Positions 1 to 64,000 of a stretch of 64,000 nucleotides of DNA are shown here, one piece after another. Position 1 is the stretch's first letter. Each line of letters starts with the position of its first letter. Origin of the DNA: Tridacna crocea (taxonomy: Eukaryota > Mollusca > Bivalvia > Cardiida > Cardiidae); contig OX031065.1 of the NCBI GenBank assembly GCA_943736015.1, positions 15,157,427 through 15,221,426 of the forward strand, in the 5' to 3' direction. The notes beneath the pieces were generated by a model. That model made no database searches, was not told the DNA's origin, and saw only the letters and a list, made by a program, of their open reading frames with translations. Both the position numbers and the translations under genes were made by a program.

Positions 1-198
1 TGTCTGAGATTTACATGTTAAACGACTTCGTCAAGCTTTTAAGCTAATGAAAAGTTTAATAATTTGTCTTTGGTCATGTTGGTTACTTACATTTAATTGC
101 ATTTCGCTACAATACAGATTAAACCGACGACACAGAAAGTCAGTACAGCGCTCTATCCTTTGCTACTGGAAAATGTACAATGGACTTGAGACGGTACG

Positions 199-468
199 GT
201 GCGCAATAAATTTCTAAATATGAAAAAAATCACCGTAGCCTCTCATTATTTTCGGCCAGTTTCTTTCCGAGGACTGATGATAGTCATCACGACAGGATTC
301 ATTACTCACTCATCGCTGACCATCGTCTCGGCGATGGGTATGTGGGAAAACAGCCAGTGGCTTGTAAAGAATATTGTGTGGAGTACTGGTAAAAGAGACT
401 TCAGGAAAGCATGGATAGGTGCACTGGCCGCAGCGATAAACTGAAATAACGTTGAAAACATTATACAA
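199..468 (+). repeat. SINE tail fragment
   Basis: Matches the 3' body of the SINE at 1107-1440 (TTTCTTTCC..GATGATAGTCAT, GTGGCTTGTAAAGAATATTGTG, GATAAACTG..ATAACGTTGAAAAC) without the tRNA-like head. The apparent reading frame here is SINE sequence. Confidence 0.7.
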
Positions 469-472
469 TTAA

Positions 473-834
473 GGTAAGACCTGTGTAATGCAGTTCCGGT
501 GAAAATTCTAATTGGTTGATAAATAAGGATAAATAAGGATTTATACAGAAATAATATTTTTGCACATTTCTAACGGATCAGAAATTCCTTTTATGTCTAT
601 CTTGAAATTATTTTTTGATACTTTTGTTAGTTTTCTGGAAAGGGAGGTAATTATTATCTTTTTTTGAATTGAGAATATAGTGGTTTTAGATTTATAAATG
701 ATAATTCAAAGAAGGAAAAAATGGAAAAAATGAATTGGTGAAAGTATTTCAATAATACTCATTTTTAATTATAGCTTATTTTGCAGGATGATATTTTAGT
801 GGAAATAGCTGTTTTCCATTACACAGGTCTTACC
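473..834. mobile_element. TTAA-flanked MITE, GGTAAGACC ends
   Basis: Begins GGTAAGACCTGTGTAATG and ends with the exact reverse complement; both sides carry TTAA (469-472 and 835-838). 362 bp, no coding capacity. TTAA target duplication is typical of piggyBac and Kolobok superfamilies. A decayed relative lies at about 55976-56330. Confidence 0.85.
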
Positions 835-1106
835 TTAATCGAAAGCTTTTAAACTCAGGATCGTTAAAACTCTGTATTGTGTGATTTTAGAGGCTTCGAT
901 TAGTGATACATGCAGAGCCGTCTCACTGTCTTTCTCTCTCTCCGATCCGATCCGATCCGATCTGTATGAAATACCATGGTACTCATTGACAATTATTATC
1001 CTTGCCCCTGAACACTCCATCACATTTTAAATACGTCTAATCTTTAAGATATATGTTACTTTGGTAAAAAATCTCTTCTGTTATGATTCTCATCTTCGCT
1101 AAATCC

Positions 1107-1440
1107 GCCGAGCCTCGCCAGTTTGCTTAGTCAGTAGCACACCTCTAGACTTGAGAACAGGGGGTCGTTGGTTCGATACCCGGCTCGGCGAATTTCTTTC
1201 CAGGATTGATGGTAGTCATTGCGACAAGATCTTTTCCTCTGTCACCGCTTACCAAATCGCTTCGACTACGGTTATATGAGAAAATAGCCTGTGACTTGAA
1301 AAGAATATTGTGCTGTGTATTGGTTAAAAAAGAAGAGAAAAGAAACGGGAAAGCATGGATAGATGGGCTTATCGCCGCGATATAACTGATATAATATTGA
1401 AAATGGCGTTGAACACAATACAATCGATCAATCAGTCAAT
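1107..1440 (+). repeat. tRNA-derived SINE, full-length type
   Basis: A tRNA-like head (1107-1189) has a fully paired 7-bp acceptor stem (GCCGAGC/GCTCGGC), an A-box-like segment and a B box (GGTTCGATACC). It is followed by about 250 bp of SINE body ending in a (GATCAATCAGTC)-type tail. Related copies occur at 199-468, 19630-19890, 24430-24530, 28650-29125, 43790-44110 and 44136-44420. Confidence 0.8.
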
Positions 1441-1693
1441 CGCACGAAATCTGCTATTCGGTACTGTCAGTTCTTTGATAAATTTGTAGGCGATCAGTGC
1501 AAAATGGCGCCTTTTTCGATTACTGAAAAGTCAAAATCACTGTCCTGAACTCGAATTGTCTGAATCGGGTAACTTAAGGGATTTACTGATATTAAGGATA
1601 ATTGTAAGTTCATAGAAATGGGTTTTCTTTCCCGGAAAATATCACTCGCTCTCAATAACTTGCACAAAACTGAATGCGTCATAGATCTAGTTA

Positions 1694-2764
1694 GGGTCAA
1701 TCCGGGTAAATACGGACGATTTTTACACAGCTCACTTCGCCAGTCAACCACTGTTACTATGTGAAAGCCATGACCCCTATAACCTATGAGTTAACATTTT
1801 AAGACCTTCCCCTTTGATATTTTCGCTATATTGTATAGTTTACTCCGCCCGAGATACTGCGAAAATGCAGTTGAAGTTACATAGTCGAATCCGGGTAAAT
1901 ACGGACATGAGGGGTGAAGTACGGACACAGACTGGAAAATTACGGACACCCCACTTTAAACGGGTTAAATATGGTATTGCTTGGCACAAGTTATTTTTTC
2001 TTTCCCTACTATGTTTTAAAAAGAACAATACTGCCAAAACCTAATAAAACAATGGATTGTTTGTGGCCTAAACGGACAATAATAGCAATAGATCTTGCAC
2101 AACCTGCACATTAGGCAGGACAACAGTTACAAAATGCAGCGAAATGAAAAATCATTCCGGTAGCCCGTACATCTGTGGCTTAATTTTATTTAATGCGTCT
2201 AATTTCTGAAAAGTATTGGATTCTACATGTGTGGCTCGAGCTATAAATTAACTTCTAGGTATCGTCTTTTTCAAATATTTGATAAACATGAATTTTGTAG
2301 ATATTTTGTGTAAGTGTCCGTAATTTTACAGTGTGTTCAAACGACTGGTTTAATACGGACAGTTGTCTTTTTCTTCTTTATTTCTGCTAATGTGTATTTT
2401 GCCATTATTTTGATGATTTATTACTTTTCTTCAATCATTTGTCATAGTTCTTAACACCATTACGGCTTAGTGAAAAAGGTCTTTAACTAAAGAAGGCGAT
2501 CAAGTACCTTTCAGAGTTGTAGCACAAATCTTTAAATTCAAGCATAGTTGAGAAAGGGCGAATCAAGTTTGACACTAAATGTGCTTGTATCATCACATAA
2601 ACTTAATCGTCATCAAAAATAGCGCACTGACACAAAAATAAGATGGGCGTGCTATATATAGATTGTGGCATGGATATTGGGAGTTGAAATACGCTCTGGT
2701 ATTTTCCAAAAATATGGTGCATGTCCGTATTTATACCTCTGTCCGTATTTACCCGGATTGACCC
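1694..2764. mobile_element. TA-flanked DNA transposon with TACGGAC subterminal motifs
   Basis: Terminal inverted repeat starts GGGTCAATCCGGGTAAATAC; the element is flanked by TA (1692-1693, 2765-2766). 1071 bp, non-coding. The heptamer TACGGAC (or its complement) recurs about eight times near the ends, all left copies in one orientation and nearly all right copies in the other, as expected of transposase binding sites. Confidence 0.75.
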
Positions 2765-3349
2765 TAATTTGAAAAGTTCGCGCCATGTTTTTTTTAGGCC
2801 CGCTCAGGGATCACGAAATATAAACGATCCCTGATCTGCCTCGAAAATAAAATATGTCGGACCCGATTTCGAAATTAATACTAGATCTGTTAACCCTTTA
2901 CTACACAATGACGACTTTTAACGACCATGAGGAAGAGGCCTTTTGAAAATATTCTGTGAAAAGGAGAAAAGGACCCTATCAAGATCATATTCCATTAGAG
3001 CTATTTGATTTTGAGTCCCATTGAAATTGTCTTCTGCAAATGTTTTAAACTTGGACAAGGCTAAAATTTTGTTGTCTGGTAAAGAACTAACCATTAAAGC
3101 ACCATTCTCAACTAGATCTAGTTGCTTTTGAGACCAATGTGGATTAAGATCAGACTGCACAAAAGATGCAATCAGATCTTTGATCTATAGATTATAGACA
3201 AAAGCAACTATCACATTGCAATTATTTGGGTCTTATTTCCAATCTGTATTTCTATAGTTTGTATTTTTGCCATGCAATTGTTCATTTCATCAAGAGGCCT
3301 TTGTTACAGACTTTGTTTATGAGACTATATACAGATTTTTGGATTTTTA

Positions 3350-4190
3350 GCTCTTCTGGCTGAAAGCCAGCTGAGCTTATGTCATGGCATGGTCGTCCAC
3401 CTCTCCGTCTGTCCGTCTGTTAGTGTTTTTCTTGTTTATGCAATGAGGTCTGCATTTGTGGTCAGATTTTCGTGAAACTTAGCCTACACAGCTTGTTTAT
3501 CTCATCTTAGCTTTAACTCTATTTATTTTGAAAAAAAAAAAATCAGACATACAGTATGGGAAAAGTGGCCAATTCAAGCTGAAAATTTTTATTTCTTGTT
3601 TACTCGATAAAATCTGCATTTTAGGTCAAATTTTCATGAAACTTGCATAGCTTGTTTATACCTTCAATAGCTTAAACCCTAATGATTTTGAAAAAAATCG
3701 AACAAATATTATGGGAAAAGTAGCCATTTCAAGTTGAACATTTTCATTGCTTGTTTACATGATACAGTCTTTATTTGTGATCAGATTTTTGTGAATTTTT
3801 CACAGTTTGTTTATCTCATCAATAGCTTTTACCCTGTAGATTTTGAAATTAAAACCCTAACAAACAGTAATGGAAAAGTAGCCACTTCAAGTTGAAAATT
3901 TTGATTTCTAATTTACATGATGAAGTCAGCATTTGTGGTTGGATTTTCATGAAACTTGCACAATTGCTTTGTATCATCAACAGCTTTAAGCCTGAATGGT
4001 TTTGAAAAAATCTGATAATCAGTATGAGAAAAGTAGCGATTCAAAGGCAATGAAGTTCACAGAGTTGATTAAATTTATTTTGAAACTCGCAAAGATTCAT
4101 TAAGGGATTGGACTCTATTAAAAGTGAAGAAAATCTAGTAAACTTTTCAGAAAAAGTAGCCATTTGATGACTTAGTATCATTTTCTCAAC
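3350..4190 (+). repeat. Degenerate tandem repeat, period about 165 bp
   Basis: Four to five diverged units, each with a GGGAAAAGTAGCCATTTCAAG-like block, TTGTTTAC, TTTTCATGAAACTTGCA and GTTTAT..ATCAATAGCTT. It starts with TAGCTCTTCTGGCTGAAAGCC and (GTCC/GTCT) motifs common at the head of mollusc repeats. Confidence 0.6.
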
Positions 4191-4496
4191 AAAGTCCACA
4201 TTATTAGTTAAATTTCTTTACTAGGATTGTTTGAAGCAAGGCGAAGTGAAACACTATCAAATTTGCTTGGATTCCAAAGATGTAGTTTTGAGAAATTTCA
4301 CTTCAATTTTTTTCACTGTTTACTCAATTCACCATGCCTACATAATTATGCTGTCTTAATTGGTTCATGCCCAGTTGCAAGTACACATTTTTGTGTTATT
4401 TGTCTGTTTTCTTTTTCTTTCTGCATCACAAATTCATAATGTATGCTAGTATAAAAGCAAACTCTATGCCAGTAGAGCAATTTCAGGCTCTTCAGG

Positions 4497-4572
4497 ATCT
4501 TCGCAAGCCAAGGATACTAAGGTAGTACGTTACGAACAAAGTGGAGTTAGTATCCTTGGCTTGCGAAGATGG
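4497..4572. repeat. Foldback hairpin, 24-bp stem
   Basis: GATCTTCGCAAGCCAAGGAT is repeated in inverse orientation after a 26-nt spacer. Perfect or near-perfect stem, no coding capacity. Confidence 0.75.
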
Positions 4573-5251
4573 CTCTTAAGGGCCTCTAGTTTTTTTATTG
4601 AAAATTCGTCTTTTAGCGAAAATTATCATGTGCTGAGTCCCTGTGGACCAAAGCATCAACCCTTATCATTCTAAAAACAGATAAAACTCTTATGCTGATA
4701 GCAAATACCTAAAATTTTCTTTTTCAAAGATATTTTTTTGGTGAAACTTTTCCTTCTTGGACAGTGAAGATAAAAGATCAGACTGCATGTTCTGTAATTG
4801 AAAGCATTTGCAGAGGACAACAGTTCACCATGGCTACAATCCATGCTGCAATAAGATTTGTCTCTGATAGGGTACAAAAAATTGTTGAAAAAGGAGAAAT
4901 GCTGTTCACAAGCATTTGCTCCTGCAATTTTTCAAACATCTTTTAGCTCATGAAAAAAAAAATCAGGCTTGTGTGGTAGAGGTTTAACCCATTATCACAC
5001 AATCCCTACTTTTGATGACCCTGAGAAAGAAGCCTTTTGAAAACATTGTGGGAAAAGGAGAAAATGCTGCTAACCAGCATTTTCTCCTTTTCCCACAATG
5101 TTTTCTACCCTTCACAAAACAAATTTCAAATTTTCAGTTTTATGTTGTCGTCTTCTAATGCTTTTGATTTGGACAAGCCTAAAATATTTTTGTTTGGTAA
5201 CAAGTTAAACGAATTACTAGTATTTTCAGAATCAAATCTTCTCGATTTCAG

Positions 5252-5296
5252 ATGTTTTCACACTAAGCTTTGGTGGAGGCAGCGGAGGAGGCTCAA
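5252..5296 (+). CDS. Exon a: Gly/Ser linker exon
   Basis: Acceptor TTTCAG, donor GTAAGA; 45 nt, phase 1 in and out. It ends in a GGGSGGGS-type linker and its last base A joins GC of the next exon to make Ser. It is the most 5' exon I could place. The codon it completes (xAT) needs an upstream exon that was not found in 1-5251. Confidence 0.7.
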
Positions 5297-8200
5297 GTAA
5301 GATTTGTTTTCTAGCATTGCGCTTTCAGAATTTTGGCTACAAGCATTTTCTCCTTTTCTCACATAGTTTTCAAGCATTTTAAAGACATATTCCATCATTT
5401 GAGCCACATTACATTTATAAGTGGCCTTTGTTTGCTTTAATCCTCTCCCACACAATGACGACTTTTGACGACCCTTGGAAAAAAGCTTTTGAAAACATTG
5501 TGGCAAAAGAAGAAAATGCTGGTTACCAATTTCGGAGTTTCGGGTTTTTTTTGTTATCTGCAAGAGCTTTCAATTTTAGACCAGACTAAAATTTTGTCAC
5601 AATGGTAAAAGGTTAATTTATCAAACGAGGAAATAATTCCAAAGAGAATTAAAATCTTTTGCAGTTTGAACAAATCTGCAATTCTGTCATGTGGCAAAGA
5701 TTTATTAAGTTCATGTGAACCACATTTATTTTGTCATCTGCAGATGCTTTCAATTTGGACAGGTCCATAATTTGTCATATGTAATGGTCAGTTAAGATAC
5801 TGTATGAATACAATGATAAGAAATCCCTGCAGGAACATGCATGTTTTGTCCTTCCTTGTCCTTCTTTTTCACATGTCTTTATCTCTGTAATTCAATGACC
5901 TATATTTCTGTTTTTTGTGGAATTATGTATAAGACCAGGAAAGGGTCAGAAAATTAACCCACTACCATGGCATACAATCCTGACTTTTACTAAATCTGAG
6001 AAAGAGGCCTTTTGGAAAAATCGTGGAAAAGGGGGAAAATGATGGCATTTTCTCCTTTTGCCTGAATGTTTTCTATTATATCATAGATATAACTCATAAT
6101 TATAAGATATGTTGTCTGGAAATGCTTTCACTTCGGACAAGTTGAAAAATGTTTCCATGTTAAGTCTTTACCAAATAAATAAAAATTAAAGACTTGTCCA
6201 CATTCAGAGCAGTTCCAAATGATAAATTAACCCTTTGCCCCACAATCCCAACTTTTAACGACCATGGAAAAGAAGCCTTTGCAAAAAATTGTGTGAAAAG
6301 GAGAAAATGCTGATAACCAGCATTTTCTTCTTTTCCCACAATGTTTTCTACCCTCCCAATGAATTTCATTTCTTCACTCACATTTATTTTAAATCATCTG
6401 TATATGCTTTGAATTTGGACCAGTCTATAATTTTGTCTTTGGTTAATGGTTAATTGTGGATGATCAGCGCTTTCTCTGTTTTCCACAATTTTTTCTAAAC
6501 TATCATAGACATACTAGTATCACACAATCAAAGTCACATTGATATGTTGTCTGAAAATGCTTTTAATGTGGAAAAGTGAAAAATTTTGTTATTTGGTACA
6601 GGTTAAAACCTAAACTAAACAAAAAAAATTAAGACTTAACCAAATTCAAAGCAGTCGCAGATGACAAATCTGATGTGGTTTAACTTTTTACCAAACGACA
6701 ATAATTCAGGTTTGTCCAAATCGAAAGCTGCAGACGACAAAGTAAAAGCCAATGAAAATTTGGAATTTGTTTTGTGAAGAGTAGAAAACATTGTGGGAAA
6801 AGGAGAAAATGCTGCTTACCAGCATTTTCTCCTTTTCTCACAGTGTTTTCTAAAGGCTTCTTCTTCCTCAGGGTCGTAAAAAGTCGGGATTGTGTGGTAA
6901 AGGGTTAACCCTTGACCACATGATCCTGACTTTGTATGGCTCTGAGAAAGAAGCCTTTCGAAAACTTTGAGGGAGGAGGAGAAAATACTGGTAACCAGCA
7001 TTTTCTCCTTTTTCCCACAAAGTTTTCCACTCTTCCAAAATCAAAGTTCAATTTTTCAGCAGCATTATGATTTCAATTGGGCCTAGTCCAAAATTTTGTC
7101 ATTTGGTAATGAGTTAAATGATGAGAACTAACTCTAAAAGGTAAGAAAACATTTTTGGAAAAGGAGAAAATGCTGGTCACCAGCTTTTTCTCCTTTTCCA
7201 AAAAGAGTTTTCAAACGACCACTTCCTCCAGCTTGCTAAAACTCAGGATTGTTTTGTCAAGGATAAGATAAAAAAATGTCTGTTAGAAACTTTTATAGTC
7301 TGCTTCGTTCACCATATGGTTGGGGCTGGTCTAGTTCTCATAGACTAGAGCACTTTTATGATTACTTCCTCAACCCTCCACTAAACAGGCCATTCTTTGA
7401 ATGACACACAGAAAGAAGGCTTCATTTAAGATTGTGGGAAAAAAGACAAAATGCTGCTTACCAGCATTGGCTCGTTTTTCCACAATAATTTCCACCCTTC
7501 AGAGAAAAATACCTTCATTTAGGAAGTACCAGTAATTTTGTTGTCTTGAAATTGTGTAAATAAAATGTGGACAAGTCTATGACTGCTGTGCCTCTTTTTG
7601 TTCATAGATAACAAAATTTTAGACTGGTTCAAATTGAAAGGATTTTCGGATGACAAATTGAATATTGCTAAAATGATAAGGTTTCTCTATAGTAGGACAG
7701 TAAACATTGTTGAAAAAGGAGAAAATGCTAGTTACCAGCACTTTTTCTTTTCCCACAATGTTTTCAAAAGGTTTCCTCAGCAGGGTCATTAAAATTTGGG
7801 ACTGTGTGGCTAATGTCTGCTGCTGGACAGCCCTATCCTCTGTTGGTACATTGATAAAAAATCTGGTGACATTTATATGGATAAACACTGTTTGTTACAG
7901 GCTGTACAGACACCAGGAGTGATTGCAGTCAGTATGAAAAATCTATGTGCACAGACCCTAAATACCAACAATGGGTGCAGGACAACTGCTGTGCTTTCTG
8001 TACGTTTTATTTTGTGTATTTGTTTCACGTTCTAACTCCATCCTCAAATCATTTCAACTCTGTTGCAGAGGCCAGAGCACCTATTATTTAATTGTTTTTC
8101 CGCCAAAATGGCGAGCATTATACAATAAAATACAAGGAAACAGTAAGAATGAAATAACAAACAAAAAAATAGTAGGTATATGTCATAGAGAAAGAAAATC

Positions 8201-11200
8201 AATGTATGGCCAGACTCCGACCCGAAAAAGACCCTTACAATAAAAGGACGAAAATGCAAAAGCCCTTTCCCTGGTCAGAATGCGGGAGCACATTGTTAAA
8301 ACTCAAAGTACAAAATAAGGAAGAGAAACGAGACAAAAATAGGTAAAAGGAAAGCATGAATCAAGTAAGGGGACCTTGCAATGAAAGCGAAACACAAGGC
8401 AAACATAGGCAACAGAATATTTAGGAAAGCAACACAATATTTAAGAAATAAATAATGAAGCAGACCCCTAGAATAAGTCCATTGATTGAATGAATGAGCG
8501 GATAGATATATAGAAGAATTAACCGGACAATTATTCAATCAATCGACTAGAAATTGCTGGAGTTAGCGGCAGATAAATAATAATATACAGTATTGTATCG
8601 AGGCAACAGTGGCAAAAAAAACCAGATATGTCACAGCTAGTTGGGCATGGGGCTGAAGAAGTTAAGATAATACATTAACGCTGTGGTGCATAGAGCATAG
8701 AGCTATTACACAAAGAAAAAATTCCAAAATTTTCCAAGGATAGGTATAATAACTAGCAGGAGCCTATGGTTAATAACATTATCTTCCAATATGTTTCGAA
8801 AACCTGAGAATAAGGCTACAACAATACCGTTATTACTCAGGCTTCTAAACCTCTGATAGGTGCATTCATTTGTCTCCATTGAGATACAATGAAATAATTC
8901 AATCCTCAAACTCTCTGTAGAAGGACATTGTAATAAAATGTGTTCACATAACGATACTGAAAAATAATTTTTGCAGTAATGACAGAACTTTGTAAATGAG
9001 TCGCTATAAAATTTAGCTATCATCTTAACACAATTGTTGCAGTGCTTGGCTATCACTGGAGAGGAGATAGACCTACTTAATTCCCATACTTCACAATGGA
9101 GAAGTAATTGTGGTTTTATGTATAAGAAACTTGATAGATGACTGTCGGTCTGAACCCTGGTTATCCAAGTAGTATTTGCTTGTCCGTTGATGACATTACG
9201 AGAAATTCTTTTCCATTGAACTTATGTAGCAAAAAGGCCTGTGGCCAAGTAACGCTGTAAATAATCTTCCAGCGAATACTTGCGTAGAATACGTACAATA
9301 TCTGGGATAAACCCAAGCTTCAAGGAATTGCCACTTATAAAAAAAGAAAAGAGCCTATAATTAAACAACTTTTTACATGTGTGTAAACTCGGGGCACGAC
9401 AAATTTGGCCCAGAAACAAAAGTTTCCTATAATCGATATCAGATTCGATAGGTAAAACACGGCTAGACCGAGACAAACATCGGTTTTAGTATACATCAGT
9501 AAATTCTGAATATACTTGACGCAGAATCTATGTGCTCTTTCCAGCTGAGTTGACTGTGTTTTGTTAATTTCTGACCACAGTTCACAGCCATAGAGTGCTT
9601 TTGGTAGAACAATAGACTTGTACAGTTTAAGGGACGTAAATGGACGAAGACCATTTTCATGCACTCCAACATTTAATAAACCTAAAAGAGTAGATTTCAG
9701 CTTGTGACAGGAATCATCATTGTTGACAGAACTTTTCATGAACTTATTACAAATTATGCCCAAGTGAGTGTAATCCACTACTTCATTTACAACGCTATCG
9801 CCCAATCGCCATAAACGATTAGCGATAAAATGTTTGGGTTCATTAAAGACTATAACTGCACACTTGGATGGGTTATATATTTAACGCCACCTTACAGAAT
9901 AATTAAAACATATATCCATCATCTTCTGCAGACCATATTTAGAGAAGGATACTAAGACCATATCATCGGCTCACTCAGGGAACTACAATCAGCACCTGCA
10001 ATACAAATACCATATCCAGACTTCCCAAGCTGACGGATAAGGCCATCTATGTACACTAAATATAGGAATGGGCTTGTTATCCCCCATTGACGGGTGCCTT
10101 GTAGGACTGGAAAAGAGTCATTAGATGTTGAATTTCTATACTGAACTAAACTATTGAGTCATGTATACAAGTTGCGTAAACACTTCAATGTTTTCAAGTC
10201 AAGACCATAATTGATTAATTTGATTAACTTAAAAAAGACCGTTAACCCATACCCTGCCAAAGGCTTGTTCAACATAGCTAGGTGCTCATAAGATTAATTA
10301 TGTACACCTGTATCATTCCATTATCTCCCGCTAGATGGCATTCTACAGATACACATCTATCTAATTTGGGCATCCTGGGTACAGAGCCAGATATTTATTT
10401 TAGCTCGAAATTCAAAGTAACTGTTGTTGTTGTTTTGAAAAATTACTCCACTTCTGTACCCAGAGTGCCCAAAGTAGATAGATGTGTATTTGTAGAAAGC
10501 CATCTAGCAGGAGACAATTGCACAACAGTATACTAGACATCTCCAGTTTGAAAGCATACATAGATGACATATTAACTTTAGCTCATATGATAGGTTTGCC
10601 TTTCAAGGAATGAATTACTTGAATAAATTGACCTGAAATTGACCCCTTTGTGAAGCATAATTAATGAGTGAATATTTATATCATCGGTTATTATTGGACT
10701 GTACAAAAACTGTGTTAACTCTTTACCTAACGACTAAATTTTAGATTGGTCCAAATTTTAAGCATTTGCAGATGACAATATACACATGACTGAAAGATTA
10801 AAACTTGTTTTGGGAAGGATAGAAAATATTGCATGAAAAGGAGAAAATGCTGGTTACCAGCATTTTCTCATTTTCGTACAATATTTTTAAAAGTCTTCTT
10901 ACTCAGGGTCATTAAAAGTCAGGATTGTGTGGTAAAGAGTTAATGGTAAATGTCTGGTTTGACCGTTACTTTGCCATTGTCAAAATAAAAAGCTTTTGCG
11001 GATGGCATAGGTTAAGATCGGGCTGCACAGAAAGTTCCTCTTGGATATAAGTCACCCGCCAAGTATTACCGATTTTAACCAGCAAAAAATGTTTATTTCA
11101 GGTATTTTTAAGTATTGTTTGGAGACACTATAAATCTGTTAGCTGCATAAAGAATTTAAAAAAACGTGCACAGTTCAGCATGCAAACAACGTAGCCGAAA

Positions 11201-14200
11201 CTAAGTTCTGACAATAATTCAAGCATGTAATATATGGTAATATATTTCATGTCAAATTGTTCGAGTAATACAATTTGTTTTTGTAATTGGTATAACATCT
11301 TTGCTATGTACAATGTATTTACAGGTCAAATGGGTGGGACTTCAGCTCCTTCAGGAGGCATGATCAATACGGGAGGTAACAGTAGTTCGAACTTACTTTA
11401 ACCCATGTCCTGCTAAATAAGTTACTTGTATCCCTTTACCACACAATGCCAACTTTTAACAACCTTGGGAAAGAGTTAGAAAATATTGTGGTAAAAAGAG
11501 AAAATGCTGGTTACCAGCATTTTCTCTTTTTCCTCACAATGTTTTCTACCCAATCAAAGACAAAATGCACCATTTTAGCCACATTAGTACATGTATCATC
11601 ATCTGCAAATGCTTTCAGTTTCGGTAAGGCTAAAATCTGTCTGTAGTAAAACCCCAAACAATGCCATTTCAAACTTATCTATTGGAGAAAAATGTCTGCT
11701 TATCCAACATATCGGTAGTAGATCCAAGATCAGACTGCATAATCTATGCAATTTGAACTTGATTTACACTGTTTGTAAAAGGGCAGTGAAGTGCACTCAG
11801 CAGCCTATGGGTTAATCATCTCATTATTCTCATTTTCCCACAATGTTTTCTACCTTTCAAATGAAAAATGTAATAACTTCAGCATCTTGTCTACCAAATA
11901 TTATTCCTTTAGTCAACTCTGAAATTTTATGGTTAACCTTCTGTCATTATAACCCTTGAGAAGCCAATAAGCATTACTTGTAGCTTTATTCACTTTTCTG
12001 CTTTTTACCTTCACCTGCTTTGCTTTTGTGTTGCTTGGTGACAGGTTCAAGCTCCTGCACAGATAAGATATCAAACTGTGCTGCTTACACCCAGTCTGTG
12101 TGCACAAACCCAGGCTATACCCAGTGGGTCAGTGAGAACTGCCCAAAATTTTGTAACAAGTGTCCATCTGGAAGCTCCTCTGGAACAGTCTACCAGCCTG
12201 CAACATTGGCTCCAGTGATTTCAGGTACTGAATGCTGTTTAAACCGTGTCCACACAATCCCGACTTTTAACAACTTTGAGAAAGAAGTCTTCTGAAAACA
12301 TTGTAGGAAAAGGAGAAAAAGCTGGTAATCAGCATTTTCTCCTTTACCCTTAGTGTTTTCTACCCTTCCCCCAAAAAAATTTCAATTTTTTAGTCACATT
12401 TGTTTTGTCATCTCCAAGTGCTTTCAATTTAGACAAGTCTAAAATTTTGTCGTTTGGTAAAGATTTAATCCATTTCCATACAATTCCGAGTTTTAACAAT
12501 CCTGAGAAAGTCATAGCTGCTGAAAAATTGTGGGAAAAGAAGAAACCAGCAATTTTTTCTTTTCCGACAATGTTTTCTCACTGGTAACAAAGATTTCTCC
12601 TTTTCACGCAGTATTTTTCTATCCTTTGACAGGTAAACCCCATAGTTTGGGCCACATTTAAGTTGTTGTCTGCAGATGTTTTAATTTTGACAATTCCTAA
12701 ATTTTGTAATTTGGTGACAAGTTAGAGCATGACCTCCTGCTTTTCTGTGTCAAATCATTTAGAGCAAAGAAAACAAGTTGCACTGTTCCACAGATGTATT
12801 ATTTACATGTATATCCATTTTCTCTGAAATGAAGCTGTGCTGGATTGCTGTGAAATGTCATTTCCAGATCTCTTAACAGTTGGCTCTCATATAGCTTAAA
12901 ACAAGTTTGCTTTATTTTGCTTTGTGCAATCACACTGTTTAACCCATTATCATACAATACCATTTTTTTCAAACTCTGTGAGGAAAAGAGTTATTGGAAA
13001 CAGTGTGGGAAAAAGGATAAAATACTGATGACCAGCATTTTCTCCAAATGTTTCCTACCCTCTCTTAATACAAATTCCATTTTTTGAGTCACATTTGCAT
13101 TGTTGTACGCAAGTGCTTTTATCTTACAAAATTCTCTAACTTAGCTATCTGGTAAAGAGTATTTTTCATTTTATTTGCTTTGCTTGGTACTAGGTTCAAG
13201 CTCTGGCTCCTGTGCAGATAAGATATCAAACTGTGCTGCTTACACGCAGTCTGTGTGCACAAACTCAGACTATGCCCAATGGGTCAGTGAGAACTGTCCC
13301 AGATATTGCAACAGATGCTCATCCTCGTCAGGTGGTTCAGGTTCACCGACTATTTTCCAGCCTGCTACATACTCTCCAATCAGTCCAGGAGGTAATTTTG
13401 CTTTTGTCATATTGCTTGAATAGCTTTCCTCTCAATGTTTAAACCATTACCAAGTGACAACATTTTAGTCTGGTCCAACTTGTAGATCCAACATTTTACT
13501 CATGTTTTATCGGGGACATAGTAAGCATGGAAGTCAACTGGGAAAAAGCACACGTCGAATGCATGTTTTGATAACAGTTCATGAACAGAGCTTCCTGTAT
13601 CAATGTAGCAGTAGGGAGGCATGACTGTTTTACAAACAGACATCTTATTTTCTATTTAAAGTATGAAAACATTCCAGTTATTGGCATTTTCTCCTTTACC
13701 CACAATGATTTCATACCTTTGATAGAAAAATCCCATCATTTGAGCCACATTTCATTTATAATTGCAAAATCTTTCATTTTCAGAAGTCTAAGATTTTGTT
13801 TTTGTGAAAAGGTTAACCCATTACCACACAATTCCAAGTTTTAACAATCCTGAGAAAGATAGCTTAAGCTTTTGACGACCCTGATAGAAAAGCCTTCAGG
13901 AAATATTGTGGGAAAAGGAGAAAATGCCGGTAACCAGCATTTTCTCCTTTTCCCACAATGTTTTCTACCTTTCAGAAAACAAATTCCAATTTTTCGGTCA
14001 CTTTTATTTTGTTGTCTGCAAATGCTTTCGATTTGGACATGCGTAAAACTTTGTTGTTTGTTAATGAGTTAAATTATTCTTCTTTTTTACAAGTCTATTA
14101 GTCAACCATTGGGTTATTGATGCTTATGTAACTTTTACCCTAAACCGTTCAAGTGCTGAATCTGGCTTTTGTTACTTTTTTCGACAGTGTAGATGATGAT

Positions 14201-17200
14201 CAGTCTGCACATTAAGCAGAATGTTAACCCATTACCACACAATCCCTACTTTTGATGCCTCTAAGAAAGATGTATTTAGAAAACTTTGTGGGAAAAGGAG
14301 AAAATGCTGCAAAACCAGCATTTTCTCCTTTTCCCACAATATTTTCTACCCTTTGCTAAACAAATTTCAAGTTTTCAGTCATTTTTATTTTGTCGTCTGC
14401 AAATGCTTTCAATTTGGACAAGTCTAAAATATTGTCGTCTGTAAATGAGTTAATCCTTTATCGATGAAATAAATGCAGAGCCCCAGATAAGAGTATGGTA
14501 TTTTAAATTCATTATTTCTCTTCCAAACCCTATGTTACAGGCACTCATTAGTGTTAACCCTTTACTCTATAAATACTCATTTCAACACACTGCTTGTAGG
14601 AGCCTTTGGAAAACATTGTGGCAAAAGGTGAAATGCTTGTGAAGAGCAATTTCACCTTTTGCCACAATGTTTTCTATGCTATCAAAATGTGTCATATACA
14701 CATAAGAAACAGCTTCATCCTTGGTGTTATTTAGGGTCAATACCATAGAAATGCCTCATGGGATAAAGGGTTAAAAGGTAAAAAATCTCTGCTCTTGCAA
14801 AGAAAAAACTATTTAGTTGTGTTTTACAGTGTTCTACAAGAGATTGGTCCATGCCCCAGAAATTAAATGTCCCCTTTTTATGCCTTTCCTAAATGATAAA
14901 TTTTTGACCTATCAAATTGGAAAGTATATGCTGACAATAAATTCTGTATGGATTTGAGCTGATGTATTTTGATAGGGTAGAAAACAGGAAAACATTGTTA
15001 GAAGAGGAGAAACATCATGTTCTTCTTTTCCCATGTTCAAAAGCCTTTTTCAGATGGGGTCAATAAAACAAGGTGTTGTATGGCCCGCCACACGCAAAAA
15101 AGGGCATTTGAACATTTACGTAATGTGTAATCTCGGATCATCGTGTACATTTTGCACAGGCTTATCTGAAAGGACACTGTCTGTTTGCATGTAATTTTCT
15201 GCCTTCGGCAGTCTACTGTAGAACAAAATTTAACTCTTTGCCAAACGACAAAATTTTAGACGGGTTCAAATTGAAGGCACTTTCAGAAGACAAAATAAAC
15301 ATAACTCAAAATTGAAATTTGTTTTCAGTAGGGTAGAAAACATTGTGGGAAAAGGAGAAAATGCTGGTTACCAGCATTTTCTCCTTTTCCCACAATGTTT
15401 CCAAAAGGCTTCTGTGTCAGGGTCGTAAAAAAACCAGGGATTGTTTGGTAAAGGGTTAAGATAGTTGTAAAGTGCTGTCTCTGATTAGCCTGTTCAGATT
15501 ACACAGGCTGATCCGAGATGACACTTTACGCAAATATCCGAATGCCCTTTTTCATGTGTTGCAAGCCGTAAATGGTAAAGGACTGAAACATTTTTATTTG
15601 TGACAGCTTTTTGCTTGCTTGGCTCCTTTTTATTTTCCTAAGAAAATGCCATGATATTGTCAAAGCCGGGTTGGCATCCTGTATTTTCATGGTGTAAAAT
15701 TGACATTTTCAGTTTGCTCTGTTATAACTGAAGAATTTTACTTCAAACCTTGGTTAACCCTGTCCCTAACAATCCCTGGTTTTCATGACCCTGAAAAAGA
15801 AGGCTTTTAAAAACATTGTGGGAGAACGAGAAAATGTTGAAAACCAGCATTTTCTCCTTTTCCCAAATGTGTTTTACCCTCCCAGAACAAATTTAAATTT
15901 TTGAGTCATGTTAATTTTGTCGTCTCTAAATGCTTTCAATTTAGTCCAGTCTAACATTTTGTCTTTGGTAAAGAGTTAATTGGTAACTGTCTTGATGGGG
16001 ACCTGTACCAGAAATGCGGAAAACCTTTCAAAATATCTGTTACATTTATGCTCCTTTTTTCATTTGAAATTTTCACTCAAAAACCCCATGTTTTAACTCT
16101 TTACCAGGCAACAAAATTGTAGACTGGACAAATTTGAAAGCATTTGCAGACAACAAAATAAATATGACTGAAAAAAATATACTTGGTTTGGGAAGGGTAG
16201 AAAACATTGTGGGAAAAGGAGAAAATGCTGGCATTTTCTCCTTTTCCCTCAATGTTTTCAAAAGGCTTCTGTTTCAGGGTAGTCGAAAGTTGGGGTTGTG
16301 TAGTAATGGGTTAACCCATGGTTGAAGTCGGTAACTTTATCCTGTGATAACAAAACTTTGGGACCTGTATGTGATGCTTTAGTTTGGATATGGTCAATAT
16401 AAATTATTTGTAACTGAAGGTGGCTCCACCTGTGCCGACAAGAGGAATGACTGTTCCAGTTATGGACAGTCAGTTTGTACCAACTCCCAATATGCCCAGT
16501 GGGTCACTGAGAACTGTCCAAAATTCTGTGGGAAATGTGGTAAGTGAATTTGATATTTTCTATCTATGGTGGCATATTTCTGCCACAAGATACAAGGTAG
16601 CTATCACATAAACTTTAAAAAAACTATAGCGATATATTCAAGTTTTTGAAGATTTTATCGAGATAGTGAAAAAATTTCGTGAAAAAAATATCACAATAAA
16701 TTTAAATTTTTAACGCAAAAGTTTTCAATCTTGCACAAAGCTGACATTGAGATAAAATTATCGTGATAGTTCTACCTGTTTCTTAAAATCTCTAAATAGA
16801 AAACTTATCAGCTGGATCAACTCGGTAGTTTTTTAATTAACAAGATTGCAATAAGTAAGAATTCAAATAATGAATAATTGTAGCTTAATTTTTGACATGA
16901 ACCGAAATACACAGAAGTCTGTAAAATCTCCAAGACAACCCAAAATGCCTACAAACACTTTTAAACCATTCATAGAAAAGCAGAATTTATTAGGGTGTAG
17001 AAGAAGATGTTCCAAAACCATATGTAATTATAGTTTCATGAATGTCAGCTTTGGGCACAAAAGCACAAAAAAATTATGATAACAGTTAAAATTATCGCGC
17101 TAGGTTCAATATCTTGAAAACTTCTGTTTTATCTTGATACTTTAATTCTCTTAAAATATCGCAATAGCTATCTCGTATCTCGCGGCAGAAATATGACACC

Positions 17201-20200
17201 ATATTTATCAGCTCACAAGTTCATAAATGGGTCTGGTTGGGTCAAAACTAATTCACTAGGTTAATTTGTCAAAAACTCTGTGAACACTCACAAGGCCACA
17301 TTTCAGTCCAAAACTAATGAAAGTTGGTTGGAATGTTTGTTTTGATAATATCTTGTACAAATTTGAAAATGGGTCACATCCAATCAAAAAATACTTCACA
17401 CGATAAAATCTGTGAAAAACCTGGTGATCACTCTTGAGACAACATTTTCATTCCAATATAAATGATGAGTTAAAAAAAAGGGTCAAAAACTGGGTCACTG
17501 GGTAAAATCTTAGAAAATTATAGTGCACAGTCTAGAGGCTACATTCTCAGTTAAATACCCATGAATATTGATCAAAATATGTTTTTTGATGACATCTCAA
17601 ACAATTTTTGAAAGTTGATCACATAGGGTAAAAAACTAGGTCACATTGTCAATTTTTTTAAAAAGCTTGTGTATGCTGTAGGGGTGACATTGAAGTCCAA
17701 TACTGAAAGTGAGCCTGAATGTTTGTCTTGATGATACCTTTGATAAGTTTGAAAATTGGTAACACCCCGTCAAAAAACAAGGTCACTTGGTCAAATCTTA
17801 TAAAGACCTTAAGTACACTCCAGAGGCCACATTCTCAGATTAATTCTCTTGAAATTTTATCATGATATTTGTCTTGATAAAATGTTAGTCGACTTTTGAA
17901 ATGGGTCATGTGGAATCAAAACTGGATCATTAAGTCACATTATGAACTCTCTAGAGGCCACACTAAGGATTCCTTTTTAAGGCTTAAAAATTTCATCATC
18001 GATAAATATGTTCGATAGACAAATTTTTCATAACTTTGTCATAACTGATATTCGGGAAGCAAATATTCTGTTTATTTGTCATGATTTTAATAGGAACTAT
18101 GCATTGAAAAGTTTGTAAAACATGAAGTCTTACACTGAATTTATTTTTAATGGTGGCCGTTCAGGTTTTAAATTTTAGAGAAATGGCAGGTGTTAAAATT
18201 GTGTACATAGCAACGCAGGTGAAAAAAGCTTTAACCCTTTACCACACAATCCCGACTTTTAACGACCCTAAGAAAGAAAGCTTTTGAAAACATTGTAGGA
18301 AAAGGATAAAATGCTGGTAACCAGCATTTTCTCCTTTTCCCACAATGTTTTCTAACATTCCCAAATGAAATTTTAAATTTTTATTCACATTTAATTTGAC
18401 TTCTGATATTGCGTTCAATTTGGACTTATTCAAAATCTTGTCATTTGGTAAAGAGTTAAACCATGTATTATGATCAAAGTACATGTATGCAATATGGAAA
18501 ACTTTTGCATATTTTCATCCAGTGCAAATACATTTGGACAATATCAAAGTATCTAATAATATACTTTATTAAAAAGAAAGTCTTAACTCTTTCCCAAACA
18601 AGCCCTGCTTTTACGTGTCTGCAGTACAAGCCTTTAGAAAACACTGTGGGAAAAGGAGAAATTGCTCGTAATGAGCAATTTCTCATTTTCCGACAGTGTT
18701 TTCTAGCCTGTCAGAAAACTTTCTACCATTCTCACCAAATTCAAAATGGTCATCTGCAAACACTTTGAGTTTGGGACAGTCTAAAATTTGTCGTTTGGGA
18801 AAGGGTTAAACCTGTTAGTAATATTGTATTTCAATTTCTTAATGGAAGTACAGGGTGACACAAAAAAAACGGTCATCACCAAAATTCGAATAACTTGCAA
18901 GATTTTATTTAGATAGACACAAAACTTCAGCTACATTAGGTCAAGCCTGTGTAGCAGACATCTCCAAAGTCTCAGGTCTGTACTAAAAAAGGTCTTTGTT
19001 TCACTGGTGCTCAAAAAATGTGCTCCTAATGAACTTCCCGGCACTGCAGGCACATTTTGAAAAAGTTCTTGATGACCCTCCCACATTCCTTCCTTAGGAT
19101 CGCTCTTATTGCTGCTGTGATTGCTGCCTTCAGGTCAGGGATAGTCTGGGGATTGTTGCCATAAACCCTGTCCTTAAGGTATCCCCACAGATAAAAATCT
19201 GGGGGTTCAAGTCCGGTGAATGCGGCGACCATTGCGGGTCACACCTGCGACTGATCAGTCAGTCAGGGAAACGCTACTGTAGCCATGCCAATGATTCGTT
19301 TGAGGTGTGGGGGGTGGCACCATCCTGCTGGAACCACTGGAGGATCTTGACGACCACTCTCCGTCGACCAAGAATTGATTTTTTATTTCAAAAGTTATTC
19401 AAATTTAGGTGATGACCGTTTTTTTTTTGTGTCACCCTGTATTTATGAGTAAATTCATACTGGCTGTCCATATTCTTCCTTAAGTAAAAAGTAACAGTAC
19501 GATTTGCATGTTACTAAATTTGCTGAATGATACAAGATGTTCATCTTTCTTTTCCAGGTGGATCATCAGGTAATCAACCTTTATTTTTCTTTTATAATGT
19601 CTTTATCACAGACATGAAACATTGTGGATTTTTCCAAATTGATTATTTGTTTGGTGTTTAATGCTGTTTTCAACATTATCTCAGTTACTTCGCAGCTGCC
19701 AGTGATCCTGTCCATGCTTTACTGGAGTATCTTTTACCATTACTTCCCAAGCAACTGGCTAATTTCACTCATAACCATCATCGAAACAAAGGTCAGCGAC
19801 GGAGAGGATCATCAATTCGTATCTTCCAATTTGAGAGCAACTACAGGCAGAAATCTGAAAGTGAGTCAAGATTAATTGAAGGGAAGAAAGTATCTTGAGA
19901 CAAAGAGCGCACTCAGGGCTGTGAAAATACCAAATTGTTTGGTAATGGATATATGAGAAAAAGTAAAATAAATGAATTATTAGTTTGGCAGATTTAATTT
20001 GTTGTCTGCAGAGGCTTAGAATTTGGCCCAGTACAAAAATTTGTTATTTGGTAAAGAGTTAAGGCCACTTTGCCTCAAGCATTCTGCTAGAAATATTAGA
20101 TTAACTATAACTATTTCATTTCTGTACAGGTGGTTCTATGCCAATGAGTTCTGGAAACACAGGTGGCTCTTCAAGTAAGTGGTCATTATATGCAGAGAAT

Positions 20201-23200
20201 GTGTTATTAACTATATTCATTCCAATGAAATCAAACCTCTCAACACTTTATTACCCAAAGCCCAAGTTTTGATGATCATTAGGAAGGATCCATTTGAAAC
20301 ATTATGGGAAAAGGAGAAAATGCTGGTAATCATACTCTTTATACTCTATCAAAAGATACTCTTATGAACAAAGTCCATAACACAGAAACAAATGAACAAA
20401 TGCATAGCAGAAATACAGGACCAGGGCAGGGCAAGGCAGGATTTAAACCTAGAATGCCTGAATGAAAGACCAACACCGTAACCACTGAGCTAAAGAGTAT
20501 TCTGTCTAATGCAGTTGTTAGGTATTGTATTTAACCCTTTCCCAAACGATCCCTGGTTTATTCGGGTCAGGAATAGAAGCCTTTTGACAACATTGTCGGA
20601 AAAGGAGAAAATGCTGGTAACCAGCATTTTCTTCTTTTCCCACAATGTTTTCTACCCTGTCATATAGAAAAAAAATCTTTTTAGCAATTGGTAATATGTC
20701 ACCTGCAAAGTGCTTTCAATTTGGTCTAGTCCAAAATTTGCCGTTTGGGAAAGGGTTAAACGGGAATGGAGCAATGCATGAAGGAGTGGTTTCCCGTAAC
20801 AATATACTCGATCCATTGAAGCCACATTTAAATTGTGGTATGCAAAACTTTCAGTTTATACAAGTCTACGGTTTTGTTGTGATGAAAGAATTAATCCTTG
20901 TGGTGACATATAAGTTACCACTGACATTTTTCAATTTGTAGATATTGTAATTTCAGCACTGATTTTATCAAAATGTATATATGGCAATAGACAGGTTTGT
21001 CCATTCCTTTGTCTGTTAATTGTTTACCATACAATTCTGATTTTTAACAACCCTGAGAAAGAAAGAATTAGAAAACATTGTGGGAAAAGGAGAAAATGCT
21101 GGTAACCAGCATTTTTCTCCTTTTCCCACAATGTTTTCTACCCTGTTAAAATCAAATTTCAATTTTTGATTTACAGTAGTGGTCTGCAAATGCTCTCAAT
21201 TTGGACTTGGAAAAAAATTTGTTGTTTGGTAAAGAGTTAACCCATTACCACACAATCCCTACTTTTGACAACCTTGAGAAAGAAGCCTTTAAAAACATTG
21301 TGGGTAAAGGAGAAAATGCTGGCAATCAGCATTTTCTCCTTTTCACACAATGTTTTTTGCCCTTCACAAAACAAATTTCAAATTTTCAGTCACCTTTATT
21401 TTGTTGTCTGCAAATGCTTTCCATTAAGACACACATACAAATTTGTCGTTTGGTAATGAGTTAAACCATATGTCAGATTTTGAAGCAATTTCACAGAAAT
21501 GTTCTTTGAGTGCCCCTTTTGAAAAACTGTTTGCGAAATTTTGATCCATCAAGAAACATGGCTGTGGTGGTGGAGGGCTCTTTGCGCTATATAGACATGA
21601 AAAAAATTCTTTAAAATTCTTCTTCTCTGAAACCACTGTTCAGACTTTGTAATAATTTCACAGAATTTACCCTTTGGTGACCTTTTACTATTCATTAAAA
21701 GACTGTGTAAGTATTTTGATGAAAAAGGCTATTGCAGACCTTAACTTATACCAAATGAGTGCGCTGGTGAGAAATGCCGAAGAATATGCACACTTTCTAC
21801 TTTATGTATTTCATAGCTATGTACTGCAAGCAGTTATCTCATTACCAAACAACAATATTTTAGACCGGTCCAAATCGAAAGCATTTGCAGACGACAAAGT
21901 AAAAGTGACTGAAAATTTGAAATTTGTTTTGTGAAGGGTAGAAAACATTGTGGGAAAAGGAGAAAATGCTGGTTACCAGCATTTTCTCCTTTTCCCACAA
22001 TGTTTTCTACAGGCTTCTTTCTCAGGGGTGTCAAAAGTAGGGATTGTGTGGTAATGGGTTATACAAAACTATTATCTTTTGACCTCTCAAAATTTCAGAT
22101 GAGTGATCCAGGGCCATCTTGGCCCTCTTGATTTGTGAAACTGGGCACTTTTTATTATTAAGCAATTCCAGTGTTAGTAGCTCTTTGGTTCATATAAAAG
22201 CAATTTTGTGCAGTTTTCATCGCAATAAAAGTTGATCTTTTGTACTCTTTCAATTCTTTAACACACAATCCCGAGTTTTAACAACCCTGGGGAAGAAGGT
22301 GTTTGAAAACATTGTGGGAAAAGGAGAAAATGCTGGTAACCAGCATTTTCTCCTTTTCCAACTATGTTATCTACTCTATCACATACAGAAATCGTCTGTT
22401 CAGCTATATTCAATATGTTGTCTGCAAAAGCTTTGAATTTGGTCTAGACCAGAATTTTGTCGTTTGGTAAAGAGTTAAATGGAGTCACAGTATGTCTTCC
22501 AGAAAACAAGAGACTGTTTGATAAAGGATCAGTACATGTTATTTCAGGTTGTATGGATGTCTCGTCCAACTGTGCCATGTTGAATCAGGCCAGCCATATC
22601 TGTACGGATGCTGGAGCCAAGATCTATGCCCAACAGAACTGTGCAAGGACCTGCAACATGTGCTGTATGTATCTGTTGGTTTTCCATTTACAGCAATTAA
22701 CCCATTACCACACAATCCCTACTTTTGACGCCCCTGAGAAAGAAGCCTTTTGAAAACACTGTGGAAAAAGGAGAAAATGCTGGTAACCAGCATTTTCTCC
22801 TTTTCCCACAGTGTTTTCTACCCTTCTCAGAACAAATTTCAATTTTTCAGTCACCGTTATTTTGTCCTCTGCAAATGCTTTCAATTTGAACCAGTCTGAA
22901 ATTTTCTTGTGTGGTAAAGAGTTAACTGTTTACAACACAATGCCGACTTTCAACGACCCATAGGAAGAAGTCCTTTGAAAACATTGTGGGAGAAAGAATC
23001 CTGTTTTTTCATGACCCTGAGAAAGAAGCCTTCTGAAAATATTGTAACCAGCATTTTCACCTTTTCCCGCATTGTTTTCCACTCCCTCAAAGGAAAGTTT
23101 CATCATTTGAGCAACATTGAAATGGTTGTCTGCTAATGCTTTGAATTCAGATGGGTTTAACATTTTGTCGTGTGGTAAAGAGTTAATTGTTTACAAGATT

Positions 23201-26200
23201 ATCCAATACTTTTTGGACTGGATAGGATTTTGTGCTATTGCCTCTTAAACATGCCAATGATATCGCCAGGGGGTGAGGCCAGGTGTGTAGAATTATTATG
23301 AATTGCAAATTAACTCTTTACCACACAATCCCGACTTTTAATGACCCTAAGAAAGCAGCCTTTTAAAAAAATACTTTGGGAAAAGGAGAAAATGCTGGTT
23401 TCCACAGTGTTTTTTACCCTTCCAAAACCAAATTGTAGTTTTTCAGTCACCTTTATTTTGTTGTTTGCTAATGCTTTCAATTTAGACCAGTCTAAATTTT
23501 CTCGTGTGGTAAAGCGTTAAGACGTCTGTTAACTCTTTACCAAACGACAAAGTTTTAGACCTGTCCAAACTCAAAGCAGTTGCAGTGGACAAAATAAACA
23601 TTACTCAAAAATTGAAGCTTGACTTTAGAGGACTAGAAAACATTGTGGGAAAGGAGAAAATGCTGGTAACCAACAATTTTTCCTTTTCCCAAAATGTTTT
23701 CAGAAGTCTTCTTCCTCTGGGTCATAAAAACCAGGGATTGTTTGGTAAACTGTTAAACCTTTTTTGAACTCTTCCAAACTAAATGAGTTTGTAGACAACA
23801 ATTTTAGATTTGGAGAAAATGGCAGAAAGTTCTCAAAAAGGGTAGAAAACACTGTGGGAAAAGGAGAAATTGCTTTTTATGGACAATTTCTCCTTTTCCC
23901 ACAGTGTTTTCAAAAGACTTTTACTGCAGGCATGAAAAAACCAGGGCTTGTTTGGTAAACTGTTAAACAAAGGTATAGACATGTTTATACTAGAAGCTTC
24001 TGCAAAGTACAGATTGAATGTAGCTAAAATAATATTTGTCTGTAAAAGGATAGAAAACATGTGGGAAATGAATAAAAACAACTAATTACCAGCTTTTTTT
24101 GCAATTCCAACAGTATTTCTGAAGGTCACCTTCAGATTGTCATTAAAGAAGAAGACTGTATGATACAGAATGGTCAGTTATTTGCTAAATTGACAAAACA
24201 CCTCATGCTCTCCATTTTCACATAACGCTCTTTTGCACTGTGGATTTTGGATGCTATGCATTTGTAATTTTGCCCTTTTGAAACCTCACTAAAGAGTTGA
24301 ATTTACACTGTATTATGGAAAGACAGAGCATTTAGTCCATATTTTACAGTTTCTACTACAGTAGCTCAACAAAATGGATATTTTCAGCCATGAAAGGGTA
24401 ATGTTTTTTTCAATTTTATTTTGAATAAAACTTTTATTGATAGTTTGAATGGTGTTTATTGCCACTTTCAACGTTATTACAGTCATATCACAGATACCAC
24501 CTACATGTTCATGTATTTCCTGAGGTTCCCAATACTAAGCTAGGACTATTAACTCTTTACCATACACGAAATTTTTGGACTAGTCCAAGTTGAAAGCATT
24601 TGCAGACCACAAATCAAGGATGGCTCAAATGATGAAATTTGTCTTTCATAGGGAAGAAAACATTGTGGTAAAAGGAGAAAATGCTGGTTACCAGCATTTT
24701 CTCCTTTTCCCACAATGTTTTCTACAGTTGTCTTTTCTAAGGTTGTTAAAAGCTGGGATTGTGTGGTAAAAGGTTAAGTGTCTCATGAAAGGACACTCGC
24801 ATGAAAAAAACAAATGCTTCAAGTGAGGCTTGAACCTGGACCTTCAGATTACAGGTGTAACCCTGACCCACCGAGCCACAAAAGGACCCGAATAAAGATT
24901 TGGTTATTTAAATTTGCGATGAAATTTTATTTCAACAGCATCTGGTGGCTCAAGCCCAATGATTTCAACTGGTGGAAACACTGGAAGTAAGTGTGTTAAT
25001 ACTTATTATTGCCAGTCAAATAGAGTAATAGAGTTTCATCACATAACCTCCCTTGTTTTCAGTATCATTTACCCATTACGAATTTTCATATCTTACTCAC
25101 CTTTGATATCATGTTTGTGTGACATCATTTTTGACGTCATATTGTATGTATTTCATAGAAGTGAATGGGTCTTATGGATACTAACATGGGTGCATTCATG
25201 AACGTTTTTGCATCATCTGATCTATATTTTTTAACTATCGTTATGTGATAGAAAAAAAAATCTGACAATTGTGGGATTTTGAAATAAGATTTTATTAAGC
25301 TTGTCATGGAAAATGTTATTAAGCTCACCAAAAGCTCGCTTTATAACATTTCCTTAGACTCGTTTGATAAAATCTTATCACAAAAGCCCACCCATGTCTG
25401 TATATTTGGTAAAAAGTGAATAAGTCTGGAGAGACAGCACAATAATACTCGAACAAATACAGTGTATGTAATGTAGACAAGCCATTGACTCATCTACAAT
25501 GAGAATAGAATACAAACAATAAATGCCTAAATATACTTATCAGACACTTTGTCACAGTCAAATGTGTCTCTGTTAGTAAGGATACTTTCATTTGATTGTA
25601 TTTATTTATACCTCCGCAAAACAAATGTTTTCGGGGATATATTGGAATCAGCCTGTCTGTGTTGCTCTAGTTTGTATAATTATGTTGCCACAGATTTTGT
25701 TCAGGGATGGTCTGGGTAATTGGTCTAAATAGCCTTTAACTTGAAGTGTTCCACAAATAAAAATACCAAGGTTGAACTCTTTAACAGATGACAAAATTTC
25801 ATTGCAGACGACAAAATAGAAGTGCAGAAAATTTAAAATTTCTTTCAGGAAAAGAAGACAACATTGTTAGAAAAGGAGAAAATGGTGGTTAACAGCATTT
25901 CTCCTTTTCCCACAATGTTTTTGGAAGGCTTCTTTCTCAGGGTCGGTAAAAGTTGGGATTGTGTGGAAACGGTTAAAAGTTGTAGCTTACTTAATCATAC
26001 GGTGTTAAAGGTGGGAACATGTGATTTGTCTGTGTCTAATGTTTATCCATTAACCCTTTTCCATACAATCCTGAATTTTCATGACTCTGACAGAGAAGCC
26101 AAATGAAAACAAACTCTATGTAAAAAGGATAAAATGCTGGTAATAAGTTTAAAATTGTCTGTGTGGTAAATCAGGAGTTATGTTACTTACAAATATAAAA

Positions 26201-29200
26201 AATCTTGGAGATTAAGACTAAGAATATACTCAAGAATGGTTGGTGAATACAGGCCAAGGTCAGACAGGCTTACTTGGGTTGAAACTTTCTGCTGGTGGTA
26301 AATTTTTTAACAGTGCAAGAGCCATTCTACCTCATGATTTAACTTATTTTTAGGCAAAATGGATTCTAAGGATGAATAATTATGTAATGACTTGCTTGCT
26401 CTTATGGCTTTGAAGATACGATAAATCCCCATTTGCCAGAGCTTGGCTTCTGCATTGATAATCTAGACAATCTACTGTAACTATTGTGCGTGATATATTT
26501 GAAGGTTGTACTGACAGCCTTTCTAACTGTCAGCTGTACGGCCAAGACATGTGCAACAATGCTAACTATGCTCAGTGGGCACGGGAAAATTGCGCTCGTT
26601 TCTGTAATCTCTGCAGTATGTATATTTTCCTGCTTCCGCAATGTTTTGCTTTTGGTTTTATTTCTCAATGCATATTACTAAGTTTATGGTCATTCAAATT
26701 TGTTAATCCTTTACCCCATAAGGCATGTCTATGGTATCTCTAATTGACCCTAAATAACAGCAAGAATGAAGCCATTTCTTAATGCGTATATGACACCTTT
26801 TGATAGCATAGAAAACATAGTGACAAAAGATGAAACTGCTTGTCACAAGCAATTTCACCTTTTGCTACAATGTTTTCCAAAGGCTTCTACAAGCAATGCA
26901 TAGAAATGGGTATCTATGAAATAAAGGGTTTAGAGCTGTTAATTTATTTCATTCATGTGTATTGAATTTTTTTCAATACAATACATAAACAAACCTTTGA
27001 AGAAAACAGCAATACCTTTGAACAAACCTTTGAAGGAAAACAACATGTACATGTATTTGTTTCTGTATGTTTAGGAAAACATGTTGGGAGGAAAAGTAAA
27101 ACTTGCTTTTTACAGTTTTGAAGTATGGCAGTGTCTTGCATGGTTATCTTGTAACTATCAATTAACTACATAACCTTAAGAAAAGTTATTTTTTCATTGT
27201 CAAACTTTAAAACTTTTGCCATATTCTTAAAGATGAGGCTTTTTTCTTTGGCTATAATTATCTCAATATTTAAAGAATGAGTAGTAGACATTTTTCTTTT
27301 AAGAAAAAAAAAATGGAATATTATTCCTGTATTCTAATTTTTAGATTGCAATAGGCAACGTCAGGCTCTGAAGTCTGCAGAATAGACTTATATCTTTAAC
27401 TATACAGAATGTGCAATCTGATCTTTGATACAAATTTTACAGTTTGCTTTGATAATAATAGCTTGCTTAAACCTTTACCACACAATCTAGACTTTTAGTA
27501 GCCCTGAGGCAGAAAGCTTTTAAAAACATTGTAGGAAAAGGAGAAAATACTCCTTTTCTAACAATGTTTTGAAGGCCCTCAAGGCTGTTAAAACTCAAGA
27601 TTGTTTGGTAAAAGGCTTAGCAAGAAGTAATGATATTTGTGATAGGCACCAGGTCCTTCTCTAGCATGAATTTCACCATCAATAAAATATTTTTTTTCTT
27701 GTTTTGTAGCAAGGGGTTAATACAGCGCCAAATTAAGTGAAATGTCCTGTAAATGCTTTGAGAAATAAAAGAACTAATTTTTATTGAACACATGTCTTGG
27801 CTGAGTGCTTTAAGCTTTTTGTTGGCTTATCCCTATTGTTATTTTATACTTAGCCAACTGATTAAATCTTCAGCATGTCAAAACTGAAGGCATTAATTTT
27901 GTAAACAACAGATTCAATGAGGTTCATATACTAAATTTGTCCCCAACATGTTAAAAAACATTGTGGAGAAAGGAGAAAATGCTGTTTAAATAATGTTTTC
28001 AGAAGCTTTCTTTGTCAGGGTCCTTAACCCTTTCCCAAATGACAAATTTTAGACTGTCCCAAACTCAAAGTGTTTGCTGATGACAATTTTGAATTTGATG
28101 ACAATGGCAGAAAGTTTTCCGATAGGCTTGAAAACACTGTGTGAAAAGGAGAAATTGCTCGTTACGAGCAATTTCTCCTTTTCGCATAGTTTTTTCTATA
28201 GAATTGTACTCCAGACACGTAAAAACCAGAGCTTGTTTGGCAAAGAGTTAAATCTTTGGATTATGTAATAAAAGGTTAATCTTTTACCAAATGACACAAT
28301 TTTAGACTCGTCCAAATTTAAAGCATTTGCGGACTAAACACTAAATGTTACCATAAATACAAAATTTTTCTTTTGAAGAGTAGAAAACACTGTGGATTAA
28401 GGGGAAAATGCTGGATACCAGTATTTTTCTCCTTTCCCCACATTGTTTTGTAAAGTATTTTCCTCGGGGTCCTTAAACGTTGGGATTGTGTGGAAAAGGG
28501 TTAATCCTTTACTAGACAGGACAATTTTAGACTTCGCCAGATTGAAAACATAATTATGTAGACAACAACAAAAAAGCTGTCTCTTTGGATTGTGTCAGAA
28601 TTTGGAAACGTAGACTACACTGTTTCAAAAAGGAAGTGATTGATTGATTTTATGATGATTAACGCCATTTTCAAACAATATTTCAGTTATTTTGCGGCGG
28701 CTGGTGCACCTATCCATGCTTTCCTTGAGTCACTTTAACCCTTTCCCAAACGACAAATTTTGGACCCTTCCAAACCAAAAGTGTTTGCAGACAACAATTT
28801 AAGATTTGGAGAAATGGCAGAAAGTTCTCCAAAAGGGTAGAAAACACGGTGGGAAAAGGAAAAATTGCTCGTTACGAGCAATTTCTCCTTTTCCCACAGT
28901 GTTTTCAAAATACTTTTACTGCAGGGCTTGTTCGGGAAAGGGTTAACCTGTATTCCGAACAAAATCATCAAAGCAATGGTCAGTGGTGAAAGAGAGGAAT
29001 GAATCCTGCCGCATCGACTATCATTAGTGCTCAGAAAAAAATTGGCCGAGCTGGGGATTGAACCAGCAGCCTCCCTTTTCTCAAGTCTTGTATGTTACAG
29101 ACTGAGCTACTTGGATTCTGCATTTCAACAACAGAAAATCCTGGTTTCCAGCATTTTTTCCCCCTCAATTCCTTATAAGGCTGTCCTCCATTGCTTAGTT

Positions 29201-32200
29201 AAACTTTTGCATTAGTTTGGTAGAGGGTTAAACTTATGACCAGCATTTTCAAAGGACTTTTTCTTTGGGACCATATTGTAAAAGTTCAAGTTTTTACCTT
29301 TTTATAACACCCATCCCCGAGAATGAGGTGGGGGAATAACTCAGTCAGGTTCTCTGTCATTCAGATTACCCATCTTTTCTCCTCCAACACTTTTGGTCCA
29401 GCATGTTGGCCACTTACAGATAAAGGAATTTAAACCAACCATACAATAACAGATTGTCATTTTTGTCCAATTATTTTTGTACTTTCAAATGATATGCTTT
29501 AAACATAAATGAACCATGCTCGGAGAAAAAGGCGCTTACTGCATTTGAGAAAAGTATCGACCCAGGTCAGCCTGTGCAGTATGTGCAGGCTGACTTGGTT
29601 CAGAACTTTTCACTACTCGTCAATTTTCTGTATGTCCAAGGGCCAGTCTCTCTCAGAGGTAAGTTGATTGTTTAAAAAGAGAAACTTAGACAACATAGAT
29701 CAATGAGTATTGAAAGCGGAGCCTATACTATGAGGACAGGTAACCATAGGCATAACCAGGAAAAAATAAATTACACGCATAACAAAGTTGGCCATTTTTG
29801 AGGCAGGTGACGAGAGTAATTCGGAATCAGCCAAATGGAATCGGAGCCATAAAATCAAGATATTTCTGATCTTGGCTGTTTTAGAAAACATCCAAACTGA
29901 AAAATATGCTAAAATAGGAAACATACTACCTATTCTTGATTTTTTGACATTACGTATGTGCATGGTGTGCGTAATAGAAGTTACGCCTATGGGTAACTAT
30001 CAAAGTATTTTTGACAGTCTTATGCCCCTTTTTTTGACTTACCATTTTCACTGAAAGTCAAGCAACTGCAGCTAAGAGGTGGCACCTTCATGTTGTGATC
30101 TTTCCACATTTTGTTTTCTCTACACTTTCAAAGACAAAATTAACCCTTTACCAAACAATCCCAGGTTTTTACGACCCTGAGATAGAAGCCTTTTGAAAAC
30201 ATTGTGGGAAAAGGAGAAAATGCTGGTAACCAGCATTTTCTCCTTTTCCCACAATGTTCTCTACCCTGCTGGAAACAAATTTCAATTTTTGAGTTGCATT
30301 TATTTTGTATCTGCAAGTACTTTCAATTTGGACCAGTATAAATATTTGTTGTTTGGGAAAGGGTTGATACCACCATGTTCAGTGTAGACATTTTTGATTC
30401 TTTCCCTGCAAATGCTTCCAATATATTTGTTGTATAAAACATTGACTTATGCAGAGTTTTAGACATGCATCTTGGCCTTTACATTATTGATGTTGTAAAC
30501 TGCATTCTGCCCCTTTTGTCACAAGGTTTTTTTCTATGCCTGCAAATTTAACCCTTTCCCAAATAATACCTGGTTTTTACGGGTCTGGAATAGTAGCCTT
30601 TTGAAAACATTGTGGGAAAAGGAGAAAATGCTGGTGACCAGCATTTTCTCCTTTTCCCACAATGTTTTCTACCCTATCATAGATAGAAATCATCTTTTCA
30701 GCTAGAGTTGAATCGTCGTCTGCAAATGCTTTCAATTTGGTCTAGTCCAAAAGTTTGTTGTTTGGGAAAGGGTTAAGGATACTCCTTGACAATGGGACAA
30801 AGTAAGGCCCTGAATTAATAGCATAGTACCTGGGCCCTTTTTCACCAACCATTCTTCAGAACATTTTCTATTGCATACTCCAAAATTGTATATATTTGAA
30901 AGTAACGCATCTTCTAATTGGCTAAAGCAAATGGTTTAGCCAATCAGAAGCTTGATATTTTCAGACTTTGAAAATCTTGGAGAATAAGACAAATAACGTT
31001 CCTAAGAATGGATGGTGAACACCGATCCAGTTCGCTTAGCTTGTGCATCTGATCATATTCTGATCCTAAGCTTATCCAGCAGACAGTATGGTATTGTCTA
31101 TTTCATTTAACCTAATCCTGACCTTTACACTGAATACATAAGTAGGTGTATAAATAGAATTCCAGCTATTGTTCCAGAAGTTATATATACACGGGAAGGT
31201 AAAGGTAAGTAATTCAGTTCGTGATTACCATACAGAATATTTCTGTGACCTTTCAGGACAAAACCAAGGGCAGCCCCGTGTGATGCAGAGCGCCAAAATT
31301 GAAAATTAATTCATGTAATGAATAATTGAAAAACTGTTGATATAGCGTAAAACCCCAAACAAACAAAATTCATGTAAATGATGGTGACACGGGTCAGGTT
31401 AACTCATTATCAAACAACAATATTTTAGGCTTGTCCAAATCGAAAGCAATTGCAGACGACAAAATAAAAGTGACTGAAAATTTGAAATTTGTTTTGTGGA
31501 TGGTTGGAAACATTGTGGGTAGAGGAGAAAATGCTGGTAACCAGCATTTTCTCCTTTTCCCACAATGTTTTCTAAAGGCTTCTTTCTCAGGGTCGTCAAA
31601 AGTAGGGATTGTGTGGTAATGGGTTAAGTGAAGTAAGTAATGTCTCCTATCCTCTGTATCAGTATAAAGGCTATGAAAAGCACTGTGGGAGAAGGAAATG
31701 TTGTAAGGTACAAGCAATAGATACTTTCCTTGTAATGTTTTCCTAACCCTCTCCCAAGCAATCCCTGGTTTTTACGACATTAAAATAGAAGCCTTTTGAA
31801 AAAGTTGTGGGAATAGGAGAAAGTGCTGGTAACCAGCATTTTCTCAATTTCCCGCAATGCTTCAACCCTATCAAAGAGATAAATCACCAATTTAGCTACA
31901 TTTCTTTTGATGTCTTCAAATGCTTTCAATTTGGACAAGTCTCCTTTTTGTTTCAGGGGTAAAGAACTACTCCAATATTTCAATTTTCAGTGCAACCTGG
32001 TGGAGGGTCAGTGCCCTCTGGTGGGAGCCCTAGTGGAGGCAGTTTTACTGGATCCTCAAGTGGTAAGTCAATTTTAGACCCTTTCTATGTGACCAGATCA
32101 TGTGGCAGACTCATACTTGGAAATGCAAAAAATCGACATATAGCAAAATCTTTTGATTCACAGCCTGCACAGTCTATGCAGGCTGGCATGGGTTGATACT

Positions 32201-34088
32201 CATTGCCATAGCTCCAGATAAGAGGGAGTAATGATAATGTTATTATACATAAATTTTTCTCTTCCAAACTCTATGTTATGGGTACTCAATAGAATTGTCT
32301 CAATGAGACAGTTCTAATAAATACCCTTAAAATAGGGTTTCGTGGAGAACAATTAATATTTTTAAGTTTGAAATCAAAATCACTCCCTCTATCTGGAGTT
32401 CTGCATTGCAGAGGCAATAAACACCAATCAAGGATAAATTGTTTATCGTACAACTTGTCGTTAGAGGCCACCTTTATTTAGCAATCCTATTTGTGGGCAG
32501 ATACAAGCTTTGATCGTTGACCATTCTAGAACTTAAACTTATCTGTTTACCACACAGTTGCAACTTTTAATGACTTTGAATGAAAGAAACCTTTTGAAAA
32601 GATGTTGGGAAAAGGAGAACCAGCATTTTCTTTTTCCATCAAGTTTTCTACCTTTCCCATAGCAAATTTTAAATTTTCATTCAAATTTAAACGCCGTCCG
32701 CAAATACTTCAAATTTGGGCCAGTCTAAAATTTTGTTGTTTGGTAAAGAGCTGGTAACCAGCATTTTATCCTTTTCCTACAATGTTTTCTTCCCTTCCAA
32801 GAACAAATTTTTTTAATTCTATAGTCATATTTATTTTGTTGACTGCAATTGCTTTCAATTTAGACCTTTTTAAAATTTTATATGTGGCTAAATGATGGAA
32901 TCTGTCTTTGATAGGGTAGAAAACATTGTAGGAAAAACAGAAAATGCAGGTAGCCAGCATTTTCTCCTTTTCCAACATTGTTTTTTACAAGCTCATTCCT
33001 CATGGTCATTAATAGTCAGGTTTGTGAAAATTGTAAATGATGGAAAAAATTGCATATTTTGACAGGTTGTTATTATAAAAACCAGCTTCACCAACAGGGA
33101 CAAACATGGCAGGATGGTTGTGATTATGAGTGTACATGTACCGATGGAACTACTGGAAAGTACTCCTGCAGTTCTCTGTAAGTACAGAAGTACATGGCAA
33201 ATGTATATGACTAGAGTACTTTTGCGCTGCTATACAAGATCATGAAGTACATTGTATGCCTGCACTTTTTGGGAAGTACCTTAAATACCCCTACTCTTTT
33301 AATTAAATATCTAAGGTACTCATTTACTTTTATGTAAGAATATAAAATTATACTCCTCAGAGCTCCAGATAAAAGGGATTGATGGTATTCTAAATCCATT
33401 ATTTCTCTTTGGAACCCAATGTTGTGGGTACTCATTATAATTTGCTCGATAAGACAATTCTAATGAGTACCCCCAACAAAGGGTTTTGTGGAGAATAATT
33501 AATATCTTTAATTTTGAAATCAAAATCACTGCCTTTATCTGAAAATCTGACTACAGTACATCAGTGTAAGTATTTGAAATATTAGATCTATGGTAGAATT
33601 ACAGTAAGAATGAAATTAAGAATGGTTTGTGAATACTTAACTCAGTACCAAACAACAAAATTTTAGGTTTGTACAAATTGAAAACATTTGCAAACGACAA
33701 ATAAAAGTGACTGAAAATTTGAAAATTGTTTTGTAAAGGATAGAAAATATTGTGGGAAAAGGAGAAAATGCTGGTTACCAGCATTTTCTCCTTTTCCCAC
33801 GATGTTTTCTAAAGGCTTCTTTTTCAGGGGGCATCCAAAGTAGGGATTGTGTGGTAATGGGTTAATATGGGCCCTGTTCCTTATCTGTGAATATTTTTAG
33901 TTCTCTGTATTGTATGTATCTAAATAACACAGTTACTGAGGTTTTTTTTTTCATGTTGCAGCTGTGTTACCTGGAACCTCCCATCGGCTTGTCACATGAA
34001 TCCCCCGGCTTCAGGAATGTGTTGCCCCACCCCTTCATGTCCAACTGGATACCAAATCCAATACCCGCCAAACTATTCACCAAAGTAA
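5252..34088 (+). CDS. Multi-ShKT / VWC-domain secreted-type protein (14 exons, 5' incomplete)
   Basis: Fourteen exons join in one open frame to a TAA at 34086-34088: 5252-5296, 7901-7999, 11325-11375, 12045-12224, 13194-13391, 16420-16539, 19558-19569, 20130-20174, 22548-22664, 24939-24986, 26505-26615, 31991-32062, 33066-33177, 33962-34088 (444 residues). All have AG/GT borders; every junction is phase 1 except the last (phase 2). Six exons encode ShKT domains, most with spacing C-x6-C-x7-C-x12-C-x3-C-x2-C; the last two encode a VWC domain. Short Gly/Ser/Pro exons lie between them as linkers. ShKT and VWC domains are disulfide-rich and extracellular, so secretion is likely, but the signal peptide would be in a missing 5' exon. 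No catalytic domain is visible. ShKT occurs in many non-toxin proteins (metalloproteases, tyrosinases, matrix proteins), so a toxin role is not implied. The exon chain is strong; the biological role is unknown. Confidence 0.85.
7901..7999 (+). CDS. Exon b: ShKT domain 1 (atypical cysteines)
   Basis: Acceptor TTACAG, donor GTACGT; 99 nt, phase 1-1. The first Cys codons follow the ShKT pattern (C-x6-C-x7-C-x12-C), with the conserved Trp before the fourth Cys. An extra Cys follows the fourth directly, and the next conserved Cys is completed across the intron (T plus GT). The usual sixth Cys (x2 later) is missing, so the third disulfide must differ from the other five domains. Confidence 0.85.
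8000..8700. other. Intronic stretch, no gene recognised
   Basis: AT-rich intron after ShKT exon b. I see no exon, TIR or tandem repeat. It may hold the 3' untranslated part of the adjacent minus-strand retrotransposon. Confidence 0.4.
8700..10240 (-). pseudogene. Decayed non-LTR retrotransposon (reverse transcriptase part)
   Basis: Read on the minus strand, frames broken by stops and shifts carry RT landmarks in order: a GTRQ(W/G)GITSP block with FLYLVYIDGL (about 10040-10100), an ADDMVLVS block (about 9960-9990), a YTHLG block, LYKSIVLPKALYGCELW (about 9560-9620), and a C-terminal HILLQCPS block (about 8930). These are typical of CR1/Jockey-type non-LTR elements. No endonuclease domain was seen. 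It sits antisense in an intron of the ShKT/VWC gene. Confidence 0.75.
10327..10520. repeat. Foldback element, about 60-bp arms
   Basis: CTAGATGGCATTCTACAGAT...CTGGGTACAGA is repeated inverted at 10460-10515 with few mismatches; about 70 nt of unrelated sequence lie between. A possible MITE. Confidence 0.7.
11325..11375 (+). CDS. Exon c: Gly/Ser/Pro linker exon
   Basis: Acceptor TTACAG, donor GTAACA; 51 nt, phase 1-1. Its first two bases complete the last Cys of ShKT domain 1. The rest is a flexible linker rich in Gly, Ser, Thr and Pro. Confidence 0.75.
12045..12224 (+). CDS. Exon d: ShKT domain 2 plus linker
   Basis: Acceptor GACAG, donor GTACTG; 180 nt, phase 1-1. Canonical six-Cys ShKT pattern with conserved Trp, then a Ser/Gly/Thr linker and a QPAT...P motif. 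The exon and the end of its upstream intron resemble exon 13194-13391 at nucleotide level, which points to tandem exon duplication. Confidence 0.9.
13194..13391 (+). CDS. Exon e: ShKT domain 3 plus linker (duplicate of exon d)
   Basis: Acceptor ACTAG, donor GTAATT; 198 nt, phase 1-1. Canonical six-Cys ShKT, near-identical over its first half to exon 12045-12224, including the GGTTCAAGCTC start and the codons around the second and third Cys. The linker is longer and Ser/Gly-rich and ends in the same QPAT motif. Confidence 0.9.
13670..16315. mobile_element. Cluster 3 of the CYCTTTACC/TTAA palindromic MITE
   Basis: Copies at about 13670-13816 (half), 13814-14075, 14224-14455, 14551-14774 (subfamily B: GTGGCAAAAGGTGAAAT palindrome, reverse), 14860-15080 (decayed), 15229-15458 (reverse), 15752-15980 and 16094-16315 (reverse, palindrome centre shortened to AAAATGCTGGCATTTT). 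The copy at 15229-15458 splits an older repeat whose halves lie at 15090-15225 and 15460-15590. Confidence 0.85.
16420..16539 (+). CDS. Exon f: ShKT domain 4
   Basis: Acceptor CTGAAG (weak pyrimidine tract), donor GTAAGT; 120 nt, phase 1-1. Canonical six-Cys spacing and conserved Trp. The closest relatives by eye are domains 2 and 3. Confidence 0.88.
16567..17201. mobile_element. TA-flanked MITE, TGGTGTCATATTTCTGCC ends
   Basis: Inverted ends: left TGGTGGCATATTTCTGCC, right the complement of TGGTGTCATATTTCTGCC, with the pairing continuing through GATAC and ATAGCTAT blocks (about 45 bp). TA on both sides (16565-16566, 17202-17203). 635 bp, AT-rich inside, non-coding. Tc1/mariner-type target duplication. 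Confidence 0.8.
17221..17970 (+). repeat. Degenerate tandem repeat, GGTCAAAAACT/AGAGGCCACA type
   Basis: Four to five diverged units of roughly 150-170 bp with recurring GGTCAAAAAC..GGTCAC, GTGAACACTC..GAGGCCACATT and AATGTTTGTTTTGATGATAT blocks. No coding potential. Confidence 0.6.
18851..19439 (-). mobile_element. Decayed, internally deleted mariner-type transposon
   Basis: About 45-bp inverted ends starting CAGGGTGACACAAAAAAAAC, flanked by TA (18849-18850, 19440-19441). The minus strand encodes only the C-terminal part of a transposase: a QDGATPHT block (about 19315-19340), a broken frame, then SPDLNPPDFYLWGYLKD and NNPQTIPDL (about 19110-19220). The N-terminal DNA-binding part is absent and at least two stops or shifts occur. 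589 bp. Confidence 0.85.
19558..19569 (+). CDS. Exon g: 12-nt micro-exon (Gly-Ser-Ser)
   Basis: Strong acceptor (TCTTTCTTTTCCAG) and donor GTAATC enclose 12 nt that keep phase 1-1 and add a Gly/Ser stretch. It fits the linker pattern of the gene but is too short to prove without transcripts; skipping it keeps the frame. Confidence 0.55.
19630..19890 (-). repeat. SINE copy (tail and body)
   Basis: GTTTGGTGTTTAATGCTGTT..ATTATCTCAGTTA and ATAACCATCATCG are the complement of the SINE body at 1107-1440. The long plus-strand frame here is SINE sequence. Confidence 0.7.
20130..20174 (+). CDS. Exon h: Gly/Ser/Met linker exon
   Basis: Acceptor TGTACAG, donor GTAAGT; 45 nt, phase 1-1. It resembles linker exon 24939-24986 (shared CCAATGA and GGAAACAC blocks), so linker plus ShKT may have duplicated as a two-exon unit. 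Confidence 0.75.
20385..20515 (-). repeat. tRNA-like SINE head
   Basis: On the minus strand: A box TAGCTCAGTGGTTACGG and B box GGTTTAAATCC at tRNA spacing. The acceptor stem is not intact, so this is a tRNA-derived repeat, not a gene. Confidence 0.6.
21464..22135 (+). repeat. Copy of the GTCCGTCGTGCGTCG/AGGGCCATCTTGGCCCT repeat family, split by a MITE
   Basis: 21470-21690 matches the inner part of 46471-47325 (TTCACAGAAATGTTC, CAAGAAACATGGCT, TTCTTCTTCTCTGAAAC) and 22095-22135 matches its end. The MITE at 21837-22063 lies between. Other end fragments: 35585-35630, 53915-53950 and 61905-61940. Confidence 0.6.
22548..22664 (+). CDS. Exon i: ShKT domain 5
   Basis: Acceptor ATTTCAG, donor GTATGT; 117 nt, phase 1-1. 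Six cysteines, with nine rather than seven residues between the second and third, and Tyr in place of the usual Trp before the fourth: the most divergent domain apart from domain 1. Confidence 0.85.
24430..24530 (-). repeat. SINE tail fragment
   Basis: GGTGTTTATTGCCACTTTCAACGTTATTACAGT matches the complement of the SINE tail. Confidence 0.55.
24800..24890 (-). repeat. tRNA-like sequence (SINE head)
   Basis: Minus strand: TGGCTCGGTGGGTCAGG (A box) and GGTTCAAGCCT (B box). The ends do not pair as a tRNA acceptor stem. Confidence 0.5.
24939..24986 (+). CDS. Exon j: Gly/Ser linker exon
   Basis: Acceptor CAACAG, donor GTAAGT; 48 nt, phase 1-1. The first two bases CA complete TCA (Ser) with the T left by exon i. 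Similar to linker exon 20130-20174. Confidence 0.75.
24990..25770. other. Intron stretch without recognised gene
   Basis: AT-rich intron after linker exon j. A weak inverted repeat (AAGATTTTAT.. at 25288 and ATAAAATCTTATCA at 25368) and a short repeat near 25600-25690 are the only structures seen. Confidence 0.4.
26505..26615 (+). CDS. Exon k: ShKT domain 6
   Basis: Acceptor TTTGAAG (weak, like exon f), donor GTATGT; 111 nt, phase 1-1. Canonical C-x6-C-x7-C-x12-C-x3-C-x2-C with conserved Trp. Confidence 0.88.
26933..27469. other. Intron stretch without recognised content
   Basis: AT-rich; one short imperfect duplication (AACAAACCTTTGAAG.AAAACA at 26990 and 27020). No exon with supported borders. 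Confidence 0.4.
28650..29125 (-). repeat. SINE interrupted by a TTAA MITE
   Basis: 28650-28736 carries the SINE tail and 28949-29125 carries the SINE body and tRNA-like head (minus-strand B box GGTTCAATCCC at about 29056). The MITE 28737-28948 separates them at a TTAA; the intact SINE at 43790-44110 has TTTTAACC at the same point. Confidence 0.75.
29521..29690. repeat. Short palindromic repeat, CAGGTCAGCCTG type
   Basis: Contains AGGTCAGCCTGTGCAG..CTGACTTGG and TCAATTTTCTGTATG..CCAGTCT. Same family at 47780-47945 and about 48055-48180. Confidence 0.6.
29739..30000. mobile_element. Small inverted-repeat element, GTTACCCATAGGCGTAAC ends
   Basis: Left end GGTAACCATAGGCATAAC and right end the complement of GTTACCCATAGGCGTAAC; about 260 bp, non-coding. 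Confidence 0.65.
30835..31025. repeat. Palindromic repeat, GGCTAAACCAAATGGTTTAGCC type
   Basis: Centre AATTGGCTAAAGCAAATGG/TTTAGCCAATCAGAAG; ends CACCAACCATTCTTCAG and CTAAGAATGGATGGTGAA. Same family at 26180-26275, 38560-38690, 39325-39475, 55605-55675 plus 57200-57350 (split by an insertion) and 57470-57590. Confidence 0.7.
31991..32062 (+). CDS. Exon l: Gly/Ser/Pro linker exon
   Basis: Acceptor ATTTTCAG, donor GTAAGT; 72 nt, phase 1-1; almost only Gly, Ser, Pro, Thr. It joins the last ShKT domain to the VWC domain. The intron before it (26616-31990) is the longest of the gene and is filled with repeats. Confidence 0.8.
32205..32408. mobile_element. TIR element, GCTCCAGATARAGGG ends, copy 1
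   Basis: Left AGCTCCAGATAAGAGGG, right CCCTCTATCTGGAGTTC, and an inner GGGTACTC..TCTCAATGAGA palindrome. About 200 bp. Confidence 0.7.
33066..33177 (+). CDS. Exon m: VWC domain, first half
   Basis: Acceptor TTGACAG, donor GTAAGT; 112 nt, phase 1 in, phase 2 out. Pattern GCYY...G..W..GC...C.C....G...C is typical of the N-terminal half of a von Willebrand factor type C / chordin-like repeat. Confidence 0.85.
33350..33550. mobile_element. TIR element, GCTCCAGATARAGGG ends, copy 2
   Basis: Same ends and inner palindrome as 32205-32408 (GGGTACTCAT..CTAATGAGTACCC). Lies in the intron that splits the VWC domain. A further copy is at 55203-55395 and a left half at 14475-14550. Confidence 0.7.
33962..34088 (+). 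CDS. Exon n: VWC domain, second half, and stop
   Basis: Acceptor TTGCAG after a T-run; 127 nt. It completes a Leu codon and then gives the second VWC half, with a CC pair and C-P-x-G-Y near the end, followed by a short tail and TAA at 34086-34088. An ATTAAA at 34132-34137 may be the poly(A) signal; no AATAAA is close by. Confidence 0.85.
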
Positions 34089-35000
34089 ACTTGCTGGTAG
34101 TAACTTTGTCAATCAAATGATGTTTTAACTTATTAAAAGGCACGTTTTTGTTGCCGATTTCATATGGATTTACAGTTTTCAATACTTTATTTCATTGTAT
34201 TTGTGTATATACTACTCAAAATTTGCTAGGGATCACTCTAAAAGATTCATCCTGAATATATATATGTGGCATGTATCATGTATGGTTTTACAATATGTTA
34301 CATTGCCACACTGATCGATAAAATGACCAGTGGAAATGGATCTTTAAACCTTTACCTTACAATGCCGACTGTTAAAGACACTGAGAAAGAATCCTTTGGA
34401 AAATATTGTTTGAAAAGGAGAAAATGCTGGATACCAGCATTTTCTCCTTTTCCAATGATGTTTTCTACCTAATGACAGACAGCATAGTGCACATTGCATA
34501 TAGTTTTTGGTCAACAAATGCTTTCAACTTGGACACATCTAGGATTTTACAGTATGTTAAAGAGTTTATGCAAAACTGTTGTAACATATAAACCCATACA
34601 GAAATATGTAAGTGATCCCTATCAAAGTTTGAGTAGTATATAATAGCCAGTCTGTGTCACCAGTTAAAGGATAACTCTTTAATCTCAAGCTTTAATGACC
34701 CTAGGAAAGCATGCTTTTGATAGCATTATGGGAAAAAGAGACAATGTTGGTAATTAGCTTTTTTTTTCCTTTCCAAGCAATGTTTTGTAAGCTTTCAAAG
34801 ACAGATACCAACTTTTGCCCACATTTAGTCTGTCATCTGGAATTTGGACAATTCTAAAATATTTTTGTTAGGTAAGGTTTACTCTTTACCATACAAAATG
34901 AGTTTTAGACTAGACCAAACTGAAAGCAATCACAGACTATGAAATACTAGTATGCCAAAATGAGAATTTGTTTTTGATATAGCAGAAAACATTACAAGTG

Positions 35001-35168
35001 ATTTGGAAAAAATATTTCCTTGATTGCAAAAATAGATCACTATTTTTTATCACAAAAAAAAATCTTAGTTAGTCTTGAGGTCCTATTTGGAAAAAATATT
35101 TCCTTGATTGCAAAAATAGATCACTATTTTTTATCACAAAAAAAAATCTTAGTTGCTCTTGAGGTCCT
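35001..35168 (+). repeat. Two-unit perfect tandem duplication, 84-bp period
   Basis: ATTTGGAAAAAATATTTCCT..GAGGTCCT at 35001-35084 is repeated at 35085-35168 with one or two differences. A very recent duplication. Confidence 0.9.
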
Positions 35169-36397
35169 ATTTGATGCTAAATGTTTGTAGAATTTTGTCA
35201 GAATGTCTGTCTTGATGATATCTCATATAAATTTGGAATATGTGATGCCTAACCCTTTACCAGATGACAAAATTTTAGCCTTGTCCAGATTGAAAGCATT
35301 TGCAGACGACAATTTGAGTCTGGCTAAAATGGTGTAATTTTTCTTTGATAGAGTAGAAAACATTGTGGAAAAAGGAGAAAATGCTGATTACGGTACCAGC
35401 TTTTTCTTCATTTCCCACAATGCTTTAAAAGGGCTTCTTTGCCAGGAGCATCTAAAGTCGGCATTGTGTGGTAAAGGGCTAGTGTAAAATAGACCACTTC
35501 AGCAAATTTTTTTGAACAAACATACTCGTATTCCTGAAAAAAGGTCACTTGGTCAAAAATAAAAAAAATATTGTGAGCACTAGAGACCCTCAGATGAGCG
35601 ATACAGGGCCATTCATATCCCTCTTGTTATCAGTACTACATTGTATCTGTAGGCCTACATGTATTTGTATAACTATTGTTTAAAACTATGAAGTGTTCAG
35701 GCTATGATAACCGGTAATTTCAATAGAATTACCAACCTTAATTAATGTCAAACAAAATGATGTTTATCAGTGTAAGGTGTGTAAGTCTATATTGTTCCAT
35801 ATTTTTGTACCCTGTACAAAACAATACCAGGTTAGAATGACCCAGAGGAGGAAGGCTTCAGAACATATTGAAAGAAATTTGAAAAAAAAAAAAATGCTTG
35901 TAACCTACATTTTCTCCTGTTTCAAAAATGTTTTCTACCCCAGCAAGCATTTGAGACATATACAATTTGGCATCTACCAATACTTCCAATGTGGAAAAGT
36001 CTGAGATTGTGTTGTCTGGTGAAGAGTTAGATCTGGCAACATATGTCAATCTTTGCCAAAATGGTGCTAATGACAAAAAAGATACCCTTCTCCTTTGAGA
36101 TCTGTATTAAAATGTAATGCAATCCTTTTTCCATAATGTTTTCTATTCTGTCAAAAGCAAATTCCAACACTTACCGTAAAATAAAGTTCATTGAATTTAT
36201 TCATGTCCAAGCTGTAACTTGGGCAAGAAGTATAAGTATTTCTCGTGTGTTGTTTGTTTTACTTTTTACAAACACATTCCATAGGATTGTTGGAACTGGA
36301 CTACTGGACTAAATACTTTCAGTTGTTTTTACTGGCAAGAAAACAGCTGACTAGGCTTGAATAAAATGAACAGTAAGTACTTTATGTTTATTTATAC

Positions 36398-36520
36398 CCC
36401 CCCCCCCCCTACACTGAAGTGGAGGGGGGTATACTAGAATCGCCATGGCTGCCTGTCTGTCCATCCATCCATCTGTCTGTCTATCCATCCATCTGTCTAT
36501 CTGTCTGTAGACACCTATTT
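36398..36520. repeat. Poly-C and (GTCT/ATCC)n microsatellite
   Basis: A run of C, then GGAGGGGGGTATACTAGAATCG and a (GTCTGTCC)/(ATCC)/(ATCTGTCT) tetranucleotide tract. Confidence 0.85.
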
Positions 36521-38129
36521 GTCTGGAGCAATACTCCAAGAGTTTTTCACGTACTGAACTCGAGTTTACAAACATGGTTTCCATAAATATGAAAATTGTG
36601 CATGTGCAATTTTCATGACCCTGCTGCAATTTGTTGCAGAATCATCTTCCTTGAACTCTTACTTTGGTACTAAACCATTCTGCATTCTGTGACAAAGACC
36701 TGTTTTTGTGACAAGGAGCTGGTGGGGTGTATAATCAAGTTTAGTGATACTTCTAACTCTATTTAGTTTGAACCCTAGAAATGATGAATAAAGGAAAAGG
36801 ACATTCTCAGTCAGTACAAAGTGTGCATATATTTCCAATTGAAAGGTATTTTTTTTTTCTTTCAGAATTTCTGGCATAGACATGGGGAGTGTAAATCAAA
36901 GATCAGACTGCATGACTGCACATCCTGATCTTGATATGTATTAGTTGTTACCAGCATATTTCCTTTTTTTGCCACAATGTTTTCAAGAGGCTTTATTGCC
37001 AATGAGGTTTTTAAAAGTTGGGTTTGTGAGATAAAGGTGTTTCTCATTACCTCAGAAACTACCACGATTCATAATCTAGTAGGCTTTTGAAAACATTGTG
37101 GGAAAAAAATAAAATGCTGGTGGTAACCAGCATTTTCTCCTTTTTCCCACAATGTTTTCTACCCTATATCAAAAAATAGTTACACCATTTGAACCACATT
37201 AAATTTGCTTTCTGCAAATGCTTTCAGTTTGGACGAGTCTACATTTTCTTTGTGTGGAAAAGAGTTAACCCTTTACCACACAATTCTGACTTTTGACAAC
37301 CCTGAGAAAGTAGGCCTTTTGAAAATATTGTGGGAAAGGGAGAAAATGCTGGTAACCAAAACAAACATCAATTATTGTATCACATTTTCTTTGTTGTCTG
37401 CAAATGCTCTAAATTTGGACAGATCTAAAATCTTGCCATTTGGTAAAGAGTTAACTCATTACCTCAGAAACTCAAAATCTCGTGGTAAAAAGGCTTTTGA
37501 AAACATTGTGGGAAAAGGAGGAGTGGTGATATCCATTTTTAATATCCTTTCAAAGATAAATTCCACTACTCAAACCAAATTTTGAATATCATCTACAAGT
37601 GCTTTCAATTTGGGTGGTATACAGACATGTCGTCCTGAAAATAAGTAACCAAAAAATAGTTGATTTTCTAAACAAAAGTACTGTCAACATTTTTCTACAG
37701 TTTCTTTTGTATGCTAGGATATATTGCATTCTTCTTTTAAGTATACCAATTTTTTTGTTTGTTTTAAATCAAACACAAATATTACAGTTCTACAAAGGAT
37801 TGCCATTTACAATGACATGTTTATACATTCTTTCTCTTTTGTTTTGCATTGCAGATATCAACAATAACAATGCAACAAATTTAAAATGGTATTCTTGTAT
37901 TCATATTATATCCATTGTATGATTATTTTCACTACCAAACAACAAAAGTTTAGATTCCAAATTGTTTCATTTAACATGACTTGAATGACAAGATTTATCT
38001 ATGAAAAACTATACAACATTGTGGGTGAAGAAGAAAATGCTGGTCACCAGCATTTTCTTCCTTTCCCACAATGTTTTTTTTTATCCTCTGGGTTGTTAAT
38101 ATGTGGGACTGTCTAGTAAAGGGGTAAGT

Positions 38130-39480
38130 TAAACAAGTAGGAACATCAGACTAAAAATACATGAGTATGTGTACAAAAAACAATTTAATAAAAATTTATT
38201 ATTACATCTGCAGAGGAATGATATGTACATTTATAGTACATTACATAACAAGTAGGATTTATTTACAGAGAAAGGTTCTGAATTTCAAATTTCACACTTC
38301 ATCTCTAGGCTTGTATCCACCAACCTAACTGTACAACAAAATTTTAGACTGGTCCAAAGTGAAAGCACTCGCAGGCGATTAACTATGTAACTCAAAAATA
38401 GAAATTTGTTTCAAGCAGGATAGAAAACATTGTTTGAAAAGGATAGAATGCTAATACCAGCATTTTCTCCTCTTCCCACAATGTTTCATAATGCTTCTGT
38501 CTCAGGGATGTAAAACCTGGGATTGTTTGGTGAAGTGTTAAAATCACTCTCAGTCTTAGTCAAAATAATTTTCAAAATTTCAAAAGTTATGCAATTTCTG
38601 ATTGGTTAAAATGAATGGTTTAGCTAATCAAAACTTGTGTTGCTTCCCAAATTTAACTAACAATGCAAGTTAGACTGGTGGGTGTATATATGACCATATA
38701 TACATGTACCCTGCCCTTGGTCTATCTAATGAAAAAAACACTGTGCTTCGGGACAGGATTGAGCCCAGGACCCATTTGTCTTATCAACAACTCCCACATT
38801 TAGGGATTGTTACACAAAAAAGTTTTTTCATTGGTGTGGACATTTGCTCTGTAATTTTAATATCAGTTCACCTCTTGCAAATGACCATGGGATTTTTATC
38901 ATGTAGCTGACTACTTTTTGAAAACATAATAGCATAAGCAATATGTCATTTTGCCACAATGCTTCCACTTCACTAATATCAATTATCCCTATTCTACTAA
39001 AGTCCTTCCAAGGTATTCTATTGCAAATTGTTTCTAGGGTACAATGGGAACAGTTATAAATGCAATTTTAATGTGGATCAACGTTTTCTTCAATACTGGC
39101 TTACAACATGCGCAGGCTAATCCGAAACGGCCCTTTACGACTACATTAGATTTTATGCTACAGTTGACTAAACAGAAAACTGCATAAAAACGGGAAGTGA
39201 CATCTCGGATTAGCTTGCTCTGACTGCGCAGGCTAGTTGGAGACGTCAATTTACGCAAATTTCCGAATGCCCTTTTTCACATACTGCAGGCCATATTAAG
39301 GTCCTTTATTCCCTCATCACACATTGTGAATCCGTATTCACCTACCTGTCTTAGGAACATCCTTAGTCTTATTCTCCAGAATTTACAAAATTTGAAAGTA
39401 TCTCAGTTTCTGACTTGCTAAACCAAATAGTTCAGCCAATGAGAACTTATGTTACTTTCAAATTTAGGACCCTGGTGTTT
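38130..39480. other. Intergenic stretch, repeats only
   Basis: Holds two copies of the GGCTAAACC palindromic repeat (38560-38690, 39325-39475), a possible tRNA-like fragment (minus strand, GGGCTCAATCC at about 38760) and an ACGCAAATTTCCGAATGCCC repeat (39105-39300). No gene seen. Confidence 0.45.
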
Positions 39481-39540
39481 TAACAACGAGATGGCTTTTT
39501 AAAACAATGTGGAAAGAGAAAATGCTGGAAACCTTCCTTT

Positions 39541-39546
39541 TTTATT
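39541..39546 (-). terminator. Possible poly(A) signal AATAAA of the alpha-kinase-like gene
   Basis: AATAAA on the minus strand about 280 bases after the stop codon, inside a decayed copy of the abundant TTAA element (39480-39660). Position is plausible; use is unproven. Confidence 0.3.
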
Positions 39547-39826
39547 ATGGAAAGTTTTATACAGTTCAGAAGACAGGCATTGTTGTTTGTTCCACATTTT
39601 ACTTGTCTTCTGCAAAGCTTCCAATTTAGAAATTAAATTGGTCTAGAGCTTTGTTGCGTGGAATGGAGCTTTATCATGTTTTTTGAACTGAAGCAGATTT
39701 AGTGTCATGCACTCATCTGTTATATTTCTCCAAACGTGTATCCAAACATGTAGAACATACTTTGACAGTAAGTTATAGGTATGGCTTTCAAATTTGTGCC
39801 TCAAGTTCATTTTGGAATAACTCAAA

Positions 39827-41197
39827 TTACAAATATGTAACACAGTCGTACTGTGGATCAACATTTTCTTCAGTGTAAGGTGGAGGTAACAGGTATTTCT
39901 CATCGTCATCATCTTCCAAATTGTTTTCTTTTTGACCAGAAGAGGAATTATTGTCATACACATTTCCATTAAATCTTTCCACGCATGTGCAGTATGGTGG
40001 TGGGGGTTTGCTGTAGACGTAACTTCGCATAAACTTCACTAACCACATAAATTGCATTTCAGTTGGTTGGTTATAGTATCTATGATATCCTTGATTTCCA
40101 AATATTTCCACCATATCTCTTGAGTTGAAGATCATTCCTTGGTTTCCATACAGTTGATGAGGCAAGAACTGGTCATCAAGATGAGGGTTTGGGCTAGGAT
40201 TTCTCTGCATTATGGGATAGGATTCATACTGGTACCTCTGTTGAGAACCATCTTCATAACTTATAGTTCCTCTGGCAGGAACCAGACTGTTTCCATTGTA
40301 ATGTCCTGCATTGTCCCTGTCGTATGGAATCTGTTGGTCCGTTTGATATTGATATGTTGATGGTACCTCTCGATAAGTTGGAACTTGGTCAACTTCGTTA
40401 TAAGGTGGTGGCATTGTTAAAGGTGGTGCACTTGGTACCATGTCCCTGTAAGACATGACTCGTTCCCAACCCCTCAATTCAGTACCATCACCTAAACGAG
40501 GCCAACCTTCACATATCCTATTGCACTTATGAAGTCTGAAAAAACCTTTGATTCCCTCATATCCCTGGTCTAAATTTCCATACTTCCGACTTTCAGAATG
40601 AATAACTGGTGATGTAAAGTGATACATGTTACCTGTTTTCACACCCTGTAAATTGGAGACGAGTAGTTTCCCTTCACTTTGACACCAAGTGAAGTGTGAA
40701 AATGCTTCAGGCACCAGAAGTTCACGTAAATGGACAAAGCCGTACTCAAATTGTTCAAAGCGACCTCGTAAGTACAATTCAATGGTGACAAAATCAGAAT
40801 CGTCCATTTTCAGTTTTGGCTTACCAAGAATATCATTGATGCACATACAATCAGACAAAGTATCAATTTGTGCAACTATTGGACAAGTAAATGACAGTCT
40901 GTATTTCAATTTTCTACCAGCAACTACTTGTAATCGGTTGTAGTCATTAGCCATTGTCATAGCAACCTGCGACCTCTGTGACTCAAGCATCCATTCTTTC
41001 TCACTGAGGGTTCCTGTCCTTAAAGTCTTCACAACACATTTTCGACCCCCTAGTGGGCCTTTTCCATTTAACATACCCATGTATGCCAGCTTTCTTGGCC
41101 CCACTTTGAATGGATAGGGATCAAAACTTGCCCAGTATTTGTAGCCATTAGAATCTGGATTGGATGAGAAAGTTTCCACACTGACCTGTTGACCCAT
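39827..41197 (-). CDS. Alpha-kinase-like (probable pseudokinase) with myristoylation-type N terminus and PSAP/PPPY tail
   Basis: Single open frame of 456 residues, much the longest in the window. Residues about 20-235 match the alpha-kinase fold (eEF2K/TRPM7/MHCK type): lysine in VVK (57), AFSHFT (165-170), LQGV (183-186), and the zinc-site H-x-C-N-x-x-C (223-229). The catalytic Asp of the family D-x-Q motif is Asn182 and the Asp of the later DP motif is Ser196, so phosphotransfer is probably lost. The start MGQQVS fits the N-myristoylation consensus. The tail is Pro/Tyr-rich with PSAP (255-258), PPPY (263-266, 399-402, 438-441) and an acidic run (428-433); such motifs bind TSG101 UEV and WW domains. 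Family assignment rests on motifs seen by eye. The function, probably a membrane-linked scaffold, is inference. Confidence 0.75.
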   Translation of the reverse strand: MGQQVSVETFSSNPDSNGYKYWASFDPYPFKVGPRKLAYMGMLNGKGPLGGRKCVVKTLRTGTLSEKEWMLESQRSQVAMTMANDYNRLQVVAGRKLKYRLSFTCPIVAQIDTLSDCMCINDILGKPKLKMDDSDFVTIELYLRGRFEQFEYGFVHLRELLVPEAFSHFTWCQSEGKLLVSNLQGVKTGNMYHFTSPVIHSESRKYGNLDQGYEGIKGFFRLHKCNRICEGWPRLGDGTELRGWERVMSYRDMVPSAPPLTMPPPYNEVDQVPTYREVPSTYQYQTDQQIPYDRDNAGHYNGNSLVPARGTISYEDGSQQRYQYESYPIMQRNPSPNPHLDDQFLPHQLYGNQGMIFNSRDMVEIFGNQGYHRYYNQPTEMQFMWLVKFMRSYVYSKPPPPYCTCVERFNGNVYDNNSSSGQKENNLEDDDDEKYLLPPPYTEENVDPQYDCVTYL

Positions 41198-41251
41198 CTT
41201 GTTACCATGGAAACTTGACTTGCGCTTAAGTCATGTCACCTTTTTGTACAC
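41198..41251 (-). other. 5' UTR segment with splice acceptor of the alpha-kinase-like gene
   Basis: Read on the minus strand, a pyrimidine tract ending CTTTCTTTCAG precedes base 41251. The 54 bases from there to the ATG have an in-frame stop and no upstream ATG in frame. This suggests a 5' UTR intron with the first exon further right; it was not located. Confidence 0.5.
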
Positions 41252-41499
41252 CTGAAAGAAAGCAAAAAGAGAAACAAGATTCGTTAGTCTTTTTCCTGCT
41301 GTTCATTCAAAACAATCCTTTCTTTCTTTTTATCATGCTCATGGAGAAGAGTGTTTTAGAAAACATTCTGGGAAAAGCAGAAAATAATGGCAACCATCAT
41401 TTTCCCCATTTTCTACAATGATTTCAACCCTTGAAAATGTAAATCCTATCATTTGACCTACATTTAATTTCTTGCTGTCAAAATATTCGATGAAAATTA

Positions 41500-41610
41500 A
41501 CAAAAAATAACCTAAACACAGAAAGTGTCGTCTCGGATCAGCTTTCGCGGACGAAGCTTTACGCAAATGTCCAAATGCCCCTTTTCGCGTGACATACGCC
41601 AATTACATGC
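41500..41610. repeat. Repeat of the GTGTCGTCTCGGATCAGC / CAAATGTCCAAATGCCCC family
   Basis: Contains AAAGTGTCGTCTCGGATCAG and ACGCAAATGTCCAAATGCCC. Relatives: 15090-15225 with 15460-15590, 39105-39300, 50965-51190 and 61565-61840. Such short palindromic repeats are common in bivalve genomes. Confidence 0.55.
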
Positions 41611-41994
41611 CTTGAATAATGTTAAGTAGCCCTTTAAGTTTGCAAAGATATTTCCTTACTAAACTTCCGCCTCATAAACCTCTGATTTAATAATCGATGT
41701 AAAATTGAAATAAAACTACAATTTACGAGAAAAAGAGGAACTGTTTTTAGTACGTAGAATTTGGTAAATCCTCAACAAATAGTCCCTTGTTTTGCTAAAT
41801 GCTTAGAAGTAATGGATTTAAAAAAAAATACAAATAGGAGAAAATAGTAGCACCCAGCATTTATCTCATTTTCCCATAATAAACTTTCTTCTCTTTTAAA
41901 GACAATGGACATCATGTAAGCCGCGCATTTAGTTTGTCTTTTGTAAGTACCCCAGTATTAGGGAGTCTAAAATAATGTCTTTGTAATGCATTAA

Positions 41995-42361
41995 AGGTGG
42001 CCCTTTAGATTTTGGAACGAAAATTTTACAAAAATTCATCCTTATACTCCCAAAGCCTTTTGATTTTCATTCATAAAACCCCACTAGTCGAAAACCATCA
42101 AACAACAAGAGAAATTAGATTTACTACGGTCCTGGTCGACAGCGACAGAAGACACGGCCTATTTTACCATGAACAACTCGCTCATTCACGTACCGGAAAT
42201 ACACAGACGTAGCCATCTAAGGGTACAACATAAAAAAAAAAAATGTTTTCATTTTATGATTTATTTAATTATTGATGATTTGTATTTTTCATACATATAT
42301 ATATAAATGTCAGTGATATATATTTCTTAATTTGGTAAGATGTGAAAAAATTTACCCACCT
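41995..42361. mobile_element. TTAA-flanked element, AGGTGG ends, copy 1 (deleted)
   Basis: AGGTGGCCCTTTAGATTTTG at the left, TTTACCCACCT at the right, TTAA at 41991-41994 and 42362-42365. 367 bp; lacks the inner CATTGTGGGAATGTC..GTGACTGACAC part found in copies 2 and 3. Confidence 0.85.
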
Positions 42362-43786
42362 TTAAATCAAATTAGCTAGACCGAATGATACGAGTAACAA
42401 AAATCAAGATAAATAAATAAGTAAAACAAACCTGATTAAAAAAAAAAACACTTTAGTTTCCAATAGAGCCGTCTTACTTTATGTTTAACGTAACTTAATG
42501 GACCTATAATTTCCTTCGATGTATTTTCGATCAACTTTGTCTGCTCCGTTTTGAAAACAAAAAGATGATTATATGGCCTACCAATATTATAAAGAGGATA
42601 TCAGTCCTATGACAAGTGCTACTTTGTCAATGGGTGATTCCTCACTAATTACACCTATATGTATTCTCAGCTTTATAGTTTATGATATTTCTGATAACGT
42701 CATTCCGCATGACATCACCCTGATTTAGATCTATCCCTAAACTGTACCAGAAGACAAAATTTCACTCCTGTCCAAATTGAAAGCATTTGCAGACGACAAT
42801 TTCAGTGTGGCTGAAATGTTGCAATTGTTTATTAATAGGATAGAAAGAAAACATTGTGGGAAAAGGAGAAAATGCTGGTTACCACAATGTTTTTAAAAGG
42901 CTTTTTTCCAATGGTCGTCAAGAGTCGTCATTATGTGGTAAAGGGTTAACTCTGTACCAAAGCATGTGCTTTTAATAAGGGCTCTTTCTGTAGAAAATCT
43001 GTGGAAACAGTGCGGGAAAGAGAGAATATGCTGATTAAACGGGGGCGTTACCACACGACAAAATTTTAACCCTTTACCCCATAAGGCATTTCTATGGTAT
43101 CTCTAAATGACCCTAAATAACAGCAAGGATGAAGCCATTTCTTATATGTATATGACACCTTTTAATAGTGTAGAAAACATTGTGGCAAAAGGTGAAATTG
43201 CTCGTCACGAGCAATTTCACCTTTTGCCACAATGTTTTCCAAAGGCTCCTACAAGCAGTGCGTCAAAATGAGTATCTGTGGAGTAAAGGGTTAAACCTGT
43301 CTAAACCAAATGCATATGCAGACGCTAATTTAAATGTGGAAATAGTTTCTGATAGGGTAGAAAACATTGTGGAAAAAGGTCGACAATGTTTTCAAAAATC
43401 TTCTCTCTCAAGTTTGTTTTAAGTCATCACTGTTTTGTAAATGGTAAACGGCATTTTCTCCTTTTTTCGCCTTGTTTTCAACCCTTTTAAAGACAAACCC
43501 CGTCATTTGAGTTACATTTGATTTACAGTATGAAAATGCTTCAATGATTTTAACATCACCCTCCGCACCCCCTCTTTTTCAGAGGTTTTAAAACTAAAAG
43601 TACTTGGAGATAAAGATCGTTAAATACTAGTAAGTGATCTTGGTATGGACAAAACAAAGAAGATTAAAAAAAGAAGACCCAGTTTGGTTATTGAGTCCGT
43701 TCCATTTTGAATCCAGTTACATTGTATTAACTTCGATCCGGTGACTTTTCCTACAGCTAACAACCCCTTTCTTGTCAAATTTGATT

Positions 43787-44110
43787 GATTGATTGGTGAT
43801 TGATTATTGATTATTGTTTGATTGATCGATTGATTGATTGATTGGTGTTTAACGCCGTTTTCATCATTATTTTAGTTATAGTGCTGTGGCCAGTGCACAA
43901 TGCTTTTATGGAGTCTCTTTTAACCGTTCTCCGCACAGTTTTCTTTCAAAACCACTGGCTACTTTTCCACATAATCATTGTCGTAACAATAGTCAGCAGT
44001 GGGAGAAGAATGAATCCTGTTGCAATGACTATCATCAATACTCGTAAAAAAAATTGACCGAGCCAGGGATCGAACACACGACCCCCCTTGTTCCCAAGTC
44101 CTTTGTCAAA
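43787..44110 (-). repeat. SINE copy with (TTGA)n tail
   Basis: (GATTGATT)n tail at 43787-43848, then the complement of the SINE body and a minus-strand tRNA-like head (GGGATCGAACACACGACC at about 44066). Head to head with the next SINE. Confidence 0.8.
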
Positions 44111-44135
44111 ATAGGAATTACCGCAAACCTCTCTG

Positions 44136-44420
44136 TAGTCCGGTAGCTCAGTCAGTTATATACAAGGCCTCAAAGCCAGAAGGGTCACTGGCTGGATTCC
44201 CACACCAATCAAACTTCCTCAGGGGATTGATGATAGACACTGCGAAAGGATTAACGACTCTTTTACTGCTTACTTTTTTTTTTTTCGACGAACGATTAAT
44301 GTGAAAAAGCAGCAAGTGGCTTGGAAAGAGTGCGTTGTGATATACTGGTGAAAAAAAATTATGCAAAGGTACACTGACAGCTTTGATATGATTATATAAT
44401 AATGTTGAAAACGATATTCA
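44136..44420 (+). repeat. SINE copy, tRNA-like head and body
   Basis: A box GGTAGCTCAGTCAG, B-box-like GGCTGGATTCCC, then body with GGGATTGATGATAG, AGCAAGTGGCTTGG and AATAATGTTGAAAAC. Confidence 0.8.
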
Positions 44421-44570
44421 ACCCCAGACAGACAAAATAAACAAAGAACCCCAATGAGACACGGTGACTCTGGGAAATAGATGACATTATATTGACAACG
44501 TCCGGGTGAATTTTTGGGGGAATTTCTGCTGTGACCTTTACAGTACTAAGTGCAGAGTTTTGTTGCTTTT

Positions 44571-44636
44571 GCGGACATCGAAGATCAAGATCAGACTGCA
44601 CGTCCGTGCAGTCTGATCTTGATCTACAATGTCCGC
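44571..44636. repeat. Perfect short hairpin containing GATCAGACTGCA
   Basis: AGATCAAGATCAGACTGCAC, a 4-6 nt loop, then its complement. The 12-mer GATCAGACTGCA recurs elsewhere (see findings). Confidence 0.8.
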
Positions 44637-45029
44637 TACTTGATAATTATGTTATGGCCAAATTAACATTGAGAATGCAATAAGTTTAAACCTTTCCCAA
44701 ACGGCGAAATTCTGGAATAGACCAGATTGAAACCGCCTCCAGGTGTTAGATTAAAAATGCAACAAACAGTACTTTCTGTACTTGATAGGGTACAAAACAT
44801 TGCGGGAAAAGGAGAAAATGCTGGTAACCGACATATTCGCCTTTTCCCACAATGTTTTCAAAAGCCGTCTTTCTCAGTATCGATAAAACCAAGGATTGTT
44901 AGGGAGAAGGTTAAGCATATTTGTTGTGCATCGATTGGGAAACTGAAAGTTCTGACAACTTAATCTAATCTCTCCCGATTCTGCTTCCTAGAAACTGCAC
45001 CGGTGCGCACGCCCAGTGTGTGAGCCAAT

Positions 45030-45125
45030 AACCGCTCCAAAGTTGACACCGCTCCCGGATATCGAACTCAAGACTTTTATGGTTATGAGGCCAACACACT
45101 ACCTCACAACCAAGGATACCATGGA
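45030..45125 (-). repeat. tRNA-like SINE head
   Basis: Minus strand has GAGTTCGATATCC (B box) and TGTTGGCCTCATAACC. It is followed by CT and CA microsatellites at 45142-45171 and 45271-45345. Confidence 0.5.
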
Positions 45126-45141
45126 GAACGCAATTAATCTC

Positions 45142-45345
45142 TCTTCTTCTTCCTCTCTCTCTCTCTCTAATACAGGTTTATTTTACGAAATACGCGCTTT
45201 GAGGGTTTACTCATGATCACCAGAATCAGAAATGCTGAAGTAAAAGTGCTGAACTATCCACAAATTCCTGCAACCCCCTCTTCCCCCCGACCCCCCCCCC
45301 CCCACCCCCATACACAAACACACACACACACACATACACATCCAT
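45142..45345. repeat. (CT)n, poly-C and (CA)n microsatellites
   Basis: CTCTTCTTCTTCC..(CT)7 at 45142-45171; C-runs at 45281-45309 followed by (ACACAC)n at 45314-45345. Confidence 0.85.
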
Positions 45346-45775
45346 AATCTACAGTTTACAAATCCGAACGTAATATTCATATTTAAAGCATAAAAGTTCA
45401 CATATGAAGCGTTAAATTTCTAGCATTTAATTCTCGAAATGCACTGAATAACTATTGTATTAGTCATGAAGAGAGAGAGAAAAAAAAGAGTAACTTTATT
45501 TCCCAACCAATTCTAAAATATAAACTGTCTCCCAAACTCGTCTGTTCTGTTAACAATCTATATTTAAAAAAAAAAAAATTTAACTAAATTGACAGAATGT
45601 CATGAATATGCGCATCAAAACACAGTGAAAACCAGATTTTACCGGGAAGATGCATTTGGTATAAGAGAGTGCGAGACAAGTTTTAAATTTTGCTTTATCT
45701 CGTATCGAACTATTACATGCGTTTTTAGCATTATCCTGAACAGGATATTTCTTCATCTGCTTGATTACAATTTAA

Positions 45776-46290
45776 AGGTGGGTATTTAGATTTTTTCGAA
45801 TCTCGCTAAATAAAAAAAAAAAATGTATATCTCTGAAATTTATGTGTAAAAATAATAGAAATCATCAATAATTAAGACTCATAAAAAATGATGGTGTTCC
45901 CTTAAAAGGCGAAGTAGCCTCTGATCGTAATTTTAGATTTCGCGCCAGAAATTAAAAAAAAAAAGCATTGTGGGAATGTCAAGTGACTGACACTTGAATA
46001 ATGATACTTAAATTCAATAACATAACAAACATGTAATCATTTTCCATAATGTCTTCTTCGGGGACGCTATATTTGAAGCTTCGTCTGCGTATTTCCGGTA
46101 TGTAAATGAGCGAGTTGCTCATGTAAAAATAGACCATGTTTCTCGTCGGTGCAGCTGGACCGTAGTAAGTCTCTAATTTCTCTTGTTGTCGGATGGTTTT
46201 CGACTACTGGAATGAAAATTAAAAGGCTTTGGGAGTATAAGGACTTTTTTTTTTTTGTAAAATTTCGTCCCAAAATCTGAAAGGCCACCT
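45776..46290. mobile_element. TTAA-flanked element, AGGTGG ends, copy 2 (inverted)
   Basis: Starts AGGTGGGTATTTAGA, ends AAAGGCCACCT, TTAA at 45772-45775 and 46291-46294. 515 bp. Contains GCATTGTGGGAATGTC and a TCTAATTTCTCTTGTTGTC block shared with the other copies. No frame beyond about 70 codons. Confidence 0.88.
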
Positions 46291-46470
46291 TTAACCTTTG
46301 GTTCTAAACTTTTGAGCAGTCTGATCCTAATGTATGTGGTTGGCAAATGTCCCCATTTCCGACTTTGGTGCCGCCGTACTATAACTGTAATGTTACACAC
46401 CTAACAAAGAATCCCAGGGAGATCAACGATGGGAAAGCCTTATTCTCTCAGTACTCCGTTTTTTTTTTAG

Positions 46471-47325
46471 CTCATCTGAGCACAGCGTGCTCAAGGGGAG
46501 CTTTTAGGATCACCCGGTGTCCGTCGTGCGTCGTGCGTTGTCGACAATTCTTTAAACATCAACTCCTCCTAAACCGCTGGGCCAATTTGGACCAAACTTG
46601 GCTTGAATGTTCCTTGGGAGGTCCTCTTTAAAAATTTTTCACAGAATTTGATTCCGTCAAAAACTCTGGTTGCCATGGCAACCTAATGGAATTTTCTAGG
46701 AAATTCTTTAAAAATCTTCTTCTGTGAAACCGCTGGCCAGATTTTGAAATAATTTCACAGAGATGTTCCTTGGGTGACCCTTTTTAAAAAACGTTCGCGA
46801 AATTTTGATCCGTCAAGAAACATGGCTCTGGGGAATGGGGGCTACTTGCATTATAGGGAAATGAAGAAATTCTTTAAAATTCTTCTTCTCTGGAACGGCA
46901 AATCAGATTTTGAAATAATTTCACAGAGATGTTCCTTGGGTGACCCTTTTAAAAAGTTGTTCGTGAAATTTTGATTCGTCAAAAAACATGGCTCTGGTGA
47001 ATGGGGGCTACTTGCACAATACGGACATGAAGAAATTCTTAAAAATTCTTCTTCTCTGAAACGGCTGGTCAGATTTTAAAACAATTTCACAGAAATGTTC
47101 CTTGAATGACTCTTTTCAAAAGTTGTTTGCGAAATTTTGATAGGTCAAGAAACATGGCTCTGGTGAATTGGGGCGAATTGCACTGTACGGAAATTAAGAA
47201 ACAGGTGACCTTTTGAAAATTCCTTGGCAAAATAATGATTTTGTTTCCAGTGTTTCAATACCTCAAAGAAAAAAAAATGGCTATGGTCAGTCGAGCGATC
47301 CAGGGCCATCTTGGCCCTCTTTTTA
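46471..47325 (+). repeat. GTCCGTCGTGCGTCG repeat with internal tandem units
   Basis: Begins TAGCTCATCTGAGCACAGCG, has GTCCGTCGTGCGTCG, then about four units of 150-170 bp (TTCACAGA..TGTTCCTTGGGTGAC, CAAGAAACATGGCTCTGG, TTCTTCTTCTCTG), and ends GAGCGATCCAGGGCCATC/TTGGCCCT. A common family in mollusc genomes; no transposase. Confidence 0.75.
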
Positions 47326-47779
47326 AATGTAAAATTTAGATTCACCGAAAGAGGTTATTTAAAAAAAAACATCCAATTTCTCGATATTTGTTTATATAAC
47401 ATGACAAACACTAACTTTGTAGCTCCCAAAAGGCCCTCAAATGTCAGACCTGTTTAGCAACAGACATTTTACAGTCGCCGCATGCAGACCAAAACATGCA
47501 CTGGTTTATGAAAAAAATTATAAACATGGATATTGTAAACAACGGAAATGATGAAAGTACAACACAACACAAATGCTTATTTATTTTGGGGATTTTTTAA
47601 AAAGAGGGGGGGGGGGGGGTATTTTGAATTCAGTCAGGGAAAATGTTGGATTTATTTTCATTTTCTCTTTATATGAAACTTGTTTTAAGTGACCTATAAA
47701 TTTTTTTCAAAAATAACCTACTTTTCACGATATTTTCACATGCACTCATGTGATACATATAACTCCTTCATCGCCAAAA

Positions 47780-48180
47780 TATATGAACCATGATCTGTGA
47801 AAAAGGGGGCTTAATGCATAGATCTGCGAAAAGTTTCGGCTCAGGTCAGCCTGCGCGGACTGCGTAGGCTGACCTGGGCCGAAACTTGTCGCTATCAGTC
47901 AATTTTCTGTATGTACACTGAGGACCAGTCTACCTCATGATAAACCCGAGTATTAAAAAAGAGCGGATATTATGAATCTATAAGCATGCCATTGCCTGCT
48001 TGGTACCACGGATCACGGAAATGCATTAAGCCCCTTTAACCAGAGCGGGGCTCTTTTTGAGTCATGCGCTGTGAAAAGGGAAAGTGTGTCGACCCATGTC
48101 GGTCTCGGAAATCCGCACAGCCTGACATGGGCCTTTATTTTGCATGTCGAAGGACTGTTCTGCCTCATGTCTTGACCGTG
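47780..48180. repeat. Two copies of the CAGGTCAGCCTG palindromic repeat
   Basis: First copy 47780-47945 with a near-perfect hairpin (CAGGTCAGCCTGCGCGGACT / GTAGGCTGACCTGGGCC). Second, more decayed, at about 48055-48180. Confidence 0.65.
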
Positions 48181-48352
48181 GTTGATAGACAGTCGTGACT
48201 TTCAAGGATCCGTAAATATGTGACGTCTTGGTCGGTATAATGTAAGACAGAGATGCATTTTGGCTTTTTTTCTAGTTTTACAAAACATTTCTCTGCCACC
48301 CACTAGAACTTTGATAGATTGCAGAATAGAGACTCGTGCATCAGACTCTTAA

Positions 48353-50037
48353 AGGTGGCCCTTTAGAATTTCGGACGAAAATTTTACAAAAATACAAAAA
48401 TGTCATCCTTATACTCCCAAAACCTTATAATTGTCTTTCATAACCCCCCGGTCTCACAGACCCAGATTTAATCCCGATTTCGAAAAATTCAAAATCGGCG
48501 CGAAATCGGCTAGCTTCGGGAGAGTCGTAGTGCCTCCTGACTCAAATCGGCATCAATTCGGGATCAAAAATAAATGGGGACAAAAATTTCAACATGCGCA
48601 AATTTTTCTCCCGATTTGGAAAATCGTGCCGAAATCGGCGCACCTCGGTGTACCTCGTACTAAGTCGTCGTTGTTCGTAGTAAGCAAATCGGCGTTATTT
48701 GGCGTTATTCGGTCCTATTTCGGCGTACTTACCTCGGCGATGAACCCCGAATAACGCCGATGTACTACGAGTAACTCCCGATTCACGCCGATGAACTACG
48801 ACAAGATACGCGACTAGCATCACGAGCTACACCGACCTACACCGAATAACTACGAACTGCTAAGATATCATCCCGTAGTACTACGAAGTACCCCGAATTC
48901 CGATTGGTATAAAAAGGCGAATCAACTTTGAAACCAGTTCATTTGCAGATTTTTTCCAAACTTTTGAACGAGACGCTTCCCTCGATACAATGGGACCAAA
49001 AAGGGGGCTTTCGAAGAAAAAGCAGACATAAATGCCTCCTCCATCGAGCACACAAGCTCCACCATTAAGCACAGAGAATTCACATGACCCTGATTTTATG
49101 CCGGATCAGCCAGTTGTCCTGCAAAATGAGTTTGAGGATGACGTCTAATATCCATATGATAACTGATTTTTTTTTTTGTTAATCACGGAATTTATACCCA
49201 TTGGACGAAATCGGGGCATAATCCTGAAATAAGATTTGAAACTCGTACTCGATTCGGATCTGTCGGCGTATGTCGCAGTAGATCTCTGTGCATCGTAGTC
49301 CATCGTAGTAAGAAATCGGGACAATCGGTCTAGATCGTACTGTTTCGTAGTAACTCGGCTCCTAAGCTCGGCGTACTTCGGAACAAAATCGGGGCAAAAG
49401 CGTAGTAAATCGTATCGCATCGTAGTTTTTCCCAGTCCATCGGGAACAAACCGATGTATGTCTAAAAATACCCCTCGTCCAAGGATGATCGGAGAAAAAC
49501 GGCTTGAATTCGTGGTAAATCGGAGAAAATGCGCTCTCCCGAAGCACTACGATTATTTTAGAAATCGGGGTCTGTGAGACCGGGGGGTAAAACACCAGCA
49601 GTCAAAAACCATCAGACAACAAGAGAAATTAGAGATTTACTACTGCCCAGGTCGACATCGAAGGGAAACACGTTCCATTTTTACATAAACAACTCGCTAA
49701 CGTACATACCGAAAATACACAGACGAAACTTCAAACATGTAGCGTTTGAGGAAGATATTATAAAAAAAAAATAATTACATGTTTGTTATGTAATTGAATT
49801 TAAGCGTCGTTAGTCACGTGTCAGTCACTTAACATTCCCACAATGCTTTTTGATTTTTGGCGCGAAATCTAAAAATGGCCTAATAGGCTATGTAGCCTTT
49901 TAAGGGAATACCAACAAACATTTTTTTGTAATTTTATGATTCTTAATTATTGATGATTTTTATTGTTTTTTATATAAATTTCAGTGATATGTATACTTTT
50001 TGATTTGGTGTGATGTGAAAATTCTAAATACCCACCT
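48353..50037. mobile_element. TTAA-flanked element, AGGTGG ends, copy 3, split by a nested transposon
   Basis: Left part 48353-48440 (AGGTGGCCCTTTAGA) and right part 49591-50037 (ending AATACCCACCT), TTAA at 48349-48352 and 50038-50041. With the nested element and one target copy removed the length is about 540 bp, close to copy 2. Confidence 0.88.
48444..49587. mobile_element. PIF/Harbinger-like non-autonomous element, nested
   Basis: Ends CCCCCCGGTCTCACAGACCC and its complement, flanked by TAA (48441-48443, 49588-49590), a 3-bp TWA duplication typical of PIF/Harbinger. 1144 bp, CpG-rich, with many CGTAGTA/CGGCGTA motifs and an inner inverted pair (CTTCGGGAGAGTCGTAGTGC near 48515 and its complement near 49530). 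A short frame at 48990-49148, Lys/Arg-rich at the start and acidic at the end, is cut by a stop after 13 codons and may be a remnant. No DDE transposase. Confidence 0.75.
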
Positions 50038-50041
50038 TTAA

Positions 50042-50272
50042 TAATCCCCATACTTTTGACTGGTTTGAATTAAATTTTGTCTACAATTTGAACACAAAAT
50101 TGACCAAGATAATGGACCTTTAAGACAAAACACACCACCGGAGTAAATCAGTTCAGCACTTTATTAAATATCGAGATTTGCAATTTTGATAATAACGATT
50201 CTTTCTATGTTCGCCTCACAGACTTGACGACTATTCAGAAGTTTTGTCTATTGTTCTACAAATAATGTGACT
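50042..50272. other. Intergenic spacer, nothing recognised
   Basis: AT-rich; no frame, TIR or tandem structure seen. Confidence 0.4.
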
Positions 50273-51382
50273 TAACCCTTTACCCCATAAGGCATTTCTA
50301 TGGTATCTCTAATTGACCCTAAATAACAGCAAGGATGAAGCTGTTTTTTATGTGTCTAGGACACCTTGGGATAGCATAGAAAATATTGTGACAAAAGGTG
50401 AAATTGCTCGTCACGAGCAATTTCACCTTTTGTCACAATGTTTTCCAAAGGCTCCAACAAGCAATGCGTAGAAACGAGTATCTATGGAGTAAAGGGTTAA
50501 CTCTTTACCAAACAAAAAAATTTTAGATTGGTCCGAATTGAAAATATTTGCAGCCGACAAAATAAACGTGACTGAAGAATTGAAATTTGTTTTAGGGAAG
50601 GGAAGAAAACATTGCGGGAAAAGGAGAAAATGCTGGTAACCAGCATTTTCTCCTTTTCCCACAATGTTTTCAAAAGGCTTCTTATACAAGGTCGTTATGG
50701 TGTGGTAATGAGTTAAATAACATTAAAATGTCCCCAACTAAATCTTTACCAAACATTGCCATAATCTCATCACCCTCGGGAAGAAAGCTTTCAAATAAAA
50801 AAATTGAAGGAATAGGTGAATATTCTAATAAAAAAGCATTTTCTACTTCTCTCACAATGTTTTCTACCCTCTCAACCACATGTCCAATCAGTATATAGGT
50901 ACGTTATAGCTAGCTTCGTGTATGCAAACTTCAATTTGGATTTACTGAACTCCTTGTATATTGCCATTACTATATGACGTGCAACACGCTAAAAGGGTCT
51001 TTCGGACTGACGGACATTTGCGTAAAGTGCGGACCCGGATCAGCCTGAGCACTTCGCGCAGACTGAACGCGTGTGATTTTCTGTTTCACGCAAATCTGCT
51101 ATAGAACTAAATCTAATCTTGACGTAAAGTTCCGTGTCGGATTAGCCTGCGCGGGCTGCAGGCTGACATTGACCTAGACCTTCTGCATCTCCAAGGCCCA
51201 TTCTATTTTCAAATTTAGTCAGATTTTATGAATTATAATTATGTAATGACCTGCTTGGTTAAATGTATCGCGGAGATTCATTTGGCCCCTTTTTTCGTTT
51301 GACCAATATTTTCTAACGCTTGTCCACATAGTTTCAATTGCGTCCAATATGACCCTAGATGTCGACGGGCCGTAAAACCAAA

Positions 51383-51483
51383 TTCGTTCGTTCATTCCTT
51401 CTCGTTCGTTCGTTCGTTCGTTTGTTCGATCGATCGTTCGTTTGTTCGTTCATTCATTCATTAATTCATTTATTCATTCATTA
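51383..51483. repeat. (TTCG)n/(TTCA)n microsatellite
   Basis: Interrupted TTCG, TTTG, GATC and TTCA/TTCATTAA tetranucleotide units. Confidence 0.9.
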
Positions 51484-52017
51484 CTTGGCCAAAGGAAAAC
51501 ATAATTATTACATTTTGTGGATTAATAAGATCGCAAACTGGACACAAAGTAAAACTGAAATAATCAAATAATGAGAGGAAAGTATAGATCTTAGATCAGA
51601 TTGTACGTTTTTTGCAGTCTGATCTTAATCTACAATGTCCACAATCGTAATTGGAGTTTTATCAACGAACTAAAATTCAAAATGAAAGACAAAAATGGCC
51701 TATTTCAATGAACATTTCCATTGTAAAGTGACCTTGCCGAAAAGAGATATTATAGAAGTCTACTCGCAATAATTAAAATTTGGACACCTCTGACGGATGG
51801 AAGTGTGAACCCTGTCCTGAACAAAAATTAATTTTCACCGATCTCAAAAAAAAGTTTTTGAAAACATTGGGGAAAATCGAGGAAATGCTGGCATCCAGCA
51901 TTTTCTCCTTTTCCCACAGTTTTCTTCTCTCACACATGGATATAGGCTATGGCTAATCATTTCATATAATCCCGGATTTTAACAGCCCTGTAGAAAATGG
52001 CTTTGGAGAACATTCTG

Positions 52018-52270
52018 TGCAGATCCTATGTCACAGTGGTAAAGTGTTCCACTCGTAACCCGAAGGTCCCGTGTTTGTGCCCAACTGGAGGCACTGGGTT
52101 TTTCTTAGTCCTGAGTCTTGCTGGCCCAAGACACTTTGAACACAGTAGCCTACAGTCATAGCCTTGTACTGGTGAAACCAATGAAAAACATAAATATGTG
52201 AACTGTCGCCGTGATATTACTGAAATAATGTTAAAAGTCAGGTAAAACACCAATCAATTAATCAATGGCT
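52018..52270 (+). repeat. SINE-type repeat with (CAAT)n tail
   Basis: GTGGTAAAGTGTTCCACTCGTAACCCGAAGGTCC is tRNA-like; the body has CCTTGTACTGGTGAAACCAATG and TGATATTACTGAAATAATG, and ends in AATCAATTAATCAAT. Confidence 0.6.
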
Positions 52271-52569
52271 AAGTTGTCAAGGTGTACGAATTGCAACCTG
52301 GATGCTCCAGGCTAAATCTCCACTCCAATTACCTTACTGGGCTTTAATAGCGGGTATGCTTTAATTAAGACAAGACATATCACATCCCTGATCTGACTTG
52401 TCTACTATTTGTGAATTCAGGGACATATGTATATATATTTATGTTAGCCTTCGCCTTAAAATGACTAAAATACTAAAAGTGGTGTAAACCTCCAGTCAAA
52501 AAAAGTAGAAATCACAGTTCTTCATATGTATTTCTTACAGTATAAGCTCTTAAAACGATACCCGGTAAA

Positions 52570-52716
52570 ATGGCCGCCATGGAACCCAAGACATCGTTTC
52601 GACAGTTTGAATATTGTCCCTTGTGTAGAATAAGCCACAAAAAGAGAAAGAAACATATTTACTCGAAACACCATCAGACGGTTCTTACTAACATACTAAA
52701 GAAATATTCATTAAAG
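52570..52716 (+). CDS. CENATAC: CENATAC exon 1: start and zinc finger 1
   Basis: 147 nt, phase 0 at the donor GTAAAAC. C-x2-C, a Lys/Arg-rich turn and a YSKxHH block match the first zinc finger of the family. Confidence 0.88.
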
Positions 52717-55700
52717 GTAAAACAATACGTGAAAAACCCATGACAATCTGTACTCAACTACTTGATACTTTTCGGATAAACATTATTTTTCGGACGAGTC
52801 GGTCGCAATCTACCGGAATCGCGCAGCAGACTCCGACAATATTCATTTCTAGATTGTCATTTATTTCAAACAAAGAATTTGTATTGGAAAAAAGATTTAA
52901 GATAATTTGTCTGTGTAGGTAATTACCTTAATGATTCCCCTACCTTCAGTCTGAAGGTTACCTTCAGTCTGAAGGTGTCTGCTCCGATGCTATTTTTGTG
53001 ACTGGTCTTCGCTAACACCTTCAGGCCAGCCATTCATTGAACCCGTATGGAAAAAACACGATTTTACCCGCATCTTTTCGAACGGCTCTATGCGACAGAA
53101 TTTCAAATTACAACTAATAAAATGGGCATGGATTGTTAGATAAATGATTAATCTTTACAAACAAACTGATTTTAGTTAATATCCAACTCTTACCTTTGTG
53201 CAAATCTGCACTTTTCAACGTAAATAATCGTTGACCTACTTCACCAGAAATCAAAACATGGTGATCTTTTCAATGCGCATGTCTCGGCAGAAATCGCAGT
53301 ATCTCTGACACGCTACAGGATGGTTTAGTTGCGAATTTTGCTGTAAATAAACGCACCTTGATCGAACTTGGCTGTATAGGGTTAGGGAACCAGACTGTAC
53401 AAATTTCAAATTCTGTTGAGTGCGCATGCCTGACTAACGGAAGTCGCTGTGTTAGTTGTTTACAAATTATGCTGGATTTATTTACGTTGGGGAAAAGGTA
53501 AATTCCCATTGATTTAATTGGTATTTTGCAGCATATTTTGTGTGCTCTTAAAGATTAATCATTTATCTAACGATCCATACCCATTTTATTAGCTGTCATT
53601 GGAAATTTTGTCGCATTGAGCCGTTCGAAAAGATGCGGGTAAAATCGTGTTTTTTCCATACGGGTTCAATGAATGGCTGGCCTGAAGGTGTTAGCGAAGA
53701 CCAGTCACAAAAATAGCATCGGAGCAGACACCTTCAGTCTGAAGGTATCTGAAGGTCTGCTCTGATACTATTTTTGTTACTGGTCTCCGCATACCTTCTA
53801 AGCAACATTCATCAAAGTTTCTGGAATTGATATGATTTTACTGGCATCTTTTCAAATGGCTCTGTGCAACAAAATTTCCAATGACAGCTATTAAATTTGG
53901 CATGGATCGTTAGATAAATGAGCTATACAGGGCCATCATGGACCACTTGTTCTTTAACTCTATACCAAATGACAAAATTTTTGACTGGTCCAAATTGAAA
54001 GCATTTGCAGACAACAAAATGAAGGTGACTAAATTATAGAAATTTTTTTAAGAAGGGGGATAAAAAAACATGGTGTGAAAAGGACAAAATGCTGGTTACC
54101 AACCACAAGTCGGAATTGTGTGGTAAAAGGTTGAAAGGATAGAAAGCACCATGCAAAAGGCAGAAAATGTTGATTTCTAGCATTTTCTTATTTGTCCACA
54201 ATGTTTTCAGAGGCAGTCTTCCTCAAGGTAGTCAAAACTTGGAATTATGTTTTAAAAGATTTAAATACATTTCAGATTGACAGTACCAAAAAAGATTTAT
54301 TTAGTCCAAGAGCTGAGGGTGTGGAGTTCGAACAAAATGCAAAATTTTGGTGTTATTTTTGTGAATCTGAGTTTGACAAACATAGTGTGGTAGACGAATG
54401 CACTGTGGTTGGTTCAGGATTATTACACCACATTGCAAGGTTAGTTTGTCTCCTTGCTTCATTAATATTAACCCTTTGCCACACAATCCCAATTTTTAAA
54501 AAAAAATATTGTGGGAAAAGGAGAAAATGCTGGTGAGCAGCATTTTCCCCTTTTCCCACCATATGTTCCATCCTTCCCAAAACAAATGTAAGTTTTTCAG
54601 TTGCATTTGTTTTGTTGTCAGCAACTGCTTTAAGTTTGGACTAACAAAGGGTTAAACACTGCCCTGATAATGCTTTACCAAACAATCCTGTGTTTTAACA
54701 GTCTTGTGGAAAAAGGCCTTTGAAATATTGTAGGAAAAGGAGAAAATGCTGGTATCTACCTTTCCAAAGACAAATCTCATCACATGTTACAAGCCAGATC
54801 ATTTCATGCTTTTTGGTAATTAACTCTTTACCACACAGCAACATTTTACACCTATCCAAATTGAAAGCAGAAGACAGTTTCATATTGGCTCAAATGACAA
54901 AAGTTTTGTTTGATAGGGCAGAAAACTTTCTGGAAAAAGGAGAAAATGTTCTTACTTGCATTTTCTTCTTTTTCCACAATGTTTTCATTAGGCTTCTATC
55001 TCAGGGTCATTGTGTGGTGAAGAGTTAATCAAAAAGTAATGGTGAAATATGGTTTGATATTTCATGGTGACAACTAGTGAAAAATACAAGTTTCATATTT
55101 TTTTACTCTTCCATTGAAGGGGGAAACAGTAGCTGCGCCACTGGTGAAAACATTACTTATCATGTTCACTAGATAAAATAAATTCCCACTTTCATACAAA
55201 TAAACACGTATCAGAGTTCCAGATAGAGGGAATTGAAAATATCAATTGTTCTCCACCAAATCTTATTTTATGGGTACTCATTAGAATAGTCTCATAGAGA
55301 TGATTCTAATGAGTACCCACAATATAAGGTCTGAAAGAGAAACAATGGATTTAGAATACATGTACCATCACTTCCACTTATCTGGAGTTCTGAAGTATCG
55401 TCTTTTTTATTGTGTTTTAGAGTAATAAGTGCTGTCTTTGCTTATATGATCATCATGGACTTTTTGTTGTGTTTCTGTACAGTGATGATCACAAGTCAAA
55501 CATGGAAAAGTTTTTCTGGGATAACCTCTTACCAAAGCAGTTAAAGCCAAAGTATGTTCTGTCCAAAGAGGATCTTCATATGTAAGTACAGAGATTTCTT
55601 GGTCATCTGAGTCTATATTCACCAACCATTCATAAGAATATTCTTTGTCTTATTCTTCAGAATTTTAGTGATTATTCTAGACCAGGCAAAAGGGCAGGGA

Positions 55701-58700
55701 GGCAGGAAAAAGGGGCAGGGAGGCAGGAAAAAGGGGCAGGGAGGACCATTGCCTTGTTGAATAACTTCTCATATCAGATAAAGGCAAATCAGTGTCCTTC
55801 ACTCTTTTTGAAACAAGTTCTAACTATAACTTTGGATATGAATTGCATATTAAAGAAAAGAATAAGAAAAGATTCTTATCAACTCATAGACTCAAAGCAA
55901 CACAATCTGACTATACAGGTTATGATTGCCATGTAATTTATGATCCCATGATGCAGTCACACTTAGTTTTAATGCAGTAGACCCTTAACACTTCTGGTGT
56001 AGCATGGAATAAAAGTTCTAGATAGTTGATAAATACGGATTTATACAGATAAAATACTTATGCATATTTTTGACCAACTAGAAATGCCTTTGATGTCTCT
56101 TAAAAACAATTGTTGATACTTTTGATAGTTTTCAAAAAAGGGAGGTAATTATTAATTTGATTTGTAATGAGAATACAATGGTTTTGGATTTATATATAAT
56201 AATTCTAGGAAGGAAAAAAAGGAAAAATTGGCTCAGTTAAAGTAGTACAATAGTACTCATTTTAGCAAATTTTGTAGGATAATAATATTGTGGAAATAGC
56301 TGTTTTCTATTACAGGTCCACTACCTAACTTCTCGTCAGATAACAAAAAATGTCCAGAGTAATTATAAAAAAAAACCCTTCTTCTCAGCTGTTTTAAGAA
56401 ATGGCAATAATTTTGATTAAAAATAAAAGTAAAAAAAACTTAATTATTACATAGAAAGAATTACAAAATGTGTAGGCAGGCCTACTGATGGATTAGTGTA
56501 CTACTGCATAGCCATTCTATAAATAGACTGCTAAAAATAGAACACTGCAATGCAGATTTTGCTTTAAAAAAATTGCCGATGCTTGAATAGCAAACATCGA
56601 GTATTTTCAAGATAGTTGGCAATTTTGGTTTACCACCCATACTTGTAATTTATGCAAAAAATATACGAAATGATAATCTCCAGCTGCAATTAGTGTTAAT
56701 TCAGCTTTATTTTAAAACTATTCAAGTATTGATAAATTTCACTGATTGTGTGACGTCATTTAAAGATATTAGCAGACGTTAAAGTACCTGTGGGGGAAAA
56801 AAGTCAGGGTTTCGAGGGATAAAGGGATGGTTTAGCAAGTTAATGACAGAGAAGGATTATAACACCCTGCTGTCCGGTCTTAACTGACGAAGTTGATAAA
56901 CGATAATTGGTGTCACCCTTAGTCTTAGATCGGCTGTATTTCATGAATATAGTCAGGTCGGAAGAAATTTATGGCGACTTTTTATGACTGTGCAAGCTTG
57001 ACGAGACAGTGCCGAGACACTGAAGATGAGTTTTTTGCCCATGTAGCCCGGAGGTTTGTTCTGAAACCAGAACAATACACAGACAAGTTTTGTATGTATT
57101 TGAAAAGGGCAACAGGGCGGGTGTTCACAGATTCTAGGGCAGCAGGGCGGAGTGAAAAAGGGGCAGGGCGGCGCGCCCTGCTATTCCGCTCTAGAATAAA
57201 CACTAGAATTTTGTCAATGTGAAAGTAATATAACTTCTGATTGGCTAAACCAAATGGTTTAGCCAATCAGAAGTTCTGTTACTTTCACAGTTAGATAATC
57301 TTGAAGAATAAGACAAAGAATGCTCTTAAGAATGCTTCGTGAATATAGACCCAGATTTTCTCAGACAATCTTTTTCATCTTTCACATTACTTATTTCGTC
57401 ACATCATTGCCAACATTTCATGGCAATTTGGGTAAATGCAGAAATTGTTGCCAACAAGCACTATCTTTAGAGTCTGTATTCATCCAGATTCAATGTCTTA
57501 TGCTCAAGAATTTTGTAAATTTGAAAGGAGCCCAAGTTACGACTGGCTAAACCATTTCGGCAAATCAAATATGTTGTTTTGTTTGCAGTAATTCCTTAAC
57601 CCATTACCACACAATCCCTACTTTTGACGACCATGAGAAAAATGCTATTTGAAAACATTGTGGGAAAAGGAGAAAATGCTGGTAACCAGCATTTTCTCCT
57701 TTTCCCACAATGTTTTCTTCCCTTCCCATCACAAATTTCAAAATAAAAGTCTCTTTTATATTGTCGTCTGCAAATGCTTTTAGTTTGGACTAGTCTAACA
57801 TTTTGTCGTTTGGTAAAGAGTTAAACTTAAAGGCCCAGTGAAAGCAAAATATCAAAGCAGGTGTCATAATACTGTTACATTTGATTTAAATCAAATCATT
57901 AAAAAGAAAAGAAAATACATGTATTGTGGAAATGAGAGTCTGTTATTTTGTGGTCGAGTCATATATTAGTTGCTGACAGAAAAAAATCATAAAAGACCTT
58001 TAAATTCTGGCAAAAAGATGAACAAAAGGCACATCTATCTAGGAGGTTTTAACCTAGTATTCAAATTAATTTTCCTGTCAGTGACTAACACTTGGACCAA
58101 CTGAACAATGACAGACTATCATCTTCACAATAATTTCCATACTTTTAAATGGTATAATAGAAATTCAAATGCCTTTTTTACATTTGCCCTTTATTGTTAG
58201 TTTAAATTGTCATGTTTTGAGGGAAAAAATGTTGCGGCAGTACTTATTAGCATCATTGCTTATTACAACAAGCAGATCTGTTGATGCCTTTCAATATATC
58301 TGATCCAGGTAACATTGGAAAGGATTATGATAAAAGGAAATCCTATACTCAAAATATGCAATTCCTCTACTTGTCACTGCTTTCTAGAATATCTTTACAT
58401 AAAACTTTTATTAAATCTTCACCTTACTACAAAATTTTAGATTTGTTTAGACTGAAAACATTTGTAAATAACAAATTCAGAATGGTTCAGCTAATTGGAT
58501 TTGTCTTTGTAAAGGTAGAAAATATTGAGGAAAAGAGAGAAAATGTATAGAGGAAAAGGAAGAAAATGCTGATTACCAGCATTTTTTCTATATCCCATAA
58601 TATTTTCAGTGGGTTCTGTCTTTGGATTGTAAAAACATGCAATAATACTGTAAAAAGGTGATTAACACAGAAAGTGTATGTCAGCTAAAGTTTGAAGCTC

Positions 58701-61700
58701 TGGGTCTTAACTCTTTACCACACAATCCTGACTTTAAACAACCCTTAGAAAGAAGCCCATTGAAAACGTTTTAGGAAAAGAGAAAAATGCTGGAAATCAT
58801 GCTGGAAAATGCTGGTTTCCACCCTATCAAAGTCAGAAATCATTATATTAACAAGATTTACTTTGTTGTCTGAAAATGCTTTGAATTTGGGCCAATCAAA
58901 AAAAAAAAATGTTGTTTGGTAGAGAGTTAACCTGCTTTGCAAATGCTGAATTTCTATCTTTTATTCTTCAGTTTTCAGAAAGCCTCTTTTCTAGCAGTGA
59001 AGAAATGGGAAAAGGCAAAAGAGATTGAGAGGCAGAAGGTTTGTAGAGTTTTCTGTTTAGGAAATGTGATTCCTTACATTATCACTCTTAAGTCTTTAAC
59101 ACGCAATCCCGACTTTTAACGACCCTTTGAAAGAAGCTTTTTGAAAACATTGTGGGAAAAGGAGAAAATGCTGGTAAGCAGTATTTTCTCCTTTTCTCAC
59201 AATGTTTTCTACCCCTCACAAAACAAAATTCAAATTTTGAGTCTCTTTTATTTTGTGGTCTGCAAGTGCTTTCAGTTTTGACCTGTCTTAATTTTTGTCG
59301 CTCGGTGAAGATGTTAGCATTTTTTTTTTTAAAAAACAAATGGAATTCATGGCTCAATTGCCAATGCCCTCATTGGTTCTAACCCTTTACCAAACAGTCC
59401 CTTGTTTTTACAACCCTGAAATAGAAGCCTTTTGAACAAAACATTGTGGGAAAAGGAGAAAATGCTGATAACCAGCATTTTCTCCTTTTCCCACAATGTT
59501 TTCTACCCTGCAGGAAACAGATTTCAAATTTTTGAGTTTCATTTATTTTCAATGTGGACTAGTCCAACATTTTGTCGTTTGAGAAAGAGTGAAAAGGCCT
59601 CTTTCTCAGGGTCATTAAAATTTGAGATTGTTTGGTAAAGGGTTAAACATAGATTTTAAAAGTCCTTTGGAAAATATTAGTTTTCTTTCTTTCAGATTGC
59701 AAGTTCAATTTCACAGATTGAAAGAAAAAGACAGAAAAGTTTGCAGTTACCTATATGTCAGGTTTGTGAACAGCAAGGAGACGAGTTTGTACTGTATCCA
59801 AAAATTGCTGAATTATTTTTTTTCTTCTTTAGTATTAATTCTTTAGGATATGGCTTTTTTTTCTTTTTATGCAACAGTGGACAGTTGAAAACATGGTGGT
59901 AAAAGAAATACATACAGTACCTGTATCATTTTTTTTTTTCAGACTTTGTTTTTACTTGTTTAAAATCTTTTATAATGTTTATTATCTATTACTTGTCTTT
60001 GTAAAATTTTGTGAAAAAAATGGTTATACATTTTACTTGTAATGAAATGCTCATTGCATAGGTTGGTCAAATGGCTAATGTGAGATAAATGAAATAGTAT
60101 TAAAACAGCTGATAAGACCAAAACTTCTGTGGCATTTTATTTCTTTGATAAGTCATCATGACTTTGCAAATCAACAAACAAATAATTTCTTAAATGTACA
60201 TGTATAAATCATGATTATCCCTTTATCTGACAACATAAGATTGGAATGGTCTGAATTGAAAATATTTGCAGACAACAAAGTTTGGCTGAAATAATGGAAT
60301 TCATCTTTAAACAGACAGAAAACATTATAGAAAAAAGAGAAAATGCTAATTACCAGCATTTTCTAATTTCTCTTCAATGTTTCAAAATCCCATCTCATCA
60401 GTGTGCATAATCCATTACCACACAATCCCTACTTTTGACCACCCTGAGAAAGAAGCCTTCAGGAAACATAGTGGGAAAAGGAGAAAATGCTGGTAACTAG
60501 CATTGTCTCCTTTTCCCACAATGTTTTCTATCCTTCACAAAACAAATTTCAACTTTTCAGTCTCATATTTTGTCGTCTGCAAATGCTTTGGATTTGGACA
60601 AACCTGAAATTTTGTTGTTTGGTAATGTGTCAAAATACTGGATTGTTTGGTAAAGTATTTTTCAAAAAGACATACATGTACATATTATTTCATAAATGTA
60701 TACACATATTACATGATGATTCTGGAGATGAACACACAATATTATTTCAGTTTAAGTATATTTCATAATTATTTTGATGAACCTAGATATTATTTCCTGA
60801 ATGTATATATAGTCAGAATGTGTCCCAAGCACTTCCAGTTTATCAGATTTACCGGGAAACAGAGTGAAAGATGGAAATGATCCCAGTATAGTCAGTGACA
60901 AGATAATGGCAGCATATAGCACACTTGGGCTGACAAGAATAGAAAGGGTAAGTACAGGTCAATAGAGAAAGCTGTGTTCGCTCTAGTGCAATTACCTCCT
61001 TTTTAAAAGTACAGATTAGATAATCTTTTAAAAGTGTTAAGCTATTATTTTTTTTGCCACACAATCCCGACTTTTAATGACCCTGAAAAAGAAGCCTTTT
61101 GAAAACAAAGTGGGAAAAGGAGAAAATGCTGGTAACCAGCATTTTCTCCTTTTCGCACTATGTTTTCTACCTTCCCAAACCAAATTTCATTTTTTCAGAC
61201 ACATTTGTTATGTCGTCTGCTTTTAATTTGGGCCGGTCTAAAATTTTCCCGTGTGGTAAGGAGATAAACTGTTAGTGAAAGTAATTTCTGTAGAAAAAGA
61301 CAAAAAACAGACCATAGAAGGGTTGGTGAATACGGGTCTAGATAATGTTAATTGAATTTACCTCACTCAGTGGAGCATTGTCACAACTTGCTGGGTATAA
61401 TATCAGAGCAGTACAATAAACCTGTTCAAGTTTTGCACTATTGTGGGACTTTTCAACTTTGAGATGTAAAAATTGAAAAATAAACAATTGAGCTGTGCCC
61501 TGGAGAAGAAGGGTTTTATGTATCTTTGTGATCCATTGTATCACGTAAGTAATCAGTGTATAAATCCATATGACTAGCAACATGCGAAAAGGGACATTCA
61601 GACATTTGTGTCGATCTGGATCAAGCTGCGCATTCCATGCAGACTTATTTGAGAGGCACTAAATTAGATTTTGTGCTAATGTAGACTTGCGCATTACAGA

Positions 61701-63292
61701 AAATTACATAAAAACAGAAAGTGTTGTTTCAGATTATCCTGCACAGACTACGCAGGCTATTCCGGGACATCACTTTTCACCAATGTCTGAATGCCCCTTT
61801 GCACGTGTTGGAAGCTATATTATAAAGTTTTGTCTTTGCTCAGCTGAAAAAAAATCCCGAAGAGCTTCTATAACCTAATATTTCATTTGTATTTCTTCAA
61901 TCCAGTGAGCAATCTAGGGCCACCAGGGCTCTCTTTTTCCTATGAAGTTTGTACATTGTATTAGGCTTATCTCTCATGACTATTTGAATATCAAGCAAGT
62001 TTTAGGCTTAATTTTCTGATACCTCTCATTACTTTTCAAATATTTAGCAAGTTTTAGGTTTAATTTTCTGATACCTCTGTATACGGTTAAAATATCTAGC
62101 AAGTTTTAGGCTTAGTTTTCTGATACATGTACTTCTCTTTACTGTCCAAATATCTAGCAAGTTTTAGGCTTAATTTTCTGATACCTCTCATTACTTTTGG
62201 AATATCAAGCAAGTTTCAGGTTTAATTTTCTGATACCTCTGTATACTGTTCAAATATCTAGTAAGTTTTAGGATTAACTTTCTGAAATCTCTTATATGGT
62301 TCAAGTATGTAGCAAGTTTTAGGCTTAATTTTCTGATACCTCTGTATACGGTTAAAATATCTAGCAAGTTTTAATTTTCTGATACCTCTCATTACTTTTC
62401 AAATACATGTATTTAGCAAGTTTCAGGTTTACTTTTCTGATACCTCTGTGTACAGTTCAAATATCTAGCAAATGTTCGGCTTAATTTTCTGATACTTCTC
62501 TTTACTGTCAAAATACCTGGAAGGTTTTAGGCTCAATTTTCTGATACCTCTGTATACAGTTCAAGTATCAAGTAAGTTTTAGGCTTAATTTTCTGATACC
62601 TCTGTAAACGGTTCAAATGTCTAGCAAATTGTAGGCTTAATTTTTTGATACTTCTCTTTACTGTTAAAATATCTGGCAAATTCTAGGCTTAATTTTCTGA
62701 TACCTCTGTATACTGTTCAAATATCTTGCAAATTTTAGGCTTAATTTTCTGAAACCTCTGTATACAGTTCAAATATCTAGCAAGTTTTAGGCTTAATTTT
62801 CTGATATCTTTGTATATAGTTCAAATATCTAGCAAGTTTAGGCTTAATTTCCTGATATCTCTCTATACTGTTCAAGTATCAAATAAGTTTTAGGCTTAAT
62901 TTTCTGATATCACTCTTTACGGTTATGTAAGAAAAATAATGATTTTCTCGTAGCTAATGCTGCTCACATTTTTTTTAAGTTTATGACCTTTCCTTTGAAA
63001 GGGTAGAAAACATTAGGGGAAAAGGAGAAAATGCTGATACCAGTATTTTATTTTTTTTCCTTAATGTTTACAAAAGCTTTCTTTCCTAGGATTAAAAAAA
63101 AAAAAACAACATTTTATTGAGTTGTAGAGGTTAGAGATGAAGAACAATTTTTACACTATATATAGAATGAGGACGGTCAAACAGAGGGCAATGTCCACAC
63201 TGGAGCCACTCCACCTTGGTTAAAGGGTAGCAATGGGCAGGAAATGAAATCTAAGGAGATTGGTCCTACCATGGAAGATTTTCAAAAATATA
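52570..63292 (+). CDS. CENATAC: CENATAC (CCDC84), minor spliceosome zinc-finger protein, 3' incomplete
   Basis: Seven exons join in frame: 52570-52716, 54276-54439, 55483-55581, 58972-59038, 59696-59761, 60813-60947, 63166-63292 (268 residues; human protein about 332). Zinc finger 1: C16-x2-C19 with H29 and H34/H35. Zinc finger 2: C75-x2-C78 with H101 and H107 (the latter in the next exon). A basic, Lys/Glu-rich helix follows (about 137-180), and the last exon has the conserved TGATPPWL (238-245) and EIGPTMEDF (257-265) blocks. CENATAC works with the U11/U12 minor spliceosome and is needed for AT-AC intron splicing. Start: ATG 52570 and ATG 52579 are in frame and the second has a GCCGCCATGG context, so either may be used. 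All donors here are ordinary U2-type GT. The final conserved C-terminal block lies beyond 64000. Confidence 0.88.
52960..53745. repeat. Large inverted repeat, about 197-bp arms, 393-bp spacer
   Basis: 52960-53156 and 53550-53745 are near-perfect complements (landmarks: ACCTTCAGTCTGAAGGTGTC, CCATTCATTGAACCCGTATGG, AAAAGATGCGGGTAAAATCG). A third, more diverged direct copy follows at 53746-53935 and ends in the CAGGGCCATC repeat. Lies in CENATAC intron 1. Confidence 0.85.
54276..54439 (+). CDS. CENATAC: CENATAC exon 2: zinc finger 2
   Basis: Acceptor ATTTCAG, donor GTTAGT; 164 nt, phase 0 in, 2 out. WCYFC followed by GLLHHIA matches the second CENATAC zinc finger (W-C-x2-C ... G-L-L-x-H-x-A). 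Confidence 0.88.
55203..55395. mobile_element. TIR element, GCTCCAGATARAGGG ends, copy 3
   Basis: GAGTTCCAGATAGAGGG at the left, CCACTTATCTGGAGTTC at the right, inner GGGTACTCATTAGAATAGTC/GATTCTAATGAGTACCC palindrome. Confidence 0.75.
55483..55581 (+). CDS. CENATAC: CENATAC exon 3
   Basis: Acceptor CTGTACAG, donor GTAAGT; 99 nt, phase 2 in and out. It begins S-D-D-H-K, the end of zinc finger 2, and has the aromatic KFFW block seen as KFWW in vertebrates. Confidence 0.88.
55676..57198. mobile_element. Insertion splitting a GGCTAAACC palindromic repeat
   Basis: The palindromic repeat runs 55605-55675 and resumes at about 57200. The 1.5-kb insert is bordered by TTATTCTAGA / TCTAGAATAA and has AAAAAGGGGCAGGG units at both ends. 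It carries a decayed relative of the 473-834 MITE (about 55976-56330) and an 83-codon frame (56971-57222) that begins after a fair ATG context. The frame matches nothing I know and its end runs into the GC-rich repeat, so it may be a transposon relic. Confidence 0.5.
58972..59038 (+). CDS. CENATAC: CENATAC exon 4: charged helix
   Basis: Acceptor TTCTTCAG, donor GTTTGT; 67 nt, phase 2 in, 0 out. Lys/Glu-rich helical segment after the finger, as in the family. Confidence 0.8.
59696..59761 (+). CDS. CENATAC: CENATAC exon 5: charged helix
   Basis: Acceptor CTTTCTTTCAG, donor GTTTGT; 66 nt, phase 0-0. Continues the charged helix (QIERKRQKS). Confidence 0.75.
60813..60947 (+). CDS. CENATAC: CENATAC exon 6: low-complexity middle
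   Basis: Acceptor TATATATAG (weak tract), donor GTAAGT; 135 nt, phase 0-0. This is the only acceptor nearby that leaves the frame open; three nearer AG sites each lead to a stop. Ser/Asp/Pro-rich, in line with the variable middle of the family. Confidence 0.65.
61269..61955. other. Intron stretch, repeats only
   Basis: End of a GGTTGGTGAATACGGG repeat (about 61318) and a GCAAATGTCC/GAATGCCCCTTT-type repeat (61565-61840), then the end of the CAGGGCCATC family (61905-61940). No exon. Confidence 0.45.
61960..62935 (+). repeat. Minisatellite, about 18 units of about 52 bp
   Basis: Consensus parts: AATATCTAGCAAGTTTTAGG, CTTAATTTTCTGATACCTCT and GTATACAGTTC or CATTACTTTTC. Units vary in length and two alternating types occur in the first half. 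In CENATAC intron 6. Confidence 0.9.
63166..63292 (+). CDS. CENATAC: CENATAC exon 7: conserved TGATPPWL / EIGP block
   Basis: Acceptor TATATATAG, donor GTAAGA; 127 nt, phase 0 in, 1 out. Carries the two most diagnostic C-terminal blocks of CENATAC. No further exon was found in 63293-64000. Confidence 0.85.
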
Positions 63293-64000
63293 GTAAGAGT
63301 TTCTACTTTTTGTATTGTAATGATGAGTACTGAGTTTGATTCTTTTACATACAGTCTAGATTGAGATTAGGCTAAACAAAGGCATGGCTCCTTATCTTGG
63401 ACCAACAGTGTTCTACACATTGCAATCTATTGTACTCAGCCATTCTAGCCAGGACTGTCTTGATTTCGAAATTGTGTGCATTTGATCCATTTATCAGATG
63501 ACACTGTTTACAACTAGTCCAAATTGAAAACAGTTGCAGGTGACAAAATAAATGCAACTGAAAGATTGAAATTTGTTTTTGGAAGGATAGAAAACATTGT
63601 TGAAAAAAGAGAAAAATGCTGGTAACCAGCATTTTCTCCTTTTCCCACAATGTTTTTTTAAAAGGCTTCTTTTGGAGGGGTGTTAAAAAGTAGGGAAGGT
63701 AACATTGGCTGTGAAAAAGTTAAACCACATCTGATAAATCTTCTGGAATAACATGTGCTTAGTCTTCAGGAAATGATTTAATTTAACCCTTTACCAAACG
63801 ACAAAATCTTAGACTGATCCAAATTAAAAGCACTTGCAGATGATAAAATAAATATTACTCAAAAATTGAAATTTGTTTCCAGCAGGGTTTAAAACATTGT
63901 GGGAATAGGAGAAAATGCTGGTTACCAGCATTTTCTCCTTTTCCCACAATGTTTTCAACAGGCTTTTATCTCAGGGTCGTAAAAACCAGGGATTGTTTGG

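What the first reader, a model, noticed from the sequence alone, without database searches (positions are those of the whole stretch)
39827..41197. Alpha-kinase-fold pseudokinase with Gag-like sorting motifs
One protein combines a myristoylation-type start (MGQQVS), an alpha-kinase domain whose D-x-Q Asp is Asn182 and whose metal-binding DP Asp is Ser196, and a tail with PSAP and three PPPY motifs. Myristate plus PSAP plus PPxY is the set that viral Gag and some arrestin-domain proteins use to recruit TSG101 and NEDD4-type ligases at membranes. I know of no described alpha-kinase with this set. It could be a cellular ESCRT/NEDD4 adaptor built on a dead kinase, perhaps acting in vesicle budding or receptor sorting. 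There is no sequence sign of viral origin.
Basis: partly seen in the sequence, partly recalled or inferred. Interest (0 to 1): 0.88.

Follow-up and report, generated by a model that had tools for sequence, protein, structure and literature searches.

The report
Bivalve dead alpha-kinase with sorting tail
Clams and their relatives carry a kinase-shaped protein that has lost its catalytic residues and has a tail of conserved docking motifs for the cell's ubiquitin and membrane-budding machinery, so a former enzyme probably became a membrane sorting adaptor.

The parts
39827..41197 (-). 456-aa ORF, alpha-kinase-fold pseudokinase with late-motif tail (includes stop codon)
41180..41197 (-). MGQQVS, N-myristoylation-type start (residues 1-6); 27 of 29 family members match a PS00008-like pattern (pattern recalled)
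40511..41071 (-). alpha-kinase domain, Pfam match residues 43-229 (fold match spans about residues 4-244)
41027..41029 (-). Lys57, ATP-lysine position (role recalled), kept in 29 of 29
40652..40654 (-). Asn182 in place of the catalytic Asp of D-x-Q-G (MHCK A D756); Asn in 29 of 29
40610..40612 (-). Ser196 in place of the T-D-P Asp (MHCK A D766); Gly 26, Ser 3 of 29
40511..40531 (-). zinc-ligand positions His223, Cys225, Cys229 (with His168 at 40694-40696; roles recalled), kept in 29 of 29
40424..40435 (-). PSAP, residues 255-258 (TSG101 UEV-type late motif); P[ST]AP in 28 of 29
40400..40411 (-). PPPY, residues 263-266 (WW-ligand type)
40016..40069 (-). partly conserved stretch, residues 377-394, modelled as helix at low confidence, just before the second PPPY
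39992..40003 (-). PPPY, residues 399-402
39887..39904 (-). DEKYLL, acidic-dileucine-type [DE]xxxL[LI], residues 432-437, directly before the last PPPY; 22 of 29
39875..39886 (-). PPPY, residues 438-441
39830..39838 (-). C-terminal TYL, class I PDZ-ligand type; 28 of 29
41252..41253 (-). possible splice acceptor (CTTTCTTTCAG|G) 54 nt before the start codon: possible 5'UTR intron
   Evidence: read from sequence, no transcript
39541..39546 (-). AATAAA polyadenylation-type signal 280 nt past the stop
   Evidence: read from sequence

Best explanation
A cellular membrane adaptor made from a catalytically dead alpha-kinase. The N-terminus is probably myristoylated and holds the protein at a membrane. 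The alpha-kinase fold keeps its zinc site and part of its nucleotide pocket but lacks both catalytic-site Asp, so it probably binds a partner or cargo (perhaps under nucleotide control) instead of phosphorylating it. The long, fast-changing and probably unstructured tail would recruit TSG101 (P[ST]AP), NEDD4-family ligases (up to four PPxY, giving avidity) and, less surely, clathrin adaptors ([DE]xxxLL) and a PDZ scaffold (TYL-COOH). The result would be ubiquitination and ESCRT sorting or budding of the bound cargo, as ARRDC1 does with an arrestin fold. Shown here: fold prediction, residue losses, motif conservation, sister family. Inferred: myristoylation, inactivity, disorder of the tail, all binding partners, cargo and outcome.
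Against: No binding or localisation data; short motifs do not prove binding. P0027 (Potamilus) has PSAH instead of PSAP and only one PPxY, and 125 of 1000 shuffles of its tail do as well; 5 of 11 sister-family members lack a strict P[ST]AP, and for 6 of 11 of them 1 to 96 of 1000 shuffles reach the observed counts, so the TSG101 arm is less constrained than the PPxY arm. The sister family does not match the myristoylation pattern (0/11, several starts uncertain). Lys57 and Gln184 are retained in the window family, so nucleotide binding or residual activity is not excluded. ALPK3 is a warning: one group calls it a pseudokinase (PMC9698156), another reports activity (PMC11358020). The N-myristoyltransferase search did not complete.
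Confidence: 0.6

Rival explanations
1. Regulatory partner of an active alpha-kinase: the pseudokinase pairs with, or competes with, the catalytically intact myristoyl-type paralogue at the membrane, and the PPxY/PSAP tail mainly controls the turnover of that complex.
For: Intact paralogue in the same genome (L002/L013) with a MGIEQSHE start; window gene, sister gene and intact paralogue all lie on contig C10 here. In Mercenaria the three come from contigs of the same length, and in Mya and Dreissena two of the three do.
Against: No dimerisation evidence; the conserved motif set is more than a degron needs; the contigs differ in Mactra, Potamilus, Ruditapes and Sinanodonta.
Confidence: 0.18
2. 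The PPxY motifs serve WW proteins outside ubiquitin and ESCRT pathways (for example YAP-type co-activators), and P[ST]AP is secondary, so the protein is a signalling scaffold at cell contacts together with the PDZ-type C-terminus.
For: TYL C-terminus in 28 of 29; P[ST]AP missing in P0027 and in 5 of 11 of the sister family; several WW exons in the genome are not beside HECT exons.
Against: P[ST]AP is kept in 28 of 29 and followed within 20 residues by PPxY in 27 of 29, a late-domain arrangement; other tail columns are free to change.
Confidence: 0.12
3. Still an active kinase that uses another acidic residue or a changed mechanism.
For: Lys57, Glu140, Gln184 and the zinc-ligand positions are kept in 29 of 29; ALPK3 activity is disputed.
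Against: Both Asp are lost in all 29 and all 11 members found of the two families while 76 of 76 others keep the first; the same single changes in MHCK A are titled inactive; in the sister family residue 184 is Lys in 8 of 10 and residue 57 is Arg in 2 of 8 covered, and Arg also in the own-genome copy.
Confidence: 0.06
4. A captured viral structural gene or a particle-forming Gag-like protein.
For: Myristoyl-type start plus P[ST]AP plus PPxY is also a viral late-domain set (PMC8402826, passages).
Against: The ordered part is an alpha-kinase that groups with vwkA-like alpha-kinases of animals; Gly2 is shared with intact kinases; Pfam at E up to 1 gave only Alpha_kinase.
Confidence: 0.02

Closest known systems
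ARRDC1 (alpha-arrestin; ARRDC1-mediated microvesicles)
   Same: C-terminal PSAP bound by the TSG101 UEV, acting at the plasma membrane (passages of PMC9105457); PPxY for NEDD4-type ligases (recalled).
   Different: Arrestin fold, not alpha-kinase; no myristoylation-type start (recalled).
Tribbles pseudokinases (TRIB1-3)
   Same: Dead kinase domain as substrate platform, conserved C-terminal tail that recruits an E3 ligase (passages of PMC5382568).
   Different: Conventional kinase fold; tail motifs HPW[F/L] and DQxVP[D/E], found in 0 of 29 members here; no PSAP/PPxY tail reported in the passages seen.
ALPK3 (human alpha-kinase called a pseudokinase)
   Same: Alpha-kinase domain reported to lack catalysis (PMC9698156, passages) and to bind protein-turnover factors SQSTM1 and MuRF2 (PMC11358020, passages).
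   Different: Keeps the Asp predicted to be catalytic (D1774) and departs at G1725, K1729, Q1769 and N1797 (not mapped onto the window protein here); the window protein lost both Asp. No PSAP/PPxY tail in the passages seen; activity disputed.
vwkA-like / MHCK-like intact alpha-kinases (P0030-P0066 and others)
   Same: Same domain, nearest intact relatives, often the same myristoyl-type start (MGxxxSHE).
   Different: D-x-Q-G and T-D-P intact, complete ones mostly about 270-300 aa, no late-motif tail (1 of 97 with PPxY, 0 of 97 with P[ST]AP).
Retroviral Gag / viral matrix proteins with late domains
   Same: Myristate plus P(T/S)AP plus PPxY logic (PMC8402826, passages).
   Different: No capsid or matrix domain among the matches; cellular kinase ancestry.

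Membership tests
Alpha-kinase superfamily (fold) | Sequence match to Alpha_kinase and matching fold | tested here: met
Alpha-kinase superfamily (fold) | Zinc-site His/His/Cys/Cys (roles recalled) | tested here: met
   H168, H223, C225, C229 in 29 of 29
Catalytically active alpha-kinases | Asp of D-x-Q-G | tested here: not met
   Asn in 29 of 29; Asp in 76 of 76 other aligned rows
Catalytically active alpha-kinases | Asp of T-D-P | tested here: not met
   Gly 26, Ser 3 of 29; Asp in 74 of 74 covered other rows
Catalytically active alpha-kinases | Phosphotransfer activity | not testable with these tools
   needs an enzyme assay
ESCRT/NEDD4 late-domain adaptors (works like ARRDC1) | P[ST]AP motif | tested here: met
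   28 of 29
ESCRT/NEDD4 late-domain adaptors (works like ARRDC1) | PPxY motifs | tested here: met
   29 of 29, three or more in 26
ESCRT/NEDD4 late-domain adaptors (works like ARRDC1) | Binding to TSG101 UEV and WW domains | not testable with these tools
   needs an interaction assay
Alpha-arrestins | Arrestin fold | tested here: inconclusive
   residues 1-250 fold as alpha-kinase and Pfam at E up to 1 lists only Alpha_kinase, but the tail was not folded on its own
Tribbles | C-terminal HPW[F/L] and DQxVP[D/E] motifs | tested here: not met
   0 of 29 for each (motifs from PMC5382568)
ALPK3 | Asp predicted to be catalytic kept | tested here: not met
   both Asp positions changed in 29 of 29; ALPK3 keeps D1774
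N-myristoylated proteins | Gly2 with permissive residues after it (PS00008-like pattern, recalled) | tested here: met
   27 of 29; the two others have a different predicted start
N-myristoylated proteins | Myristate attached | not testable with these tools
   needs labelling or mass spectrometry
Retroviral Gag | Capsid or matrix domains | tested here: inconclusive
   none among Pfam matches at E up to 1; the tail was not searched by fold on its own

The most novel reading that the evidence does not exclude
In an ancestor of heteroconch bivalves (group name recalled) a myristoylated alpha-kinase was turned into a dedicated vesicle-budding or cargo-sorting engine: catalysis was lost and a TSG101/NEDD4/AP/PDZ docking tail gained, probably once, then split into two paralogous families. 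If the proteins bud vesicles by themselves, this would be a Gag-like cellular budding module of kinase origin.
Probability: 0.2. Interest if true: 0.88.

Novelty: new variant of a known kind. Interest (0 to 1): 0.73.

Why it matters
[quoted passage not shown] Here two paralogous families lost both catalytic-site Asp and carry late motifs, while intact relatives lack such tails: a clean natural record of an enzyme becoming an adaptor. It would show that ESCRT/NEDD4 adaptors can be built on folds other than arrestin, and gives a ready test: tail peptides against TSG101 UEV and WW domains, and mutation of each motif. It may also say something about membrane traffic in bivalves; the function there is unknown.

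Tried and rejected

Viral origin: rejected, see rivals. Gly2 as part of a newly gained Gag-like set: rejected, because intact paralogues have it.

Independent origin of the two pseudokinase families: the joint trees favour one clade (100/97; 99/95 with three catalytic columns masked), and each family placed alone falls in the same unresolved spot outside the clade of 22 intact kinases that holds the bivalve and coral ones. But both stems are long, treekit warned that long branches meet, and the AU test does not reject the alternatives (p 0.089 and 0.093). One origin is likely, not shown. Rows were chosen: 69, 51 and 42 and 50, out of 149 proteins held plus three of this genome; alignment A3 holds 115 of the 149. 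One search kept the catalytic columns. One search found 137 proteins and listed 120.

Regex labels such as LLQA, HTKG or VTKG are mis-hits; the alignment shows D-x-Q in those A3 rows (N-x-Q in P0029). The class of 97 'both Asp' proteins (of 111 outside the two families) is a regex class; 70 of the 97 have 260 aa or more, the rest are shorter and could be fragments that hide a tail. Over all 111 the only PPxY is in P0041 and there is no P[ST]AP.

Limits on distribution: the protein search needs shared 5-residue words and similar length, and named hits for the window family are six bivalves (Mercenaria, Ruditapes, Mactra, Dreissena, Mya, Potamilus) plus Sinanodonta. Absence in oysters, mussels, scallops or other animals is not shown. 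The N-myristoyltransferase search did not complete.

Literature searches: alpha-kinase with oyster and expansion 4 papers; with pseudokinase 18, 16 listed (passages of two read); alpha-protein kinase with bivalv 0; ARRDC1 with PSAP, PPXY and TSG101 14, 8 listed (passages of two read); alpha-kinase with TSG101 3, off topic by listing; Tribbles with COP1 16, 6 listed (passages of one); alpha-kinase with PPXY 0; pseudokinase with NEDD4 and PPXY 8 (passages of one, TRIB3 with WWP1); alpha-kinase with mollus 7 (listing only); pseudokinase with late domain and ESCRT 2 (listing; one of the two is the paper). No paper was read whole; most subscription journals are not held.

Full report
What was checked. 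The ORF lies on the minus strand, 39827..41197, and encodes 456 residues in a single coding exon; the plus-strand reading of the same stretch is full of stops. A likely splice acceptor 54 nt before the ATG and an AATAAA 280 nt after the stop are read directly from the sequence. The window belongs to an assembly of 1.05 Gb in 31 contigs (G000:C10); its named protein relatives are bivalves.

Active site. The profile alignment puts Asn182 on the Asp of D-x-Q-G and residue 196 on the Asp of T-D-P; in that alignment the MHCK A entry 3lmi carries Ala at the second place, and 3lmi and 4zs4 are titled inactive D766A and D756A mutants in complex with ATP. Over 29 family members (window plus P0001-P0028) residue 182 is Asn in 29 and residue 196 is Gly in 26 and Ser in 3; Lys57, Glu140, Gln184, His168, His223, Cys225 and Cys229 are kept in 29 of 29 (their roles in ATP and zinc binding are recalled). 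Of the 76 other aligned alpha-kinases (leaving out the sister family and P0029) all 76 have Asp at 182 and 74 of 74 covered have Asp at 196. So the two catalytic-site positions were lost selectively in an otherwise preserved fold. That the protein is inactive is an inference.

N-terminus. Gly2 is present in all 28 members that cover it, and 27 of 29 match a PS00008-like myristoylation pattern (pattern recalled). But 30 of 97 related proteins with both Asp match it too, and the own-genome intact paralogue has an upstream exon that begins MGIEQSHE and ends at a GT. Membrane anchoring is therefore probably ancestral, not part of a Gag-like set acquired with the tail.

Tail. P[ST]AP occurs in 28 of 29 (P0027 has PSAH), PPxY in 29 of 29, three or more PPxY in 26 of 29, P[ST]AP followed within 20 residues by PPxY in 27 of 29, and TYL at the C-terminus in 28 of 29; the exception P0026 ends early. 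In the shuffle test 0 of 1000 shuffled tails reach both observed counts in 28 of 29 members; in P0027 125 of 1000 do. In the sister family it is 0 of 1000 for 5 of 11 and 1 to 96 of 1000 for the other 6. Motif columns (21) have mean majority frequency 0.94, other tail columns (186) 0.27, kinase columns 0.75; no permutation of 100000 reached the motif value (27 rows, without P0026 and P0028). The motif columns were named after seeing the alignment, which flatters this comparison.

A second gene of the same build. The exon-by-exon search of the genome found few alpha-kinases: the window gene, an intact one (C10:55.40 Mb), an eEF2K-like one (C1, two exons) and a second dead one at C10:24.48 Mb. 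Three exons with in-phase GT-AG borders give a 295-aa protein (no transcript): MGLFDF start, Arg at the lysine position, Gly for the first Asp, Asn for the second, then PSAP, PPSY and a final PPPYGS. The last protein search, with this protein and the intact paralogue as query, found 137 proteins, 120 listed. Ten belong to the second family; with the own copy, 11 of 11 lack both Asp, 11 of 11 have PPxY, 6 of 11 have P[ST]AP, and none matches the myristoylation pattern, several starts being uncertain.

History. A tree of 69 rows joins the two dead families in one clade (100/97). With the three catalytic columns masked and 50 rows support is 99/95, and each family alone goes to the same unresolved place outside the clade of 22 intact kinases that holds the bivalve and coral ones. 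The AU test does not reject the alternatives (p 0.089 and 0.093), and long branches meet, so one origin is likely but not proved. The window gene, the sister gene and the intact paralogue all lie on C10 here. In Mercenaria the corresponding proteins come from contigs of identical length (91,270,759), and in Mya and Dreissena the window-family and intact ones likewise; in Mactra, Potamilus, Ruditapes and Sinanodonta the contigs differ. Equal length is not proof of one contig, but it fits old duplication along one chromosome. PPxY occurs in 40 of 40 members of the two dead families and in 1 of 97 proteins with both Asp; P[ST]AP in 34 of 40 and 0 of 97. The Fisher value (6e-34) overstates this because relatives are not independent; on the tree it may be a single event.

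Mechanism. The best-supported reading is a membrane-anchored pseudokinase that binds a partner through the kinase fold and hands it to NEDD4-type ligases and ESCRT-I through its tail. Candidate partners are encoded: one UEV exon and WW exons near HECT exons at four places (C10:57.95-57.97, C14:45.88-45.90, C1:34.89-34.92, C11:35.41-35.45 Mb). ARRDC1 recruits TSG101 by a PSAP with an arrestin fold (PMC9105457, passages), and Tribbles show that a dead kinase with a ligase-binding tail can be an adaptor (PMC5382568, passages). Cargo, site and outcome are unknown.

Compared with the known. [quoted passage not shown] it departs at G1725, K1729, Q1769 and N1797 and keeps the Asp predicted to be catalytic (PMC9698156, passages), and another group reports that it is active (PMC11358020, passages). 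The window protein lost both Asp instead; I did not map the ALPK3 residues onto it. In the held library no paper combined alpha-kinase with PPXY, and the three with TSG101 were off topic by listing. I class it as a new variant of a known kind: late-motif adaptors and pseudokinase adaptors are known, this fold with this tail is not described in what I could search.

Noticed in passing
P0029 (189 aa, not in the window): A distant alpha-kinase with Asn at the first and His at the second catalytic Asp (CNIQG, THP) and no P[ST]AP or PPxY: perhaps a third, separate loss of catalysis; its branch is very long (3.51).
   Followed up: no
window 11984-12292 (+) and 22448-22750 (+): Two ShK-domain exons (Pfam ShK 2.6e-9 and 1.2e-5), perhaps one gene or two neighbours.
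   Followed up: partly
window 8709-9880 (-): Two ORFs of 171 and 181 aa that look like retrotransposon reverse-transcriptase remnants by eye; no Pfam match at E<=0.1.
   Followed up: partly
window, e.g. 28735-29094 (-), 60472-60768 (+), 63372-63719 (-), also L010 and L013: A peptide-like string such as KTLWEKEKMLVTSIFSFSHNVF recurs at many places: apparently a dispersed repeat of this genome.
   Followed up: no
P0002, P0032 and P0051 (Mercenaria): Window-family, intact and sister-family proteins are on contigs of the same length, 91,270,759, matching the shared C10 location here.
   Followed up: partly
window residues 377-394 (40016-40069, -): A partly conserved stretch (MQLMWIVKQMSYA type) before the second PPPY in an otherwise variable tail, role unknown.
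   Followed up: no
P0069, P0077, P0101, P0103, P0106: Intact vwkA-like alpha-kinases with an MG start also occur in Montipora (a coral), Convolutriloba (an acoel; both descriptions recalled) and unnamed sources: perhaps an uncharacterised membrane-type alpha-kinase family.
   Followed up: no
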